Assembly (NCBI RefSeq): GCF_030499575.1
Contig: NZ_JASTLC010000001.1
Span: 6,782,001-6,846,000, forward strand
DNA: 64,000 nucleotides
Source of the DNA: Streptomyces sp. DG2A-72
Lineage (GTDB): Bacteria; Actinomycetota; Actinomycetes; Streptomycetales; Streptomycetaceae
Direction of reading: 5' to 3'
Shown here: piece after piece, positions 1-64,000 of the stretch
How positions within the stretch are numbered: the first letter of the stretch is position 1
Layout: each line of letters starts with the position of its first letter
The notes under the pieces: generated by a model
Databases searched by the model: none
What the model was told of the DNA's origin: nothing
The model's input: the letters and a program-made list of their open reading frames with translations, nothing else
Translations under genes and position numbers: made by a program

Positions 1-116
1 CGCGCGGGGCACACTGGAAAGGCCGCCCCGCACCGCCAAGCCGTCACCACCCGCCGCAGGTCCCGTCGAACCGCTCGCCGAAACAATCCGCTGCACCGGG
101 GGAGTTGGAAGCACCC

Positions 117-1061
117 GTGACCACCTGGACCGACCCAACCGCCGACCGACCCATCTCGCTCACCACCCCCAGCGGCATCGACCGCGCCGCCCACCACCGG
201 CTCGACGAGGCATGGCTCGCGGCGGCGTGGAGCCACCCCACGACCCGCTGCTTCGTGGTCTCCGGCGGTCAGGTCCTCATCGACGAGACGTCCGACGGGC
301 GCACCGAAATCGTCATGACGCCCTCCTTCGAAGCCCCCCTCACCGAGGCACACCGCTATTTCCTCGGCATCGACGAGGACGGCGTCAGCTACTTCGCCCT
401 CCAGAAGGACGCTCTCCCCGGCCGTATCGACCAGTCCGCGCGCGCGGCGGGGCTGCGCGAGGCGGGGCTGCTGCTGTCACCGCGCGACACGGGCCTGATG
501 GTGCACGCGGTCGGTCTGGAGAACTGGCAGCGCACCCACCGCTTCTGCTCCCGCTGCGGCGAGCGCACGGTCATCGCCGCGGCCGGCCACATCCGCCGCT
601 GCCCGGCCTGCGGCGCCGAGCACTACCCGCGTACCGACCCGGCCGTGATCATGGCTGTCACCGATGAAGAGGACCGCATCCTGCTCGGCCGCCAGGTCCA
701 CTGGCCCGAGGGCCGCTTCTCCACGCTCGCCGGCTTCGTCGAGCCCGGCGAGTCCATCGAGCAGTCCGTGCGCCGCGAGGTCTTCGAGGAGGCCGGCATC
801 ACCGTCGGCCAGGTCGAGTACGTCGCCAGCCAGCCCTGGCCCTTCCCGTCCAGCCTGATGCTCGGCTTCCTGGCCCGCGCCACCACGACCGACATCGAGG
901 TCGACGGCGACGAGATCCACGAGGCCCGCTGGTTCTCCCGCGACGAGCTGCGCGCCGCCTTCGACTCCGGCGAGGTCCTGCCGCCGTACGGCATCTCGAT
1001 CGCGGCCCGCCTCATCGAGCTCTGGTACGGCAAGCCACTGCCGACGCGCAGCGTGTTCTGA
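117..1061 (+). CDS. nudC: NAD(+)/NADH pyrophosphatase, Nudix family
   Basis: Predicted to hydrolyse NAD(H), and in some homologues NAD-capped RNA 5' ends, giving NMN and AMP. The middle of the protein has a four-cysteine zinc ribbon (CSRCGERT ... CPACGAEHYPR). It is followed by a full Nudix box (GFVEPGESIEQ ... REVFEEAG), and the SQPWPFP signature of the NudC subfamily comes just after. About 314 residues, normal for the family. I chose GTG 117, which has GGAAG five bases upstream; a TTG at 105 would abut the ribosome site. It converges on the mycoredoxin gene across a strong hairpin. From memory, nudC-mrx1-uvrD2-whiB7 order is shared with mycobacteria. Confidence 0.93.
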   Translation: MTTWTDPTADRPISLTTPSGIDRAAHHRLDEAWLAAAWSHPTTRCFVVSGGQVLIDETSDGRTEIVMTPSFEAPLTEAHRYFLGIDEDGVSYFALQKDALPGRIDQSARAAGLREAGLLLSPRDTGLMVHAVGLENWQRTHRFCSRCGERTVIAAAGHIRRCPACGAEHYPRTDPAVIMAVTDEEDRILLGRQVHWPEGRFSTLAGFVEPGESIEQSVRREVFEEAGITVGQVEYVASQPWPFPSSLMLGFLARATTTDIEVDGDEIHEARWFSRDELRAAFDSGEVLPPYGISIAARLIELWYGKPLPTRSVF

Positions 1062-1068
1062 CACGCAG

Positions 1069-1102
1069 GAAGGCGGTCCCGAGCTGTCTCGGGACCGCCT
1101 TC
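1069..1102. terminator. Bidirectional hairpin terminator between nudC and mrx
   Basis: Perfect 15-bp inverted repeat (arms 1069-1083 and 1088-1102) with a 4-base loop, lying between two convergent genes. There is no clear T-run, as is usual in Streptomyces terminators. Confidence 0.85.
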
Positions 1103-1116
1103 GTGCACTGCCCTGG

Positions 1117-1359
1117 TTACGCGCCGATCTTCTGCTTGACCTGGGCCAGCGAAGGGTTCGTGAGCGTCGAGCCGTCCGGGAACAGCACGGTGGGCACCGT
1201 CTGGTTCCCGCCGTTCGCCTTCTCCACGAAGGCGGCCGACTCCGGGTCCTGCTCGATGTTGATCTCGTTGTACGCGATGCCCTCACGGTCCATCTGGCTC
1301 TTCAGCCGACGGCAGTAGCCGCACCACGTGGTGCTGTACATCGTCACAGTGCCCGGCAT
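1117..1359 (-). CDS. mrx1: Mycoredoxin (glutaredoxin-like, CGYC active site)
   Basis: Small 80-residue thioredoxin-fold protein. It has the redox motif WCGYC at residues 12-16 and the cis-proline segment TVPTVLFPDG near residue 60. Mycoredoxins reduce mycothiol mixed disulfides in actinobacteria, which use mycothiol instead of glutathione. ATG 1359 is chosen because GAGGAG lies just upstream; a longer open frame to 1431 lacks a ribosome site and would run through the promoter. A near-perfect SigR promoter precedes it, so induction by thiol oxidation is expected. It is divergent from uvrD2. Confidence 0.9.
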   Translation of the reverse strand: MPGTVTMYSTTWCGYCRRLKSQMDREGIAYNEINIEQDPESAAFVEKANGGNQTVPTVLFPDGSTLTNPSLAQVKQKIGA

Positions 1360-1408
1360 GTCTATCGCGCTCCTCGGCGGTTCGGGGGACGGGTGGTCGC
1401 AGGAAGGG

Positions 1409-1435
1409 AACGTACGCGACCGCGCCGCCATTCCC
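1409..1435 (-). promoter_or_regulatory. SigR-type promoter driving mrx1
   Basis: On the minus strand GGGAAT (1435-1430), an 18-base spacer and GTT (1411-1409) match the SigR consensus GGGAAT-N18-GTT exactly. The predicted start near 1402 leaves a leader of about 40 bases before mrx1. SigR itself is encoded at 34454-35149. Confidence 0.8.
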
Positions 1436-1543
1436 GCGGGGGGTATCCGTCCGCACGTGACGCCTGCCGCATTAGTGCGACTGCGGGTGCTTGCCTGTGG
1501 ACAACCGGCTCACCCGTCTCCGGCGACCTGGCAGCATGGCCGT

Positions 1544-3742
1544 GTGACAGCAGCAACGCACTCCACGCTCTTCCCGCAGGCACCGGGCTCGGCCGACGCG
1601 GTGCTCGAAGGGCTCGACCCCGAGCAGCGCGAGGTGGCCACCGCCCTGCAGGGCCCGGTCTGTGTGCTGGCGGGCGCCGGCACGGGCAAGACACGGGCGA
1701 TCACCCACCGCATCGCCTATGGGGTGCGCGCCGGAATCCTCCAGCCCTCCAGCGTGCTGGCCGTCACCTTCACCAACCGTGCCGCCGGGGAGATGCGCGG
1801 CCGGCTGCGCCAGCTCGGCGCCGTCGGCGTCCAGGCCCGCACCTTCCACTCGGCCGCCCTGCGCCAGCTGCAGTACTTCTGGCCGAGGGCGATCGGCGGC
1901 TCCATGCCCCGGCTCGTCGACCGCAAGATCCAGCTGGTCGCCGACGCGGCCGCCGCCTGCAGCATCCGCCTCGACCGGGGCGAGCTGCGGGACGTCACCG
2001 CCGAGATCGAGTGGTCCAAGGCCACCCAGACCGTCCCCGCCGACTACGCTGCCGCCGCCGCCAAGTCCGGCCGCGAGATCCCCCGTCACCCGGCCGAGAT
2101 CGCCCAGCTCTACTCCGCCTACGAGGACGTCAAGCGCAGTCGCGCCGTCATCGACTTCGAGGACGTCCTGCTGCTGACCGTCGCCGTCCTCCAGGACCGG
2201 CACGACATCGCCGAGCAGGTCCGCGCCCAGTACCAGCACTTCGTGGTCGACGAGTACCAGGACGTCAGCCCGCTCCAGCAGCGCCTGTTGGAGCTGTGGC
2301 TCGGTGACCGGGAGAACCTGTGTGTGGTCGGCGACGCCAGCCAGACGATCTATTCGTTCACAGGAGCAACTCCGGACCATCTGCTCGACTTCCGCACCCG
2401 CCACCCCGGCGCCACCGTGGTCAAGCTGGTCCGTGACTACCGTTCCACCCCGCAGGTCGTCCACCTTGCCAACGGCCTGCTCGCGCAGGCCCGCGGACGC
2501 GCAGCCGATCACCGCCTGGAGCTGATCTCCCAGCGTGCCCCGGGCCCCGAGCCTGGCTACACCCAGTACGACGACGAGCCCGCCGAGGCAGAGGGCGCCG
2601 CCCGTCGCATCCGAGAGCTCATCGACGCCGGTGTCCCGGCGAGCGAGATCGCGATCCTGTTCCGCACGAACTCCCAGTCCGAGACCTACGAACAGGCCCT
2701 CGCCGACGCCGGGGTCTCCTACCAGCTGCGGGGCGCCGAGCGGTTCTTCGACCGGCCCGAGGTCCGCAAGGCCGGCATCGCCCTGCGGGGCGCGGCCCGT
2801 TTCGGCGGCAACGACTCCCTGCTCGACGACGCGGTCGACCTCCCCTCCCAGGTGCGTGCCGTGCTCTCCGGCGAGGGCTGGACGCCGCAGTCCCCGGCCG
2901 GGTCCGGTGCCGTCAGAGAGCGGTGGGAGTCCCTGGCCGCCTTGGTGAACCTGGCGGTGGACTTCGCCGCCGCCAGCCCCGGCGCCACCCTCGGCGACCT
3001 GGTCGCGGAGCTCGACGAGCGGGCGAACGCCCAGCACGCCCCGACCGTGCAGGGCGTCACCCTCGCCTCCCTGCACTCGGCCAAGGGCCTGGAGTGGGAC
3101 GTCGTCTTTCTGGTAGGCGTGGCCGATGGCATGATGCCGATCACCTATGCGAAGACGGAGGAGCAGATCGAGGAGGAACGCCGACTCCTCTATGTCGGCG
3201 TGACCCGCGCTCGAGAACAGCTCCATGTTTCCTGGGCGTTGTCCCGCTCGCCCGGCGGCCGTCCCAACCGCAAGCCCAGCCCCTTCCTCGACGGGCTGCG
3301 CCCCGGTTCGACCACCACCGCCGGCCGCGCAGCGACGGTCGGCGCCGGTGGCGTCGAGCGTGGCTTCACCACCAGCGCCCCGGCCGTCGCGCCGAGACGC
3401 AGACAGCGCAGCCCGGCCCGCTGCCGAGTCTGCGGACGCACCCTCACCGACGCCGGCGAGATGAAGCTGATGCGCTGCGAGGACTGCCCCTCCGACATGG
3501 ACGAGGGCCTCTACGAGCGGTTGCGTCAGTGGCGTGCGGATCAGGCGCAGCGCAGCGGCCAGCCCGCCTTCTGCGTCTTCACCGACAAGACGCTGATGGC
3601 CATCGCCGAGGCCGTGCCCGACGACGACGGCGAGCTGGCGCGGATCCCGGGCGTGGGCGTGCGCAAGCTCGACCGCTACGGCGCCGATGTGCTGGCCATC
3701 TGCGCAGGCCGGGAGGGGCTGGGAGAGGAAGACGCAGGCTGA
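1544..3742 (+). CDS. uvrD2: SF1 DNA helicase UvrD2 with tetracysteine and HRDC domains
   Basis: ATP-dependent 3'-5' DNA helicase of the UvrD/PcrA family, about 732 residues. Walker A is AGAGTGKT near residue 43, the DEYQD Walker B is near residue 237, and the later SF1 motifs (LHSAKGLEWDVVFL, YVGVTRA) are present. Behind the motor lie a tetracysteine segment (CRVCGRTL ... MRCEDC) and a C-terminal HRDC domain; this layout separates UvrD2 from UvrD1/PcrA. The frame stays open back to 1328, but that part crosses the divergent mrx1 gene and promoter. GTG 1544 (VTAATHS) has no clear ribosome site and may be leaderless. Likely role: DNA repair or replication support. Confidence 0.92.
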   Translation: MTAATHSTLFPQAPGSADAVLEGLDPEQREVATALQGPVCVLAGAGTGKTRAITHRIAYGVRAGILQPSSVLAVTFTNRAAGEMRGRLRQLGAVGVQARTFHSAALRQLQYFWPRAIGGSMPRLVDRKIQLVADAAAACSIRLDRGELRDVTAEIEWSKATQTVPADYAAAAAKSGREIPRHPAEIAQLYSAYEDVKRSRAVIDFEDVLLLTVAVLQDRHDIAEQVRAQYQHFVVDEYQDVSPLQQRLLELWLGDRENLCVVGDASQTIYSFTGATPDHLLDFRTRHPGATVVKLVRDYRSTPQVVHLANGLLAQARGRAADHRLELISQRAPGPEPGYTQYDDEPAEAEGAARRIRELIDAGVPASEIAILFRTNSQSETYEQALADAGVSYQLRGAERFFDRPEVRKAGIALRGAARFGGNDSLLDDAVDLPSQVRAVLSGEGWTPQSPAGSGAVRERWESLAALVNLAVDFAAASPGATLGDLVAELDERANAQHAPTVQGVTLASLHSAKGLEWDVVFLVGVADGMMPITYAKTEEQIEEERRLLYVGVTRAREQLHVSWALSRSPGGRPNRKPSPFLDGLRPGSTTTAGRAATVGAGGVERGFTTSAPAVAPRRRQRSPARCRVCGRTLTDAGEMKLMRCEDCPSDMDEGLYERLRQWRADQAQRSGQPAFCVFTDKTLMAIAEAVPDDDGELARIPGVGVRKLDRYGADVLAICAGREGLGEEDAG

Positions 3743-3755
3743 AACGAACTCGTCG

Positions 3756-3795
3756 AAAAAATAGTTTGCGCATGCCCCAGCAATCCCCATAGGTT
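3756..3795 (+). promoter_or_regulatory. Probable WblC-autoregulated promoter of the wblC leader
   Basis: TTGCGC (3766-3771), an 18-base spacer and TAGGTT (3790-3795) form a plausible HrdB promoter. A run of six A residues (3756-3761) and ATAG lie directly upstream of the -35 element. WhiB7/WblC-dependent promoters typically have such an AT-rich box next to the -35. The predicted start near 3802 leaves a leader of about 600 nt before wblC. Confidence 0.65.
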
Positions 3796-3907
3796 CTTAG
3801 CCACGGGGACGGAGGCCTTCTCGGAGGCCCCGATTCCGTGTTGTACTTGCATTTCCGTCGGACTGGCTCACCCCAGTCCCCCGAGACGCCGAGAGGAGGC
3901 GAGTCCT

Positions 3908-4234
3908 GTGATCAGCATCAACACCAGCTCCGTCAGCACCGTGAAAATGACCGATCGCTCGGTCGTCGCCTCCCTGTGCATGCTCGGCGCCTCCAACCGG
4001 GGCACCGGTCTGTCCGGCATTCGTGCCGCGCGTCCGGCGTCCTCCGTGTCTCCTGCGGGCCTTCCCGTCAGCGAGCGCAATGAGCGACCGACCAAGGCAC
4101 TGGAAGCGGCTGTAGTGGCACAGGCCAACGCCTATGCCTTTGCGGCGACCGGTGCCGGATTCCGGAAGCAGACGACGCAGCACCACCTGATGTGGGCCTT
4201 CCGTGGGCCAGAACCCTGGAGTGATCCAGCCTGA
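3908..4234 (+). CDS. Upstream ORF in the wblC leader (108 codons)
   Basis: GTG 3908 is preceded by a strong ribosome site (AGGAGG, 3894-3899, 8-base spacing). The 108-codon frame ends at 4234, between the putative wblC promoter and an intrinsic terminator. The peptide (start MISINTSSVSTVKMT, end FRGPEPWSDPA) has no recognisable domain, signal peptide or membrane segment. It is rich in Ala and Ser and looks like a leader peptide rather than an enzyme. Its last twelve codons overlap one arm of a candidate antiterminator. Published work on mycobacterial whiB7 and Streptomyces wblC describes translation-sensing uORFs; I infer this one has the same job. A free-standing protein function is not excluded. 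Confidence 0.65.
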   Translation: MISINTSSVSTVKMTDRSVVASLCMLGASNRGTGLSGIRAARPASSVSPAGLPVSERNERPTKALEAAVVAQANAYAFAATGAGFRKQTTQHHLMWAFRGPEPWSDPA

Positions 4235-4296
4235 TTGATCAGGCCGGCGCCTTCAGGGCCGCGGAACCCCATCCGGGATCCGCGGCCCTTCTGTTT
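4199..4296 (+). promoter_or_regulatory. Transcription attenuator of wblC
   Basis: An 11-bp hairpin (arms 4255-4265 and 4279-4289) followed by TCTGTTTG looks like an intrinsic terminator about 110 bases before wblC. The segment 4199-4209, inside the end of the upstream ORF, can pair with the terminator's 5' arm at 4256-4266: 10 of 11 positions including one G-U. This would be an antiterminator. Two small hairpins (4216-4229 and 4230-4243) lie around the ORF stop. The layout fits attenuation in which slowed translation lets RNA polymerase read into wblC. Confidence 0.65.
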
Positions 4297-4407
4297 GTCC
4301 CCGACCAGGGACGGCGGAGCGAAGGGGCCTCGGGACAAGAAAAGAACCCGGTACCAGCCGACCACCGGCCCAACAGGGCCGGACCGACCAGACGAGGAAG
4401 ACGAACC

Positions 4408-4767
4408 GTGCAACTCGAAGCGCACGCCCCGTCCGTACCGCCTTCCGACACGATCCCCAAGCCCGGCCTCACGGAGGACTCCACCTTGACCCCGCTCACC
4501 GCGCTGGACGACGCCATCGAGAACCTCGGCGTGCCCGTCCCCTGCCGTTCCTACGACCCGGAGGTCTTCTTCGCCGAGTCGCCGGCGGACGTCGAGTACG
4601 CCAAGTCCCTCTGCCGCACCTGCCCGCTGATGGAGGCCTGCCTCGCCGGCGCCAAGGAGCGGCGTGAGCCCTGGGGCGTCTGGGGTGGCGAGCTGTTCGT
4701 CCAGGGTGTCGTCGTCGCCCGGAAGCGGCCGCGTGGCCGCCCGCGCAAGAACCCGGTCACGGCATGA
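4408..4767 (+). CDS. wblC: WblC (WhiB7-type) Fe-S transcription factor for antibiotic response
   Basis: WhiB-like protein of 119 residues. The four cluster cysteines are C46, C69, C72 and C78, the WhiB turn GVWGG is at 90-94, and a C-terminal AT-hook RGRPRK is near 109-114. The AT-hook is the mark of the WhiB7/WblC branch, which binds AT-rich DNA next to the -35 of target promoters together with the principal sigma factor. This branch activates intrinsic resistance to ribosome-targeting antibiotics. GTG 4408 has GAGGAAG upstream. Control is probably by autoregulation plus the leader attenuator. The next gene overlaps its stop by four bases. Confidence 0.95.
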   Translation: MQLEAHAPSVPPSDTIPKPGLTEDSTLTPLTALDDAIENLGVPVPCRSYDPEVFFAESPADVEYAKSLCRTCPLMEACLAGAKERREPWGVWGGELFVQGVVVARKRPRGRPRKNPVTA

Positions 4768-5087
4768 ACACCGCAGGAACGATCGACCGCCCCCTCACGC
4801 ACGACCCCAAGAAGCAGGCCCCGATGAAGCCGTCCACCAACGAGCCCGCCGGCTCCGCGATCGAAGACGTCACCACCACCGGCGCGATCGACTCGCGTCA
4901 GAACAGGACCCGAGAGATGCAACTCATCCCAGAAGCCATGGCTCGTGCGCATATGCGCGAGCGCCTGTACGAGGCCGAGCGGGAACGTCAGGCCGTGCGC
5001 CTGGCGGCCGCTCGCCGGATGCAGCGCCGGGCGGAGCGCGCGTCGCTGCGCGCCCGCCGTGCGCTCGCCATGGCCGTCATGCAGTGA
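4764..5087 (+). CDS. Hypothetical basic helical protein translationally coupled to wblC
   Basis: 107 residues starting at ATG 4764, within the wblC stop (ATGA overlap), so almost certainly co-translated with WblC. The first 50 residues are low-complexity and polar. The rest is one long, strongly charged helix rich in Arg, Ala and Glu (ARAHMRERLYEAERERQ and onward to the end), with no cysteines and no membrane segment. I do not recognise a family. Coupling to wblC suggests a role in the same antibiotic response, perhaps nucleic-acid or ribosome association given the basic helix; that is inference. Confidence 0.75.
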   Translation: MNTAGTIDRPLTHDPKKQAPMKPSTNEPAGSAIEDVTTTGAIDSRQNRTREMQLIPEAMARAHMRERLYEAERERQAVRLAAARRMQRRAERASLRARRALAMAVMQ

Positions 5088-5137
5088 TCGAGAACACCTG
5101 AAGCGGTGGCCTCCCGAACAGGGGGGCGAGAGCTGTC

Positions 5138-5177
5138 CCGCGGGGGCCGGTCCGTCCGAACGGACCGGCCCCCGCGG
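5138..5177 (+). terminator. Terminator of the wblC operon
   Basis: Perfect 17-bp GC stem (5138-5154 with 5161-5177) and a 6-base loop, 50 bases after the wblC partner gene. Confidence 0.85.
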
Positions 5178-5223
5178 TGCGTTGTGCCCGCCGATCCACC
5201 GGCCACGGCGATATCGTCACCGG

Positions 5224-5433
5224 GTGACGAGTCTTCCCGGAGGCAGTGACAACGGCGATGCCGACACGGAGCCGACCTCCCTCGTGTGTGCCCGCTGCGG
5301 CACCCGTGCCTCGGGTCCCCAGCCCACCTGGACCTGCTCCGTGGAGAACGGCACCCGCCACTACTTCTGCGACACCTGCTCCCGGGAGAACCTCAGAGCC
5401 ATCGAGGGTCGGCTGGACTCGGCCTGGTGGTGA
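5224..5433 (+). CDS. Small zinc-ribbon protein, function unknown
   Basis: 69 residues from GTG 5224. Two cysteine pairs (CARCG ... CDTC) about 30 residues apart, with WTCSVENGTRHYFC between, suggest a zinc ribbon. The open frame extends upstream to 4945, but that part is a shadow of the preceding gene and crosses the terminator. No ribosome site is seen; TATCGT just upstream of the GTG could be a -10 for leaderless expression. It converges on the ABC1-kinase gene. Small proteins of this kind are common in Streptomyces; no function can be assigned. Confidence 0.7.
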   Translation: MTSLPGGSDNGDADTEPTSLVCARCGTRASGPQPTWTCSVENGTRHYFCDTCSRENLRAIEGRLDSAWW

Positions 5434-5457
5434 GCCCGGCTCACGCCTCGCCGCGGC

Positions 5458-6828
5458 TCACGCCTCCGCCGCCGAATCCTCCTCGTCCAGGATCTCCTCA
5501 GGCACGAACCCCGGCAGCCACTCCTCCAGTTCCTCGCGCAGTCGCACCGTCGCTCCCAGCTGGCACAGCACGCCGATCGTGCTGAGGGTCACCCGGTGTA
5601 TCAGCAGATACGCCGGAGGCAGATTGAGCTGCTTGCCCAACTGGTAGGCGGGGGAGCGCGGGTCGGCGACTCGGGCCGCCTGGCTGCGCATCCAGCCGCG
5701 GGTGAAGGTGAACTCGTCCACACGGGCCGGTTCGATGATCGGCAGGAGATAGTCGAGGACGGCGTCGGGGTCCAGGTCTATCGATTCCTTGACGAAGCCC
5801 TCCGTGCACAGCAGTTCGTAGACGGCGTCCGCCTCGCCGTCGAGCGTCATGCGCAGGGAATCGCCGATCGGGGTCGGCAGTCCGCCCGGGAGGCGGTCGA
5901 CGGTGCCGAAGTCCAGCACACCCAGGCGCCAGTCGTCCTCGCCGTCGGGTCCGCCGGGCAGGAGCCGGAAGTTGCCCGGGTGGGGGTCGGCGTGCAGGAG
6001 GCCGGTGCGGGCCGGGCCGGAGAAGAGGAAGCGGGCCAGGAGCTGCCCGGCACGGTCGCGCTGGTCCTGGGTGCCCTCCGAGATGATCTCCGACATGGGG
6101 ATGCCGTCCATCCACTCGGTGATCAGGACCTGCTCGCGCTGGTGGACCACCTCGGGCACCACGACGTCCGGGTCGTCCGTGAACTCCTCGGCGTGCGCCT
6201 GCTGAGCCTGCGCCTCCAGGTCGTAGTCCAGCTCCTCCGAGACCCGGTCGCGCAGCTCCGCGATGAGGGGTTTGATGTCCATCCCCGGGATGAGCGGGCC
6301 CAACAGGCGGGCGAAACGGCTCAGTTGGTTCAGATCGGACAGCAGGGCTTCACCGGCGCCCGGGTACTGCACCTTGACCGCCACCTCGCGGCCGTCGTGC
6401 CACACTCCCCGGTGCACTTGGCCGATCGAGGCTGCCGCGGAGGGCTTGTCCTCGAACTCGAGGAACAGGTCGTGCCAGTCCTCGCCGAGCCGCTCCGACA
6501 GCACGGCGTGCATGGTGCGCGTCGGCATAGGCGGGGCCGCGTCCTGCAGCTTGGTCAGCGCCGCCCGGTAGGGCCCGGCGACCTCCTCGGGCAGCGCGGA
6601 CTCGAAGACGGACAGGGCCTGCCCGAACTTCATCGCCCCGCCTTTCAGCTCGCCGAGGACCTTGAACAACTGCTCCGCGGTGCGCTGTTGCAGTTCGCGG
6701 CCGACGATCTCCGCGGACTCGCCGACGATCCGCTTGCCGAGTCCCCAGGTGGCCCGCCCGGCGAAGCCGAGCGGGAGTGCGGCGAGCTTGGCGGTCCGGG
6801 TGACCGCCTTCCGGGGAAGATCAGACAT
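5458..6828 (-). CDS. ABC1/UbiB-family atypical protein kinase-like protein
   Basis: 456 residues. It has the KxGQ-type motif (KFGQALSVFES), an ATP-binding lysine in VAVKVQYPG, catalytic-loop HADPHPGNF and metal-binding DFG (VLDFGTVDR), all characteristic of the ABC1/ADCK/UbiB family. These proteins support isoprenoid-quinone or lipid metabolism; the Streptomyces substrate is unknown. ATG 6828 has GGAGGG upstream and overlaps the end of the ThiF-like gene by eight bases, so the two are probably coupled. Mycobacteria carry an ABC1 gene beside whiB7 in the same arrangement (from memory, Rv3197). Confidence 0.88.
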   Translation of the reverse strand: MSDLPRKAVTRTAKLAALPLGFAGRATWGLGKRIVGESAEIVGRELQQRTAEQLFKVLGELKGGAMKFGQALSVFESALPEEVAGPYRAALTKLQDAAPPMPTRTMHAVLSERLGEDWHDLFLEFEDKPSAAASIGQVHRGVWHDGREVAVKVQYPGAGEALLSDLNQLSRFARLLGPLIPGMDIKPLIAELRDRVSEELDYDLEAQAQQAHAEEFTDDPDVVVPEVVHQREQVLITEWMDGIPMSEIISEGTQDQRDRAGQLLARFLFSGPARTGLLHADPHPGNFRLLPGGPDGEDDWRLGVLDFGTVDRLPGGLPTPIGDSLRMTLDGEADAVYELLCTEGFVKESIDLDPDAVLDYLLPIIEPARVDEFTFTRGWMRSQAARVADPRSPAYQLGKQLNLPPAYLLIHRVTLSTIGVLCQLGATVRLREELEEWLPGFVPEEILDEEDSAAEA

Positions 6829-8035
6829 GCGCCCTCCAGGTCCCAGCCAGCCGCGCCGTGTGTGTCGTACGGCGAAACTCCTTCGACGGTTGTTGCTCTG
6901 CCATTGTCTCGTGTGACTCCTCGTCCTCCGAGGAGTGTTCCCCCTTAGCTTTCTCCGCGGCGCCGCAGGGGCATGCGGGATGGGCCCAGATCGGCCGCGC
7001 ATGCCAGTGGAGGGAGGGCAGGGACACCTCCCAGCGGGCGCCGGCGGTCGACGGCAGATGGCCGTCCAGGAAGGCGAGCGCATGCGTGGCCGCGAGCCCG
7101 GCGACCGTGGTGGCCAGCGCCAGATCACAGGGTCCCACCTGCCGTTGTTTCCCCGAACGCCACTGGGCCACCAGGCGCGGCCAGGCCGGATCCCGGTCCG
7201 TGCGCCCCTCGTGCAGACAGCCCGCACAGCTGGTCTCCCCGGGCAGGACGAGGGGGCCGACCACGCCGGTTCCCTCCACGACGCCGGCGTACAGATGAGG
7301 CGTGCCGGAGGTGATCAGGGGCTCGGCGGTAGCGGGGACGGGCGCGTGCACACCGACGTCGTCCCGTGGCGCGAGAACGACCAGGGAGTATCCCGGGTCG
7401 CGGTCCTCGAGCGGGGACTGCGGGCCGCGGCGTGGCGGGCGGTCCGGTGCCGCCCGGCGTACGGCCCGGCGGGCCGCTTCGGCTCTGCGCTCGCCGATCG
7501 ACTCGGCGGGCAGCCCACCCGGTGCGATGTCCCACGGCTCGACGGTGCCGCCGTCGAGCACGTCCACCTCGCCGACGCCGGCCCCTGACAGCAGGGAGGC
7601 GAGAACCGCTCCCACCCGGCCCGCGCCCCGCACCTGGACCCGCAGGGAGCGGCGTGCCGTCAGCTGCCGCATCGCGTCGCCCGGTGCGGAGGTGGTCAGG
7701 GTCAGGGAGGCCAGATCGGGGCGCAGCCGGTCCAGGACCTCCTTCTTCTTGCGCAGCGCCGCGGCAGCCGGGCCGCCGCCTGTCGCGTCGTCGACGAGGC
7801 CGGACCGCGTCAGCCGCTCCACCAACTCGTCGACATGTCCGTCCGGTAGATCCATTCGCCGGCCCTCTTCGCGCAGCAGTGGGAGTCCGCGCGTGCCGTT
7901 GAGCAGATCGAGAAAGCTTCCCGTCGCCGTGTCCATCGGGCCCAGGGTCATCGCGTGCGCCGGTGTCATGCCGAACTGCACGGTGTTGAGGTCGCGCCAG
8001 CCGCGCCTGAGCGCGGGCTTCACCATCGGATGCAT
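6821..8035 (-). CDS. ThiF/E1-like protein with zinc-binding cysteines
   Basis: 404 residues. A winged-helix-like N-terminus (about 1-110) is followed by a ThiF/E1 Rossmann segment, VRGAGRVGAVLASLLSGAGV and DGGTVEPWD near 130-170. Two CxxC/CxC sites later (SCAGCLH, PACPCG) are typical of the zinc site of E1-type enzymes. Some relatives work in ribosomal-peptide cyclodehydratase systems, but no precursor peptide or YcaO gene is visible here. It overlaps the downstream ABC1-family gene. The tail (about 355-404) is charged and poorly conserved-looking. Adenylating activity is unproven. Confidence 0.75.
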   Translation of the reverse strand: MHPMVKPALRRGWRDLNTVQFGMTPAHAMTLGPMDTATGSFLDLLNGTRGLPLLREEGRRMDLPDGHVDELVERLTRSGLVDDATGGGPAAAALRKKKEVLDRLRPDLASLTLTTSAPGDAMRQLTARRSLRVQVRGAGRVGAVLASLLSGAGVGEVDVLDGGTVEPWDIAPGGLPAESIGERRAEAARRAVRRAAPDRPPRRGPQSPLEDRDPGYSLVVLAPRDDVGVHAPVPATAEPLITSGTPHLYAGVVEGTGVVGPLVLPGETSCAGCLHEGRTDRDPAWPRLVAQWRSGKQRQVGPCDLALATTVAGLAATHALAFLDGHLPSTAGARWEVSLPSLHWHARPIWAHPACPCGAAEKAKGEHSSEDEESHETMAEQQPSKEFRRTTHTARLAGTWRAHV

Positions 8036-8264
8036 GTCAGGCCCCCGTAGCCCTGTGAAAGATCCCCGTACGTCCCCGTTCGTCGGAGAGGCGTGGTCAG
8101 TGCTCTGCCGACGAGTGCCAGCATGCCCGCCCCCGCGGCCGGACGACGAAAGTTGTCCACAGGCGGTGGGTATTCTTCGTACAAATCAGACGCCCGGTGG
8201 GGGATCGGAATCGAACCGTCCCGGAGTCGGGACTTCACCCATGTGCAGCGGGTAACGTCGGGGC

Positions 8265-8861
8265 GTGTCCGCCGACCCACTGCACCGTGCCGGAACTCCA
8301 CAGCGCAGTACGACGAGCCCGCCGCCGAGCGGCCCGGGGGCGAGCGCGATCGAGGTGCGCCGGAGCGCCCGCAGACGCAGGACGGTCTCCGCGTACCGCG
8401 AGGGCGATCGCACCGTAGTGCTCATTCCTGCCCGGATGTCCGAGGCGGAGGAGCAGCGCTGGGTCAACGTCATGCTCGACAAGCTCGCCGCCCAGGAGAG
8501 CAAGCGGCAGTTGGGCGACGCCGAGCTCGCCGAGCGGGCGGAACGGCTCTCGGACCAGTACTTCGGCGGTCGCGCCCGGCCCACGTCCGTGCGCTGGGTC
8601 ACCAACCAGAACACACGCTGGGGCTCGTGCACCCCGGCCGAGGGCAGTATCCGGCTCTCGCACCGGCTGCAGGGCATGCCCGAGTACGTCGTCGACTACG
8701 TCCTGCTCCATGAGCTCGCGCATCTGCTGGTCCCCGGACACGGGCCCCGGTTCTGGCGCCTGCTGGAGGCGTACCCGCGCACCGAGCGGGCCCGCGGCTA
8801 TCTCGAAGGGGTGGTCGCCGCCGACCGGCTGCCGCATCTGCCCGGCGAGCGCACCGAGTGA
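8265..8861 (+). CDS. YgjP/DUF45-type zinc metallopeptidase
   Basis: 198 residues. The NTRWGSC segment and the zincin motif LLHELAHLLVPGHGPRFW (HExxH plus a downstream His) define the YgjP-like metallopeptidase family. It is probably cytoplasmic: there is no signal peptide or membrane helix. GTG 8265 lacks a ribosome site, and TAACGT at 8253-8258 is correctly placed for leaderless transcription. The first 40 residues are low-complexity. It is transcribed away from the ThiF/ABC1 pair. Substrate unknown. Confidence 0.85.
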   Translation: MSADPLHRAGTPQRSTTSPPPSGPGASAIEVRRSARRRRTVSAYREGDRTVVLIPARMSEAEEQRWVNVMLDKLAAQESKRQLGDAELAERAERLSDQYFGGRARPTSVRWVTNQNTRWGSCTPAEGSIRLSHRLQGMPEYVVDYVLLHELAHLLVPGHGPRFWRLLEAYPRTERARGYLEGVVAADRLPHLPGERTE

Positions 8862-8999
8862 CCACTCCTGCCGACGGGGCCCGAAGTGCCGTCGAAGGGT
8901 CATTGTGTACCGGGTCTGTACCGACTTCGTCCGGTGCCCGAGTTTGCAGTTAGCCTGACGCGACGCACTCACATTCGGGATGGGGGACGGTCGTTACGC

Positions 9000-10745
9000 A
9001 TGGCCAGGGAATTCCAACGCGGCCACAAGGCCAAGATCAGTGACCTCACCGCGGGCACGGATCTGTACGTAGGTGTGCAGATTTCGGGCCCCGGGCTGAG
9101 CTTCGACATCAGCTGCTTCGGCCTCGACGCCGACGAACGGCTCTCGGACGACCGGTACTTCGTCTTCTTCAACCAGCCGAAGTCCCCCGAGGAGTCCATC
9201 CAACTGCTGGGGGCGCAGGCCGGCGACACGGAGTCCTTCCGGGTCACGCTCGACAGGATCCCGCCGCAGATCCAGAAGCTGTCCTTCACGGCGACGCTGG
9301 ACGGCGCCGGTCAGCTGTCGCAGATCGCTCCCGGATACATCCGCATCGTCGCCGGTGGCGAGGAAGTGGCCCGCTATCCCTTCAACGGCTCGGAGTTCTC
9401 CACCGAACGGGCCGTGATGCTGGGCGACTTCTACCTGAAGGACGTCTGGCGGTTCGCCGCGGTCGGCCAGGGCTTCGACGGCGGCCTCGACGCACTGCTG
9501 AAGAACTTCGGCGGCGAGGTCCTCGAAGAGGAGACGCCCGAGCCGCAGCCGCAGGCCCAGGCAGGTGCGGCTCCCGGTTTCGCGCCGCCCGCGCAGGCCG
9601 CCGCGCCGCCTGCCTTCGGCGCCCCGTCCACTCCGGAACCCGCCCCCGCGCCGACCCCGGCGCCTCCGGCACCGCAGCCCGCCGCGCAGGGCTTCGCGCC
9701 CCCGCCCGCGGCCACTCCGCCGGCAGCACCTCAGGCCCCGGCGCCCGCACCCTCCGTGCACGCCGCGCCCACCGTCGTCGCCCCGATGAGCCCGCCCGGC
9801 GGTGCCCAGGTGCCGCCCCCGGCCCCCGCCCCGGCGCCCTACGGACAGCCCCCCGGCCAGCAGCAGCCGCCGTACGGCCAGGCTCCCGGCCAGACCGCCC
9901 CGCTGCCGCCCGGCTACGCCCAGCCCCAGGCACCGCAGGCCCCGCAGTCACCGCAAGCCCCCACGCCGCCGCCCGGCTACGGTCAGCCGACCCCGCCCCC
10001 GGGCTATGGACAGCCGCCGCAGTTCGGACAGGCCCACGGCCAGCAGGCAGCCCCGTACGGCGCTCCCCAGGGAACCCCGCAGGCTCCCGGTGTGGCCGCC
10101 GCGCTCCAGAAGTTCAAGGAGACGCCCACCGGGCAGCGCTGGACGCAGCAGAACAAGAAGATGGTCCGCGTCGACCTCGGCGTCGGCGGGCAGCCGGTGC
10201 TGGCCCGGCAGGGCAGCATGGTGCTCTACCAGGGCAAGGTCGACTTCAGCTACAAGAGCGCGGGCTTCGCCGGCCGGATCGCGGGCAACGCGACCGGCCA
10301 GGAGATGCAGCTGATGCGCTGTACCGGCCAGGGCCAGGTGTTCCTCGCCGAGAACTCCACGATGCTGCACCCCATCGAGCTCCAGGGCGACGGCATCTGT
10401 GTCTCCGCCGATAACGTCCTCGCCTTCGACGAGAGCCTCCAGCACGAGGTCCGCCGTATCGAGGGACACGGCATCCCCGGAGGCGCGCTGTTCACGATGC
10501 AGTTCACCGGGACCGGCACGATCGTCGTGAAGACGCACGGCACGCCCGTGGTGCTGCCGGTCACGCCCACGACGTTCGCGGACTGCAACGCCGTGGTCGC
10601 CTGGTCGGCCGCCGCCCAGGTGGTCGTCTCCAGCCAGGTCCGCATGCGCCGCAACGCCTACCCCGGCGACACCGGGGAGAGCGTCAACCTCCAGTTCCGT
10701 GGCGCGCCCGGCAACTTCATCGTCGTCCAGCCGTACGAGATCTGA
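9000..10745 (+). CDS. TerD-AIM24 fusion protein with proline-rich linker
   Basis: 581 residues. Residues 1-175 are a TerD domain (DLYVGVQISGPGLSFDISCF, DDRYFVFFNQPKSPE, FRAAVGQGF-like end); TerD proteins bind calcium and belong to tellurite/stress systems. Residues 175-385 are a Pro/Ala/Gln-rich linker with repeated PPGYGQP units. The C-terminal 190 residues are an AIM24 domain (MVRVDLGVGGQPVLARQGSMVLYQG), related to the next two gene products. ATG 9000 has GGGGGA upstream; the frame is open from 8886, but no better start is seen. Probable three-gene operon. The fusion suggests a membrane- or surface-associated stress complex; inference only. Confidence 0.88.
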   Translation: MAREFQRGHKAKISDLTAGTDLYVGVQISGPGLSFDISCFGLDADERLSDDRYFVFFNQPKSPEESIQLLGAQAGDTESFRVTLDRIPPQIQKLSFTATLDGAGQLSQIAPGYIRIVAGGEEVARYPFNGSEFSTERAVMLGDFYLKDVWRFAAVGQGFDGGLDALLKNFGGEVLEEETPEPQPQAQAGAAPGFAPPAQAAAPPAFGAPSTPEPAPAPTPAPPAPQPAAQGFAPPPAATPPAAPQAPAPAPSVHAAPTVVAPMSPPGGAQVPPPAPAPAPYGQPPGQQQPPYGQAPGQTAPLPPGYAQPQAPQAPQSPQAPTPPPGYGQPTPPPGYGQPPQFGQAHGQQAAPYGAPQGTPQAPGVAAALQKFKETPTGQRWTQQNKKMVRVDLGVGGQPVLARQGSMVLYQGKVDFSYKSAGFAGRIAGNATGQEMQLMRCTGQGQVFLAENSTMLHPIELQGDGICVSADNVLAFDESLQHEVRRIEGHGIPGGALFTMQFTGTGTIVVKTHGTPVVLPVTPTTFADCNAVVAWSAAAQVVVSSQVRMRRNAYPGDTGESVNLQFRGAPGNFIVVQPYEI

Positions 10746-10758
10746 GGGAGAGCCCGTC

Positions 10759-11439
10759 ATGAACCAGCCGCTCGCGGGCTACGCTCCCGCACCCGTCACC
10801 GCCCGCATGGAGAACCACGGCAACCACATGCTGAAGGTCGCCATGCAGACCGGAAACGACCTCCTCGCGCGCGTGGGGTCGATGGTCGCCTACGAAGGGT
10901 TCGTCCAGTACGAGCCCAACCCGCCCGCCGTCCGCCAGATCGCCCGCGACTGGGCCACCGGCGAGGGCGCGCCCCTGATGAAGTGCTCCGGCGACGGCCT
11001 GCTCTACCTCGCCGACTACGGCGCCAACGTCGTCGTGATCAACCTCAACGGCGACGGGATCTCCGTCAACGCCACCAACCTGCTCGCCTTCGACGCCCAC
11101 CTCACCTGGGGCGTCGAGCGGGTCAAGGGGCTGGCGAAGTTCGCCGGGCAGGGCCTGTGGAACACCAAGATCTCCGGGCAGGGCTGGGTCGCGCTGACCT
11201 CCCGGGGCAAGCCGATCGTCGTCGACTGCGGCGGTGGCGAGGACGAGACGTACGTCGACCCGGACGCGCTCGTCGCCTGGTCCCCGAACCTCAAGGTGAA
11301 GGGCAAGCGCAGCTTCAAGGCGCAGTCGCTCATCGGCCGGGGCAGCGGTGAGGCCTTCCAGATGGCCTTCTCCGGCCAGGGCATCGTCGTCGTCCAGCCC
11401 AGCGAGGACAGCACCGACCGTCTCCGGGTCCGGGGCTGA
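10759..11439 (+). CDS. AIM24-family protein, copy 2
   Basis: 226 residues, nearly all AIM24 domain (MLKVAMQTGNDLLARVGSMVAYEGFVQYE; GDGLLYLADYG; GQGIVVVQPSE at the end). GAGGGAG precedes ATG 10759, thirteen bases after the TerD-AIM24 stop. It has no signal peptide. AIM24 was named for a yeast mitochondrial inner-membrane protein; bacterial members are largely uncharacterised. It is clearly paralogous to the C-terminal part of the first gene and to the third gene, implying local duplication. Confidence 0.85.
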   Translation: MNQPLAGYAPAPVTARMENHGNHMLKVAMQTGNDLLARVGSMVAYEGFVQYEPNPPAVRQIARDWATGEGAPLMKCSGDGLLYLADYGANVVVINLNGDGISVNATNLLAFDAHLTWGVERVKGLAKFAGQGLWNTKISGQGWVALTSRGKPIVVDCGGGEDETYVDPDALVAWSPNLKVKGKRSFKAQSLIGRGSGEAFQMAFSGQGIVVVQPSEDSTDRLRVRG

Positions 11440-11453
11440 GGGGGAGCACCACC

Positions 11454-12209
11454 ATGCAGAGTCCGCTTTTCGCCTACAACGACCAGCAGACCCAGGAGCG
11501 TTGGAGCCTGCAGAACAAGCAGATGCTCCGCGTCGCCGTGGATGGTCACGAGGACCTCCTCGCCCGCAAGGGCACGATGGTCGCCTACCAGGGCCTCGTC
11601 GAGTTCGACGCCGAGTACCAGAGCCGCAATCAGGGACGCGCGCGTGCCCGCACCGGCGAGGGCCTGGACCTGATGCGCTGCCACGGACAGGGCACGGTCT
11701 ACCTCGCCAACCTCGCGCAGCACGTCCATGTGATGGAGGTGGACCACGACGGGCTGACCGTCGACAGCAGCTACGTCCTCGCCATGGACTCCTCGCTGCA
11801 CCACGAGGTCATCGCCGTCGACAGCCTCTACGGCATCTCCGGCTCCGGGAAGTACCAGCTCAACATCACCGGCCGCGGCAAGGTCGCGCTGATGACCTCG
11901 GGCGCCCCGCTGATGATGCAGGTGACACCCGACAAGTACGTCAACTGCGACGCCGACGCCATCGTCGCCTGGTCGACCTCCCTGCGCGTGCAGATGCAGG
12001 CCCAGACGCACTCCTCCGGGATCTGGCGGCGCCGCGGCAACACCGGTGAGGGCTGGGAACTCAGCTTCATGGGCAGCGGCTACGCCCTCGTCCAGCCCAG
12101 CGAGCTGCTTCCGCCGCAGAACGCCCAGGTCGGCTCGGGCGCCGCCGCGCAGTTCGGCATGGGGCAGCAGGGGGCACGGGGGCAGAACCAAGGCAACGTC
12201 TGGAGCTGA
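11454..12209 (+). CDS. AIM24-family protein, copy 3
   Basis: 251 residues. AIM24 domain from about residue 15 (MLRVAVDGHEDLLARKGTMVAYQGLVEFD) to GYALVQPSELLPP near 220, then a Gly/Gln-rich tail. Like copy 1 it has a QxW-T/S-QNK lead-in (ERWSLQNKQ), so copies 1 and 3 share more at this edge than copy 2 does. GGGGGAG precedes ATG 11454. It is the last gene of the cluster and is followed by a strong bidirectional terminator. The three products may assemble together. Confidence 0.85.
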   Translation: MQSPLFAYNDQQTQERWSLQNKQMLRVAVDGHEDLLARKGTMVAYQGLVEFDAEYQSRNQGRARARTGEGLDLMRCHGQGTVYLANLAQHVHVMEVDHDGLTVDSSYVLAMDSSLHHEVIAVDSLYGISGSGKYQLNITGRGKVALMTSGAPLMMQVTPDKYVNCDADAIVAWSTSLRVQMQAQTHSSGIWRRRGNTGEGWELSFMGSGYALVQPSELLPPQNAQVGSGAAAQFGMGQQGARGQNQGNVWS

Positions 12210-12222
12210 CCGCACGTGACAG

Positions 12223-12257
12223 GTAAGGGGTGACCACCAATGGCGGTCACCCCTTAC
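12223..12257. terminator. Bidirectional terminator after the AIM24 cluster
   Basis: Perfect 13-bp inverted repeat (12223-12235 with 12245-12257) between the convergent AIM24 and Nudix genes. Confidence 0.85.
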
Positions 12258-12261
12258 ACGT

Positions 12262-12777
12262 TCACAGCCTGGCGCGCGTCGCTTCCAGCAGTCGTACGAC
12301 CGACTCGTCCGCTACGGTCGCCACCTCGTCGTAGGCGAACCAGCGCAGGTCGAGCGACTCGTCGCTGATTGCTTCCACGGCCCCGGCCGGAGCAGCCGCC
12401 GCGTACTGGACGTCGAGGTGCCAGGCGCAGGGCGTGGGATGCCGGTCCAGGCGCACCGGGCCGCCGGACAGCAGGGCCAGGCCCGCGATGCCCGACTCCT
12501 CGGTCGCCTCGCGCAGCGCGGCAGCCTGCACAGAGGTGTCCTGCGGCTCGCAGTGGCCGCCCATCTGCAGCCACATCCGCAGCTTCTTGTGCAGGGTCAG
12601 CAGGACTCGCCCGCGCGAGGGGTCGATCACCAGCGCGCTCGCCGTGATGTGCCCGTCCTTGCAGGCCTTCCACATGCCGTCCGGGTGTGCCGCGAGATGG
12701 TCCAGGTACGCCTGGCGCAGCTCTTCCTGGCCCTCGTACCCCTTCAGCACGAGGACCGCGTCGTCGTACAGGCTCAC
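12262..12777 (-). CDS. Nudix hydrolase
   Basis: 171 residues. The Nudix box GGHCEPQDTSVQAA ... REATEESGI is intact; its substrate (a nucleoside diphosphate derivative) cannot be predicted. GTG 12777 overlaps the stop of the upstream DUF2342 gene (GTGA), so it is translationally coupled to it. A much longer open frame reaches 13809, but that part is a shadow of the DUF2342 gene. Confidence 0.88.
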   Translation of the reverse strand: MSLYDDAVLVLKGYEGQEELRQAYLDHLAAHPDGMWKACKDGHITASALVIDPSRGRVLLTLHKKLRMWLQMGGHCEPQDTSVQAAALREATEESGIAGLALLSGGPVRLDRHPTPCAWHLDVQYAAAAPAGAVEAISDESLDLRWFAYDEVATVADESVVRLLEATRARL

Positions 12778-14192
12778 TCGGTGTCGTCGTCCTCGCTCTT
12801 GTCCCGCTTCTTGAGGTCGGGCTTGTCCGCGGCCTCGCCGAGCATCTTGTCCAGCTCGGAGAAGTCGAGCTGCTCGCGGTGCACGAAACCGTCGGGGTCG
12901 TCCAGGTCGGAGGCCGTCGGCAGCATGTCCGGGTGGGCCCACAGGGCGTCCCGGCCGTCGACACCGCGCGCGTCCGTCAGGGAGGCCCACAGACGGGAGG
13001 CGTCCCGCAGCCGGCGGGGGCGCAGCTCCAGGCCGATCAGCGTGGCGAACGTCTGCTCGGCCGGGCCGCCCGAGGCACGACGGCGGCGCAGGGTCTCGCG
13101 CAGCGCGTCCGCGGACGACAGACGGGGCTTGGCGGCCGCGTGGACCACCGCGTCCACCCAGCCCTCGACGAGCGCCAGAGCCGTCTCCAGACGGGCCAGA
13201 GCGGCCTTCTGCTCGGGCGTGTCCTCCGGCTGGAACATGCCCTGCTGGAGGGCGTCCTGCAGTTGCTCGGGGTTCTGCGGGTCGAACTGGCCGACCACGT
13301 CCTCCAGCTTGGCGGTGTCGACCTTGATCCCGCGCGCGTACCCGTCGACTGCGCCGAACAGGTGCGAGCGCAGCCACGGCACATGTGCGAAGAGGCGCTG
13401 GTGGGCGGCCTCGCGCAGGGCGAGATACAGCCGCACCTCCTCCTTCGGCACACCGAGGTCCTTGCCCAGCGCCTCGATGTTCACCGGCAGCAGCGCGGCC
13501 TTGCCGGCCGGGCCGAGCGGCAGGCCGATGTCGGTCGAGCCGACGACCTCGCCCGCGAGCACGCCGACGGCCTGCCCGATCTGCGTGCCGAACATGGCGC
13601 CGCCCATGGAACGCATCATGCCGATCAGCGGGCCCGCCATGGCCTGCATCTCCTCCGGCAGGACATCGCCCATGGCCGCGCCGACGCGCTCGGCGACCGG
13701 GTCGACCAGCTCCTTCCACGCGGGCAGGGTCGCCTCGACCCACTCCGCGCGGCTCCATGCCACGGCGGTGCCCGCGCCGGACGGCAGCGAGGTCGCGTCG
13801 TCGAGCCACAGGTCGGCCAGGCGGACGGCCTCCTGGACCGCGGTGCGGTCGGCGGGGCCGACGCTCGCGTCCTTGACGCCGTCCGACGTGCCCTGGGAGA
13901 CCGTCTGGCGGGCGATCTGCTTGGCCATGTCCCAGTTCACCGGCCCGCCCTCGTACGAGAGCATCTGGCCGAGCTGCTGGAACGCGGCGCCCAGGTCGGT
14001 GGGGTTCAGCGAGCCGAACATGGCCGCGAACGGATTGTCCGCACCGGAGCCTGAAGCTCCGGGCAGCCCGCCGAAACCGAACGGGTTGGCCGGGCCCTGA
14101 CCACCACCGCTCTGCTGGTCCTTCTTCTTGCCCTCGTCGCCGTCTTCCGGCTCCTCCGGCGGAAGGCCGAATCCGAATGGGGTGTCACTCAC
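12774..14192 (-). CDS. DUF2342 zincin-like putative metalloprotease
   Basis: 472 residues. A Gly/Pro-rich disordered N-terminus (1-50) precedes a helical body; the motif REAAHQRLFAHVPW near residue 240 resembles the metal-binding helix of zincins but is not a classical HExxH. The acidic C-terminus (DKSEDDDTE) is probably unstructured. Proteins of this family are annotated as zinc-dependent metalloproteases or hydrolases in actinobacteria without firm biochemistry. From memory a homologue lies in the same neighbourhood in M. tuberculosis (Rv3195). It is the first gene of a two-gene unit with the Nudix hydrolase. Confidence 0.8.
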   Translation of the reverse strand: MSDTPFGFGLPPEEPEDGDEGKKKDQQSGGGQGPANPFGFGGLPGASGSGADNPFAAMFGSLNPTDLGAAFQQLGQMLSYEGGPVNWDMAKQIARQTVSQGTSDGVKDASVGPADRTAVQEAVRLADLWLDDATSLPSGAGTAVAWSRAEWVEATLPAWKELVDPVAERVGAAMGDVLPEEMQAMAGPLIGMMRSMGGAMFGTQIGQAVGVLAGEVVGSTDIGLPLGPAGKAALLPVNIEALGKDLGVPKEEVRLYLALREAAHQRLFAHVPWLRSHLFGAVDGYARGIKVDTAKLEDVVGQFDPQNPEQLQDALQQGMFQPEDTPEQKAALARLETALALVEGWVDAVVHAAAKPRLSSADALRETLRRRRASGGPAEQTFATLIGLELRPRRLRDASRLWASLTDARGVDGRDALWAHPDMLPTASDLDDPDGFVHREQLDFSELDKMLGEAADKPDLKKRDKSEDDDTE

Positions 14193-14383
14193 GGGATTCC
14201 TCGGCTGTTAAGGCCACCGGTTGGCTCCGGCGGCACGACTGCCCGATAACACCACCCAGCGTAGACACCCGGGGCCGTTCGGGCCTCGGTGCTCCGCCGA
14301 CTCTTGGCCTGCGGCAGGATGGATGCACCTGGTACGCACGCGTCGCTCGCGTTCGTACTGAAGACAACCGCTGGAGACGCCCG

Positions 14384-15502
14384 GTGAGTTCCCCAGATCC
14401 ACAGGTTCGCGCAGCGCGAAACCACTCAACCACGCCCGCGTCCGCTCTGCGCGGGCCCGTCGTCGCGGTCACCGGTGCCGCGTCCGGCATCGGTGCGCTG
14501 CTCACCGAGCGGCTCGCCGCGTCCGAGGAGATCAAGCAGGTCATCGCGATCGACGAGCGGCGCGGCGAGTGCGCCGGTGCCCAGTGGCACATCCTCGACG
14601 TGCGGGATCCGGCGATCGCGGACAAGCTGCGGGGCGCGGACGTGGTGGTGCATCTGGCGCTCGACCTGGATCTGGAGACCGACGCCGCGGCCCGAACGGC
14701 CTACAACGTCCGGGGGACACAGACCGTACTGACCGCCGCGGCGGCGGCCGGGGTGCACCGGGTGGTCGTGTGTACGTCGGCGATGGTCTACGGGGCGCTG
14801 CCGGACAACGAGCTGCCGTTGTCCGAGGACGCGGAGCTGCGGGCCACGGCCGAGGCCACCGGGGTCGGGGATCTGCTGGAGATCGAGCGGCTCGCGCGGC
14901 GCGCTCCGCGGGCGCATCCGGGGCTCAATGTCACCGTGGTCCGGCCCTCGGTGCTGGTCGGGGGCACCGACACCGCGCTGACCAGGTACTTCGAGTCGCC
15001 TCGGCTGCTTGTCGTCGCCGGGTCCCGGCCCGCCTGGCAGTTCTGCCATGTCGAGGATCTGTGCAGTGCTCTGGAGTACGCCGTCCTGGAGAAGGTCGAC
15101 GGGGAGCTGGCCGTCGGATGTGACGGATGGCTGGAGCAGGAGGAGGTCGAGGAGCTGAGCGGGATCCGGCGGATGGAGCTGCCGTCCGCGGTCGCGCTGG
15201 GCGCGGCGGCTCGGCTGCACCGGATCGGGCTCACGCCGTCTCCGGCGGGGGATCTGGCCTACACGATGTATCCGTGGGTGGTGAGCGGGAGCCGGCTGCA
15301 TGACGCCGGGTGGCGGCCGCAGTGGACCAATGAGGAGGTCCTTGCGGAGCTGCTGGAGGAGGTCTCCGGTCGGCACACGGTCGTCGGGCGGCGGCTGGGG
15401 CGCAAGGACGCGACGGCGGCGGGGGCCGCGGGTGCGACGGTGGCGCTGCTCGGTGCGGCGGCCGTGGTGCGGCGGGCCCGGAAGGCCAGGCGTCGGGTCT
15501 GA
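14384..15502 (+). CDS. NAD-dependent epimerase/SDR-like protein lacking the catalytic YxxxK
   Basis: 372 residues. The N-terminus has a good Rossmann nucleotide-binding motif (VAVTGAASGIGALL, then AIDERR) and an extended-SDR core (DVVVHLAL, NVRGTQTVLTAA, VVVCTSAMVYGALPDN). Where YxxxK should stand the protein reads TGVGDLLEIERL, so both catalytic Tyr and Lys appear to be lost. A hydrophobic stretch near the C-terminus (AAGAAGATVALLGAAAVV) followed by an Arg-rich end could anchor it to the membrane. GTG 14384 has GGAG about eight bases upstream. Probably a binding or regulatory protein rather than an active epimerase. Confidence 0.75.
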   Translation: MSSPDPQVRAARNHSTTPASALRGPVVAVTGAASGIGALLTERLAASEEIKQVIAIDERRGECAGAQWHILDVRDPAIADKLRGADVVVHLALDLDLETDAAARTAYNVRGTQTVLTAAAAAGVHRVVVCTSAMVYGALPDNELPLSEDAELRATAEATGVGDLLEIERLARRAPRAHPGLNVTVVRPSVLVGGTDTALTRYFESPRLLVVAGSRPAWQFCHVEDLCSALEYAVLEKVDGELAVGCDGWLEQEEVEELSGIRRMELPSAVALGAAARLHRIGLTPSPAGDLAYTMYPWVVSGSRLHDAGWRPQWTNEEVLAELLEEVSGRHTVVGRRLGRKDATAAGAAGATVALLGAAAVVRRARKARRRV

Positions 15503-15614
15503 CGGGTACGAGTTCCCGGACCCGGGCGTTTGTAGGAGGCTCCGAAGCTCCACGCGCGCGTGCCTGGTGAAAGTTCTCTTCCGGGTTGTCAGTGGCGTGG
15601 GGCACGATGGAGAC

Positions 15615-16073
15615 ATGGCACCCACGAACGATCATCCCGGTGAGCAGGCCGCGCACGATCCCATCAAGCTGATCGCCATCCGGGAGACGGCCCTCTCCCT
15701 CGACGAGGTCTTCAAGGCCGTCGGGGACGACGCCGCCGGCGGGACCGCGCTGTTCGTCGGGACCGTGCGGAATCACGACGGGGGCGCCGATGTCGATGAG
15801 CTCGGGTACTCGTGCCATCCCAGTGCCGAGGCCGAGATGCGGCGGATCGCCGAGAAGGTCGTCGCCGATTTCCCGGTGCGCGCGCTCGCGGCGGTGCACC
15901 GGGTCGGGGACCTCAAAGTGGGGGACCTCGCCGTCGTCGTCGCCGTGTCCTGCCCGCATCGGGGTGAGGCCTTCGAGGCCTGCCGGAAACTCATCGACGA
16001 CCTCAAGCACGAAGCGCCGATCTGGAAGCACCAGAAGTTCTCGGACGGCACAGAAGAATGGGTTGGCGCGTAG
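15615..16073 (+). CDS. moaE: Molybdopterin synthase catalytic subunit MoaE
   Basis: 152 residues. It matches MoaE throughout: GTALFVGTVRNHDGG, AAVHRVGDLKVGDLAVVVAVSCPHRGEAF, and the C-terminal lysine-containing segment PIWKHQKFSDGTEEWVG that transfers sulfur into precursor Z. The sulfur carrier MoaD is not encoded nearby. ATG 15615 has GGAG only two bases upstream, so the gene may be leaderless. It is downstream of the SDR-like gene in the same direction. Confidence 0.9.
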   Translation: MAPTNDHPGEQAAHDPIKLIAIRETALSLDEVFKAVGDDAAGGTALFVGTVRNHDGGADVDELGYSCHPSAEAEMRRIAEKVVADFPVRALAAVHRVGDLKVGDLAVVVAVSCPHRGEAFEACRKLIDDLKHEAPIWKHQKFSDGTEEWVGA

Positions 16074-16248
16074 CGCCGTCGTTGAGGGGTGGTGGTCGGG
16101 CGACGGGAGGGCGGGTCGGCGCCTGCTGACCGAACGCCGGGCCACCCTTCCGGTTGCGTAACCCGACCCCCGGCGTGAGCGTTGTCCGTGCAGCTGGTTA
16201 ATCTGCTGATCAGTCAGTTGCGGTCGCTCATGGGGATGGGAGGACGGC

Positions 16249-16413
16249 ATGGCGGCGCTCGCCTGGTTGCTGATTCCGCTTTTGGCTGCGATCGGTGCCG
16301 GTCTGTGGGGCAGTTGGGCCAACCGGACCCGGAAGGCGCGAGGCGACGGTCCCGAGCTCGACGGGTACGCGCGCTTCCGCGAGGCCATGGAGAAGCCCCG
16401 CACCCATACGTGA
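16249..16413 (+). CDS. Small single-pass membrane protein
   Basis: 54 residues from ATG 16249, preceded by GGGAGGA. Residues 3-24 form a clean transmembrane helix (LAWLLIPLLAAIGAGLWGSWA), followed by a basic stretch (NRTRKARG) and a polar tail ending EKPRTHT. It lies 68 bases upstream of the PDZ/Lon-like protease gene in the same direction. It may be a partner or membrane adaptor of that protease; this is inference from position. Codon use has the expected GC-rich third positions. Confidence 0.7.
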   Translation: MAALAWLLIPLLAAIGAGLWGSWANRTRKARGDGPELDGYARFREAMEKPRTHT

Positions 16414-16481
16414 CAGGGGCCGGCCGCCCGGACGGACGGCCCTGACGGTCCGCTGACAGCAGTGTCCCGTACTGTCGTTCC

Positions 16482-17576
16482 ATGCCACGCCGCACTGCGA
16501 CGATGCTCGCCTCCACCCTGATGCTGATAGCGCTCCTGTGCGCCGGAGTCTTCATCACCGTGCCGTATTCGGAAATGTCGCCGGGCCCGACGGTGAACAC
16601 GCTCGGGGACCACGACGGCGAGCCGGTGCTGCGGATCTCCGGGCGGAAGACGTACGAGACGAGCGGGCATCTGAACATGACCACGGTGCGGGTCACCAGC
16701 GCCGACTACCGGATGAACCTCGTCGAGGCGGTCTACGGCTGGCTCGCGCACGACAACAAGGTCGTGCCGCACGACACGATCTACCCGGACGGCAAGACCG
16801 AGGAGGAGTCCACCCAGGAGAACGCCGAGGAGTTCAGCCAGTCCCAGGAGAGCGCCAAGGTCGCCGCCCTGAAGGCGCTGGACGTCCCGGTGAAGTCCTG
16901 GGTGATCGTCTCGACCGTCCTCAAGGACTCCCCGGCCGAGGGCCGGCTGCACGCAGGCGATGTGATCAAGGCCGTCGACGGGACGACCGTGAAGAAGCCC
17001 GAGGACGTCGCCGAACTGGTGACCAAGCACAAGCCCGGTGAGGATGTCGCCTTCACCATCGTGCCCGCCGAGGAGCAGACCGCCGCCGAGAAGGAACAGC
17101 GGGCGGCGACCAAGACCGAGAAGGTCACCATACGGACCACGAAGTCCGACGACACCGGCGAGGAGCGCGCCATCGTCGGGATCTCCGCCGGGACGGACCA
17201 CACCTTCCCGTTCACCATCGACATCAAGCTCGCCGACGTCGGCGGGCCGAGCGCCGGTCTGATGTTCGCGCTCGGCATCTACGACAAGCTCACGCCGGGC
17301 AGCCTCACCGGCGGGTCGTTCGTCGCCGGGACGGGCACCATCGACGACGCCGGCAAGGTCGGCCCGATCGGCGGCATCGAGATGAAGACGGTCGGCGCGC
17401 GCGAGAAGGGCGCCCAGTACTTCCTGACGCCCGCCGACAACTGCGCGGCTGCCGCCGCCGACAACCCCGACGGCCTCACCCTGGTCAAGGTGAAGACCAT
17501 CGACGATGCCCTCGGCGCCCTCAAGGACATCCGCAGCGGCGACACCGCCGATCTGCCGAAGTGCACGACGAAGTAG
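16482..17576 (+). CDS. Membrane-anchored PDZ domain/Lon-like (S16) protease
   Basis: 364 residues. One N-terminal signal-anchor helix (8-28), a PDZ domain around 150-200 (VLKDSPAEGRLHAGDVIKAVDG), then a Lon-type proteolytic domain. The catalytic Ser lies in GPSAGLMFAL and the Lys in PIGGIEMKTVGA, matching the S16 Ser-Lys dyad. There is no AAA+ domain. The active site should face outward. From memory, M. tuberculosis Rv3194c is the counterpart and sits next to the UPF0182 gene, as here. Likely function: proteolysis of envelope proteins. Confidence 0.9.
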   Translation: MPRRTATMLASTLMLIALLCAGVFITVPYSEMSPGPTVNTLGDHDGEPVLRISGRKTYETSGHLNMTTVRVTSADYRMNLVEAVYGWLAHDNKVVPHDTIYPDGKTEEESTQENAEEFSQSQESAKVAALKALDVPVKSWVIVSTVLKDSPAEGRLHAGDVIKAVDGTTVKKPEDVAELVTKHKPGEDVAFTIVPAEEQTAAEKEQRAATKTEKVTIRTTKSDDTGEERAIVGISAGTDHTFPFTIDIKLADVGGPSAGLMFALGIYDKLTPGSLTGGSFVAGTGTIDDAGKVGPIGGIEMKTVGAREKGAQYFLTPADNCAAAAADNPDGLTLVKVKTIDDALGALKDIRSGDTADLPKCTTK

Positions 17577-17585
17577 CCGACCGAG

Positions 17586-18131
17586 CTACTCCTCGAACGT
17601 CGCCGCCAGCGCCTGAGCCAGCCCCGGCACCAGATCGGAACCGGTGAGGACCTCCGTCGGCGTGTCCTTCTCACGCAGCCTCAGGGCCGATTCACGGTCG
17701 CCGCCGCGCAGGACCGCGACCGTCATACGGACCTCCTGGCGCTCCGGGTGGTCGGCGACCCACTGGGCGAGCTTCTTCTCGCTCATGCCCTCCGGAACGG
17801 ACGCTTCGGCGGACGGCGGCAGCATCAGGCGTTCCACGCTGAGCGCGCAGCCGACCACCGAGTCGGGCCAGGCGATGGTGCCCAGGAACTCGTCGAGCGG
17901 CTTGCCCGTTGGAATTTCGTCCTGCTCGATCGGAGTGAGACCGGAGGTGGTCTGCTGCTCGTCCCCCAGGCCGAGCCGGTCCGCGAGCGAGGGCTGTTCG
18001 GCCCGCAACCGGGCGGTGTCTACGAGGGCGAAGAGGCGCGCGGGCTGGTCCCAGCCGAGGCCGGAGACGTACTCGTCGATCTCGAGTACGGCCCGGGTCA
18101 GGGGGCTCGCTGCCATGGGAGTGTTGGACAT
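17586..18131 (-). CDS. PPA1309-family protein
   Basis: 181 residues, soluble. It has the conserved TRAVLEIDEYVSGLGWDQPARLFALVDTARL opening and GTIAWPDSVVGCALSVER core of a family restricted to actinobacteria and of unknown function. ATG 18131 is chosen; the frame extends to 18329 but crosses the divergent promoter region. It converges on the PDZ protease gene with a nine-base gap and is divergent from the UPF0182 gene. Confidence 0.8.
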   Translation of the reverse strand: MSNTPMAASPLTRAVLEIDEYVSGLGWDQPARLFALVDTARLRAEQPSLADRLGLGDEQQTTSGLTPIEQDEIPTGKPLDEFLGTIAWPDSVVGCALSVERLMLPPSAEASVPEGMSEKKLAQWVADHPERQEVRMTVAVLRGGDRESALRLREKDTPTEVLTGSDLVPGLAQALAATFEE

Positions 18132-18164
18132 GGTCACAATCCTGCCTCGTTCCCTACCGGAATC

Positions 18165-18191
18165 GGGAACCGAGTAAAGCGTGAGTAAGTT
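18165..18191 (+). promoter_or_regulatory. SigR-like promoter candidate upstream of the UPF0182 gene
   Basis: GGGAAC (18165-18170), an 18-base spacer and GTT (18189-18191) resemble the SigR promoter GGGAAT-N18-GTT with one substitution in the -35. Predicted start about 85 bases before the gene. An overlapping TAGGTG could instead be part of an HrdB promoter. Confidence 0.4.
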
Positions 18192-18283
18192 GCATAGGTG
18201 AGGGCCTACGATCACGGGGCCCTTCGGACGGCCCGCGAACACGAGGGCCCGACAGACCAACAGCGAACTTCGAGGTGCACACC

Positions 18284-21247
18284 TTGGCTTTCCAGATGCC
18301 GGACCGCGGCGGAGGCCCGACGGGGCCACGGATCAGAGTGGGCCGACCGTCCCGGCGGGTCCGGACCCTGCTCATGACGCTGGGCGTCCTTGCCGTACTC
18401 GGCATGGCGTTCACCATGTTCGCGGGTTTCTGGACCGACTGGCTCTGGTATCGGTCGGTGAACTACTCGTCCGTGTTCACGACCACGCTGTGGACCAAGA
18501 TCGGGCTGTTCTTCGTCTTCGGTCTGCTGATGGCACTCGCGGTCGGCTTCAACATCTGGCTGGCCCACCGGCTGCGCCCGCCGCTGAGCGCCATGTCGAT
18601 GGAGCAGCAGAACCTCGACCGCTACCGCATGGGCATCGCGCCGTACAAGAAGTGGCTGCTGCTCGGCATCACTTCTCTGATCGGCCTGATCGCGGGCGCT
18701 TCGGCGTCAGGGCAGTGGCGGACCTGGCTGATGTGGGTCAACGGCGTGCCCTTCAACCAGAAGGACCCGCAGTTCCACCTCGACGTCGCCTTCTACGCCT
18801 TCGACCTGCCGTGGTACCGCTTCCTGCTCGGCTTCGGCTTCGCCACCGCGATCCTCTCCCTGATCGCCGCCGCGCTCACGCACTACCTGTACGGCGGGCT
18901 GCGCATCACCAGCCCGGGTGCGCGCGCCACGGCCGCGGCCACCAGCCATCTGTCGGTGCTCATCGGCACGTTCGTCGCCCTGAAGGCGGTCGCGTACTGG
19001 CTCGACCGGTACGGACTCGCGGTCAAGTCCAGTGACTTCAAGGCGACCGACAACTGGACCGGCCTGAGGTACGTCGACGCGAACGCCTATCTGCCCGCCA
19101 AGACGATCCTGTTCTGCATCGCCGTCATCTGCGCGCTGCTGTTCTTCGCCACCCTGTGGCGGCGCACCTGGCAGCTTCCGCTGATCGGCTTCGGCCTGAT
19201 GGTGCTGTCGGCGATCCTCATCGGCGGTCTGTACCCGGCGATCGTCCAGAAGTTCCAGGTCCAGCCCAACGAGCAGGCCAAGGAAGCGCCGTACGTCAAC
19301 AAGAACCTCGAGGCGACGCGCCAGGCGTACGGCATCGACGACGCCAAGGTCACCGACTACAGCGGTGTGAGCAAGACCGAGGACAAGACCACGCTGCGGG
19401 ACGACGTCGACGCCACGGCGAGCATCCGCATCATGGACCCGAACATCGTCTCGCCCACGTTCCAGCAGCTCCAACAGATCAGGAACTACTACGCGTTCCC
19501 GACCAACCTGGACGTCGACCGCTACAGCGAGAACGGCAAGGACCAGGACACGGTCATCGGTCTGCGTGAGCTGAACCTCAACGGCATTCCGAAGAACAAC
19601 TGGATCAACGACCACTTCCGCTACACCCACGGGTACGGCGTGGTCGCGGCCAAGGGCACCCAGGTCGACTCCGAGGGCCGCCCGGTGTTCACGGAGTCCG
19701 ACCTGCCCTCCAAGGGAGAGCTGGGGACGTATCAGCAGCGGATCTACTACGGCGAGAAGACCAGCGAGTACTCGATCGTCGGCGGTCCGCAGAAGGAGAT
19801 CGACTACTCCGACGACAGCGGCGAGAAGACGTACAGCTACGAGGCCAAGAGCGGCGTCAACCTCGCCAACCCGGTCAACCGGGCCGCGTACGCGGTGGCG
19901 TTCAGCGAGCCGCAGATCCTCTACTCCGGTGCGATCGGCGAGGGTTCGCGGATCCTCTACAACCGCACGCCCAAGGAGCGCGTCGAGGCGGTGGCCCCCT
20001 GGCTGACCATCGACGGCGACGCCTATCCGGCGGTCGTGAAGGGCAAGATCCAGTGGATCGTCGACGCGTACACGACGACGAACGGCTATCCGTACGCGTC
20101 CCGTACGACGCTCGGTTCCTCGACGGCCGACTCGCTGACCGCGACCAACAACTCGCGCGCGGTGGTGGCCCAGCAGAACCAGGTCAACTACATCCGCAAC
20201 TCGGTGAAGGCGACCGTCGACGCGTACACCGGCGAGGTCAAGCTCTACCAGTGGGACACCGAGGACCCGGTCCTGAAGACCTGGATGAAGGCCTTCCCGG
20301 GCACGGTGGAGCCCAAGAGCGACATCTCCACGGACCTGATGGCCCATCTCCGGTATCCGCAGGACCTGTTCAAGGTCCAGCGCGAGCTGCTGACCCGCTA
20401 CCACGTCGAGGACGCGGACACGTTCCTCAGCGGCAGCGAGGTGTGGCAGGTGCCGGACGACCCGACCAACAAGTCGGGCAACGCGGTGCCGCCGTACTAC
20501 CAGAGCCTGAAGATGCCCGACCAGCAGGCGCAGGCGTTCTCGCTGACGACGACGTTCACGCCCAATGGGCGGGACAACCTCAGCGCGTTCATGTCGGTCG
20601 ACGCCGAGGCGGGCACCAGTGACTACGGCAAGATCAGAGTCCTGAAACTGCCGACGAGCACGACCGTCAACGGACCCAAACAGGTCCAGAGCCAGTTCAA
20701 CTCCGAACAGGACATCGCGGAGCAGATCAGGCTACTGAAGGGCGGCGACTCCGAAGTCGAGTACGGCAACCTGCTGACGGTGCCACTGGACGGAGGACTG
20801 CTGTACGTCGAACCCGTCTACGTCCGTGGTGGCGGACTGAAGTACCCGCTGCTGCGCAAGGTGTTGGTGACTTACGGCGGCAACACCGCCTTCGAGAACA
20901 CCCTCGACGCGGCCCTCAACAAGGTCTTCGGGGCCGAAGGCGCGCCGACCGAGCCACCGGACGAGGGCGGGGATACGCCGCCGCCCCCGACGTCCACCAA
21001 CCCGACGGTCCAAGAGGCGCTGAACGACGCCCAGGAGGCCTTCGACGCCGGCCAGGAAGCCCTGAAGAAGGGTGACTGGGAGGCGTACGGGCGGGCGCAG
21101 GACGACCTCCAAGAGGCGCTCCAGCGGGCCGAGGACGCGCAGGCGAAGGCCGGCAACACCGGTGGCGGGAACGGCGGCTCCAGTCCCAGTCCCAGGGCCA
21201 CTCCGAGCGGCAGTCCCAGTCCCAGCAGGAGCCCGGACAGTAGTTGA
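18284..21247 (+). CDS. UPF0182 family large membrane protein
   Basis: About 987 residues. The N-terminal third has roughly seven membrane helices (from residue 25 to about 320), followed by a large, presumably extracytoplasmic domain rich in Tyr, Asp and Asn. A C-terminal region (about 900-987) has a helical/coiled segment ([19 protein letters not shown]) and a Ser/Pro tail. UPF0182 proteins are widespread in actinobacteria and cyanobacteria, function unknown. I favour TTG 18284 with GAGGTG six bases upstream; GTG 18275 and ATG 18293 are in frame. Adjacent to the PDZ/Lon-like protease as in mycobacteria. Confidence 0.88.
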
Positions 21248-21272
21248 TCGAGACCGTCCCGCGCCGTGATAC
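21244..21272 (+). promoter_or_regulatory. Promoter of initiator tRNA copy 1
   Basis: TTGATC (21244-21249), a 17-base spacer and TGATAC (21267-21272), about 17 bases before the tRNA. The -35 element begins inside the stop region of the UPF0182 gene. Confidence 0.55.
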
Positions 21273-21288
21273 GGTTGCCGAACAACGG

Positions 21289-21362
21289 CGCGGGGTGGAG
21301 CAGCTCGGTAGCTCGCTGGGCTCATAACCCAGAGGTCGCAGGTTCAAATCCTGTCCCCGCTA
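21289..21362 (+). tRNA. Initiator tRNA-fMet(CAT), copy 1
   Basis: 74 bases. Anticodon CAT in the loop CTCATAA, closed by the GGG/CCC anticodon-stem pairs of initiator tRNAs. The D-arm (AGCAGCTCGGTAGCT) and T-arm (CAGGTTCAAATCCTG) are normal. The acceptor stem GCGGGG/CCCCGC leaves position 1 (C) unpaired with position 72, another initiator feature. The 3' CCA is not encoded. Sequence is identical to the copy at 23702-23775. Confidence 0.97.
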
Positions 21363-21370
21363 CTGATCGC

Positions 21371-21404
21371 GAAGGCCCGGATCCTGAAAAGGATCCGGGC
21401 CTTC
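21371..21404 (+). terminator. Terminator after initiator tRNA copy 1
   Basis: Perfect 14-bp stem (21371-21384 with 21391-21404), loop TGAAAA, nine bases after the tRNA. Confidence 0.85.
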
Positions 21405-21570
21405 GGTGTGTGTGCGAACGCATGTGCCGACCTGCGGGATGGCCGTGCCGCCGTGGGGAGTTGAGCGATGTGTGTTTGACTTGTCGTTCTGTGGGCATGT
21501 CGACAAAACGCTGAAGTGACCTCAATGGCTGCGGTATACCAGGTGTACCCAGGTTGCAGGTGGTGCGACG

Positions 21571-23484
21571 ATGGACGTTATGGGGGACAAGGCAACTCTG
21601 TTGGAGACAGGGCGGTTTGGGGAGCCTGCCGACGTTTCGCAGTCGACGGGCGATATGTCCGTGCCTGAAATCCCGTCGCCTACGGCCCCATTTGTGACCG
21701 ATTTCGAGCGTCGCGTGAACGACTTCGTCCAGTCCGCGGACCGGGACGAAACCGGTGATGCCGCCGAGGAGGCCCGGCAGCGGCTCGCCGCCGAAGCCGG
21801 TGATGTCGAGGCGATGAGTGTCCTCGGGGCCCTGCTGCTGCGCCGCGGTGACCTCGACGGAGCCGAACCCCATCTGCGCGGCGCCACCGCGGCCGGTGAC
21901 CGGGCCGCGGCCAACAACCTGGGTGTCCTTCTGCACCAGCGTGGGTACGCCGACGAGGCCGCCGGCTGGTGGCGTATCGCCGCCGTCGCCGGGTCCGCCG
22001 CCGCCGCGCATGCGCTGGGCCGTCACCACCGGGAGCGCGGCGACGAGCCCGCCGCCGAGTACTGGCTGCGTCAGTCCGCCGAGCAGGGGCACGCCCTCGG
22101 CGCGTACGCGCTCGCCGATCTGCTGGAGCACCGGGGCGACGACGGGGCAGGCGCGTGGATGAGGGCCGCGGCGGAGCGGGGGCACCGGGAGGCGGCGTAC
22201 CGGCTGGCGCGGGCGATCGACCGCAAGGCCGCGCAGGAGGGCGAGACCGGGACCGCCGACGGTGCCGGTGCTTCGCTCGTGGGCGAGGCCGAGCAGTGGT
22301 ACCGGCAGGCCGCCGCGCGCGGGCACCGGCGGGCCGCGCTGCACCTCGGGGCGATCCTGGAGAAGCGTGGGCTGTTGAAGGAGGCCGGGCGCTGGTACCT
22401 GACGTCCGCCAAGGACGGAGAGGCGCGGGCCGCCTGCGCGCTCGGGTTCCTGCTGCGGGACGCGGGCGACTCCGAGAGCGCCGCCGTATGGTGGCTGCGG
22501 GCCGCCCAGGACGGCGACGGCAACGCGGCGAACGCGCTGGGTGCGCTGCATGCCGAGCGCGGGGAGACCCAGACCGCCGAGCGGTGGTACCGGGCCGCGA
22601 TGGACGCCGGTGACGTCAACGGCGCGTACAACCTCGGGCTGCTCTGCGCCGAGCAGGGGCGGATCGCGCAGGCCGAGCAGTGGTACCGGCGTGCTGCGTA
22701 CGCCGGGCACCGGGAGGCGGCGAACGCGCTGGCCATCCTGCTGCTCCAGGGCGGCGACACGGCCGGTGCCGAGCCGTGGTTCTCCAAGGCCGCGGAGGCC
22801 GGGAGCGTGGATGCCGCGTTCAACCTCGGGATCCTGTACGCCGGGCGGGGTGAGGACGAGGTCGCGCTGCGGTGCTACGAGCGCGCCGCCGCCGCCGGGC
22901 ATACGGAGGCGGCGCTTCAGGTCGGGATCGCGCGGCTGCGTGAGGGCGATGAGCGGGCGGCCGAGCGGCATCTGCGGTGTGCGGCCGGGGGCGGGAGTAC
23001 CGAGGCCGCGTATCGGCTGGCGACCGTGCTGGACGCGCGGCGGCCGCCTGAGCCCGCGCATGAGCTCGGGGAGCCGGTGCGGGAGCGGAGCGAGTGCGAA
23101 GAGTGGTACGAGCGGGCGGCGTCGCAAGGGCATCGGCGGGCGCAGGTGCGGGTCGGGATGCTCGCCGCCGCGCGGGGCGACGTCGTGGAGGCGGCTCGGT
23201 GGTATCGGGAGGCCGCGGAGGCCGGGTCCCGGAACGGGGCGTTCAATCTTGGGCTGCTGTTGGCTCGGGAGGGGAGTGAGCCCGAGGCTGCCGTGTGGTG
23301 GACGCGGGCCGCTGACGCGGGGCATGGGCGGGCGGCGTTGCGGCTTGCCCTGGTCTACGCGCGTCGTGGGGAGCTGGCTGAGGGGCAGCGATGGGCTGAT
23401 CGGGCCGTGACGCTGGGGCCGGCGGAGGTTGCGGAGCGGGCGGAGCGGTTGCGGGACGCTCTGCGGGAGGAGCTGTCAGCTTGA
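21571..23484 (+). CDS. TPR/Sel1-like repeat protein
   Basis: 637 residues made of about 14 helical repeats of roughly 36 residues. Typical units read AEQWYRRAAYAGHREAANALAILLLQ, the Sel1/TPR pattern with Gly-His/Asn and Ala-Leu positions conserved. The first 60 residues are polar and not repetitive. No signal peptide or membrane helix, so a cytoplasmic protein-interaction scaffold is likely. ATG 21571 and ATG 21580 are both possible starts. It is bracketed by two identical initiator tRNA genes. G-rich bias in codon choice is stronger in the 3' half. Confidence 0.88.
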   Translation: MDVMGDKATLLETGRFGEPADVSQSTGDMSVPEIPSPTAPFVTDFERRVNDFVQSADRDETGDAAEEARQRLAAEAGDVEAMSVLGALLLRRGDLDGAEPHLRGATAAGDRAAANNLGVLLHQRGYADEAAGWWRIAAVAGSAAAAHALGRHHRERGDEPAAEYWLRQSAEQGHALGAYALADLLEHRGDDGAGAWMRAAAERGHREAAYRLARAIDRKAAQEGETGTADGAGASLVGEAEQWYRQAAARGHRRAALHLGAILEKRGLLKEAGRWYLTSAKDGEARAACALGFLLRDAGDSESAAVWWLRAAQDGDGNAANALGALHAERGETQTAERWYRAAMDAGDVNGAYNLGLLCAEQGRIAQAEQWYRRAAYAGHREAANALAILLLQGGDTAGAEPWFSKAAEAGSVDAAFNLGILYAGRGEDEVALRCYERAAAAGHTEAALQVGIARLREGDERAAERHLRCAAGGGSTEAAYRLATVLDARRPPEPAHELGEPVRERSECEEWYERAASQGHRRAQVRVGMLAAARGDVVEAARWYREAAEAGSRNGAFNLGLLLAREGSEPEAAVWWTRAADAGHGRAALRLALVYARRGELAEGQRWADRAVTLGPAEVAERAERLRDALREELSA

Positions 23485-23536
23485 CGTGCGGTTGGTTTGA
23501 CGGTGCCGTCGGCTGGTGCTGGTGTCGCGGTGTTTC

Positions 23537-23645
23537 GCCCCCGCCGCCCTTACCCGTCCCATCCCTGGGGGGCTGCGCCCCCCAGACCCCCGCTTCGGCC
23601 TGAACGGCCTCGTCCTCAAACGCCGGACGGGCTGGATTTCGCGGC
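23537..23645. repeat. Streptomyces dispersed intergenic element with hairpin
   Basis: Contains a hairpin (TGGGGGGCTGCGCCCCCCA, 23566-23584) followed by a stretch (ACCCCCGCTTCGGCC ... AAACGCCGGACGGGCTGG) that I recognise as recurring downstream of many Streptomyces genes. It lies after the TPR gene and could act as its terminator. Confidence 0.55.
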
Positions 23646-23659
23646 CCTCGATAAGCGAT

Positions 23660-23689
23660 TTGCCTCTGTCCGCGTCCTTGACGTAATGT
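23660..23689 (+). promoter_or_regulatory. Promoter of initiator tRNA copy 2
   Basis: TTGCCT (23660-23665), an 18-base spacer and TAATGT (23684-23689), 12 bases before the tRNA. Unrelated in sequence to the promoter of copy 1. Confidence 0.55.
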
Positions 23690-23701
23690 TCCATTCATCG
23701 A

Positions 23702-23775
23702 CGCGGGGTGGAGCAGCTCGGTAGCTCGCTGGGCTCATAACCCAGAGGTCGCAGGTTCAAATCCTGTCCCCGCTA
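23702..23775 (+). tRNA. Initiator tRNA-fMet(CAT), copy 2
   Basis: Identical over all 74 bases to the copy at 21289-21362, with the same initiator features (GGG/CCC anticodon stem, unpaired position 1, CAT anticodon). CCA is not encoded. Confidence 0.97.
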
Positions 23776-23785
23776 CTGAAGGCCC

Positions 23786-23817
23786 AGGGCCCGGATCCTC
23801 TAGAGGATCCGGGCCCT
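23786..23817 (+). terminator. Terminator after initiator tRNA copy 2
   Basis: Long near-continuous palindrome (14-bp arms 23786-23799 and 23804-23817). Its GGATCCGGGCC core is shared with the terminator of tRNA copy 1, suggesting the tRNA and terminator were duplicated together. Confidence 0.85.
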
Positions 23818-23949
23818 AGGTGTGTGTCAGGGGCGGTGGCCCACTGCCTCCTCGTAGAGGGTTCGTTCACCGTCTGTGATTCCGGTAGGGGGCCGCCCTC
23901 CGCCACGCCCTGGGCGGCTACGCGGACTGGAGGCGGTCCGTCGTGCCCG

Positions 23950-24240
23950 CGCGGATCTCCCAGTCCATGCGGAGGGACGGGGTCGACTGAAGGATCTCCT
24001 TGTCGGCCTTCAGGAGATTCGCCCAAGTATGTGACGACCCACTTGATGTCGAAGCCGCCCCGCTGCCCTTGGCCAGCAACGGCAGCGCGTCCGGCGTGGG
24101 CAGCACCTTCAGGGTGACGTCCAGGCCCCCCGCTTGAACTCGCCCTTGTCGAGGGCTACTTGCAGCGGCGCCACATACTCCGCGCTCAGCGTCCCCGTCG
24201 CGATAGGACCGATGAGCGGTAGGGAGCGATCGTCGTCATG
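23950..24240 (-). pseudogene. Remnant of an ABC-transporter substrate-binding protein gene
   Basis: Reading the minus strand with frame changes gives GTLSAEYVAPLQVALDKGEF, then DVTLKVLPTPDALPLLAKG, then FDIKWVVTYLGESPEG, and ADKEILQSTPSLRMDWEIR. These pieces look like nitrate/sulfonate/taurine-type substrate-binding proteins, but they lie in three frames with gaps. No intact start or signal peptide exists. It lies immediately downstream of the decayed ATPase remnant, so the two were once one transporter operon. Confidence 0.6.
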
Positions 24241-24765
24241 CCGGCACCGCCTCCTTGCGCAGCAGGTCCCACAACTCGGTCTTCAGGGTCGTGAATTCGA
24301 GGGTGGAGCGGATGTCGCCGGTGCGCGGGCGTGGGAACGGAGGGTGGCGTTCGGCGATGAGCCGGCCCGGGCGGGCCGATATCACCAGGACGCGGTCGCC
24401 GAGGACGATCGCCGCCTCCAGGCCCACCAGTTGGATTAGCCAACAGTAGTGACGATGTGGCAGAACGTGACGCGCATACCCGGCGCCCTGGCGACTTCCG
24501 TCGTTCGGCACCAGGGGCGAAGGCGATTGTCAATCAGAGACGCTGTGGGTGATGAAGAGAACGGTCACCTTCTGGAGGAGCTCCAACCCTCACCCGTGCT
24601 CGGGCGGAGCAGGTCCGCGGCGATACGCAGCAGCGTGGACTTGCCGCAGCCTGAGGGGTCGACGAGGCAGACGAACTCGCCGGGGGTGACGGCCAGATCG
24701 ACGGGGCCGAGGGCGTGCACGGCTCCCGGACCCCGGCCGAAGGTTCGGGTCGGACAGGTGGGCAC
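24237..24765 (-). pseudogene. Remnant of an ABC-transporter ATPase gene (SsuB/TauB type)
   Basis: The first 200 bases encode [16 protein letters not shown] and [20 protein letters not shown], a Walker A in which the first Gly has become Asp. The signature motif and Walker B are missing. The H-loop [12 protein letters not shown] then appears in another frame near 24550-24580. After a further insertion the C-terminal part EAAIVLGDRVLVISARPGR follows. A deletion, an insertion and frame changes make this a clear pseudogene of an anion or sulfonate importer. Confidence 0.75.
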
Positions 24766-24852
24766 CGCCGATGATATGACGACCCGTCAGGTACGGGAAG
24801 GTCGTACGCAGGAGAAGGTTGTACGTGGCAGAAGGTTGTACGCAGCAGATAA

Positions 24853-24877
24853 CCCCGGCACTGGATCAGTGCCGGGG
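24853..24877 (-). terminator. Terminator of the Fur-family regulator gene
   Basis: Perfect 11-bp stem (24853-24863 with 24867-24877) and a 3-base loop, seventeen bases beyond the regulator's stop. Confidence 0.75.
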
Positions 24878-24893
24878 CTTGCAGCGGTATGTG

Positions 24894-25310
24894 TTACGCC
24901 GTGGCGCAGTTCGGGCACACCCCGCGGTAGGTCACCTCGACGTCCGAGACCGTGAAGCCGAAGCGCTCCGTGTCGGGGAGGTCGGCCAGCGGGTTGCCGG
25001 TGGGGTGGACGTCCCGGATGGCGCCGCACCGGGCGCAGACCAGGTGGTGGTGCGGCTGGTGGGCGTTCGGGTCGTACCGCTTGGCGCGCTTGTCGGTGGC
25101 GACCTCGAGCACCTCGCCGAGGGTCACCAGCTCGCCCAGCGTGTTGTAGACGGTCGCCCGGGAGATCTCGGGCAGCTTGGCCACAGCCCGCGCGTGGACC
25201 TCGTCGGCCGTCAGATGGACGTGTTCGCCGTCGAGGACCTCGGCCACGACGCGCCGCTGCGCGGTCATCCGCCATCCGCGTCCGCGCAGCCGTTCCAGAA
25301 GGTTGCTCAT
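24894..25310 (-). CDS. Fur-family peroxide-type regulator (CatR-like)
   Basis: 138 residues. N-terminal winged helix (WRMTAQRRVVAEVL, SRATVYNTLGELVTLGEV), then the dimer domain with HHHLVCARCG and, at the C-terminus, VCPNCA; the two CxxC pairs are the structural zinc site. Divergent from a catalase gene with a palindromic operator between them, the classic arrangement of the PerR/CatR/FurA branch. It most likely represses the catalase until peroxide oxidises the metal site. ATG 25310 has no good ribosome site; GTG 25316 is possible. Confidence 0.88.
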   Translation of the reverse strand: MSNLLERLRGRGWRMTAQRRVVAEVLDGEHVHLTADEVHARAVAKLPEISRATVYNTLGELVTLGEVLEVATDKRAKRYDPNAHQPHHHLVCARCGAIRDVHPTGNPLADLPDTERFGFTVSDVEVTYRGVCPNCATA

Positions 25311-25369
25311 GCGCACCAGCTTAACAGCCAGGGACCAGAATCCGAATGGGTGTGAGTTTGGAAGCCTGC

Positions 25370-25397
25370 TTGATTTAGATTAAGTCTAATGTAGGAT
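25370..25397 (+). promoter_or_regulatory. Catalase promoter with Fur/PerR-type operator
   Basis: TTGATT (25370-25375), 16-base spacer and TAGGAT (25392-25397) form the promoter. TTAGATTAAGTCTAA (25375-25389), a 7-1-7 inverted repeat with one mismatch, fills the spacer. It resembles PerR/CatR boxes, so bound regulator would block RNA polymerase. Confidence 0.75.
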
Positions 25398-25457
25398 TGA
25401 TTCAGAAGCAGCCGAGGAGAGAAGTAGCTCGGGGCAGAACTGACGCAGGAGGCGCAC

Positions 25458-26909
25458 GTGACGCAGGGACCGCTCACCACAGAGGCCGGTGCCCCGGTCG
25501 CCGACAACCAGAACAGCGAGACCGCGGGCGTCGGCGGCCCGGTGCTCGTCCAGGACCAGCTGCTGCTGGAGAAGCTGGCCCACTTCAACCGGGAGCGCAT
25601 CCCGGAGCGCGTGGTGCACGCCCGCGGCGCCGGCGCCTACGGCACCTTCACGGTGACCGCCGACGTGACGAAGTACACGCGCGCCAACTTCCTCTCGGAG
25701 ATCGGCAAGCAGACCGAGACCTTCCTGCGCTTCTCCACGGTCGCGGGCAACCTCGGCGCGGCCGACGCGGTGCGCGACCCGCGCGGCTGGGCGCTGAAGT
25801 TCTATACCGAGGAGGGCAATTACGACCTCGTCGGCAACAACACCCCGGTGTTCTTCATCAAGGACGCCATCAAGTTCCCGGACTTCATCCACACCCAGAA
25901 GCGCGACCCGTACACGGGCTCCCAGGAGGCGGACAACGTCTGGGACTTTTGGGGCCTCAGCCCCGAGTCGACCCACCAGGTGACCTGGCTCTTCGGCGAC
26001 CGCGGCATCCCGGCGTCGTACCGCCACATGAACGGCTACGGGTCGCACACGTTCCAGTGGAACAACGAGGCGGGCGAGGTCTTCTGGGTCAAGTACCACT
26101 TCAAGACCGACCAGGGGATCAAGAACCTCATGCAGGCCGAGGCCGACAAGCTCGCCGGTGAGGACCCGGACAGCCACCAGCGGGACCTGCGCGAGGCCAT
26201 CGAGCGGGGCGAGTTCCCGACCTGGACCGTGCAGGTGCAGATCATGCCGGAGGCGGACGCGGCGACGTACCGCTTCAACCCTTTCGATCTGACCAAGGTG
26301 TGGCCGCACGCGGACTACCCGCCGATCGAGATCGGCAAGCTGGAGCTCAACCGCAACCCGGAAAACATCTTCGCCGAGGTCGAGCAGTCCGTCTTCAGCC
26401 CCGCGCACTTCGTGCCGGGCATCGGTCCGTCGCCCGACAAGATGCTCCAGGGGCGGCTGTTCGCGTACGGCGACGCCCACCGCTACCGCGTCGGCATCAA
26501 CGCCGACCACCTGCCGGTGAACCGCCCGCACGCGACCGAGGCGCGCACCAACTCCCGTGACGGCTTCCTGTACGACGGCCGGCACGGCGGTGCCAAGAAC
26601 TACGAGCCGAACAGCTTCGGGGGCCCTGTCCAGACGGACCGTCCGCTGTGGTCCGCCGCCGCCGTGAACGGCGGCACGGGCAACCACCCGGCCCCGGTGC
26701 ACGCCGAGGACGACGACTTCGTGCAGGCGGGCAACCTCTACCGGCTGATGTCCGAGGGCGAGAAGGAGCGTCTGATCGACAACCTGGCGGGCTTCATCGC
26801 CAAGGTCTCGCGCGACGACATCGCCGAGCACGCGATCGACAACTTCCGCAAGGCGGAAGAGGACTTCGGCAAGCGGCTGGAGGTCGCGGTCCAGGCCCTG
26901 CGCGGCTGA
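25458..26909 (+). CDS. katA: Monofunctional haem catalase
   Basis: 483 residues, the length of small-subunit clade-3 catalases. It carries the distal His in [13 protein letters not shown], the Asn in [13 protein letters not shown] and the proximal haem Tyr in [15 protein letters not shown]. Converts hydrogen peroxide to water and oxygen in the cytoplasm. Start GTG 25458, about 55 bases downstream of the predicted transcription start. Divergent Fur-family regulator and its operator suggest peroxide induction. Confidence 0.95.
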
Positions 26910-26987
26910 CACACCCACCAGCACTGGATCGCTTGCCGAAGCGGGCCGGATTCCCGCACAAGGGGGGTCCGGCCCGTTCGCGTGAGC

Positions 26988-27380
26988 TCAGGCCGGTACC
27001 TGCTGCCGCAGGGGAGCCCAGCAGCGGATGATGTCGCGGACCGAGACGATGCCGACGGGCTCGTCGTGGTCGAGCACGATCAGGTGGCGGAAGCCGCCGT
27101 GTGCCATGGCGTGAGCGGCCTCCTCCAGGGTCCAGGACGGAGCCGCGAACACGACGTCGGTGGTGGTGTGCGCGTGGGCGTACTCCGTGTCCGGGTCCTC
27201 ACCCAGGCCGACGGAGATCAGGATGTCGCGTTCGGTGAGGATGCCGATACCGCCGGCGTCGGGGTCGAGGACGACGGCCGCGCCCACCCGGCGGGTGGAC
27301 ATCAGCGCGGCGGCCTGGCGAAGGGTGTGGGCGGGGCCGATGGTGAGGACCACTGTGCTCATGGCGTCGCGGACGAGCAT
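26988..27380 (-). CDS. CBS-domain pair protein
   Basis: 130 residues containing two CBS domains in tandem (VRDAMSTVVLTIGPAHTLRQAAALM; DVVFAAPSWTLEEAAHAMAHGGFRHLIVLD). Such stand-alone Bateman modules bind adenine nucleotides and usually regulate other proteins; the partner is unknown. ATG 27380 has AGGAGG eleven bases upstream. Convergent with the catalase gene. Confidence 0.88.
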   Translation of the reverse strand: MLVRDAMSTVVLTIGPAHTLRQAAALMSTRRVGAAVVLDPDAGGIGILTERDILISVGLGEDPDTEYAHAHTTTDVVFAAPSWTLEEAAHAMAHGGFRHLIVLDHDEPVGIVSVRDIIRCWAPLRQQVPA

Positions 27381-27496
27381 GGATGCAGCCACCTCCTGAG
27401 GGTGTCCGCCGCTTGTTCATCGTTTCACAAATTCACAAGGGGCGGGACTTTCAGAGTGACAGGCAAAGAGAGGGTCAACAAGGGGGCGCGTGGAGC

Positions 27497-28297
27497 TCAG
27501 TAGCGCTGGTTGAGATACCCCAGGAACTCGTCGTGCAGCAGCCCGTTCGACGCGGCCGCGTTTCCGCTGTGCGGGCCGGGGCGGCCGTCGAGGCCGGTGA
27601 AGGAGCCGCCCGCCTCCGTCACGATGATCGCGTTCGCGGCCATGTCCCACAGGGACAGCTCGGGCTCGGCGCAGATGTCGACAGCGCCCTCGGCGACCAG
27701 CATGTACGGCCAGAAGTCGCCGTACGCGCGCGTGCGCCACACCTCTCGGGTCAGGTCCAGGAAGCCGCCCAGGCGGCCCTGGTCCTCCCAGCCGGTGAGC
27801 GAGGAGTACGCGAAGGAGGCGTCGGACAGCTTCGAGACGCGGGAGACGTGCAGCCGGGAGGCCGAGGAGAGACTGCGCCCGGTGAAGGCGCCGTGCCCCT
27901 TCGCGGCCCACCAGCGGCGGCCCAACGCGGGGGCGGAGACAAGGCCGACGACGGGCTCGTAGCCGCCCTCGCTCGCCTCTGTCAGGGCGATGAGCGTGGC
28001 CCAGACGGGCACGCCGCGTACGTAGTTCTTGGTGCCGTCGATCGGGTCGACGACCCAGCGCCGGGGGCCGGTGCCCTCGATGCCGTACTCCTCGCCGAGG
28101 ACCGCGTCCCGGGGGCGGGCGCGCTGCAACTGGCCGCGGATGAGTTCCTCGGTGGCCTTGTCCGCTTCGCTCACCGGAGTCATGTCCGGCTTCGTCTCCA
28201 CCTTCAGGTCGAGGGCCTTGAAGCGGGCCATGGTCGTCGCGTCGGCGGCGTCCGCGAGGACGTGGGCGAAGCGGAGGTCGTCGAGGTAGTCGGCCAT
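27497..28297 (-). CDS. hisN: Histidinol-phosphate phosphatase, inositol-monophosphatase family
   Basis: 266 residues. IMPase-fold signature: GEEYG metal-binding Glu, DPIDGTKNYVRG, and WDMAANAIIVTEAGG near the C-terminus. From memory the S. coelicolor gene in this position (SCO5208) was shown to complete histidine biosynthesis as HisN; the assignment here rests on that synteny, since the sequence alone would only say inositol-monophosphatase-like. ATG 28297. Monocistronic as far as can be seen. Confidence 0.85.
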   Translation of the reverse strand: MADYLDDLRFAHVLADAADATTMARFKALDLKVETKPDMTPVSEADKATEELIRGQLQRARPRDAVLGEEYGIEGTGPRRWVVDPIDGTKNYVRGVPVWATLIALTEASEGGYEPVVGLVSAPALGRRWWAAKGHGAFTGRSLSSASRLHVSRVSKLSDASFAYSSLTGWEDQGRLGGFLDLTREVWRTRAYGDFWPYMLVAEGAVDICAEPELSLWDMAANAIIVTEAGGSFTGLDGRPGPHSGNAAASNGLLHDEFLGYLNQRY

Positions 28298-28424
28298 GCG
28301 TGAACCGTATCTTTCGCGGTCACGGCCGGGCTACAGCGGGATGTGGGGGAACGGTGTGCACGGCACCCGGTCGCCCGGATGGCCTACGACAGCGTCGCGC
28401 GCCCCCTTGTGCCCTCGCGAACCC

Positions 28425-28453
28425 TTGACAGTGCCCCCGCGCGCGTCAAATCT
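28425..28453 (+). promoter_or_regulatory. Candidate promoter of the TetR gene
   Basis: TTGACA (28425-28430), 17-base spacer and AAATCT (28448-28453), about 30 bases before the start. The -35 is perfect, the -10 weak. Confidence 0.4.
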
Positions 28454-28486
28454 GGGCGCAGAGTCGGTCGGGCTCGGGAGGCGATG

Positions 28487-29092
28487 ATGCCTGCAGCGCG
28501 GGAATCCCTACTGGACGCCGCATACACGGCGCTGGCGCGGCGGCCATGGGCCGCGGTGCGGATGGTGGATGTGGCCGCGGCGGCCGGCGTGTCCCGGCAG
28601 ACGCTCTACAACGAGTTCGGGAGCAAGGAAGGGCTGGCCAGGGCCCTCGTCCGCAGAGAGGCCGACGCCTATCTCGCCGGCGTCGAGCGGGCCCTCGCCA
28701 CCAACCACGACGCCCGCGAGCGGCTCACCGCCACCGCCGAGTGGACCGCGTCGGCGGCCCGGGAGAACGCGCTCGTACGGGCCATGCTCACCGGCTGCTG
28801 GAGCGAGCGGCTGCCCTCGCCGACGCTCTCGGCCGTGCCGTCCACCTCGGCGGTGCCGGCACAGCGGCGGGCGGACGGGCCGCTGCCCTCACCCGGCGAC
28901 CTCGTGGCCCTGGTCCGTGACCGTGCCGTGGCGGTGCTGGCCGGACCCGGCACCCACAAGTCGGAAGCCGCCGACCTGGCCCGCTCCTGCGAACTGGTCG
29001 TCCGGCTGGCGCTGTCCTGCGTGGCGGCCCCGCCCGGCGAGGGAGGCGTCGCGGATCTCGTACGGGGCGCGCTGCACCGGCAGTTGGTGTGA
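28487..29092 (+). CDS. TetR-family regulator
   Basis: About 201 residues. N-terminal helix-turn-helix is intact (DVAAAAGVSRQTLYNEFGSKEGLARALV). The ligand domain has a polar insert near residues 110-135 (LPSPTLSAVPSTSAVPAQRR). Two ATG codons (28484, 28487) are possible; GGGAGG is upstream. It is convergent with an SMR efflux gene eight bases away, so it is a likely repressor of that pump. Confidence 0.85.
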   Translation: MPAARESLLDAAYTALARRPWAAVRMVDVAAAAGVSRQTLYNEFGSKEGLARALVRREADAYLAGVERALATNHDARERLTATAEWTASAARENALVRAMLTGCWSERLPSPTLSAVPSTSAVPAQRRADGPLPSPGDLVALVRDRAVAVLAGPGTHKSEAADLARSCELVVRLALSCVAAPPGEGGVADLVRGALHRQLV

Positions 29093-29099
29093 TGCGGGG

Positions 29100-29423
29100 T
29101 CAGTGGGCCGAGCCCGACAGCTGGAGCCCGATGACGCCCACGATCACCAGGCTGATCGAGACGAGCTTCAGCGTCGACACGAGGTCGCCCAGGAAGACCA
29201 TGCCGTAGATGGCGGTGCCCGCCGCGCCGATGCCCGTCCACACCGCGTAGGCCGGGCCCACGTCGAGCTTCTTCAGGGCCAGCGTCAGCAGGCCGAAGCT
29301 GCCGAGCGCGAAGATGCAGAACGCGACGGTCGGCCACAGCCTGGTGAAGCCGTGCGACAGCTTCAGGCAGACGGCGAAACCGGTTTCGAGGAGTCCTGCC
29401 ACAACCACCAGCAGCCACGCCAT
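29100..29423 (-). CDS. SMR-family efflux protein, SugE/Gdx type
   Basis: 107 residues with four membrane helices. The essential membrane Glu is in GLLETGFAV, and KLSHGFTRLWP and GPAYAVWTGIGAAG are closer to SugE/Gdx guanidinium exporters than to EmrE-type drug pumps. ATG 29423 has GGGAGG upstream. I see no guanidine riboswitch in the 100-base leader. CGTGTACACG (29436-29445) near the ribosome site could be an operator for the convergent TetR protein. Confidence 0.85.
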   Translation of the reverse strand: MAWLLVVVAGLLETGFAVCLKLSHGFTRLWPTVAFCIFALGSFGLLTLALKKLDVGPAYAVWTGIGAAGTAIYGMVFLGDLVSTLKLVSISLVIVGVIGLQLSGSAH

Positions 29424-29526
29424 GTCTTGTCCTCCCGTGTACACGTCGACTGCTTCATCTGGCTTGGATCGGACTCGGTGCGATTATGCACTTACCGACC
29501 TTGCGTTAAGACAAACAACGCGAAGG

Positions 29527-30534
29527 TCAGTCGCCTTCCTTCCGTTCCCTCGTGGACAGCAGCCGACGCAGGGAGTAGAGCCGTGCCGGGTCCGCATGTC
29601 CCTCGGCCACCCACTCGTCCAGCGCGCAGTCGGGCTCGTCGTGACTGCACGCGCGCGGACAGCCCTCGGTGCCCGGCTCCAGGTCGGGGAAGGCATGGAT
29701 GACCCGGGACGGATCCACGTGGTGCAGCCCGAAGGACCGTAGGCCCGGGGTGTCGATGACCCAGCCGCCGGCCAGCAGCGGCAGCGCGAGCGCCGATGTC
29801 GTCGTGTGCCGGCCGCGGCCGGTCACCGCGTTCACATGTCCGGTGCTGCGTCGGCGGTCCTCCGGCACCAGAGCATTGACCAGCGTGGTCTTGCCGACGC
29901 CGGAGTGGCCCACGAACGCCGTGATCTTGCCGTCGAGTTGCTCGTGCACCCAGTCCGCCGCTTCGCCGTTCTCCAGCTCCTCGCGGCTGGTGACGACGTG
30001 CGGGATGTCGAGGGCGCCGTACAGCTCCAGGATCTTGTCGGGCGGGGCGAGGTCCGACTTCGTGAGCACGAGCAGCGGTTGCAGGCCGCCGTCGAACGCC
30101 GCCACCAGGCAGCGGTCGATGAGCCGTGGGCGCGGTTCGGGGTCGGCGAGCGCGGTGACGATGGCGAGTTGGTCGGCGTTGGCGACGACCACGCGCTCGT
30201 ACGGATCGTCGTCGTCCGCGGTGCGGCGCAGGACCGAGGCGCGCGGCTCGATGCGGACGATGCGGGCGAGGGCGTCCTTCTTGCCGGACAGGTCGCCGAC
30301 GATGGCCACCCGGTCACCGACGATCGCCGCCTTGCGGCCCAGTTCGCGGGCCTTCATCGCCATCACGATCCGGTCGTCGACGAGGCAGGTCAGACGGCCG
30401 CGGTCGACGGTGAGGACCATGCCCTCGGCCGCGTCCTCGTGCTTGGGGCGGATGTTCGTACGCGGCCGGTTGCCCTTGCGGTTCGGGCGGCTGCGGATGT
30501 CGTCCTCGTCGGTGTGCTTGCCGTAGCGACGCAT
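29527..30534 (-). CDS. rsgA: Ribosome small-subunit biogenesis GTPase RsgA
   Basis: 335 residues. OB-fold N-terminus, then a circularly permuted GTPase with motif order G4 (LTKSD), G1 (GHSGVGKTT) and G3 (DTPG), and a zinc-binding end (CPRACSHDEPDC). This order is diagnostic for RsgA/YjeQ, which checks late 30S assembly. Twelve bases downstream of aroA, hence probably co-transcribed. Confidence 0.94.
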   Translation of the reverse strand: MRRYGKHTDEDDIRSRPNRKGNRPRTNIRPKHEDAAEGMVLTVDRGRLTCLVDDRIVMAMKARELGRKAAIVGDRVAIVGDLSGKKDALARIVRIEPRASVLRRTADDDDPYERVVVANADQLAIVTALADPEPRPRLIDRCLVAAFDGGLQPLLVLTKSDLAPPDKILELYGALDIPHVVTSREELENGEAADWVHEQLDGKITAFVGHSGVGKTTLVNALVPEDRRRSTGHVNAVTGRGRHTTTSALALPLLAGGWVIDTPGLRSFGLHHVDPSRVIHAFPDLEPGTEGCPRACSHDEPDCALDEWVAEGHADPARLYSLRRLLSTRERKEGD

Positions 30535-30546
30535 GGCGTGTGTCCC

Positions 30547-31872
30547 CTACGCCCCGTCGCTCCCGAGCATCCCGGTCCACAGGTCGGGGAAGTCCGGCAG
30601 CGTCTTCGCCGTCGTCGCCACGTTCTCGATCTGCACGCCCTCCACCGCGAGGCCGATGACCGCGCCGGCGGTGGCCATGCGGTGGTCCTCGTACGTGTGG
30701 AAGACCCCGCCGTGCAGCGCGCGCGGGCGGATGTGCAGCCCGTCGGCGGTCTCCGTCACATCGCCGCCGAGTTCGTTGATCTCCTTGGTCAGCGCGGCCA
30801 GCCGGTCCGTCTCGTGCAGCCGCAGATGCGCCACGCCGCGCAGCGTGGAGGGGGAGTCGGCGAGGGCGGCCACGGCCGCGATGCCGGGGGTGAGTTCGCC
30901 TACGTCGCTCAGATCGACATCGATGCCGTGGATCGCGCCGGACCCGGTGAACTCCAGGCCGTAATCAGTCAGTTGGCAGGAACCGCCCATCTCGGTGAAG
31001 ATCTCCCGCAGCCGGTCACCGGGTTGGGTGGTCCGCGTCGGCCAGTCCGGGACGAGTACCTTGCCGCCGGTCACCAGCGCCGCCGCCAGGAACGGCTGGG
31101 CGTTGGACAGATCCGGCTCCACCGTCAGGTCCCGGCCGAGCAGCGCACCCGGCGTGACCCGCCAGACGTTCGGCTCGCCGCCCGACTCCGGGGTGTCCAC
31201 CTGGGCGCCGACGCCGCGCAGCATGTCGACGGTCATCCGGATGTGGGGCACGGAGGGCAGCGTCGCGCCGATGTGGCGGATCTCCACACCCTGGTTGAAG
31301 CGCGGGCCGGAGAGCAGCAGCGCACTGACGAACTGGGACGACGTGGACGCGTCGACCTCCACCGGGCCGCCGTCCAGCGCACCGCCGCCGTGCACGGTCA
31401 GCGGCAGCGCGCCGCGGCCGTCGTCGTCGATCCGGGCGCCGAGGACGCGCAGGGCGTCGATCACGCCGCTCAGGGGGCGCTCGTACGACCTCGGGTCGCC
31501 GTCGAAGCGGATCTCGCCGTCGGCGAGGGCGGCGACGGGAGGCAGGAAGCGCATGACGGTGCCTGCGTTGCCGACGTCGATCGTGGCGGGGCCGCGGAGC
31601 CCTGCGGGCAGCACGCGCCAGGTCTCGCCCGTGCCGTTGGGGCCTACGCCCTCCTCGATGCCGACGCCCATCGCCCGTAGGGCGTCGGCCATCAGCAGGG
31701 TGTCGCGGGAGCGGAGGGGGCGGCGCAGCCAGCCGGGCTCGGAGGCGAGGGCAGACAGCACGAGGGCGCGGTTGGTGACGGACTTGGACCCCGGTACGTG
31801 GACCGTCGCGTCGACGGCTCCGCTCGCGTGCGGGGCGGGCCAGAGGGCGGTGTCTGAGGGGTTCAAAGCCAT
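30547..31872 (-). CDS. aroA: 3-phosphoshikimate 1-carboxyvinyltransferase (EPSP synthase)
   Basis: 441 residues. Full EPSP synthase pattern: [16 protein letters not shown] at the N-terminus, [25 protein letters not shown], and [21 protein letters not shown] toward the C-terminus. Sixth step of the shikimate pathway, in the cytosol. ATG 31872. First gene of an aroA-rsgA unit, as often seen in actinobacteria. Confidence 0.94.
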
Positions 31873-31903
31873 AAGCCCACTCTAGTAGGGGGTTGTGTTT
31901 CGG

Positions 31904-31981
31904 GTGCGGCGCCGTCGTGGCTGGTCGCGCCCCGCGGCGGAGCCGCTGATAGACACAGCCCCGAGCCCCTGAAGGGGCGCT
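31904..31981 (+). repeat. Dispersed intergenic repeat, copy A
   Basis: One of three copies in this window (others at 39243-39318 and, inverted, 58482-58554). Shared core: GTGGCTGGTCGCGCCC, then GCGGCGGAGCCGC, then GATA-ACA, ending in a CGCGCCCCTGA-like hairpin. This copy has diverged at the 5' edge and centre. Confidence 0.75.
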
Positions 31982-31985
31982 GACC

Positions 31986-32699
31986 TCACGCGTCCAGCAA
32001 CCAACGGCCTCCGCCTATCAGCGAACACAACGACACCGCGTGGAACAGGAACAGCCACAACCCCGCCGGCACATGCGTCAGCCTCGACAGTTGATCAGCG
32101 TCCGAATCCCCCGCCCCTCCCCGCGCCCTCTTCGCCTGCAGCTCGAACGCCGGGCGTACCCCGCCGAGCAGCAGGAACCACACCACCGCATACGCGAAGG
32201 CCGCCTGCACCTGGGGACCGGCCAGCCAGGACACCAGGACGAAGGTGCCGCCGGTGAGGACGACCGTCACGGCACCGTACGCGTTGCGGATCATGACCAG
32301 CATCGCCAGCAGCAGGGCCGTGGCCAGCCACAACAGCAGCGTGATGCGGCCCGCGCCGAGCAGAGCCGCGCCGCCGAGGCCGAGGAGTGGGGGAGCGGTG
32401 TAGCCGGAGGCGGCGGTGAGGATCATGCCGAGGCCGTACGGCTTGCCGCGGCTGACCGTGAGGCCGCTGGTGTCGGAGTGGAGGCGTATGCCGGTGAGCT
32501 GTCGGCCGGTGAGCAGCGCGACCAGGCCGTGGCCGCCTTCGTGGGCGATGGTGATGGCGTTGCGGGCGAGGCGCCACAGGCCGTGTGGGACGACCACCAC
32601 GACCGCGGCGACGAGGGTCGCGATCACCACCCACACGTCCGGGTCGGTCTGGGTGCCGATCAGCTCGTCCCACAGAGAGGTCGCTGTGCTGCTGTCCAT
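31986..32699 (-). CDS. M50B-like membrane metalloprotease family protein
   Basis: 237 residues with about six membrane helices. A zincin-like motif HEGGHGLVALLTG lies in the second hydrophobic region, typical of M50B-like site-2-protease relatives. Unlike characterised S2P enzymes, no clear C-terminal LDG/NPDG motif is visible, so activity is uncertain. ATG 32699 with AGGGAG upstream. Divergent from the SRAP gene. Confidence 0.8.
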   Translation of the reverse strand: MDSSTATSLWDELIGTQTDPDVWVVIATLVAAVVVVVPHGLWRLARNAITIAHEGGHGLVALLTGRQLTGIRLHSDTSGLTVSRGKPYGLGMILTAASGYTAPPLLGLGGAALLGAGRITLLLWLATALLLAMLVMIRNAYGAVTVVLTGGTFVLVSWLAGPQVQAAFAYAVVWFLLLGGVRPAFELQAKRARGGAGDSDADQLSRLTHVPAGLWLFLFHAVSLCSLIGGGRWLLDA

Positions 32700-32749
32700 G
32701 TGTCCGGGGTGCTCCCTCTGTTCATACGGAGTCTGGCAGTGTGGCACGT

Positions 32750-33565
32750 ATGTGCGGACGGTATGCATCGAGTCGTAGGCCCGAGGATCTCGCAGGAATC
32801 TTTGAGATCGAGAAGTGGGAGCCAGAGGAGACTCTGGAGCCCGACTACAACGTGGCCCCGACCAAAGAGGTCTACGCGGTCCTGGACCGTCCTGTGAGAG
32901 ACGCCGACGAGAAGCGACCGGTTCGGCAGCTGCGCAAGCTCAAGTGGGGGCTCGTCCCTTCCTGGTCGAAGACTCCCGAGGGCGGCGCGCGGATGATCAA
33001 CGCGCGGTCGGAGACGGTGCACGAGAAGCCGTCGTACCGCCGTGCCTTCGCCGCTCGCCGGTGCATCCTGCCCGCCGACGGCTACTACGAGTGGGTCACC
33101 GGCAAGCAGGAGCGGGACCTGGAGGAGGAGGGGAAGAAGAAGCGGCCGCGCAAGCAGCCCTACTTCGTGCTCCCCGCCGACGGGTCCGTGTTCGCCATGG
33201 CCGGGCTGTACGAGTTCTGGCGGGACAAGACGCTGCCCGACGAGCATCCGCAGGCCTGGTGGGTGACCTGCTCGGTGATCACGACGGAGGCGGAGCAGAC
33301 CCCGCTGGCCGTGGCGCCCGCCGACGGGCCGTACACGCTGTCCGACATCCACCCCCGGATGCCGCTGATGCTGACGCCCGACCGCTGGGACAGCTGGCTC
33401 GACCCGTCCCGCACCGACCCCGACGAGCTGCGTGAACTGCTCGCCCCGCCGCCCCCCGGACTGATGCGCGCCTATCCGGTCACCACCGCGGTCAGCAATG
33501 TCCGCAACAACGGGGCGGAGTTGCTGAAGGAGCTGGAAGGGCCCGAAGAGGGCACACTCTTCTAG
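32750..33565 (+). CDS. SRAP domain (YedK/HMCES-type) DNA-protein crosslink protein
   Basis: 271 residues. Starts MCGRYA, with the catalytic Cys at position 2 after Met removal; other family residues are present (NVAPT, WGLVPSW, INARSETV, CILPADGYYEW, HPRMPLML). These proteins trap abasic sites in single-stranded DNA through a thiazolidine link. ATG 32750 must be the true start because the Cys has to become N-terminal; no ribosome site is visible, so it is probably leaderless. Confidence 0.93.
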   Translation: MCGRYASSRRPEDLAGIFEIEKWEPEETLEPDYNVAPTKEVYAVLDRPVRDADEKRPVRQLRKLKWGLVPSWSKTPEGGARMINARSETVHEKPSYRRAFAARRCILPADGYYEWVTGKQERDLEEEGKKKRPRKQPYFVLPADGSVFAMAGLYEFWRDKTLPDEHPQAWWVTCSVITTEAEQTPLAVAPADGPYTLSDIHPRMPLMLTPDRWDSWLDPSRTDPDELRELLAPPPPGLMRAYPVTTAVSNVRNNGAELLKELEGPEEGTLF

Positions 33566-33566
33566 C

Positions 33567-34196
33567 GTGACGACCGAGATCATCAGCACCGACGCGGGGG
33601 ACGCCCGCATCACCTGGCACCGGGCGAAGAAGCCGCGGCTCGTGCTGGCGGTGAGCCATGGCGCGGGCGGCGGCATCGAGGCGCGGGACCTTCGGGCGAT
33701 CGCCGCCGAGCTGCCGGGGCACGGCGTGAGCGTCGCCCTCGTGGAGCAGCCCTGGCGGGTGGCCGGGAAGAAGCTGGCGCCCGCGCCGAAGACCCTGGAC
33801 GTGGGGTGGCGGGGTATCTGGCCCGCGGTCGCCGAGTCCGGGCTGCCCGTGATCTCGGGCGGGCGCAGCGCCGGGGCCCGGGTCGCCTGCCGTACGGCCG
33901 TGGAGCTGGGAGCCGCCGGCGTCCTCGCCCTCAGCTTCCCGCTCCACCCGCCGGGCAAGCCCGAGAAGTCCCGCGTCGACGAACTGCTCGGCGCCGGGGT
34001 GCCCGCGCTCGTCGTGCAGGGCGGCAACGATCCGTTCGGGAGGCCCGAGGAATTCCCGAAGGGCACTTATGAACTGGTCGAGGTGCCGTACAGCGATCAT
34101 GGCTTCGCCGTGCCGAAGCGGGCGGAGATCGGGCAGGACGAAGCCGTGGCCATCGTCACCGACGCGGTCGTGAAGTGGACCGGGTCACTGGGGTAA
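33567..34196 (+). CDS. Alpha/beta hydrolase (KANL3/dienelactone-hydrolase-like)
   Basis: 209 residues. Oxyanion region SHGAGGG, nucleophile elbow GGRSAGARV, acid in VQGGNDPFGRPEE and His in YSDHGFAVP make a plausible catalytic triad. GTG 33567 begins one base after the SRAP stop, so the two genes are probably co-transcribed. Substrate unknown. Confidence 0.87.
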   Translation: MTTEIISTDAGDARITWHRAKKPRLVLAVSHGAGGGIEARDLRAIAAELPGHGVSVALVEQPWRVAGKKLAPAPKTLDVGWRGIWPAVAESGLPVISGGRSAGARVACRTAVELGAAGVLALSFPLHPPGKPEKSRVDELLGAGVPALVVQGGNDPFGRPEEFPKGTYELVEVPYSDHGFAVPKRAEIGQDEAVAIVTDAVVKWTGSLG

Positions 34197-34202
34197 AGGC
34201 CC

Positions 34203-34229
34203 GGGAATGTTGGGCCGCGGACCACTGTT
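34203..34229 (+). promoter_or_regulatory. sigRp2, SigR-dependent promoter of sigR
   Basis: GGGAAT (34203-34208), an 18-base spacer and GTT (34227-34229) match the SigR consensus perfectly. It lies 60 bases before an in-frame ATG at 34289, so its transcript can encode the longer SigR' form. This gives positive autoregulation under disulfide stress. Confidence 0.88.
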
Positions 34230-34453
34230 GAGCGGGACAGAAGTGCTGAGAGACCAGCACCGACGTCGTGGGAGAGGGAGTCCGCCGCATGGGTTCGACC
34301 GCATGCCCGAGCCGCAGCAGCCGCACTGACCTGGACTGGACGGTGCTGCGCGCGGCCAAGACCACCCCTATTCGAGGGGCGGCGGGGACGGGTCGTCGTC
34401 TATCCTCCGAATCTGGTGACACCGGTATCGGTGCTGCCCGGAATCTTGAGGAG

Positions 34454-35149
34454 GTGGGTCCGGTCACTGGGATCGACGCAGGGACCGACAACGGCCAGGC
34501 GGAGCAGCCCGAGGGCCTGGGCACGAGCGTGGACACGTCCGCGGAGACGACCGCCGAGCGCAGCGCGCGCTTCGAGCGGGACGCGCTCGAATTCCTCGAT
34601 CAGATGTATTCGGCCGCGCTGCGCATGACGCGCAACCCGGCAGACGCCGAGGATCTGGTGCAGGAGACGTACGCGAAGGCGTACGCGTCCTTCCACCAGT
34701 TCCGCGAGGGCACCAACCTCAAGGCGTGGCTGTACCGGATCCTCACCAACACCTTCATCAACTCGTACCGCAAGAAGCAGCGCGAACCCCAGCGCTCCGC
34801 GGCCGAGGAGATCGAGGACTGGCAGCTCGCCCGTGCCGAGTCGCACATGTCGACGGGTCTGCGCTCCGCTGAGTCGCAGGCGCTCGACCACCTGCCCGAC
34901 TCGGACGTGAAGCAAGCGTTGCAGGCGATCCCCGAGGAGTTCCGCATCGCCGTCTACCTCGCGGACGTAGAGGGCTTTGCGTACAAGGAGATCGCGGACA
35001 TCATGGGGACACCCATCGGTACGGTGATGTCCCGGCTGCACCGGGGCCGCCGTCAACTGCGCGGCATGCTCGAGGACTACGCCCGTGAGCGCGGACTGGT
35101 CCCGGCCGGCGCCGGAGAGTCGAACGAAGCGAAAGGCTCGGGCTCATGA
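34454..35149 (+). CDS. sigR: ECF sigma factor SigR (thiol-oxidative stress)
   Basis: 231 residues from GTG 34454 (GAGGAG upstream). Sigma region 2 ([31 protein letters not shown]) and region 4 ([27 protein letters not shown]) are clear. The frame is open upstream; ATG 34289 would add exactly 55 residues ([13 protein letters not shown] onward), which matches the unstable inducible SigR' isoform described in S. coelicolor. The sigRp2 promoter lies before that ATG. A weak TATCCT (34401-34406) could belong to the constitutive p1. Stop overlaps rsrA by four bases. Confidence 0.96.
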
Positions 35150-35448
35150 GCTGCGGAGAGCCGCACGAGACTGACTGCAGTGAAGTCCTGGACCATCTCT
35201 ACGAGTTCCTCGACAGCGAGATGCCGGACGTCGATCGCGCCAAGTTCAAGCAGCACTTCAAGGAGTGCTCGCCGTGCCTGGAGAAGTACGGGCTCGAAGA
35301 GGCAGTGAAGAAGCTCGTCAAGCGGTGCTGCGGTCATGACGACGTACCCACCGACCTGCGCTCCAAGGTCCTGGGGCGGATCGACCTGATCCGCTCCGGG
35401 CAGGCAGTGCCGGACCATGACGTGACGGCGACCCCGCAGGAATCCTGA
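35146..35448 (+). CDS. rsrA: RsrA, redox-sensing zinc anti-sigma factor of SigR
   Basis: 100 residues. All known RsrA positions are present: C3, C11, H37, C41, C44, C61 and C62, with the H37xxxC41xxC44 ZAS motif. Zinc-bound reduced RsrA holds SigR; disulfide formation releases it. ATG 35146 lies in the sigR stop (ATGA), ensuring matched synthesis. Confidence 0.96.
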
Positions 35449-35476
35449 ACGGGCTGTCGTCACTCGAACGTGCTAA

Positions 35477-35497
35477 CCGCGGGTCATCGACCCGCGG
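35477..35497 (+). terminator. Terminator of sigR-rsrA
   Basis: Perfect 9-bp stem (35477-35485 with 35489-35497), loop ATC, 29 bases after rsrA. Confidence 0.75.
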
Positions 35498-35557
35498 CCG
35501 TCCCACCCGCCGCCCTAGGCTCCTGAGCCCGTACGGGCACGGTCGGGGAGGGACGTC

Positions 35558-36889
35558 ATGGAGGCGATACCAGCACGGGCACGCGCGTACGTCGCCTGCG
35601 TCGCCCTCGGTGCGCTGCTCTGCCTCCTCCCGCTGCCGTCCGTGCACACGCCCTGGTGGGCGGTCGCGCTGCTCGCCGCGCTCTACGCCGCGTGCGAGCA
35701 GATCACCCGGTGGCGGTTCTACGGCACCTTCTATCCCGTCCTGCTGGCCGGGGCCTTTCTGCTGCCGCCGCCCGCCGCCGCGCTGGTCGCGGTGCCCGGA
35801 GCGCTGCTGTCCCCCGTAGCGGGTCGGCGCCGGGCGCTGCGGCGGATCTGGCGGGCGGCCGAACTCGTCGTCGCCGTCTGGGCGGCGGCCCGCGTCCACT
35901 GGGCGCTGGGCGGCCGGGACGCGGTCGTGGCATCCGACTTCCCGTACGCGCTGCTGCCCGCCCTGGCCGCGGTGCTCGCCTTCTGCCTGGTGCTCAGCGT
36001 GCTGGACGGGGGGATCCTGGCCCTCGCCGTGGGGGCGCCTCCCACGCCTTTCGGGCAGTGGGGGAGAGTGCCGGTACGGCGGGCCTGGCGCGGTCTGTTT
36101 CTACGATCCCTTGCGCCGATCGGTGTCCACGGGCTCGCCGGGCTGATGATGGCCGTCCTGTGGCGCAGCCCGTACGGGCCGTTCGCCGCGCTGCTCGTAC
36201 TGCTGCCGATGTGCGTGTCGGCCTGGGTGTTCGCGCAGTACCACCGGGAGCGGGCGGCGCATCAGGCGACCATCCGGGCGCTGGTGCAGGCCGTCGACAT
36301 CAAGGACGCGTACACGCGCGGGCACAGCGAGCGGGTCGGGCAGGCGTCGACGATGATCGCGCGCGAGCTGGGCATGGACGACGAACGCGTCGAAGTCCTG
36401 CGGTTCGCCGGAATCCTGCACGACGTGGGGAAGTTGGGCGTGCCGACGCGGCTGCTGCGCAAGGACGGGCCGCTGACCCCCGAGGAGCGGCGGGTCATCG
36501 AGCTGCATCCGGAGTACGGGCACGAGATGGTGCGCGGGATCGCCTTCCTGGGCGAGGCGCGGGCGGCGGTGCTGCACCATCACGAGCGGCTGGACGGGAG
36601 CGGGTATCCGTACGGGCTGGTGGGCACCCAGATCCCGGAGTGCGCGCGGGTGGTGGCGGTCGCCGACGCCTTCGACGCGATGACGTCCACACGGTCCTAT
36701 CGGCGGGCCAGGCCCGTCGCGGTCGCGCTGGAGGAGCTGCGGCGGTGTGCGGGAGCGCAGTTCGACCCCCGGATGGTCGAGGCCCTGGTCCGGGCACTCG
36801 GCCGACACGGCTGGCACCCGGCGGTCACCGCGGGGGAGGAACCGCGCGTCACCCCACCCGCCGAGAGCCGCCAGGGAGCGCGGCGATGA
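35558..36889 (+). CDS. Membrane HD-GYP domain protein
   Basis: 443 residues. About six membrane helices (1-225), then a cytoplasmic HD-GYP domain: KDAYTRGHSERVG, HD at 288-289 (LHDVGKLGVP), HHERLDGSGYPYGL near 345-350. All metal ligands and the GYP triplet are present, so c-di-GMP phosphodiesterase activity is plausible. Streptomyces use c-di-GMP to control development. ATG 35558 has GGGAGGGA upstream. The next gene starts within its stop. Confidence 0.88.
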   Translation: MEAIPARARAYVACVALGALLCLLPLPSVHTPWWAVALLAALYAACEQITRWRFYGTFYPVLLAGAFLLPPPAAALVAVPGALLSPVAGRRRALRRIWRAAELVVAVWAAARVHWALGGRDAVVASDFPYALLPALAAVLAFCLVLSVLDGGILALAVGAPPTPFGQWGRVPVRRAWRGLFLRSLAPIGVHGLAGLMMAVLWRSPYGPFAALLVLLPMCVSAWVFAQYHRERAAHQATIRALVQAVDIKDAYTRGHSERVGQASTMIARELGMDDERVEVLRFAGILHDVGKLGVPTRLLRKDGPLTPEERRVIELHPEYGHEMVRGIAFLGEARAAVLHHHERLDGSGYPYGLVGTQIPECARVVAVADAFDAMTSTRSYRRARPVAVALEELRRCAGAQFDPRMVEALVRALGRHGWHPAVTAGEEPRVTPPAESRQGARR

Positions 36890-38133
36890 GCGTCGCACGC
36901 CGGCGGCCGTTGGTGATCCTCATCCACGCCTGCGCGCTCTGTATCGCCGCCGCCTGTCTCGCCCACACCCTCTGGACCGGCCTCGACGACCGCTGCGTCG
37001 CCCTCGCCTTCGCCGTCCTCGTCGCCCTCGGTGAACTCGCCCGGTGGAGCGGGGCCGAGGTCAGGGAGTCCGCGCCGCTCGGAGCGGCGGGGGCGCTCGC
37101 GTACGCGCTGCTCGGGGAGGACGCGGGACGGGCCACGGAACATGGCGTCCCGCAGGTCGTCACCGTCGTGCTCGCCGCCTCACTCGTCGGGAGCGTGCCG
37201 CACATCGCGCGGGGACAGGGGCCGACGGCCGATCATCTGGCCCGGCGCGTCCTGACCGTCGCCTTCGCCGCCTTCTGCTTCCAACCGCTGTACAACCAGG
37301 GCGCGTTCGGCAAGGGCGCAGGACCCGCGTACGCCCTTCTGCTCGTCGCGCTGCTCACGCTCACCGCGCTGTGCGACGCCGTCCTCGCCGCGGCCCTCGC
37401 GCACTCCCGCACCGGGTGGCCCTTCGGACCGCTGCTGCGGGACGAGCTGCGGGGCATGCTCGGGATCGGGTCCGCGGTGTGCGCCACCGGGGCGGTCATG
37501 GCGCTCGCTGTGGCCGTCGTCGGACTGTGGGCGCTGCCCGTCTTCTCGCTGCCGCTGCTGCTCACCCAGCTCTCCTTCCGGCGGTACGCCGCCGTCCGGA
37601 CCACCTACCGGCAGACCATCGCCTCCCTCGCCCGCGCCACCGAGATCGCCGGATACACCCCCGCGGGGCATGCCCGGCGGGTGGCCGCGCTCAGTCGGGC
37701 GGTCGGGCGCGACATGGGTCTGTCCGGGCCCGACCTCACCGTCCTGGAGTACGCGGCACTCATGCACGACATCGGCCAGCTCAGCCTCGTCGACCCCGTC
37801 CCGGCGGGAGCCACCGCCGCGCTCCCCGCGTCCGAGCAGCGGCGGATCGCGCTGCTCGGCGGGGCCGTCGTACGGCAGACCGGGGTGAGCCCCCTGGTCG
37901 CCACGGTCGTGGAACGGCAGGCCGACCCCTGCCGGGAGCAGCCCGTGGCCGCACGGATCGTACGGGCGGTGAACGCCTACGAGGAGAAGGCGCGGGACGC
38001 CGGTCCCGGCGGGCCGCTGCGGGCCCTGGAGGAGCTGCGGCTCGCGACCGCCGGGGACTACGCACCCGAGGTGGTGGAGTCGCTGGCCCGTGTGCTGGCC
38101 AAGGACTGTCTGACCCTGCCCGGGGCTGGGTAA
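36886..38133 (+). CDS. Membrane HD-domain protein, degenerate HD-GYP
   Basis: 415 residues. Same plan as the preceding protein (membrane helices 1-240, then HD domain) and clearly related to it. HD survives (AALMHDIGQLSLVDP, near residue 294) and GHARRVAALSRAVG aligns with the first HD helix, but the HHE..DGSGYP segment is replaced by VATVVERQADPC and GYP is absent. It is probably not an active c-di-GMP phosphodiesterase and may regulate or dimerise with its neighbour. ATG 36886 overlaps the upstream stop (ATGA). Confidence 0.83.
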   Translation: MSVARRRPLVILIHACALCIAAACLAHTLWTGLDDRCVALAFAVLVALGELARWSGAEVRESAPLGAAGALAYALLGEDAGRATEHGVPQVVTVVLAASLVGSVPHIARGQGPTADHLARRVLTVAFAAFCFQPLYNQGAFGKGAGPAYALLLVALLTLTALCDAVLAAALAHSRTGWPFGPLLRDELRGMLGIGSAVCATGAVMALAVAVVGLWALPVFSLPLLLTQLSFRRYAAVRTTYRQTIASLARATEIAGYTPAGHARRVAALSRAVGRDMGLSGPDLTVLEYAALMHDIGQLSLVDPVPAGATAALPASEQRRIALLGGAVVRQTGVSPLVATVVERQADPCREQPVAARIVRAVNAYEEKARDAGPGGPLRALEELRLATAGDYAPEVVESLARVLAKDCLTLPGAG

Positions 38134-38246
38134 CCCATGGGTAATGAGCGCCCCTCCAGCCGTACGTGGTTTGATGCGCAGGAGAGGGTGTCCGGGGGCG
38201 CGAAAGGCACAGCCAGCCCACTCCACGGAACTGGCAGGCGGGAATC

Positions 38247-39227
38247 GTGAGGATCTTCGGCAAGGGACGGCACCGGCCCTCCGCCTCCTGGCGGCAGGCC
38301 ACCGACCGTGCGTTCACACTGATCGGGGACGGTCGGTACGAGGACGCGGGCGCGCTGCTGACACGGGCCGCCGATCTGGAGCCCTGGCTTTCCGAGTCCT
38401 GGTTCAACCTGGCCCTGCTGCACAAATTCCGGCACGACTGGGAGCAGGCGCGGGCCGCGGGCCTCAGGGCCGTGGCGCTGCTCGACCGGGAGACCGGCGC
38501 ACCTGACTGGTGGAACGTCGGGATCGCCGCCACCGCACTCCAGGACTGGCCGCTGGCCCGCCGTGCCTGGCAGGCGTACGGGCTGCGGGTGCCGGGCGGT
38601 CCCAGCGCATCCGGGGAGCCTGTCGGGATGGACCTGGGCAGTGCGGCCGTACGGCTGTCACCGGAGGGCGAGGCCGAGGTCGTGTGGGGGCGGCGGCTCG
38701 ATCCCGCGCGTATCGAGGTGCTGTCCATTCCGCTGCCGTCGTCGGGGCGGCGCTGGGGCGAGGTCGTGCTGCACGACGGGGTTCCGCACGGCGAGCGGAC
38801 CATCGCCGCGGGGCACGCGTATCCCGTGTTCGACGAGATCGAGCTGTGGGCGCCGTCCCCGGTGCCGACCTGGGTGGTCCTCCTGGAGGCGGCCAGCGAA
38901 GCCGACCGGGATGCGTTGGAGCAGTTGGCTGCCGATGCGGGGTTCGCTGCGGAGGACTGGTCGTCTTCGGTGCGGTTGCTCTGTCGGATGTGCTCCGAGT
39001 CCCGGATGCCGTCCGACGAGGGCGACGGGGAGCATCTCGATCCGCACGATCACAGTGAGCCGGGGCATCCCGGGCCGCTCGGGCATCGGACCGACGGGCA
39101 GCTGTGGGTGCCGGAGCGGGAGTGCGGGGTGGCTGCGCCGGCTTCGCTGGTTCGGGGGTTGCTGGACGGGTGGGTTGCTGACAGTCCGGATTCACGGGAT
39201 TGGCGGGATCTCGAAGAGGTCTGCTGA
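38247..39227 (+). CDS. TPR-containing hypothetical protein
   Basis: 326 residues from GTG 38247. Residues 10-110 form about three TPR units (AFTLIGDGRYEDAGALLTRAADLEP; WFNLALLHKFRHDWEQARAAGLRAV). The rest (about 125-326) is a soluble domain I do not recognise, with a His/Asp/Pro-rich loop (DPHDHSEPGHPGPLGH) and several cysteines (LLCRMCSES). Conserved-looking in Streptomyces; function unknown. It lies alone between the HD genes and def. Confidence 0.82.
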   Translation: MRIFGKGRHRPSASWRQATDRAFTLIGDGRYEDAGALLTRAADLEPWLSESWFNLALLHKFRHDWEQARAAGLRAVALLDRETGAPDWWNVGIAATALQDWPLARRAWQAYGLRVPGGPSASGEPVGMDLGSAAVRLSPEGEAEVVWGRRLDPARIEVLSIPLPSSGRRWGEVVLHDGVPHGERTIAAGHAYPVFDEIELWAPSPVPTWVVLLEAASEADRDALEQLAADAGFAAEDWSSSVRLLCRMCSESRMPSDEGDGEHLDPHDHSEPGHPGPLGHRTDGQLWVPERECGVAAPASLVRGLLDGWVADSPDSRDWRDLEEVC

Positions 39228-39242
39228 GGACCGGGGACGACT

Positions 39243-39318
39243 GCGGGTCCGTTGTGGCTGGTCGCGCCCACGCGGCGGAGCCGCATATTGATACAGTCCC
39301 GCGCCCCTGACGGGGCGC
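39243..39318 (+). repeat. Dispersed intergenic repeat, copy B
   Basis: Best-preserved copy: TGCGGGTCCGTTGTGGCTGG, CGCGCCCACGCGGCGGAGCC, CATATTGATACAGTCCCGCG, then a CGCCCCTGACGGGGCG hairpin. It lies between the TPR gene and def. See copies at 31904 and 58482. Confidence 0.8.
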
Positions 39319-39379
39319 TCCCCGTACCCTGTATCAGCATCACACCCTCTTTTCTTGTGCAGGAAGGCATACGTCGGTC

Positions 39380-40030
39380 ATGGCCCAGCAGGACACCGAG
39401 CAGCAGCACGCGGGCGTGCTCCCCGTGGACGACGAGGGGTTCGTCGTCGACACCGAGGACGCGGAGGAGCGCGAGCACGCCTGGCGTGAGCACGGCACCT
39501 CGCGGCCGATCACCGTCGTCGGGAACCCGGTGCTGCACAAGGAGTGCAAGGACGTCACCGACTTCGGCGAGGAGCTCCAGCAGCTGGTCGCGGACATGTT
39601 CGCCTCGCAGCGCACCGCCGAGGGCGTGGGCCTGGCCGCCAACCAGATCGGCGTCGACCTGAAGGCCTTCGTCTACGACTGCCAGGACGACCAGGGCGTC
39701 CGGCACGTGGGCGTGGTCTGCAACCCGAAGCTGGTCGACCTGCCCGCCGAGCAGCGCCGGCTGGACGACAGCAACGAGGGCTGTCTGTCGGTGCCGACGG
39801 CCTACGCACCGCTCGCCCGGCCCGACTACGCCGAGGTGACCGGTCAGGACGAGCAGGGCAACCCGATCAAGGTGCGCGGCACCGGCTACTTCGCCCGGTG
39901 TTTGCAGCACGAGACGGACCATCTGTACGGCTACCTCTACATCGACCGGCTCTCCAAGCGCGAACGCAAGGACGCGCTGCGGCAGATGGCCGAGAACGAG
40001 CCCCGCTACGCCGTGGTTCCGAACGGCTGA
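39380..40030 (+). CDS. def: Peptide deformylase
   Basis: 216 residues. The three deformylase motifs are present: [18 protein letters not shown] and QHETDHLYG; Cys and the two His bind the catalytic metal. Removes the formyl group from nascent proteins. The 40-residue acidic N-terminal extension ([19 protein letters not shown]) is longer than in E. coli Def. ATG 39380. Ends at a strong terminator. The window's initiator tRNAs serve the same step of translation but lie far away. Confidence 0.94.
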
Positions 40031-40072
40031 AGCCGACCAGGGGCAACTGAAGCCCCACAACTCCCTTCCGTA

Positions 40073-40110
40073 CGGCGCCTGGTCAGGATCCCCTTCCTGA
40101 CCAGGCGCCG
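40073..40110 (+). terminator. Terminator of def
   Basis: Perfect 16-bp stem (40073-40088 with 40095-40110), 6-base loop, 43 bases after def. Confidence 0.85.
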
Positions 40111-40329
40111 TTCGCATGTCCGTCGCACGTTCGATCGTATGCGTGCAGCCGGTGACCCATATTCAGTCACACAAGGGGACGTTCTCGACATCGTGGGGTA
40201 GTGAAGGGAGCAAATGCGTTCCCAGATCGGTCAGTTGCGGTGCTGAATGGAAGTGCGGGGATACGCAACGGCGCACGCCCGGCACGGCGGGAGGGGTGTG
40301 TGCAACTGGCGGCTGAGAGGGGTTTGTTC

Positions 40330-41415
40330 GTGCATGCTTTCTCGCACAGCACCACATCGACACCGACGGCGGTCGCGGTCCCACCATCGCTCTCTCTACC
40401 GGTGATCGAGACAGCGTTTCCCAGGCAACTCCATCCGTATTGGCCCAGGCTCCAGGAGAAGACCCGCACCTGGCTACTGGAAAAAAGGCTCATGCCGGCG
40501 GACAAGGTGGAGGAATATGCCGACGGCCTGTGCTACACGGACCTCATGGCGGGCTACTACATTGGCGCCCCCGACGACGTCCTCCAGGCGATTGCGGACT
40601 ACAGCGCGTGGTTCTTCGTCTGGGACGACCGGCACGACCGCGACATCGTGCACGGCCGGCCGGCGGCCTGGCGGCGGCTGAGGTTCCGGTTGCATACGGC
40701 CCTCGACTCCCCCGAGGGCCATCTGCACCACGAGGATGCCCTGGTCGCGGGGTTCGCGGACAGCATGGTGCGGTTGTACTCGTTCCTGCCCGAAACCTGG
40801 AACGCGCGGTTCGCCCGGCACTTCCACGCGGTGATCGATGCGTACGACCGGGAATTCCACAACCGTACCGAGGGAGTCGTCCCGACGGTCGAGGAATATC
40901 TCGCTCTGCGCCGCCTCACTTTCGCGCACTGGATCTGGACGGATCTGCTGGAACCGAGCGCGGGACAGGAACTGCCGGACAGCGTGCGGAAACACCCGGC
41001 ATATCGCCGGGCGGCCCTGCTGAGCCAGGAATTCGCCGCCTGGTACAACGACCTCTGTTCGTTGCCCAAGGAAATCGCGGGCGATGAGGTCCACAATCTC
41101 GGAATCAGTCTCATCAAGCATGAGGGGATGACACTGGAAGCGGCGATCGGGGAAATGCGGCGACGCGTCGAGGGATGCGTCTCCGAGTTCCTGGTCGTCG
41201 AAGAGAAGGCCCTGCGTTTCGCCGACGGGCTCGACGACGGAACGGTGCGGGGAAAGGAATTGAGCGCCGCCGTGCGGGCCTGCGTCTGCAATATGCGGAA
41301 CTGGTTCAGCACGGTCTATTGGTTCCACCACGAGTCCGGCCGCTACAGGGTCGACTCCTGGGACGACCGGTCCACGCCCCCGTACGTCAACAACGAAGCG
41401 GCAGGTGAGAAATGA
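40330..41415 (+). CDS. eizA: Epi-isozizaene synthase (class I sesquiterpene cyclase)
   Basis: 361 residues, the length of the S. coelicolor enzyme. Metal-binding motif DDRHD at 99-103 and the second motif NDLCSLPKE near 240-248 are intact, as are the Arg/Lys and Tyr of the RY pair (HHESGRYRV). Cyclises farnesyl diphosphate to epi-isozizaene, the precursor of albaflavenone. GTG 40330 has GAGAGGGG upstream. The P450 gene overlaps its stop by four bases. I recognise the protein by close agreement with the S. coelicolor sequence I remember. Confidence 0.95.
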
Positions 41416-42788
41416 CCGTCGAGTCCGTCAAGCCCGATACACAGCCCCGTGCGGCTTCGGAGCTGCGTGAGCCGCCCCTCGCGGGTGGCGGAGTCCCGCT
41501 TCTCGGCCACGGCTGGAAGATGGTCCGTGATCCGCTGTCCTTCATGGCCGCACTCCGGGAGCACGGCGATGTCGTACGGCTCAAGCTCGGCCCGAAGACG
41601 GTGTACGCCGTCACCACGCCGGACCTCACCGGAGCGCTGGCCCTGAGTACCGATTTCGAGATCGCCGGGCCCCTGTGGGAGTCCCTGGAGGGCCTGCTCG
41701 GCAAGGAGGGCGTGGCCACGGCGAACGGCCCGCGGCACCGGCGTCAGCGGCGCACCATCCAGCCCGCCTTCCGGCTCGACGCGATCCCCGGGTACGGGCC
41801 GATCATGGAGGAGGAGGCACACGCGCTGACCGAGCGCTGGAAGCCCGGCGAGACCATCGACTGCACCTCCGAGTCGTTCCGGATCGCCGTGCGCATCGCC
41901 GCCCGCTGTCTGCTGCGCGGCGCGTACATGGACGAGCGGGCCGAGCGGCTCTGTGCCGCGCTCGACACCCTCTTCCGCGGTATGTACCGGCGGATGGTGA
42001 TCCCGCTCGGGCCGCTTTACAACCTGCCTCTCCCGGCCAACCGCACATTCAACCGCGCCCTGGCTGATTTCCATCTCCTGGTCGACGAGATCGTCGTCGA
42101 ACGCCGGGCATCTGGTCAAAAGCCGGACGATTTGCTGACGGCATTGCTGGACGCGAAGGACGAGAATGGCGATCCCATCGGGGAACAGGAGATCCACGAT
42201 CAGGTCGTCGCGATACTCACCGCGGGCGCCGAAACCGTGGCCTCCACGATCATGTGGCTGCTCCATGTGCTCGCGGAACATCAGGAACACGCCGACAAGG
42301 TGTGCGCGGAGGTCGAATCCGTCACCGGTGGCCGGCCCGTGGCATTCGAGGACGTCCGCGGGCTCAGGCACACCAACAATGTCGTCGTGGAGGCGATGCG
42401 CTTGCGCCCCGCGATCTGGATTCTGACGCGACGGGCGGTGACCGATACATCACTCGGTGGCTATCGCATTCCGGCCGGGGCCGACATCGTCTACAGCCCC
42501 CACGCCATCCAGCGCGACCCGAAGTCGTACGCGCACAACCTCGACTTCGACCCCGACCGCTGGCTTCCAGAACGTGCCAAGGACGTGCCGAGATACGCCA
42601 TGAGTCCGTTCGGCGTCGGCAACCGCAAGTGCCCGAGCGACCACTTCTCCATGGCGATGCTGACGCTGATCACGGCGGCGCTGTGCACCAGGTACCGCTT
42701 CGAGCAGGTGCCCGGTTCGAACGACGCGACACGGGTGGGCATCACGCTCCACCCGCACAAGCTGCTGCTGAGGCCCGTACCAAGGTGA
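41412..42788 (+). CDS. cyp170A1: Cytochrome P450 CYP170A-type, albaflavenone synthase
   Basis: 458 residues. I-helix AGAETVAS, ExxR in VEAMRLRP, and haem-ligand loop [11 protein letters not shown] with Cys near 407. Oxidises epi-isozizaene in two steps to albaflavenol and albaflavenone. The S. coelicolor enzyme also has a second, terpene-synthase activity; I cannot tell from sequence whether this one does. ATGA overlap with eizA. No ferredoxin gene adjacent, so redox partners come from elsewhere. Confidence 0.94.
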
Positions 42789-42792
42789 TGCG

Positions 42793-43758
42793 TCAGGCCG
42801 CTTCGGGGCCCCGGAATGTCCGCCGGTAGGCCTGCGGGGTCGTCCCGATCGACCGTACGAACTGATGGCGCAGCGCGGCCGCGGTACCGAACCCGGTTCG
42901 GGCCGCGATCGCGTCCACCGTCTCGTCCGTCGCCTCCAGCAACCGCTGGGCCAGCAGCACGCGCTGGCGCAGGATCCAGCGGTAGGGAGTCGTGCCGGTC
43001 TCCTGCTGGAAGCGGCGGGCGAAGGTGCGCGGCGACATGTGCGCCCGCGCGGCGAGCTGCTCGACGGTGACCTCCTCGTCGAGGTGCTCCTCCATCCAGA
43101 CCAGCACCTCACCGACCGTGTCGCACTGCGACCGGGGCAGCGGCCGCTCGATGAACTGGGCCTGCCCGCCGTCTCGGTGCGGCGGCACGACCATGCGCCG
43201 GGCGATGGCGTTGGCGACCTCCGGCCCCTCGTTCTTGCGCACGATGTGCAGACAGGCGTCGATGCCGGCGGCCGTGCCCGCCGAGGTGATCACCGGGTCC
43301 TCGTCCACGTACAGCACATCGGGCTCGATGATCGCGCGGGGGAAGCGCCGGGCCAGCTCGTCCGCGTGCCGCCAGTGCACCGCGCACCGCCGCCCGTCGA
43401 GCAGCCCGGCGGCACCGAGGACGAAGACGCCGGAGCAGACGCTGAGCACCCGGGCACCCCGGTCCGTGGCCCTGACCAGGGCGTCGAGCAGCTCGTCCGG
43501 ATAGTCCCGGCCGACGTAGTCGCTTCCCGCCGGTACGGCGATCAGATCCGCCTCGTCGAGCCGCTCAAGGCCGTACGGCGTGGAGACCGTGAACCCGGGG
43601 ACATGGGTGCGCAGCGCGGGGCCCTCCGCCGAGACGACCGCGAAGTCGTACACCGGCAGCCCCTCGTCGCTGCGGTCGAGGCCGAAGACCTCGCAGACCA
43701 CACCGAGTTCGAACGGATGAACGCCGTCGAGCAGGGCGACGGCCACGTTCTTCAGCAT
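42793..43758 (-). CDS. nrdS: AraC-family regulator with DJ-1/PfpI-like domain (NrdS-like)
   Basis: 321 residues. N-terminal DJ-1/PfpI-like domain (VAVALLDGVHPFELGVVCEVFG; LSVCSGVFVLGAAGLLDG) and C-terminal AraC helix-turn-helix pair (LAARAHMSPRTFARRFQQETGTTPYRW). This is the architecture of AdpA/GlxA-type regulators. In S. coelicolor the gene next to class Ia nrdAB is called nrdS. Here a 218-base gap with TGCCA/TGGCA half-sites separates it from nrdB, so it may also have its own, self-regulated promoter. Convergent with the P450 gene. Confidence 0.82.
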   Translation of the reverse strand: MLKNVAVALLDGVHPFELGVVCEVFGLDRSDEGLPVYDFAVVSAEGPALRTHVPGFTVSTPYGLERLDEADLIAVPAGSDYVGRDYPDELLDALVRATDRGARVLSVCSGVFVLGAAGLLDGRRCAVHWRHADELARRFPRAIIEPDVLYVDEDPVITSAGTAAGIDACLHIVRKNEGPEVANAIARRMVVPPHRDGGQAQFIERPLPRSQCDTVGEVLVWMEEHLDEEVTVEQLAARAHMSPRTFARRFQQETGTTPYRWILRQRVLLAQRLLEATDETVDAIAARTGFGTAAALRHQFVRSIGTTPQAYRRTFRGPEAA

Positions 43759-43760
43759 GC

Positions 43761-43835
43761 TGCCAGTGTGCCATTGACGCTGGCAGTAATTCGAGGGTGT
43801 ACGACAGTTCTGCCACTGTCAGGAGTGTCATGCCA
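43761..43835. promoter_or_regulatory. Cluster of TGCCA/TGGCA half-sites upstream of nrdS
   Basis: TGCCA occurs at 43761, 43769, 43811 and 43831 and TGGCA at 43781; TGCCAG/CTGGCA at 43761 and 43780 form an inverted repeat with a 13-base centre. AdpA-like regulators recognise TGGC-type half-sites, so this is a plausible autoregulatory operator. Confidence 0.5.
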
Positions 43836-43851
43836 GTACGAGACTTACCGC

Positions 43852-44064
43852 ATGAACACATTCCTCGAATACATGGCCGTCGTGATTCTCTTCTCCCTCC
43901 TCGGGGGTCCGGCGCTCGTGGGGGCGATCCACGAGCGCCGGATCGACCGACAGCTGAGGGAGGCGGAACGCAAGACTCAGAAGTCCTCGTCCAGGTCGAC
44001 GGTGCCCTCCACCGCCACCTGGTACGCCGAAGGACGCCGCTCGAAGAAGTTGGTGAGTTCCTGA
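43852..44064 (+). CDS. Putative small membrane protein between nrdS and nrdB
   Basis: 70 codons from ATG 43852. The first 28 residues contain one convincing membrane helix (YMAVVILFSLLGGPALVGAI) followed by a charged helix (HERRIDRQLREAERKTQK). The last 28 codons overlap the antisense 3' end of nrdB and may be fortuitous. No strong ribosome site is seen. It is divergent from nrdS and could share its control region. Existence as a gene is uncertain; the hydrophobic helix with amphipathic basic tail favours a real small protein. Confidence 0.4.
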   Translation: MNTFLEYMAVVILFSLLGGPALVGAIHERRIDRQLREAERKTQKSSSRSTVPSTATWYAEGRRSKKLVSS

Positions 44065-44990
44065 ACCCCCTGCAACTCCATGAAGGAGAAGGGGTTCTCG
44101 GAGCCGTACACCGGAGCGAAACCGAGGCGGCCGAGCCGCTGGTCGGCGACGCACTCCAGGTACTGCCGCATCGATTCCGTGTTCATCCCCGGGAGGCCGT
44201 CACCACACAGGTCGCGCGCGAACTGCAGCTCGGCCTCGACGGCCTCCCTCAGCATGTCGGTGACCTGCTGCTCAAGCTGGTCGTCGAAGAGCTCCGGCTC
44301 CTCCTTGCGGACCGTGTCGACCACGTCGAACGCGAAGGACATGTGCATCGTCTCGTCGCGGAACACCCAGTTGGTGCCGGTCGCCAGGCCGTGCAGCAGA
44401 CCCCGGCTGCGGAACCAGTAGACGTACGCGAAGGCACCGTAGAAGAACAGGCCCTCGATGCACGCGGCGAAGCAGATGAGGTTGAGCAGGAAGCGGCGCC
44501 GGTCGGCCTGTGTCTCCAGGCGGTCCAGCTTCTCGACCTCGTTGATCCACTTGAAGCAGAACCCGGCCTTCTCGCGGATGGACGGGATGTTCTCCACGGC
44601 GTCGAACGCGGCGGCCCTGTCTTCCGGATCGGGGAGGTAGGTGTCCAGCAGCGTCAGGTAGAACTGGACGTGGACGGCCTCCTCGAAGAGCTGGCGGCTC
44701 AAGTACAGCCGTGCCTCGGGGGAGTTGATGTGCTTGTAGAGCGTCAGCACCAGGTTGTTGGCGACGATCGAGTCACCCGTCGCGAAGAAGGCGACCAGGC
44801 GGCCGATGAGGTGCTGTTCGGCGGGCGTGAGCTTGGCGAGGTCGGTGACGTCCGAGTGGAGGTCGACCTCCTCCACGGTCCAGGTGTTCTTGATGGCGTC
44901 CCGGTAGCGCTCGTAGAAGTCGGGATAGCGCATGGGGCGCAGGGTCAGCTCGAAGCCCGGGTCGAGGAGATTCTGGTTACGGGTCGTCAT
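43977..44990 (-). CDS. nrdB: Class Ia ribonucleotide reductase small subunit
   Basis: 337 residues. Diiron ligands: Asp73 (TGDSIVANN), Glu104 and His107 (EEAVHVQFY), then Glu in CIEGLFFYGAF and Glu/His in RDETMHMSF. Radical Tyr111 lies four residues after His107, as in E. coli NrdB. Generates the tyrosyl radical needed by NrdA. ATG 44990 shares one base with the nrdA stop (TAATG), so the two are translated in step. Cobalamin control comes from the nrdA leader. Confidence 0.95.
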   Translation of the reverse strand: MTTRNQNLLDPGFELTLRPMRYPDFYERYRDAIKNTWTVEEVDLHSDVTDLAKLTPAEQHLIGRLVAFFATGDSIVANNLVLTLYKHINSPEARLYLSRQLFEEAVHVQFYLTLLDTYLPDPEDRAAAFDAVENIPSIREKAGFCFKWINEVEKLDRLETQADRRRFLLNLICFAACIEGLFFYGAFAYVYWFRSRGLLHGLATGTNWVFRDETMHMSFAFDVVDTVRKEEPELFDDQLEQQVTDMLREAVEAELQFARDLCGDGLPGMNTESMRQYLECVADQRLGRLGFAPVYGSENPFSFMELQGVQELTNFFERRPSAYQVAVEGTVDLDEDF

Positions 44991-47338
44991 TACTGGCAGG
45001 CCTCGCAGGACTCGGGGTTTTCCAGGGAGCAGGCGACGGCGTCTTCAGAGGGCACCTGCTGTACGGGGACCGTCGCTTGTGCCGCGCGGGCGATGCGGGT
45101 CGCCGGGCGGGAGCGCAGGTAGTACGTCGTCTTCAGCCCCGACTTCCAGGCGTACGCGTACATCGAGGAGAGCTTGCCGATGGTCGGCGTCTCCAGGAAG
45201 AGGTTCAGGGACTGGGACTGGTCCAGGAACGGGGTGCGGTCAGCCGCCATGTCGATCAGGCCGCGCTGCGGGATCTCCCACGCCGTGCGGTACAGCGCCC
45301 GTACGTCCGCCGGGATCCAGGCGAAGTCCTGCACCGAGCCGCCCGACTCACGCAGGGCCTCCCGCGTGCGGGCGTCCCAGACGCCGAGCGCCTTGAGTTC
45401 GTTCACCAGGTACGAGTTGACCTGGAGGAACTCGCCGGACAGGGTCTCGCGCTTGAAGAGGTTGGACACCTGCGGCTCGATGCACTCGTACACACCGGCG
45501 ATGGACGCGATGGTCGCGGTGGGCGCGATCGCCAGCAGGAGGGAGTTGCGCATCCCGACCTCGGCGATGCGTTCCCGCAGGGCCGCCCAGCGCTCGGGCC
45601 AGGTGAGCTCGACGTCGTAGTGGTCGGGGTGCAGGACACCCTTGGCGGTACGGGTCTTCTGCCAGGCGGGGAGGGGCCCGTTGCGCTCGGCGAGGTCGGC
45701 GGAGGCCTCGTACGAAGCCAGCATGATGCGCTCGGCGATGCGGGTGGAGAGGGCCTTGGCCTCGGGTGAGTCGAAGGGCAGGCGCAGCTTGAAGAAGACG
45801 TCCTGCAGGCCCATCGCGCCGAGTCCGACGGGGCGCCACTTGGCGTTGGAGCGGCCCGCCTGCTCGGTCGGGTAGAAGTTGATGTCGACGACGCGGTCCA
45901 GGAAGGTGACGGCGGTGCGGACCGCCTCGTCCAGCCGCTCCCAGTCGATGTCCCCGTCGTTCACGAACGCGCCGAGGTTGACCGACCCCAGGTTGCACAC
46001 CGCCGTCTCGCCGTCGTCCGTGACCTCCAGGATCTCCGTGCAGAGGTTGGAGGAGTGGACGACATGGCCCGGCTCGGCGGTCTGGTTGGCGGTGCGGTTG
46101 GCGGCGTCCTTGAAGGTCATCCAGCCGTTGCCGGTCTGCGCGAGGGTACGCATCATGCGGCCGTACAGGTCACGGGCGGGGATGGTCTTGCGCGCGAGCC
46201 CCGCGGCCTCCGCCTTCCGATAGGCGGCGTCGAACTCCTCGCCCCACAGGTCGACCAGTTCGGGCACATCGGCGGGGGAGAAGAGGGACCACACCCCGTC
46301 CGCGTTCACCCGGCGCATGAACTCGTCCGGGACCCAGTGCGCGAGGTTCAGATTGTGCGTACGGCGGGCGTCCTCACCGGTGTTGTCGCGCAGCTCCAGG
46401 AACTCCTCGATGTCGGAGTGCCAGGTCTCCAGGTACACCGCCGCCGCGCCCTTGCGCCGGCCGCCCTGGTTCACGGCGGCGACCGAGGCGTCCAGGGTCT
46501 TCAGGAACGGGACGATGCCGTTGGAGTGCCCGTTCGTGCCGCGGATCAGTGAACCGCGGGAGCGGATGCGGGAGTAGGCGATGCCGATGCCGCCCGCGTG
46601 CTTCGAGAGGCGGGCCACCTGGTGGTAGCGGTCGTAGATGGAGTCCAGCTCGTCCTTGGGGGAGTCGAGGAGGTAGCAGGACGACATCTGGGGGTGCCGG
46701 GTGCCGGAGTTGAAGAGGGTGGGGGAGGAGGGGAGGTAGTCGAGGCGGCTCATCAGCCCGTAGAGAGCGGCGACTTCGTCGACGGACCTCGCGGTGTCGT
46801 CCTCGGCGAGACCGGCGGCGACGCGCAGCATGAAGTGCTGGGGCGTCTCGATCACCTTGCGGGTGAGGGGATGCCGGAGGAGGTAGCGGCTGTGCAGGGT
46901 GCGCAGGCCGAAGTAGCCGAAGCGGTCGTTGGCCGCACGGTCGATCAGGTGGTCCAGGCGGTCCGTGTGCAGCCGTACGAACTCGGCGGTGCGGTCGGCG
47001 ATGAGGCCCTCGCGGTGGCCGACGGCGACCGACTCGGAGAACGACGTGACGCCCTGCGAGGCTGCTTCGGCGGCGATGCTGATCGTCAGGAGACGGGCGG
47101 CCAACCGGGAGTACGCGGGGTCCTCCGAGATGAGGCCGGCCGCGGCCTCGGTGGCCAGCTCGCGCAACTCCGACTCGTCCGCCCGGGCCGACTTGCCGCG
47201 CAGCGCGGCGGCGGCGACCCGGCCGGGGTCGGCGTCGGGGAGGTCGGCGGTCAGCTCGGTCAGGGTCCGCAGCAGTGCGGTTCCTGGACCGTCGGTCTCC
47301 TGGATCGCTGAGGCCGGTTCGGCTGGCGCGATGGTCAC
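44990..47338 (-). CDS. nrdA: Class Ia ribonucleotide reductase large subunit
   Basis: 782 residues from GTG 47338 (GAGGGAG upstream). Active-site landmarks: NLCTEI, ETAVCNLGSVNL, the PTATIASIAGVYECIEP substrate loop, and a C-terminal redox pair ESCEACQ. The N-terminal 90 residues lack a recognisable ATP-cone motif such as VxKRDG, so allosteric activity control may be missing. Reduces ribonucleoside diphosphates. Streptomyces also have a B12-dependent class II enzyme; the riboswitch upstream represses this class Ia set when B12 is plentiful. The open frame up to 47566 lies in the riboswitch and is not coding. Confidence 0.95.
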   Translation of the reverse strand: MTIAPAEPASAIQETDGPGTALLRTLTELTADLPDADPGRVAAAALRGKSARADESELRELATEAAAGLISEDPAYSRLAARLLTISIAAEAASQGVTSFSESVAVGHREGLIADRTAEFVRLHTDRLDHLIDRAANDRFGYFGLRTLHSRYLLRHPLTRKVIETPQHFMLRVAAGLAEDDTARSVDEVAALYGLMSRLDYLPSSPTLFNSGTRHPQMSSCYLLDSPKDELDSIYDRYHQVARLSKHAGGIGIAYSRIRSRGSLIRGTNGHSNGIVPFLKTLDASVAAVNQGGRRKGAAAVYLETWHSDIEEFLELRDNTGEDARRTHNLNLAHWVPDEFMRRVNADGVWSLFSPADVPELVDLWGEEFDAAYRKAEAAGLARKTIPARDLYGRMMRTLAQTGNGWMTFKDAANRTANQTAEPGHVVHSSNLCTEILEVTDDGETAVCNLGSVNLGAFVNDGDIDWERLDEAVRTAVTFLDRVVDINFYPTEQAGRSNAKWRPVGLGAMGLQDVFFKLRLPFDSPEAKALSTRIAERIMLASYEASADLAERNGPLPAWQKTRTAKGVLHPDHYDVELTWPERWAALRERIAEVGMRNSLLLAIAPTATIASIAGVYECIEPQVSNLFKRETLSGEFLQVNSYLVNELKALGVWDARTREALRESGGSVQDFAWIPADVRALYRTAWEIPQRGLIDMAADRTPFLDQSQSLNLFLETPTIGKLSSMYAYAWKSGLKTTYYLRSRPATRIARAAQATVPVQQVPSEDAVACSLENPESCEACQ

Positions 47339-47439
47339 GTGGGGCTCTCCCTCGCTCGGCACGGGGCCTTGCGGAGGGCAGGGGGCAGCACACGAGCGCA
47401 CACGGCGTCGCGCCCACCGGCCCATTCCACGAGGCCCGG

Positions 47440-47630
47440 ACATCGGGCGCACCGGCCGGGTGGCCGGGCGCGCTGTCGACAGGTCCTCGGACTGAATCCT
47501 GTGCACGCCGCTTCTGGGAACAGACACGCACAAGTACACCGTTGCGGGACAGTTCCGGATTCGCACCGGATTCCCCTGCGGCGACAGCGAGCATGAGCAT
47601 ACATCTTGTGCCGGGTTCCGGTGACACCCC
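47440..47630 (-). promoter_or_regulatory. Cobalamin (B12) riboswitch of nrdAB
   Basis: Minus-strand leader contains the B12-box-type sequence: GGGAATCCGGTGCGAATCC, GGAACTGTCCCGCAACGGT (about 47539-47577) and, closer to the gene, CAGTCCGAGGACCTG near 47479-47493. These are hallmarks of cobalamin riboswitches. Limits are approximate. Published work in S. coelicolor shows such a switch controlling the class Ia nrd operon. Confidence 0.92.
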
Positions 47631-47652
47631 TAGATGTTGTGTCGCGGTGACT

Positions 47653-48153
47653 TCAGAGCGTCAATTCATAAGTGAGGAGAGTGAACTCGGCGCCCGGGAT
47701 CGGGTTCCAGTCGCGCTCGGGGGCACGGGTGAAGCCGAGGCGCTCGTAGATGCGGTGGGCGGCGTGCATGGTGCGCTGGGTCGACAGGACGACGGCGGTG
47801 CGCTCCGCGGTTCTCGCCCGGTCGACGCAGGCTCGTACGAGGGCTTCTCCGGCGCCTCTGCCGCGGGCCGCCCGGGCTACGGCGAGCATGCGGATCTCCG
47901 CCTCTCCCGGGCGGGCGAGGTCGGCCATGGGGCCGGGGGAGGGGACGAAGGTGACGCCGCCGAGGAGTTGGTCGCCCTGTGTGGCCACGAGGACGTCGGC
48001 CGCTGCCGCCCGCTTGGCCACGTCCTTCAGCTCACCGAGGTACCAGTCGCTCTCGCCGAACGTCAGGAGGTCGTCCTGGAGGTAGGCCTGGGCGGTGATC
48101 TCGCCGAGGGTGTCGTATTCGGTGGGTTCTACGGGCCGGATCACTATGTCCAT
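47653..48153 (-). CDS. GNAT-family N-acetyltransferase
   Basis: 166 residues. GNAT fold with acetyl-CoA loop ARGRGAGEALVRAC and C-terminal IYERLGF. Substrate unknown. ATG 48153 (MDIVIRPV) is the natural domain start; an upstream TTG at 48183 would add ten residues. No ribosome site; possibly leaderless. It lies just upstream of the B12 riboswitch but ends before it. Confidence 0.82.
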   Translation of the reverse strand: MDIVIRPVEPTEYDTLGEITAQAYLQDDLLTFGESDWYLGELKDVAKRAAAADVLVATQGDQLLGGVTFVPSPGPMADLARPGEAEIRMLAVARAARGRGAGEALVRACVDRARTAERTAVVLSTQRTMHAAHRIYERLGFTRAPERDWNPIPGAEFTLLTYELTL

Positions 48154-48182
48154 GCAGGTGAGTGTGCCGGACAGGTACGACA

Positions 48183-48212
48183 ACGGGCCGCCGGATTTCC
48201 CCGACGGCCCGT
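48183..48212 (-). terminator. Terminator after the monocarboxylate symporter gene
   Basis: 8-bp stem (48183-48190 with 48205-48212) between the symporter stop and the acetyltransferase gene. Confidence 0.55.
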
Positions 48213-48227
48213 GCCCTGACGTACAGG

Positions 48228-49859
48228 TCAGTGAGCCGCGCCGGCAGTCGCCGGGGGCAGCTCCGTCTTGACTTCCGGGTCTCTCGCCGCCTCGCCCGTG
48301 TAGTCCTCCGGGCTTGTCTCGTCCACGCCCTCGGGGGCCTTCATCGCCTTCAGTACGAAGGTGAGGACGACCGTCACCACCAGGTTCAGGATGAACGCCG
48401 TCAGGCCGATGTAGCCGATCTCGCCGATGCCGGGGATCTCCTTGGAGGAGCCGCCGAAGTGCTTCTGGGTCGGGGAGGCGACGCCGTACGCGGCGACTGT
48501 GCCGTAGATCATGCCGACCGCCCAGCCGGCGAGCAGGGCCCAGCGGTGGAACCAGCGAGTGAAGAGGCCGCCGACGAGGGCCGGGAAGGTCTGGAGGATC
48601 CAGATGCCGCCGAGGAGCTGGAAGTTGATCGCGACCGTCTTGTCCATGGTCAGGACGAAGACCAGCGCGCCCACCTTCACGAGCAGGGACACCAGCTTGG
48701 AGACCTTGGTCTCCTGCGCCGGCGTGGCGTCCGGCTTGATGAAGTCCTTGTAGATGTTGCGGGTGAAGAGGTTGGCCGCCGCGATGGACATGATCGCCGC
48801 CGGCACCAGCGCGCCGATGCCGATCGCCGCGAAGGCCACGCCCGCGAACCAGTCGGGGAACATCGTCTCGAACAGCTGCGGGATCGCCAACTGGCCGTTG
48901 TCCACCTTGATTCCGGCGGCGATCGCCATGAAGCCCAGCAGACCGAGCAGGCCCAGCATCAGCGAGTACAGCGGCAGGATCGTGGAGTTGCGGCGGATGA
49001 CGTCACGGCTGCGGCTGGAGAGCACGGCCGTCACCGAGTGCGGGTACATGAACAGCGCGAGCGCCGAGCCGAGGGCCAGGGTCGCGTATGTCCACTGGCC
49101 GGCGTCACCCGGGACCATCGCGCCGCGTGGCGCGCCCGTCGCCGGGTTGGTCTGGCTGAACGCGGCGCTCGCCTTGGCGAAGATGTCGTCGAACCCGCCC
49201 AGCTTGATCGGGATGTAGATGATCGCGACCGCGATGACGATGTAGATCAGCGTGTCCTTCACGAACGCGATCAGCGCCGGGGCCCGCAGACCCGAGGAGT
49301 ACGTGTACGCGGCCAGCACGCCGAAGGCGATCAGCAGCGGCAGGTCCTTGATGAACCAGTTGGTGTCCTCGCCGCCGCCGACGCCCATCACGTCCAGCAC
49401 GGCCTGGATGCCGACCAGTTGGAGCGCGATGTACGGCATCGTGGCGAGGATGCCGGTGACGGCGACCGCCAGCGACAGCCCCTTGGAGTCGAAGCGGCCC
49501 CGGACGAAGTCCGACGTGGTGACGTAGCCGTGCTTGTGCGAGACCGACCACAGCCGCGGCAGGAAGACGAACATCATCGGGTAGATGAGGATCGTGTAGG
49601 GCACCGCGAAGAAGCCGGCCGCGCCCGCCGCGTAGATCGCCGCCGGTACGGCGACGAAGGTGTACGCCGTGTACAGGTCGCCGCCGAGCAGGAACCAGGT
49701 GATCCAGGTGCCGAACGAGCGCCCGCCCAGGCCCCATTCGTCCAGGGTCTGCTCGTTCTCGGCCCTGCGCCAGCGCGAGGCCAAGAAGCCCATGACCGTG
49801 ACGGCCACGAAGAAGAGGATGAAGACGGCGAGTGCGACGCCGTTCACGCCGTCCTTCAC
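48228..49859 (-). CDS. mctP: MctP-like monocarboxylate sodium:solute symporter
   Basis: 543 residues, about 13 membrane helices. SSS-family pattern (GGRSFGTWITWFLLGGDLYTAYTF; GYVTTSDFVRGRFDS) closest to MctP permeases for lactate, pyruvate and similar acids. Its partner DUF3311 gene overlaps the start (GTGA), the usual two-gene arrangement. GTG 49859. Expected in the cytoplasmic membrane, taking up monocarboxylates. Confidence 0.88.
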   Translation of the reverse strand: MKDGVNGVALAVFILFFVAVTVMGFLASRWRRAENEQTLDEWGLGGRSFGTWITWFLLGGDLYTAYTFVAVPAAIYAAGAAGFFAVPYTILIYPMMFVFLPRLWSVSHKHGYVTTSDFVRGRFDSKGLSLAVAVTGILATMPYIALQLVGIQAVLDVMGVGGGEDTNWFIKDLPLLIAFGVLAAYTYSSGLRAPALIAFVKDTLIYIVIAVAIIYIPIKLGGFDDIFAKASAAFSQTNPATGAPRGAMVPGDAGQWTYATLALGSALALFMYPHSVTAVLSSRSRDVIRRNSTILPLYSLMLGLLGLLGFMAIAAGIKVDNGQLAIPQLFETMFPDWFAGVAFAAIGIGALVPAAIMSIAAANLFTRNIYKDFIKPDATPAQETKVSKLVSLLVKVGALVFVLTMDKTVAINFQLLGGIWILQTFPALVGGLFTRWFHRWALLAGWAVGMIYGTVAAYGVASPTQKHFGGSSKEIPGIGEIGYIGLTAFILNLVVTVVLTFVLKAMKAPEGVDETSPEDYTGEAARDPEVKTELPPATAGAAH

Positions 49860-50110
49860 TTTCCGGCACCCCCCTTGCGTGCCTGCTGGTCACGCTGCCA
49901 CAGCTTGTACGCGACCATCGTCAGCACGGTGGAGAGGACCACCCAGGCCATCTGGTACCAGTAGAAGAACGGGATGCCGATGAAGGCCGGGTCCTCCTTC
50001 GCGTACGAACCCACCCACAGCATCGCCACGAAGGGCGCGAATAGGCAGAGAGCGATGACGACCCTGGCGGGTGTCACCGTCCCTCTGTTCACTTCCGATG
50101 TTTGTGACAT
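49856..50110 (-). CDS. DUF3311 small membrane partner of the symporter
   Basis: 84 residues with two membrane helices (VVIALCLFAPFVAMLWVGSY; YWYQMAWVVLSTVLTMVAY). DUF3311 proteins routinely precede SSS-family permeases and are probably an accessory subunit. ATG 50110 has GGAGCC upstream. The stop overlaps the symporter start. Confidence 0.85.
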   Translation of the reverse strand: MSQTSEVNRGTVTPARVVIALCLFAPFVAMLWVGSYAKEDPAFIGIPFFYWYQMAWVVLSTVLTMVAYKLWQRDQQARKGGAGK

Positions 50111-50239
50111 CCGGCGGCTCCGTCCCCTCACTGATCACCTGTGTAACGCGCAGGCAATGTAGGTCACGGTGTCGCGAAAGCGGAAGTCCCCGTCCGCATT
50201 CCGGGCGCAATCCTCACCAGACGTCCCCACCAGGCATTC

Positions 50240-50411
50240 TCAGCAGCAGCGGAATCCCTGCCGTGGATCCTTCTCCTGCCGGTCCGTGCGCATCCGCTCG
50301 AAGTCACGCCGGGACGGCACCTCGGCCCGAGGGTGGTCCTTTCGTACGTGCGCGACATACCGGTCGTACGCCGACTCGTCGGTCAGCTCCCGCACGTACC
50401 AGCGCACGCCC

Positions 50412-50440
<29 letters not shown>
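50240..50440 (-). CDS. YbdD/YjiX-family small protein
   Basis: 66 residues. The family pattern GVRWYVRELTDESAYDRYVAHVRKDHP is unmistakable. These proteins always accompany CstA-type transporters, and in E. coli the pair takes up pyruvate. It overlaps the 3' end of cstA by 29 bases in another frame, so translation is coupled. C-terminal CC is unusual but seen in relatives. Confidence 0.87.
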
Positions 50441-52550
<2,110 letters not shown>

Positions 52551-52646
52551 CGGCTCGCCCTCCCGTCCATGCGATGACGGGAGGACGGTAGAACAGGAAT
52601 GTGATCTGCGCTACACCGCGTGCAGGTGTTCGCCCTACGAACGACC

Positions 52647-53676
<1,030 letters not shown>

Positions 53677-53716
53677 CCCCGATGGCGGTACGGGGGGCAT
53701 CCCTGAGGAGGGTGGC

Positions 53717-55000
53717 GTGAAGCGCAAGCTGATAGCCGCGATCGGTATCGCGGGCATGATGGTGTCCCTTGCGGCGTGCGGGGACAGTGACAGCGGGGGT
53801 TCGGACAACACCGGCGCGGATGCCAAGGAGCTGACCGTCTGGCTCACCGTCGACGCGCAGAACAACTGGCCCGAGCTGGTGAAGGCCGCGGACGACGCGA
53901 TCAAGAAGAAGCACCCCGGCATCAAGATCAACCACGAGTACTACGGCTGGCCCGACAAGAACACCAAGCTCGACGCCGTCCTCGCCACCGACAAGGCCCC
54001 CGACGTGGTCGAGATGGGCAACACCGAGATGCTCGGCTACATGGTCAAGGGCGCCTTCGCCCCCGTCGACCCGGCCAAGTTCGACAACGCGGAAGCCTGG
54101 CTGGATGGCCTCAAGGCCTCGGTGACGTACGAGGGCGAGACATACGGCGTTCCGTACTACGCCGGCGGCCGGGTCGCCAACTGGCGCAAGGACGTGGCGG
54201 CTTCGGTCGGCGTGAAGTCCCCGCCGAAGACGTACGAGGAGCTGACCTCCGCCCTGGACAAGATCCAGAAGGAGGAGGGCGACAAGTTCAGCGCCTGGTA
54301 CCAGCCCACCCGTGACTGGTACGCGGCCATGTCCTTCGTCTACGACGCCGGCGGCTCCATCGCCGAGGAGTCCGGCGGCCAGTGGAAGGCCAACCTCTCC
54401 TCGCCCGAGTCCATCAAGGGCCTGGAGGCGTTCAAGAGCGTCGTCGACACGTACATGCACGGCGACAAGACCAAGGACGAGGCCGACCGCTACATCGTCT
54501 ACGGCCAGGGCAAGTCCGCCATGATCTTCGGCGCGGCCTGGGAGGGCGCGACCTCCGAGGACCCGAAGAACGACAAGACCGGCAAGCTCAAGGGCAACCT
54601 CGAGAGCTTCGTGATGCCCGGCCCGTCCGGCAAGAACCTCCCGGTCTTCCTGGGCGGCTCCGACCTCGCCGTCCCGGTGAAGTCGGACGCGCAGGCGGTC
54701 GCCGCCGAGTGGATCAACGCCTTCGCGGGCGCCTCCGGCCAGAAGGGGCTGATGGCCAAGGGCAACCTGCCCAACAACAAGACCGACCTCGCGACCCTCA
54801 AGAACGACCCGGCGACGGCCGTCCCGGCCACCGCCGCCGAGTCCAACTGGTTCGTCCCGATGGCGCCGGGCTGGGGCCAGGTCGAGAAGGCCCAGATCCT
54901 GCAGACCATGCTGCAGAACATCGGCACCGGCAAGAAGACGGTCGAGGCCGCCGCGAAGGAAGCGGACGCAGCGATCGACAAGGTCATCAACACCAAATGA
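53717..55000 (+). CDS. dasA: DasA, chitobiose-binding lipoprotein of the Das ABC importer
   Basis: 427 residues. Lipoprotein signal with lipobox LAAC (Cys near 21), then a type-1 solute-binding fold (ELTVWLTVDAQNNWPELVKAADDAIKKKHP). In S. coelicolor DasA binds N,N'-diacetylchitobiose. The ATPase is the shared MsiK, encoded elsewhere. GTG 53717, GAGGAGGG upstream. Followed by a stem-loop before dasB, which should lower dasB/dasC expression relative to dasA. Confidence 0.95.
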   Translation: MKRKLIAAIGIAGMMVSLAACGDSDSGGSDNTGADAKELTVWLTVDAQNNWPELVKAADDAIKKKHPGIKINHEYYGWPDKNTKLDAVLATDKAPDVVEMGNTEMLGYMVKGAFAPVDPAKFDNAEAWLDGLKASVTYEGETYGVPYYAGGRVANWRKDVAASVGVKSPPKTYEELTSALDKIQKEEGDKFSAWYQPTRDWYAAMSFVYDAGGSIAEESGGQWKANLSSPESIKGLEAFKSVVDTYMHGDKTKDEADRYIVYGQGKSAMIFGAAWEGATSEDPKNDKTGKLKGNLESFVMPGPSGKNLPVFLGGSDLAVPVKSDAQAVAAEWINAFAGASGQKGLMAKGNLPNNKTDLATLKNDPATAVPATAAESNWFVPMAPGWGQVEKAQILQTMLQNIGTGKKTVEAAAKEADAAIDKVINTK

Positions 55001-55007
55001 CCTGAGG

Positions 55008-55055
55008 CAGGGCCCCGTTGACCCCGGGGGGATTTCCGGGGCGGGGCCCTGTTTT
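55008..55055 (+). terminator. Attenuating stem-loop between dasA and dasB
   Basis: 10-bp outer stem (55008-55017 with 55042-55051) and inner 6-bp stem (55022-55027 with 55036-55041), followed by TTTT. Immediately after it the 13-base unit TTTTCCGTACGAC is repeated twice (from 55052 and 55066). The hairpin likely gives partial termination or protects dasA mRNA. Confidence 0.8.
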
Positions 55056-55104
55056 CCGTACGACGTTTTCCGTACGACCTGAGGGACCGCTGAGGAGCGC
55101 GCGG

Positions 55105-56097
55105 ATGAGTGCCGCAGACACGACCACCCCTGCCAAGGTGCCGCCGCGGCGGCAGTCGCCCCCACCACCGGCTGTCGCGAAGCAGCCACCGAGAGACCGG
55201 AAGACGTCGGGCGGACGCGGCCTGCCCTGGCTGCTGCTCGCCCCCTGCCTCCTCATCCTCGCACTCGTCCTCGGCTACCCCCTGGTCCGTCTGGTCACCC
55301 TCTCCTTCCAGGAGTTCGGCCAGTCCCAGCTGTGGGGCTTCAAGCCGGCGAAGTCGGTCGGGCTCGACAACTTCACCAAGGTGCTGGGCGACGGGCAGTT
55401 CTGGACGGTCGTCGTACGGACGATCGTCTTCGCGGCCGGTTGCGTGATCTTCACGATGGTCATCGGCATGCTGATCGCGCTGCTCCTCCAGCGGGTCTCC
55501 GGCTGGATGAAGACCCTGATCAACATCGCACTGGTGGCGAGCTGGGGCATGCCGATCATCGTGGCGACCACGGTCTTCAAGTGGCTGTTCGACGCGGACT
55601 ACGGCATCCTCAACGCGCTGCTCAGCAAGTTGCCCGGCGTGGAGATGATCGGCCACAACTGGTTCGCGAGCGGGCCGGAGGGCCTCGCGGTCATCATGCT
55701 GCTGGTGGTGTGGGGCGCCGTGCCCTTCGTGGTCATCACGCTGAGCGCCGGTCTGACCCAGGTCCCGAAGGAACTGGAGGAGGCGGCCCGGCTGGACGGC
55801 GCGGGCGCCTGGGGCGTGTTCCGCTACGTCACGCTCCCCATCCTCAAGCCGATCATCGTGATGCTGACGACCCTGTCGGTCATCTGGGACATGGGCGTCT
55901 TCCCGCAGGTCTTCGTGATGCGCAACGGCCATCCCGAGGCCGAGTTCCAGATCCTCACCACCTACTCGTACGACCGCGCGTTCGTGGTCAACGACTACGC
56001 GCAGGGCTCGGCGATCGCCCTGCTCACCGTGGTGTTGCTGCTGGGTGTCGTGGCCGTGTACATGCGCCAGATGCTGAAGATCGGAGAGGTCGAATGA
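55105..56097 (+). CDS. dasB: DasB, permease of the chitobiose ABC importer
   Basis: 330 residues. Six membrane helices after a polar, Pro-rich N-terminus (1-40). The ABC-permease EAA loop reads ELEEAARLDGAGAWGVFRYVTLPIL. ATG 55105 has GAGGAG upstream. Overlaps dasC by four bases. With DasC it forms the membrane channel for chitobiose. Confidence 0.93.
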   Translation: MSAADTTTPAKVPPRRQSPPPPAVAKQPPRDRKTSGGRGLPWLLLAPCLLILALVLGYPLVRLVTLSFQEFGQSQLWGFKPAKSVGLDNFTKVLGDGQFWTVVVRTIVFAAGCVIFTMVIGMLIALLLQRVSGWMKTLINIALVASWGMPIIVATTVFKWLFDADYGILNALLSKLPGVEMIGHNWFASGPEGLAVIMLLVVWGAVPFVVITLSAGLTQVPKELEEAARLDGAGAWGVFRYVTLPILKPIIVMLTTLSVIWDMGVFPQVFVMRNGHPEAEFQILTTYSYDRAFVVNDYAQGSAIALLTVVLLLGVVAVYMRQMLKIGEVE

Positions 56098-56936
56098 GCA
56101 CCGTGGTCCCTCAGGCCCCCCGGAAGTCCAAGGCGGGCTGGAACCTCCTGGGCCTCCTCGTCTTCCTCACCGCGGGCTTCCCGGTCTACTGGATGCTGAA
56201 CACGGCGTTCAAGCCGGAGAAGGACGCCATCGACCCGGACCCGAGCCTGTGGCCGACCGCCCTGACCTTCTCCAACTTCGGCCGGGCGCTGGACATCGCG
56301 GACTTCTGGGGCCCGGTCGGCCGCAGCCTGATCGTGTCGCTGGCCGTGGTCGTGGTCGGGATGGTCGTAGGCCTGCTGGCCGCGTTGGCGATCTCCCGGT
56401 TCGCCTTCCGCGGCCGCAGGATCGTGATCGTGGGCATCCTGGCGGTCCAGATGGTCCCGCTGGTCGCCATGATCATCCCGGTCTTCCTGCTGCTCAACGA
56501 CCTCGGTCAGTACGACAGGCTGAGCGGCCTGATCATCACGTACCTGACCTTCATCCTCCCCTTCACGGTGTGGACCCTGCGCGGCTTCATCGTCAACATC
56601 CCGAGGGAGCTGGAGGAGGCGGCGATGGTCGACGGCTGCACCCGCACGGGCGCCTTCGTCCGGGTCGTCTTCCCGCTGCTCGCTCCGGGCATGGTCGCGA
56701 CCTCGGTCTACGGCTTCATCCAGGCATGGAACGAGTACCTCTACGCCCTGATGCTGCTCAGCCAGAACAACCAGACCGCGACCGTGTGGCTCAGCAACTT
56801 CAGCACCAAGCACGGCACCGAGTTCGCCCCGATGATGGCCGGTGCCACGCTGATGGCCGTGCCGATCGTCGTCCTGTTCCTCCTCGTCCAGCGCAAGATG
56901 GCCGCGGGTCTGACCGCGGGCGCCGTGAAGGGATAA
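56094..56936 (+). CDS. dasC: DasC, permease of the chitobiose ABC importer
   Basis: 280 residues, six membrane helices. EAA loop ELEEAAMVDGCTRTGAFVRVVFPLLAPG. ATG 56094 lies in the dasB stop. Followed nine bases later by the GH3 hexosaminidase gene, making dasBC-dasD one unit. Confidence 0.93.
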   Translation: MSTVVPQAPRKSKAGWNLLGLLVFLTAGFPVYWMLNTAFKPEKDAIDPDPSLWPTALTFSNFGRALDIADFWGPVGRSLIVSLAVVVVGMVVGLLAALAISRFAFRGRRIVIVGILAVQMVPLVAMIIPVFLLLNDLGQYDRLSGLIITYLTFILPFTVWTLRGFIVNIPRELEEAAMVDGCTRTGAFVRVVFPLLAPGMVATSVYGFIQAWNEYLYALMLLSQNNQTATVWLSNFSTKHGTEFAPMMAGATLMAVPIVVLFLLVQRKMAAGLTAGAVKG

Positions 56937-56945
56937 CGCCACCCG

Positions 56946-58427
56946 ATGACGACATTCGCCAGCGGCACAGACACCCTGACGCGCGATGCGCTGACCGTCC
57001 TCCAGCCCGGCTTCCCGGGCACCACCGCCCCCGACTGGCTGCTGCGCCGCCTCGGCGAGGGCCTGGCCTCCGTCGGCCTGTTCGGCCGCAACATCGCCTC
57101 CCCCGACCAACTGGCCGCACTCACGGCCCAGTTGCGCGCCGAACGCGACGACGTACTGGTCGCGATCGACGAGGAGGGCGGTGATGTCACCCGCCTGGAG
57201 GTGAGGACCGGTTCCTCGTTCCCCGGCAACCATGCGCTGGGCGCGGTGGACGACGTCTCGCTCACCGAGGAGGTGGCGTACGCACTCGGCCGCCGCCTCG
57301 CCGAGTGCGGAGTGAACCTCGACTGGGCCCCGTCCGCCGACGTGAACTCCAACCCCTCCAACCCGGTCATCGGCGTCCGCTCCTTCGGCGCCGACACGGA
57401 CCTGGTCGCCCGCCACACCGCCGCCTACGTCACCGGCCTCCAGTCCTCCGGGGTGGCCGCCTGCACCAAGCACTTCCCGGGCCACGGCGACACCGCGGTC
57501 GACTCCCACCACGCGATGCCCCGCATCGACGCCGACGCCTCGGTGCTGTCGTCCCGCGAACTCGCCCCGTTCCGCGCCGCCATCGCCGCCGGCACCCGCG
57601 CGGTGATGAGCGCCCACATCCTGGTCCCGGCCCTGGACCCGGACCGCCCGGCCACCCTCTCCAGCCCGGTCCTGACGGAGTTGCTGCGCGGCCGACTCGG
57701 CTACGACGGCCTGATCGTCACCGACGGCATGGAGATGCAGGCCATCGCCGCCATCTACGGCATAGAACGCGGCAGCGTCCTCGCCATCGCCGCCGGCGCC
57801 GACGCGATCTGCGTGGGCGGCGGCCTCGCGGACGACGAGACGGTACGCCGCCTGCGCGACGCCCTGATCTCAGCCGTCCGCTCGGGCGAACTCCCCGAGG
57901 AACGCCTGGCGGACGCGGCGGAACGCGTCCGCGCGCTGGCCCACTGGACGTCCGAGGCCCCGACGAACACGGGCGAGCCCCGAACGGACATCGGCCTCAT
58001 CGCGGCCCGCCGCGCCCTGAGAGTGACGGCCGCGGAGCCATACGCCCCCCTGACCAAAGCCCCCTACGTCGCCGCCTTCACCCCGGTCGCGAACATAGCC
58101 GTCGGCGACGAAACCCCCTGGGGCGTCGCCGCGGAACTGACCCGCCTGCTCCCGGGCACAGAGACGGGCAGCTTCACAGGGGACGAGGCAGGCCCCAAAG
58201 CCCTCGCCGCAGCGAACGGCCACCGCATCATCGCCGTCGTCCGCGACGAACACCGCCACGCCTGGATGGCAACGGCCCTCGACACGGTGCTGCAGGAACG
58301 CCCCGACACGATCGTGGTCGAGATGGGCGTACCCCAGGCGGCCCCGAGGGGCACGCTGCACATCGCGACGCACGGGGCGGCGCGGGTGTGTGGACGGGCG
58401 GCGGCGGAAGTGATAGCGGGAGCGTAA
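56946..58427 (+). CDS. dasD: GH3 beta-N-acetylglucosaminidase (DasD)
   Basis: 493 residues. GH3/NagZ-type hallmarks: KHFPGHGDTAVDSHHAMPRID, with the Asp-His general-acid pair in DTAVDSHH, and the nucleophile Asp in IVTDGMEMQA. A C-terminal domain (about 340-493) follows the barrel. No signal peptide, so it acts in the cytoplasm, splitting imported chitobiose to GlcNAc. The start ATG 56946 follows dasC closely. In S. coelicolor this position is dasD. Confidence 0.9.
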   Translation: MTTFASGTDTLTRDALTVLQPGFPGTTAPDWLLRRLGEGLASVGLFGRNIASPDQLAALTAQLRAERDDVLVAIDEEGGDVTRLEVRTGSSFPGNHALGAVDDVSLTEEVAYALGRRLAECGVNLDWAPSADVNSNPSNPVIGVRSFGADTDLVARHTAAYVTGLQSSGVAACTKHFPGHGDTAVDSHHAMPRIDADASVLSSRELAPFRAAIAAGTRAVMSAHILVPALDPDRPATLSSPVLTELLRGRLGYDGLIVTDGMEMQAIAAIYGIERGSVLAIAAGADAICVGGGLADDETVRRLRDALISAVRSGELPEERLADAAERVRALAHWTSEAPTNTGEPRTDIGLIAARRALRVTAAEPYAPLTKAPYVAAFTPVANIAVGDETPWGVAAELTRLLPGTETGSFTGDEAGPKALAAANGHRIIAVVRDEHRHAWMATALDTVLQERPDTIVVEMGVPQAAPRGTLHIATHGAARVCGRAAAEVIAGA

Positions 58428-58444
58428 CCGGTACGACGACAAAG

Positions 58445-58472
58445 GCGCCGGTCCCTTGAAGGGGACCGGCGC
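58445..58472 (+). terminator. Terminator of the dasBCD unit
   Basis: 11-bp stem GCGCCGGTCCC/GGGACCGGCGC (58445-58455 with 58462-58472) shortly after dasD. Confidence 0.8.
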
Positions 58473-58481
58473 TGTCTGTAC

Positions 58482-58554
58482 TCAGGGGCGCGGGGCTGTA
58501 TCGATATGCGGCTCCGCCGCGTGGGCGCGACCAGCCACAGACAACCCGCAGCCG
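58482..58554 (-). repeat. Dispersed intergenic repeat, copy C (inverted)
   Basis: On the minus strand reads CGGGTTGTCTGTGGCTGGTC, CGCGCCCACGCGGCGGAGCC, CATATCGATACAGCCCCGCG, CCCCTGA. Nearly identical to copy B at 39243. It lies between the convergent dasD and nagB genes. Confidence 0.8.
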
Positions 58555-58579
58555 ACACTGAACAGAACCCGGCAGACGC

Positions 58580-59365
58580 CTAGATCCCCTGCCACTCCGG
58601 CTTATTGGCAAACGTGTGCCGGAAGTAGTCCGCAAGCTTCAACTTGGAAGCGGCCCCTTCATCGACAACAACCGTCGCATGCGGATGCAACTGCAACGCC
58701 GACGCCGGACACACCGCGGCAACCGGCCCTTCCACCGTCGCCGCCACCGCATCGGCCTTCCCCTCACCCGTGGCGAGCAACACCAGATGCCGAGCCTCAA
58801 GGATCGTCCCGATCCCCTGAGTGATGACGTGATGCGGCACCTGCTCCATGTCCCCGTCAAAGAAGCGCGCGTTGTCCACCCGCGTCTGCTCGGTCAACGT
58901 CTTGATCCGAGTCCGTGAGGCCAGCGACGAGCACGGCTCGTTGAACCCGATGTGCCCGTCCGTCCCGATCCCGAGCAACTGCAGATCCACCCCACCGGCG
59001 GCGCCCAACGCAGCGTCATAGGCCTCGCAAGCCCCCAGTACGTCCTCAGCCGTACCGTCCGGCCCCATGAACGCGTCCATCCCGAGCCCCAGCGGCTCCA
59101 GCACCTCCCGCCGCAGCACCGAACGGTACGACTCCGGATGCTCGGCCGGCAGCCCCACGTACTCGTCGAGCTGGGCGATCCGCGCCCGAGAGGCATCCAC
59201 GGCACCGGACTTCACCTTGGCGGCCAGCGCCTCATAGATGGGCAGCGGCGTCGACCCGGTGGCCACGCCGAGCAGGGCGTCGGGCTTGCGCCGCAGGAGT
59301 TGCGCCATGGCCTCGGCGATCAGCTCGCCACCCGCCTTGGCGTCCGGAACGATGACAACTTCCAC
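58580..59365 (-). CDS. nagB: Glucosamine-6-phosphate deaminase
   Basis: 261 residues. NagB motifs: GVATGSTPLPIYEAL, AQLDEYVGL, GIGTDGHIGFNEP and the SRTR phosphate loop. Converts glucosamine-6-phosphate to fructose-6-phosphate and ammonia. It therefore consumes the DasR inducer. ATG 59365. A DasR site lies 52 bases upstream. Confidence 0.94.
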   Translation of the reverse strand: MEVVIVPDAKAGGELIAEAMAQLLRRKPDALLGVATGSTPLPIYEALAAKVKSGAVDASRARIAQLDEYVGLPAEHPESYRSVLRREVLEPLGLGMDAFMGPDGTAEDVLGACEAYDAALGAAGGVDLQLLGIGTDGHIGFNEPCSSLASRTRIKTLTEQTRVDNARFFDGDMEQVPHHVITQGIGTILEARHLVLLATGEGKADAVAATVEGPVAAVCPASALQLHPHATVVVDEGAASKLKLADYFRHTFANKPEWQGI

Positions 59366-59416
59366 GCTGGGCCTGCCGATCTGAGAAGAGGGGCTCTGGG
59401 GGACCCGTAGGGGCTA

Positions 59417-59432
59417 TGTGGTTTAGACCAAT
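59417..59432. promoter_or_regulatory. DasR site upstream of nagB
   Basis: TGTGGTTTAGACCAAT; core GGTTTAGACC is a near-palindromic dre. Consistent with DasR repression of nagB. Confidence 0.82.
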
Positions 59433-59592
59433 CTAACAGAGACGGGCCTTGTGTCCCAGGTGAAGAGGGGCACCCGCACCACCACACTCCCTCCCGCATG
59501 CTGACACCCACACACCCGCGCCGAAACGCGAAGCGACCCCTCAGCGACACACCGGCAACACCGCCACGCCCCGGAGCAACGGCGTTCGTCCC

Positions 59593-59769
59593 TCAGGTCA
59601 GCGAACCCCCCGTCGCATCCACCCAGCTCCCGGTCACCCACCGTCCTCCCCGGACGCAAGAGACGCCACCACGTCCGCCACCGAGTTCACCGTGATGTTC
59701 CGAGAGCCCAGCACCTTGGACAGGTCGCGGGAGAAGACATCGAGGGCGCCCTTCGTCAGAGCGGGCATC
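59593..59769 (-). pseudogene. Truncated short-chain dehydrogenase remnant
   Basis: Minus strand: TKGALDVFSRDLSKVLGSRNITVNSV, then directly ADVVASLASG (about 40 residues of a normal SDR missing), then after a frame change WVTGSWVDATGGSLT and a stop at 59593. The 5' two-thirds is gone, cut off where a TetR remnant begins on the other strand. Confidence 0.7.
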
Positions 59770-59928
59770 GCCGCAGGTGAACTCCCAGCCGGCGCCGACG
59801 CCGCGGCGCTCGCCCGGCACACGGGTGCGGTGATCCAGGGCATGTCCCAGCAGGCGCGCGACGGCGCGAGCCGGGAGGAACTGGAAGCGCTCGCGGAAAT
59901 TGCCATGGCCAACTGGCCCCGCGCGTAG
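59766..59928 (+). pseudogene. C-terminal remnant of a TetR regulator
   Basis: Plus strand: RAGIAAGELPAGADAAALAR, HTGAVIQGMSQQARDGASRE, ELEALAEIAMANWP is the typical last helix set of SDR-associated TetR repressors. The helix-turn-helix and most of the ligand domain are absent. Its 5' end fuses to the SDR remnant, as if a divergent TetR/SDR pair had lost everything in between. Confidence 0.7.
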
Positions 59929-60007
59929 CCCGAGCGGGTTAGGCTGCGAAGCGCCAACAACGCACAGGGTCCAACAACAAAACAGCTCCCGATGCATAGA
60001 CACGCCT

Positions 60008-60023
60008 AGTGGTCTAGTCCACA
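60008..60023. promoter_or_regulatory. Orphan DasR-like site
   Basis: AGTGGTCTAGTCCACA, core GGTCTAGTCC identical to the first site of the dasR-dasA array. It lies about 300 bases upstream of the PdtaS-type kinase and beyond the dead SDR/TetR remnant. Confidence 0.7.
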
Positions 60024-60326
60024 ATGCGTAGGGAAGCTCAAGTGCGTATCAAGCACGGCGCGCTTCACTAGAACCTCCGTCTTCCCCGCACAGGAAGGCG
60101 GACGAGGAACCGGAGCTCTCTGCCCTGACTGCCCCGGCTCCTCATCCTTCGGCCGACCGGGACCGCACACCCCGCGGCCGATGCTGCTCCGGGCTGCGGT
60201 GCCGGGAGGGTTGAGGGTCCCTCTCAGGCGCCGCGGCCCGCGGGTGTCTTCGAGGGCCGTACGGCAGGCTCGTATGAGAGCCCATACATTTCAGAGCCGT
60301 ACAAACCGCCAGGTACGCTCGCACAC
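60024..60326. other. Intergenic region before the PdtaS-type kinase
   Basis: No convincing gene. A long imperfect hairpin (about 60102-60141) has GAGGANCCGG/CCGGNTCCTC arms. TACGCT (60313-60318) just before GTG 60327 fits a -10 for leaderless transcription of the kinase. Confidence 0.45.
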
Positions 60327-61802
60327 GTGCCCTCCATGAACGAACTGGTCCGCCAGCACACCGCCCTCGACGACTCCGATCTCGAGTGGCTGCATCTGCT
60401 GGTCTCGGAGTGGCAGCTGCTCTCCAACCTCTCCTTCGCCGACCTCGTCCTGTGGGTCCCCACCCGCGACGGCACCCGCTATGTCTCCGTCGCCCAGATG
60501 CGCCCCAACACCGGCCCCACCTCCTACCAGGACGACATGGTCGGCCACCTCGTCCCGCGCGGCCGGCGCCCCATGCTGGACGCCGCCCACGACGAGGGCC
60601 GGATCGTGCGCGAGGGCGACCCCGAGTGGCGAGAAGAGGTGCCGGTCAGGGTCGAGTCCATTCCGGTACGACGGGAAGGGCGCGTCCTCGGTGTCATCGC
60701 GCGCAACACCAACCTCCTGACCGTCCGCACCCCGAGCCGCCTGGAGTTGACGTATCTCCAGAGTGCGTCGGACCTCGCGCAGATGATCGCGGCGGGCTCG
60801 TTCCCGTTCCCGAACCAGCAGATGGACATGGACGCCGCCCCGCGTGTCGGCGACGGACTGATCCGGCTCGACGCCGACGGCATCGTCCACTACGCCTCCC
60901 CGAACGCACTCTCCGCCTACCACCGCATGGGCCTCGCCGCCGACCTCGTCGGCTGCCACCTCGGCAGGATCACCGCCGAACTCGCCCCGTCCCGCGGGCC
61001 GGTGGACGAGGCGCTCGCCAAGGTGGCCAGCGGCTGGGCGCCGCGCGAGTTCGAGATCGAGGCCCACGACGGGGTGATCCAGTTCCGCACGATCCCGCTC
61101 AAACCCAAGGGCACCCGCATCGGTTCGCTGGTCCTGCTCCGCGACGTCACCGAACTGCGCCGCCGCGAGCGCGAGTTGATCACCAAGGACGCCACCATCC
61201 GGGAGATCCACCACCGGGTGAAGAACAACCTCCAGACCGTGGCGGCCCTGCTCCGCCTCCAGGCCCGCCGCATCGAGTCCGACCGCGGACGCGAGGCCCT
61301 CGAAGAGGCGGTACGGCGGGTCGGGTCGATCGCGATCGTGCACGAGACGCTCTCCCAGAACCTGGACGAGCGTGTGGAGTTCGACGAGATCGCGGACCGG
61401 GTCCTCGCGATGGTCGCCGAGATCTCGCCCGGCAAGGTCACCGGCCGACGCACCGGACGCTTCGGAATCCTGGACGCCGAGGTCGCCACCCCGCTTTCCA
61501 TGGTCTTGACCGAAGTCCTCCAGAACGCCCTCGAACACGGCTTCCGCGAAGGCGACACGGGAACCGTCGAGGTCACGGCCGTCCGCGGCGGTACGACGAA
61601 GGAGGCGCGGCTCCTTGTCACCGTCCAGGACGACGGGGTCGGGCTGCCGGCCGGCTTCGACCCGCACACCGCGGGCAACCTGGGGCTGCAGATCGTGCGG
61701 ACGCTGGTGGAAGGCGAGTTGGGCGGCTCGTTCGACATGGTGCCGGCGCCGGAGCGGGGTACTCAGGTGATCCTTGACATCCCGGTGCAGGCGAACAAGT
61801 AG
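60327..61802 (+). CDS. Sensor histidine kinase, PdtaS type (GAF-PAS-HisKA_2)
   Basis: 491 residues from GTG 60327 (ATG 60336 also possible). GAF-like domain (about 20-150), PAS-like domain (about 165-280), then HisKA_2 with phospho-acceptor in REIHHRVKNNLQTVAALLRLQ, and an ATPase with the N box EVLQNALEHGF and G box DDGVGLP. No membrane helix, so cytosolic. Closely resembles M. tuberculosis PdtaS, which partners the ANTAR regulator PdtaR to control translation-level nutrient genes. No response regulator is encoded nearby. Convergent with wblE. Confidence 0.9.
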   Translation: MPSMNELVRQHTALDDSDLEWLHLLVSEWQLLSNLSFADLVLWVPTRDGTRYVSVAQMRPNTGPTSYQDDMVGHLVPRGRRPMLDAAHDEGRIVREGDPEWREEVPVRVESIPVRREGRVLGVIARNTNLLTVRTPSRLELTYLQSASDLAQMIAAGSFPFPNQQMDMDAAPRVGDGLIRLDADGIVHYASPNALSAYHRMGLAADLVGCHLGRITAELAPSRGPVDEALAKVASGWAPREFEIEAHDGVIQFRTIPLKPKGTRIGSLVLLRDVTELRRRERELITKDATIREIHHRVKNNLQTVAALLRLQARRIESDRGREALEEAVRRVGSIAIVHETLSQNLDERVEFDEIADRVLAMVAEISPGKVTGRRTGRFGILDAEVATPLSMVLTEVLQNALEHGFREGDTGTVEVTAVRGGTTKEARLLVTVQDDGVGLPAGFDPHTAGNLGLQIVRTLVEGELGGSFDMVPAPERGTQVILDIPVQANK

Positions 61803-61830
61803 CGCACGTAGCGTTTGCGCACAGCAAAGA

Positions 61831-61857
61831 GCCCCGGACCATCCTGTGGTCCGGGGC
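61831..61857. terminator. Bidirectional terminator between the kinase and wblE
   Basis: Perfect 11-bp stem (61831-61841 with 61847-61857), 5-base loop, between convergent genes. Confidence 0.85.
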
Positions 61858-61969
61858 CAGTGCTCGTGCGTGCTATGCGCATCGGGGGTACTGCGCGCTG
61901 CGGCTCGGGGGCGGGAGATGCGTACTCGCTGTACGCGCCGCCAAGCTCAGGCTGTGCGGGGCGGGTGTG

Positions 61970-62227
61970 TCAGGCGGAGGCCTGACGGGCCCGGTTGCGG
62001 GCGGCGCGGCGCTTCATGGCGCGGCGCTCGTCCTCGCTGAGACCACCCCAGACGCCGGAGTCCTGACCGGACTCGAGCGCCCACTGCAGGCACTGCTCCA
62101 TGACGGGGCAGCGGCGGCAGACGGCCTTGGCTTCCTCGATCTGCAGCAGCGCAGGACCGGTGTTGCCGATGGGGAAGAAGAGCTCGGGGTCTTCCTCGCG
62201 GCAAACGGCGTTGTGACGCCAGTCCAT
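61970..62227 (-). CDS. wblE: WblE (WhiB1-type) Fe-S transcription factor
   Basis: 85 residues. Cluster cysteines C9, C37, C40 and C46; GVWGGLSEDERR turn; basic C-terminus (KRRAARNRARQ). WhiB1/WblE is the essential, most conserved Wbl member; its [4Fe-4S] cluster reacts with nitric oxide and it binds region 4 of the principal sigma factor. ATG 62227 has AAGGAGAGG upstream. A CRP-like site lies 44 bases before the start, as for M. tuberculosis whiB1. Position beside the PdtaS kinase is conserved in both genera. Confidence 0.96.
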   Translation of the reverse strand: MDWRHNAVCREEDPELFFPIGNTGPALLQIEEAKAVCRRCPVMEQCLQWALESGQDSGVWGGLSEDERRAMKRRAARNRARQASA

Positions 62228-62270
62228 GGCTGCTACCTCTCCTTGGTATTACGTGCTGATTGCTTGTGAA

Positions 62271-62286
62271 TGTGAACGCTTTCACG
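62271..62286. promoter_or_regulatory. CRP-like site upstream of wblE
   Basis: TGTGAACGCTTTCACG fits TGTGA-N6-TCACA except for the last base. M. tuberculosis whiB1 is known to be controlled by the cAMP receptor protein. Confidence 0.65.
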
Positions 62287-62547
62287 AATCCCTCAACAAG
62301 GGAAGGGCCGACCGTCAGGTTTCCCTGGCGTGGTCCTGTGGATTGAAGAGGGGTTCCGGTGATCTGTGGAGGCCGATTCTGCGGGCCGTCCCGATCGCCA
62401 CGTAGAGACTCGCAAACCTCAGCGGCGGATACAACCCCTTCCGGAAAGTTTTTTTTGATTCCTCGGTGTCGACTAGGTCACAGCCGTACTTCCATGGGGT
62501 GGACCCTGGCCTAAACGTTCGAGTGAAAGGACTTTAGCCCCTTCTGC
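62287..62547. other. Intergenic region upstream of wblE
   Basis: Non-coding. Holds the rest of the wblE promoter region; I cannot place -10/-35 elements with confidence. An unusual run of eight T (about 62449-62456) stands out in this GC-rich DNA and may be part of the 3' signal of the minus-strand kinase gene. Confidence 0.4.
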
Positions 62548-63516
62548 TCACACAATCACACGCAGTGCACGGCGTACGCCTGTGAACGTCACGCTGGTAC
62601 GCAGCCCGAGGTGGTCGCCGTCCATCTGGAGGGGTAGTGGCGCCTTCGATTGCAAGGTGAACTGGTCCAGGTCGTGCAGGCCCACGGCGTGCTTGCCCTG
62701 GGGTCCGTGTTCGGGGGACGAATTGAGCAACTGCGTGCCATACCGGGCGACCGCCGGCATGGACAGCCGGGTCAGACCGAATACGTCGAGCCCGGTATCG
62801 AACGAAGCCTTAGGTGACGCGTACATCGGGCGATTGCCCAGATAGGTCCATGGAGCGGTGTTCGAGACTATGGACACCACCAGACCGGTCACCGGCTCCT
62901 CGCCGGCCCGCTCGAGCGTGATCGAACCGTGTCTCCGGTTGGACTCACCCAGCAGTTGACGGACGACCTGGCGGACGTAGAGCGCGTGTGTCGACTTCTT
63001 GCCCAGCTCCCGCTGCTGCTCGACCCGGCCGACGACACCGCCGTCGAAGCCGAGCCCCGCGTTGAAGGTGAACCAGCGGGCCGGGACGGCCTCGTCCTCG
63101 GTGCCCGGTGTGCCCGCGGCGAGGCCGAGTCCGACCGTGCGTTCGCTTTTGTCGCGCAGTGCGTCCAGTACGGCACCGGTGGCCTCCACGGCGTCGTTGG
63201 GCAGGCCGAGGGCGCGGGCGAAGACGTTGGTCGAGCCGCCGGGGACGACGGCGAGGCGGGGGAGGTGGTCCGGATCGGGGCCGGCGTGCAGTAGGCCGTT
63301 GACGACCTCGTTGACCGTGCCGTCGCCGCCGAGGGCCACCACGAGATCGATGTCGTCGCTCTCCGCGGCCTGCCGGCCCAGGTCGCGTCCGTGGCCGCGG
63401 TACTCGGTGGTGACCGCCTCCAGCTTCATCTCGCTGGCGAGCGCATGGATCAGGACATCGCGCGTACGTGCGCTTGTGGTGGTAGCCGCCGGATTGACCA
63501 CGAGAAGTGCACGCAT
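62548..63516 (-). CDS. Diacylglycerol kinase-family lipid kinase
   Basis: 322 residues. Catalytic-domain signature VVALGGDGTVNEVVNGL, then VVPGGSTNVFARALGLP and GLGFDGGVVGRVE, typical of the DgkB/YegS family that phosphorylates diacylglycerol or related lipids. No membrane helix, so peripheral. ATG 63516. From memory, a homologue lies next to whiB1 in M. tuberculosis (Rv3218), so the pairing is old. Confidence 0.9.
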   Translation of the reverse strand: MRALLVVNPAATTTSARTRDVLIHALASEMKLEAVTTEYRGHGRDLGRQAAESDDIDLVVALGGDGTVNEVVNGLLHAGPDPDHLPRLAVVPGGSTNVFARALGLPNDAVEATGAVLDALRDKSERTVGLGLAAGTPGTEDEAVPARWFTFNAGLGFDGGVVGRVEQQRELGKKSTHALYVRQVVRQLLGESNRRHGSITLERAGEEPVTGLVVSIVSNTAPWTYLGNRPMYASPKASFDTGLDVFGLTRLSMPAVARYGTQLLNSSPEHGPQGKHAVGLHDLDQFTLQSKAPLPLQMDGDHLGLRTSVTFTGVRRALRVIV

Positions 63517-63620
63517 GCGTTGCAGCGTACCTACTGGGTGGTACCGGGCCCAGTCCAGGTAGGGATCTCGTAAGAGATCCTGGCCATGGCGGCGGACATG
63601 GCGAGGGCTACGCTTCAGGG

Positions 63621-64000
63621 GTGAGCAGTGAGAAGAACCCCTCTTCGGAAACCGCCCCGGAAACCGCAGAACCCCGCCCCCGGCGCCTGACCTGTGCGGC
63701 CGCGCTGGCCGGTCTGGAGGGGCTCGCCCTGGTCGTCGGCGGTGTCTGGATGCTCGTCCTGGGGATCACGGGCGACCCGGACGACCGGCAGCAGGCCATC
63801 ACCGGTGGCGTCACCGTGCTCGTCCTCGCGCTGCTGCCGCTGCTGGCCGCCCGCGGACTTCTCGCCCGGCGCAGCTGGAGCCGTGGCCCGGCCGTCATCA
63901 CGCAGCTCCTGGCGCTGCCGGTGGCGTACAACCTGCTCCAGGCCGACAGCCTGGCCATTCCCGGCGGTATCGCGCTCGCCGTGGTGGCGGTGGCGGCGCT
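63621..64000 (+). CDS. Integral membrane protein, 3' end beyond the window
   Basis: At least 126 residues from GTG 63621, open to the window edge. After a polar N-terminus (MSSEKNPSSETAPETAEP) there are at least three to four membrane helices (LEGLALVVGGVWMLVLGI; VTVLVLALLPLLAARGLL; the last beginning IPGGIALAVVAVAAL). TACGCT at 63609-63614 fits a leaderless start. It resembles a conserved small membrane protein near whiB1 in mycobacteria (Rv3217c, from memory). Function unknown. Confidence 0.75.
   Translation, partial: MSSEKNPSSETAPETAEPRPRRLTCAAALAGLEGLALVVGGVWMLVLGITGDPDDRQQAITGGVTVLVLALLPLLAARGLLARRSWSRGPAVITQLLALPVAYNLLQADSLAIPGGIALAVVAVAA

Follow-up and report, generated by a model that had tools for sequence, protein, structure and literature searches.

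Three consecutive genes with AIM24 domains lie on the + strand of the window, the whole 64,000-nt stretch of Streptomyces sp. DG2A-72 DNA that was analysed. A1 (9000..10745, ATG start codon at 9000) encodes a 581-aa fusion protein ending in ..VVQPYEI, as judged by Pfam and by an alignment of 31 fusions. It carries a TerD domain (9000..9509; residues 1-170, E 5.5e-36, 124.2 bits for a PF02342 cut-off of 25.3), a linker (9510..10148) and an AIM24 domain (10149..10733; residues 384-578, E 1.4e-25, 90.6 bits for a PF01987 cut-off of 25.7). A2 (10759..11439, ATG start codon at 10759) and A3 (11454..12209) encode AIM24 proteins of 226 and 251 aa, the latter with a conserved C-terminal tail, ..QNQGNVWS. 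Their domains scored 130.7 bits (A2 residues 18-214, E 7.8e-38) and 109.7 bits (A3 residues 21-215, E 2.1e-31) with the same cut-off of 25.7. A TerD-AIM24 fusion followed by two AIM24 genes, as described in a sequence-only reading of this DNA, was therefore borne out by Pfam, and its outer coordinates (9000-12209) were exact. All three proteins stayed below the cut-off of 96.6 bits of the hypothetical equivalog TIGR00266 (23.4, 46.5 and 43 bits for A1, A2 and A3, respectively), and none matched a family of the PADLOC anti-phage defence models (E 0.01).

The genes are separated by 13 nt (A1-A2) and 14 nt (A2-A3). The corresponding gaps were 6-16 nt and 13-23 nt in 72/72 loci measured (72 of 81 loci, the 9 others being dropped when the script did not find a start). 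Judged from spacing and strand alone, A1-A2-A3 would form an operon-like row. Upstream, about 93 nt ahead of the A1 ATG, the + strand carries a direct repeat TGTACCG-n4-TGTACCG (8906..8923), a possible regulator site. It has one exact match genome-wide, and the form GTACC-n6-GTACC is present in 59 of 72 upstream regions. A conserved TTAGCCTG (8950..8957, + strand), present in 68 of these 72 regions, is possibly part of a promoter (-10).

The A1 linker had been described as 210 residues long with PPGYGQP repeats. Its Pro/Gln-rich character and the repeats were retained in our analysis, with a length corrected to 213 residues between the Pfam domains and repeats read as two copies of PPPGYGQP and one of PPGYAQP. 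In the structure model, pLDDT is below 50 across nearly all of residues 173-376, as expected of a disordered linker; confidence is also low in the AIM24 part (pLDDT below 50 at 525-581). The 84 Streptomyces-type linkers (window, 80 loci and L110-L112), delimited with home-made profiles, have a median of 173.5 residues, with 32% Pro and 13% Gln. A1 also carries a short conserved motif around a threonine, HAAPTVVAPM. The pattern [DAEQSN][PAQ]T[IVML][VIA][AT][PQN], devised post hoc with the linkers already inspected, occurs in 81 of the 84 linkers versus a shuffled mean of 0.215, and 73 match a stricter version, H[AGT]x[PQ]T... None of the 10 Frankiaceae linkers has the motif; similar ones (DPTIVAP and DPTMVAN) are found in two of the three separate F fusions. 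Finally, a hydrophobicity scan found no stretch reaching membrane-span level (top 19-residue Kyte-Doolittle mean 1.27), so that any membrane contact would have to be peripheral.

We found A1-A2-A3 in the same order in all 81 Streptomyces-type loci examined (the window and the best 80 of 562 confirmed candidates, its closest relatives) and in 10 of the 11 Frankiaceae loci fetched. Outside the triad, no gene of the window's first 24 kb had a match in these 10 Frankiaceae loci (11.5-19.5 kb fetched for each), and the triad thus persists without its neighbourhood. Two outcomes that the sequence-only reading had named as refuting, a lack of co-occurrence in other genomes and a fusion confined to one strain, did not occur. 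In a quick tree, A1, A2 and A3 formed separate clades with supports of 99, 100 and 100, respectively (SH-aLRT 99 for the AIM24 domain of A1). Each clade contains 9 rows of Streptomyces type and 10 from Frankiaceae. By this tree, they are three old paralogues, each spanning both families; a common clade for the three is neither shown nor rejected by the data (p 0.245). A2 orthologues (at least 302 bits) were present in 69 of 394 class genomes, namely 39 of 40 of the same genus and 30 of family f63; three f63 genomes (G289, G327 and G361) have AIM24, yet are absent among the A2 orthologue matches. The triad is no more conserved than its neighbouring genes. Carriers of the fusion include Jatrophihabitans and an Iamia MAG.

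The TerD domain of A1 grouped with TerD-linker-TerA and TerD-VWA proteins in a careful tree (support 100/100), which places it as a member of this adaptor clade. Examples of the two types are proteins of Deinococcus sp. QL22 (L174) and D. taeanensis (L175), and P0241 in L108; the first type is here named TerA, and the VWA label is that of the record annotation. These proteins of ter operons and A1 have in common an N-terminal TerD of the same clade and a second, C-terminal domain, and the TerA-type proteins and A1 also share a Pro-rich tether. They differ at the C-terminus, which is AIM24 in A1 and a TerA-type domain or VWA in the others; the Pfam scan of A1 gave TerD and AIM24 only, with no C-terminal TerA or VWA domain. 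Because its TerD sits in this clade, A1 looks like a TerA whose C-terminal half was swapped for AIM24. In three other loci (f3), AIM24 is joined to another, different TerD. The fusion thus probably arose at least twice, a statistical conclusion that is less firm on the AIM24 side. The acidic loop of the fused TerD is 5 residues shorter than in the sequences of the free TerDs 2kxt and 3ibz, which makes calcium sensing by this domain doubtful, but its residues D36, D43, D50, D51 and D76 are invariant in the 31 fusions.

No Ter gene (TerB, TerC and PRTase_2/StiP included) was found by Pfam among the six neighbours scanned, a part of the neighbouring frames; these gave YgjP-like, ThiF, ABC1, Zincin_2 and Epimerase, and one had no match. 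A Ter cluster with TerC, three TerDs and a PRTase_2/TRSP/StiP/PELOTA gene lies elsewhere in the genome (C1:2940-2953 kb), about 3.8 Mb from the triad. AIM24 arrays in L105 and L108 are located near TerD, StiP and PRTase_2 genes. According to the available part of PMC5822837, which cites Anantharaman et al. 2012, AIM24 genes are frequent TerD neighbours and belong to group I ter clusters, and the proteins may interact. The claim that no such system had been described was therefore too strong. The triad shares the TerD-AIM24 association with these clusters but differs in joining both domains within one protein, in its three AIM24 paralogues of fixed order and in its six scanned neighbours, which include neither TerB nor TerC. 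In the literature searched, we found no description of the fixed triad, the TerA-type adaptor or the repeated fusion.

Taken together, the fixed AIM24 trio and its Ter-type domain suggest that the three proteins act as one stress-linked assembly. The earlier proposal that the two domain types belong together is strengthened by a triad order kept in two families with different flanks, by the probable second fusion and by the presence of some other AIM24 arrays beside Ter genes. We give about even chances to a cytosolic hetero-oligomer of A1, A2 and A3 with a Ter adaptor arm, acting in Ter-type stress. In such a complex, the distinct AIM24 subunits would build a body that may be peripherally attached to the membrane on its inner side, and A1 would bear the TerA-class TerD adaptor on its long disordered tether. 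This arm would connect the assembly to the Ter machinery encoded elsewhere (TerC, free TerDs and the PRTase_2/StiP cluster); a stress ligand is presumed, and the linker motif could be a regulated docking or phosphorylation site. The analysis gave no support to the shell form suggested in the sequence-only reading. Counting against the assembly, 29 of 31 single-AIM24 rows of the quick tree lack TerD in their fetched stretch, so that AIM24 does not depend on TerD, and just 3 of 10 arrays of a second type (B1-B2-B3, below) have TerD there. AIM24 is present in all three domains of life (PMC6162560) and, as of 2018, had no ascribed role in prokaryotes (PMC5822837), as far as the available parts of these sources state. 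A compact triad with a built-in Ter adaptor, whose A2 occurs in nearly all sampled Streptomyces genomes, offers a tractable test of AIM24 assemblies and could show what TerA-class adaptors recruit, in organisms open to deletion, tagging and imaging.

A narrower role in metal or tellurite tolerance, in which TerD would bind calcium or a metal, appears very improbable given the shortened acidic loop, the lack of TerB or TerC among the six scanned neighbours and the separate Ter cluster. Alternatively, tandem duplication may have produced three independent homo-oligomers, each AIM24 acting alone and TerD being a mere targeting arm on one of them. Single-gene AIM24 proteins indeed occur in many actinobacteria. 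The AIM24 proteins of known structure 1pg6 (SpyM3_0169) and 1yox (PA3696), titled as unknown function or hypothetical, are stand-alone proteins (16-18% identity); the six chains of one sequence in 1yox make homo-oligomers conceivable. Against this stand the three orthogroups, in identical order in both families although the flanks differ, and a separate array with much the same pattern. This second triad, B1-B2-B3 (C1:7329569-7331482 of the same genome), likewise has three consecutive AIM24 paralogues in an order constant across loci but lacks a TerD fusion and forms a separate branch in the quick tree. We regard independent homo-oligomers as rather unlikely.

A similarly small chance is given to a scaffold that organises signalling or growth at a site close to the hyphal membrane, where a kinase would act on the linker threonine and a phospho-binding protein would recognise it. 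Several named carriers of the fusion belong to mycelial genera, and the motif recurs in the Streptomyces-type linkers and in two of the F fusions. However, its pattern is post hoc and absent from the Frankiaceae linkers, and Jatrophihabitans and Iamia are non-mycelial. The available part of PMC9600765 describes phosphorylation of three S. rimosus proteins with TerD domains, and an A1 protein may or may not be among them. The parallel invoked is with fungal EOP-1 and IDC4, described in the accessible portions of PMC13075794 and PMC6162560 as having a Pro/Gln-rich N-terminus, a C-terminal AIM24 and roles in cell-cell communication or fusion. A1 resembles them in the Pro/Gln-rich stretch ahead of AIM24, a likeness that is probably convergent; in these portions TerD is not reported for the fungal proteins, and IDC4 has no paralogue in its own genome. 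A still bolder combination, in which an obligate AIM24 hetero-oligomer, TerA-class tethered and kinase-switched at the linker, would be a new Ter branch in mycelial actinobacteria and the counterpart of the fungal cell-communication scaffolds, seems to us quite unlikely. The accessible text of PMC6162560 states that AIM24 proteins other than these, including those of bacteria, lack such a Pro/Gln-rich region; A1 is a counterexample to the view that a stretch of this kind occurs in fungi alone.

The gene for the TerD-AIM24 fusion (A1; 9000-10745, + strand) encodes, according to Pfam, a TerD domain at residues 1-170 and an AIM24 domain at residues 384-578, and is followed on the same strand by two genes whose products carry a Pfam AIM24 domain (A2, 10759-11439 and A3, 11454-12209). 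These positions and domains bear out the sequence-only reading, which had described a TerD-AIM24 fusion followed by two AIM24 genes at 9000..12209. The A1 linker comprises 213 residues by the Pfam boundaries and is unstructured in the predicted model, nearly all of residues 173-376 having pLDDT <50; the TerD part is mostly confident. The C-terminal tail of A3 (..QNQGNVWS in the window) is conserved and poorly modelled. Gaps between the triad genes were 6-16 nt and 13-23 nt in all 72 Streptomyces-type loci measured out of 81, the start having been missed by the script in the other nine.

Upstream of A1, a direct repeat TGTACCG-n4-TGTACCG with an 11-nt period is located at 8906-8923, a single exact match in the genome. 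It is similar to the sites of OmpR-type regulators. Among the 72 upstream regions of Streptomyces-type loci, GTACC-n6-GTACC was present in 59, mostly about 93 nt before the ATG, and TTAGCCTG in 68.

The order TerD-AIM24, AIM24, AIM24 was observed by a protein-guided scan in 81/81 loci, namely the window and the best 80 of 562 confirmed loci, and was read in four of them from frame ends instead of stop-to-stop frame starts. At class level, 118 of 246 genomes carry AIM24, and at phylum level 55 of 149; the strain's own genome (10.6 Mb, nearest named relatives Streptomyces), in which the window spans C1:6782001-6846000, gave 8 AIM24 and 18 TerD matches. With the A2 profile, matches with an E of at most 1e-60 were obtained in 100 of 394 class genomes, and their scores were bimodal: at least 302 bits in 69 genomes and at most 227 bits in 31. 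The high-scoring set consists of 39 of the 40 same-genus genomes (the miss listed is G508) and 30 genomes of one family, f63; at least three further f63 genomes (G289, G327 and G361) have AIM24 yet are not among the A2 profile matches. The low-scoring genomes come from other families; in the loci of this set that were fetched, the profile had hit a lone AIM24 gene. The family f63 is Frankiaceae, since the fusion of its locus L121 is identical to Frankia protein P0121, the next matches being named Parafrankia, Pseudofrankia and Protofrankia. Among the best 120 of 3411 proteins, the fusion also occurs in Dactylosporangium, Virgisporangium, Polymorphospora, Fodinicola, Jatrophihabitans and Iamia MAGs, carriers known from the fusion protein alone.

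In Frankiaceae, the triad has the same order in 10 of the 11 loci fetched, the exception, L124, having the other kind of triad. Comparison of the window ORFs (first 24 kb) with these 10 loci (11.5-19.5 kb each) gave matches confined to the triad stretch; flanking genes were also matched in up to three other loci, as expected for the three Streptomyces triad loci of that comparison. In a quick tree of 122 AIM24 domains, with long-branch warnings on none of the triad-clade rows, the first, second and third AIM24 formed three clades (SH-aLRT 99, 100 and 100), each of 9 Streptomyces-type and 10 Frankiaceae rows. Therefore, either the duplications predate the split between the Streptomyces type and Frankiaceae, or the triad travelled as a single block; in both histories it stayed whole with its order kept. 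Median identities to the window over the best 80 of 562 loci (TerD 91.0%, A1 AIM24 88.9%, A2 93.8%, A3 86.1%) are similar to those of the neighbours (YgjP 88.9, Zincin_2 91.1, ABC1 86.2, ThiF 72.5), so the triad is constrained, though not exceptionally. The ThiF-family protein (6821-8035, - strand), whose median identity is the lowest among the nine genes or domains, exceeds the NCBIfam threshold set for a TOMM precursor leader-binding domain (39.1 vs 36.9 bits).

In a carefully built tree with 47 TerD domains, the 19 A1-type fused TerDs grouped on one side (91/84), within a 100/100 clade with P0241 (a protein of locus L108), a Deinococcus sp. QL22 TerA-like protein, a Spartinivicinus protein and TerD-VWA proteins. 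Free TerDs fall outside this clade. By this placement, the TerD of A1 is assigned to the TerA class. P0241 and the Deinococcus protein (47%, aligned over full length) share a layout of TerD, Pro-rich tether and C-terminal domain, which we take to be TerA; A1 has AIM24 at that place. Given the clade and the shared layout, A1 can thus be regarded as a form of this adaptor in which AIM24 has taken the place of the C-terminal domain. On a Deinococcus taeanensis plasmid (L175:50-5989), TerD, TerD-VWA and TerD genes are found, and roughly 2 kb further along, on the opposite strand, lies a gene annotated as AIM24 family.

A different TerD-linker-AIM24 fusion is present at three loci of family f3 (L106, L139 and L160), its TerD lying across that 100/100 branch from the A1-type TerDs. 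A constraint keeping all fused TerDs in one group was rejected (p 8.9e-6), and the same constraint on the AIM24 domains of all fusions less strongly (p 0.023), the groups for both tests having been named only after the trees were seen.

Linkage without fusion was also observed, in fetched loci that were selected rather than randomly sampled and whose neighbour counts carry no claim of enrichment. In Streptomyces, another AIM24 gene adjoins a TerD gene of another type at L098 and L114, two of the four loci in the clade of this AIM24. In the own genome this is C1:522000-524400 (L098:5227-7408), a TerD protein gene followed by the AIM24 gene, with a bestrophin-like gene divergent upstream; the C-terminal half of this TerD protein, judged by eye, contains two CAP-like repeats. 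Second-type AIM24 arrays have TerD nearby in 3 of 10 cases: L105 and L108 with TerD, StiP and PRTase_2 genes (plus TRSP and PELOTA in L105, and a PELOTA match below cut-off in L108), and L137:7367-11839 (- strand), where a TerD gene follows the triad and an adenylate/guanylate cyclase-domain gene precedes it on the same strand. No TerD was found in the stretch fetched for 29 of the 31 single-AIM24 rows of the tree. The own genome carries such a second triad, B1-B2-B3 (C1:7329569-7331482; L097:5417-7645), whose order is conserved across several actinobacterial families; on the quick AIM24 tree, one change is needed for B2 and two each for B1 and B3.

The most likely reading, to which we would give about an even chance, is that the triad forms a single assembly from three different AIM24 subunits, on which the TerD part of A1 would act as a Ter adaptor arm. 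This TerA-class arm would have its natural partner in the own-genome Ter cluster (C1:2940-2953 kb), which includes TerC/DUF475, TerDs, C-C bond lyase and PRTase_2/TRSP/StiP/PELOTA. Yeast Aim24 is described as an inner-membrane protein interacting with MICOS (PMC3975624). Fungal EOP-1 and IDC4, with a Pro/Gln-rich N-terminus, are reported to act in communication between cells, in fusion and in development linked to MAP kinase, EOP-1 with self-interaction in yeast two-hybrid (PMC13075794, PMC6162560). By analogy, the behaviour of these relatives suggests a scaffolding role.

The AIM24-TerD link itself is already known: AIM24 genes are reported to neighbour TerD often, to mark group I ter clusters and possibly to act with TerD (PMC5822837, citing Anantharaman et al. 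2012). In titles and abstract openings of the open-licence PMC literature on AIM24/DUF124/TIGR00266, TerD, bacteria and Streptomyces, no paper on the fusion or triad was found; in view of both, what looks new is the triad as a module, the class of its adaptor and the recurrence of the fusion.

The A1 linkers are variable except for a motif, [DAEQSN][PAQ]T[IVML][VIA][AT][PQN], drawn up after inspection of the linkers and found in 81 of 84 Streptomyces-type sequences (shuffled linkers average 0.215). The form H[AGT]x[PQ]T..AP occurs in 73 of the 84, and the three linkers lacking the motif carry near forms, e.g. APTIVGP. The motif is absent from Frankiaceae linkers (0/10); DPTIVAP or DPTMVAN is present in 2 of the 3 f3 fusions. 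Such a fixed threonine, lying within disordered, Pro-rich sequence, points to a candidate phosphosite or docking site. Frankiaceae A3 frames (L121:7937-9127, L128:10150-11532) have Pro/Gly/Tyr-rich N-terminal and Gly-rich C-terminal stretches, so such low-complexity arms are not unique to A1.
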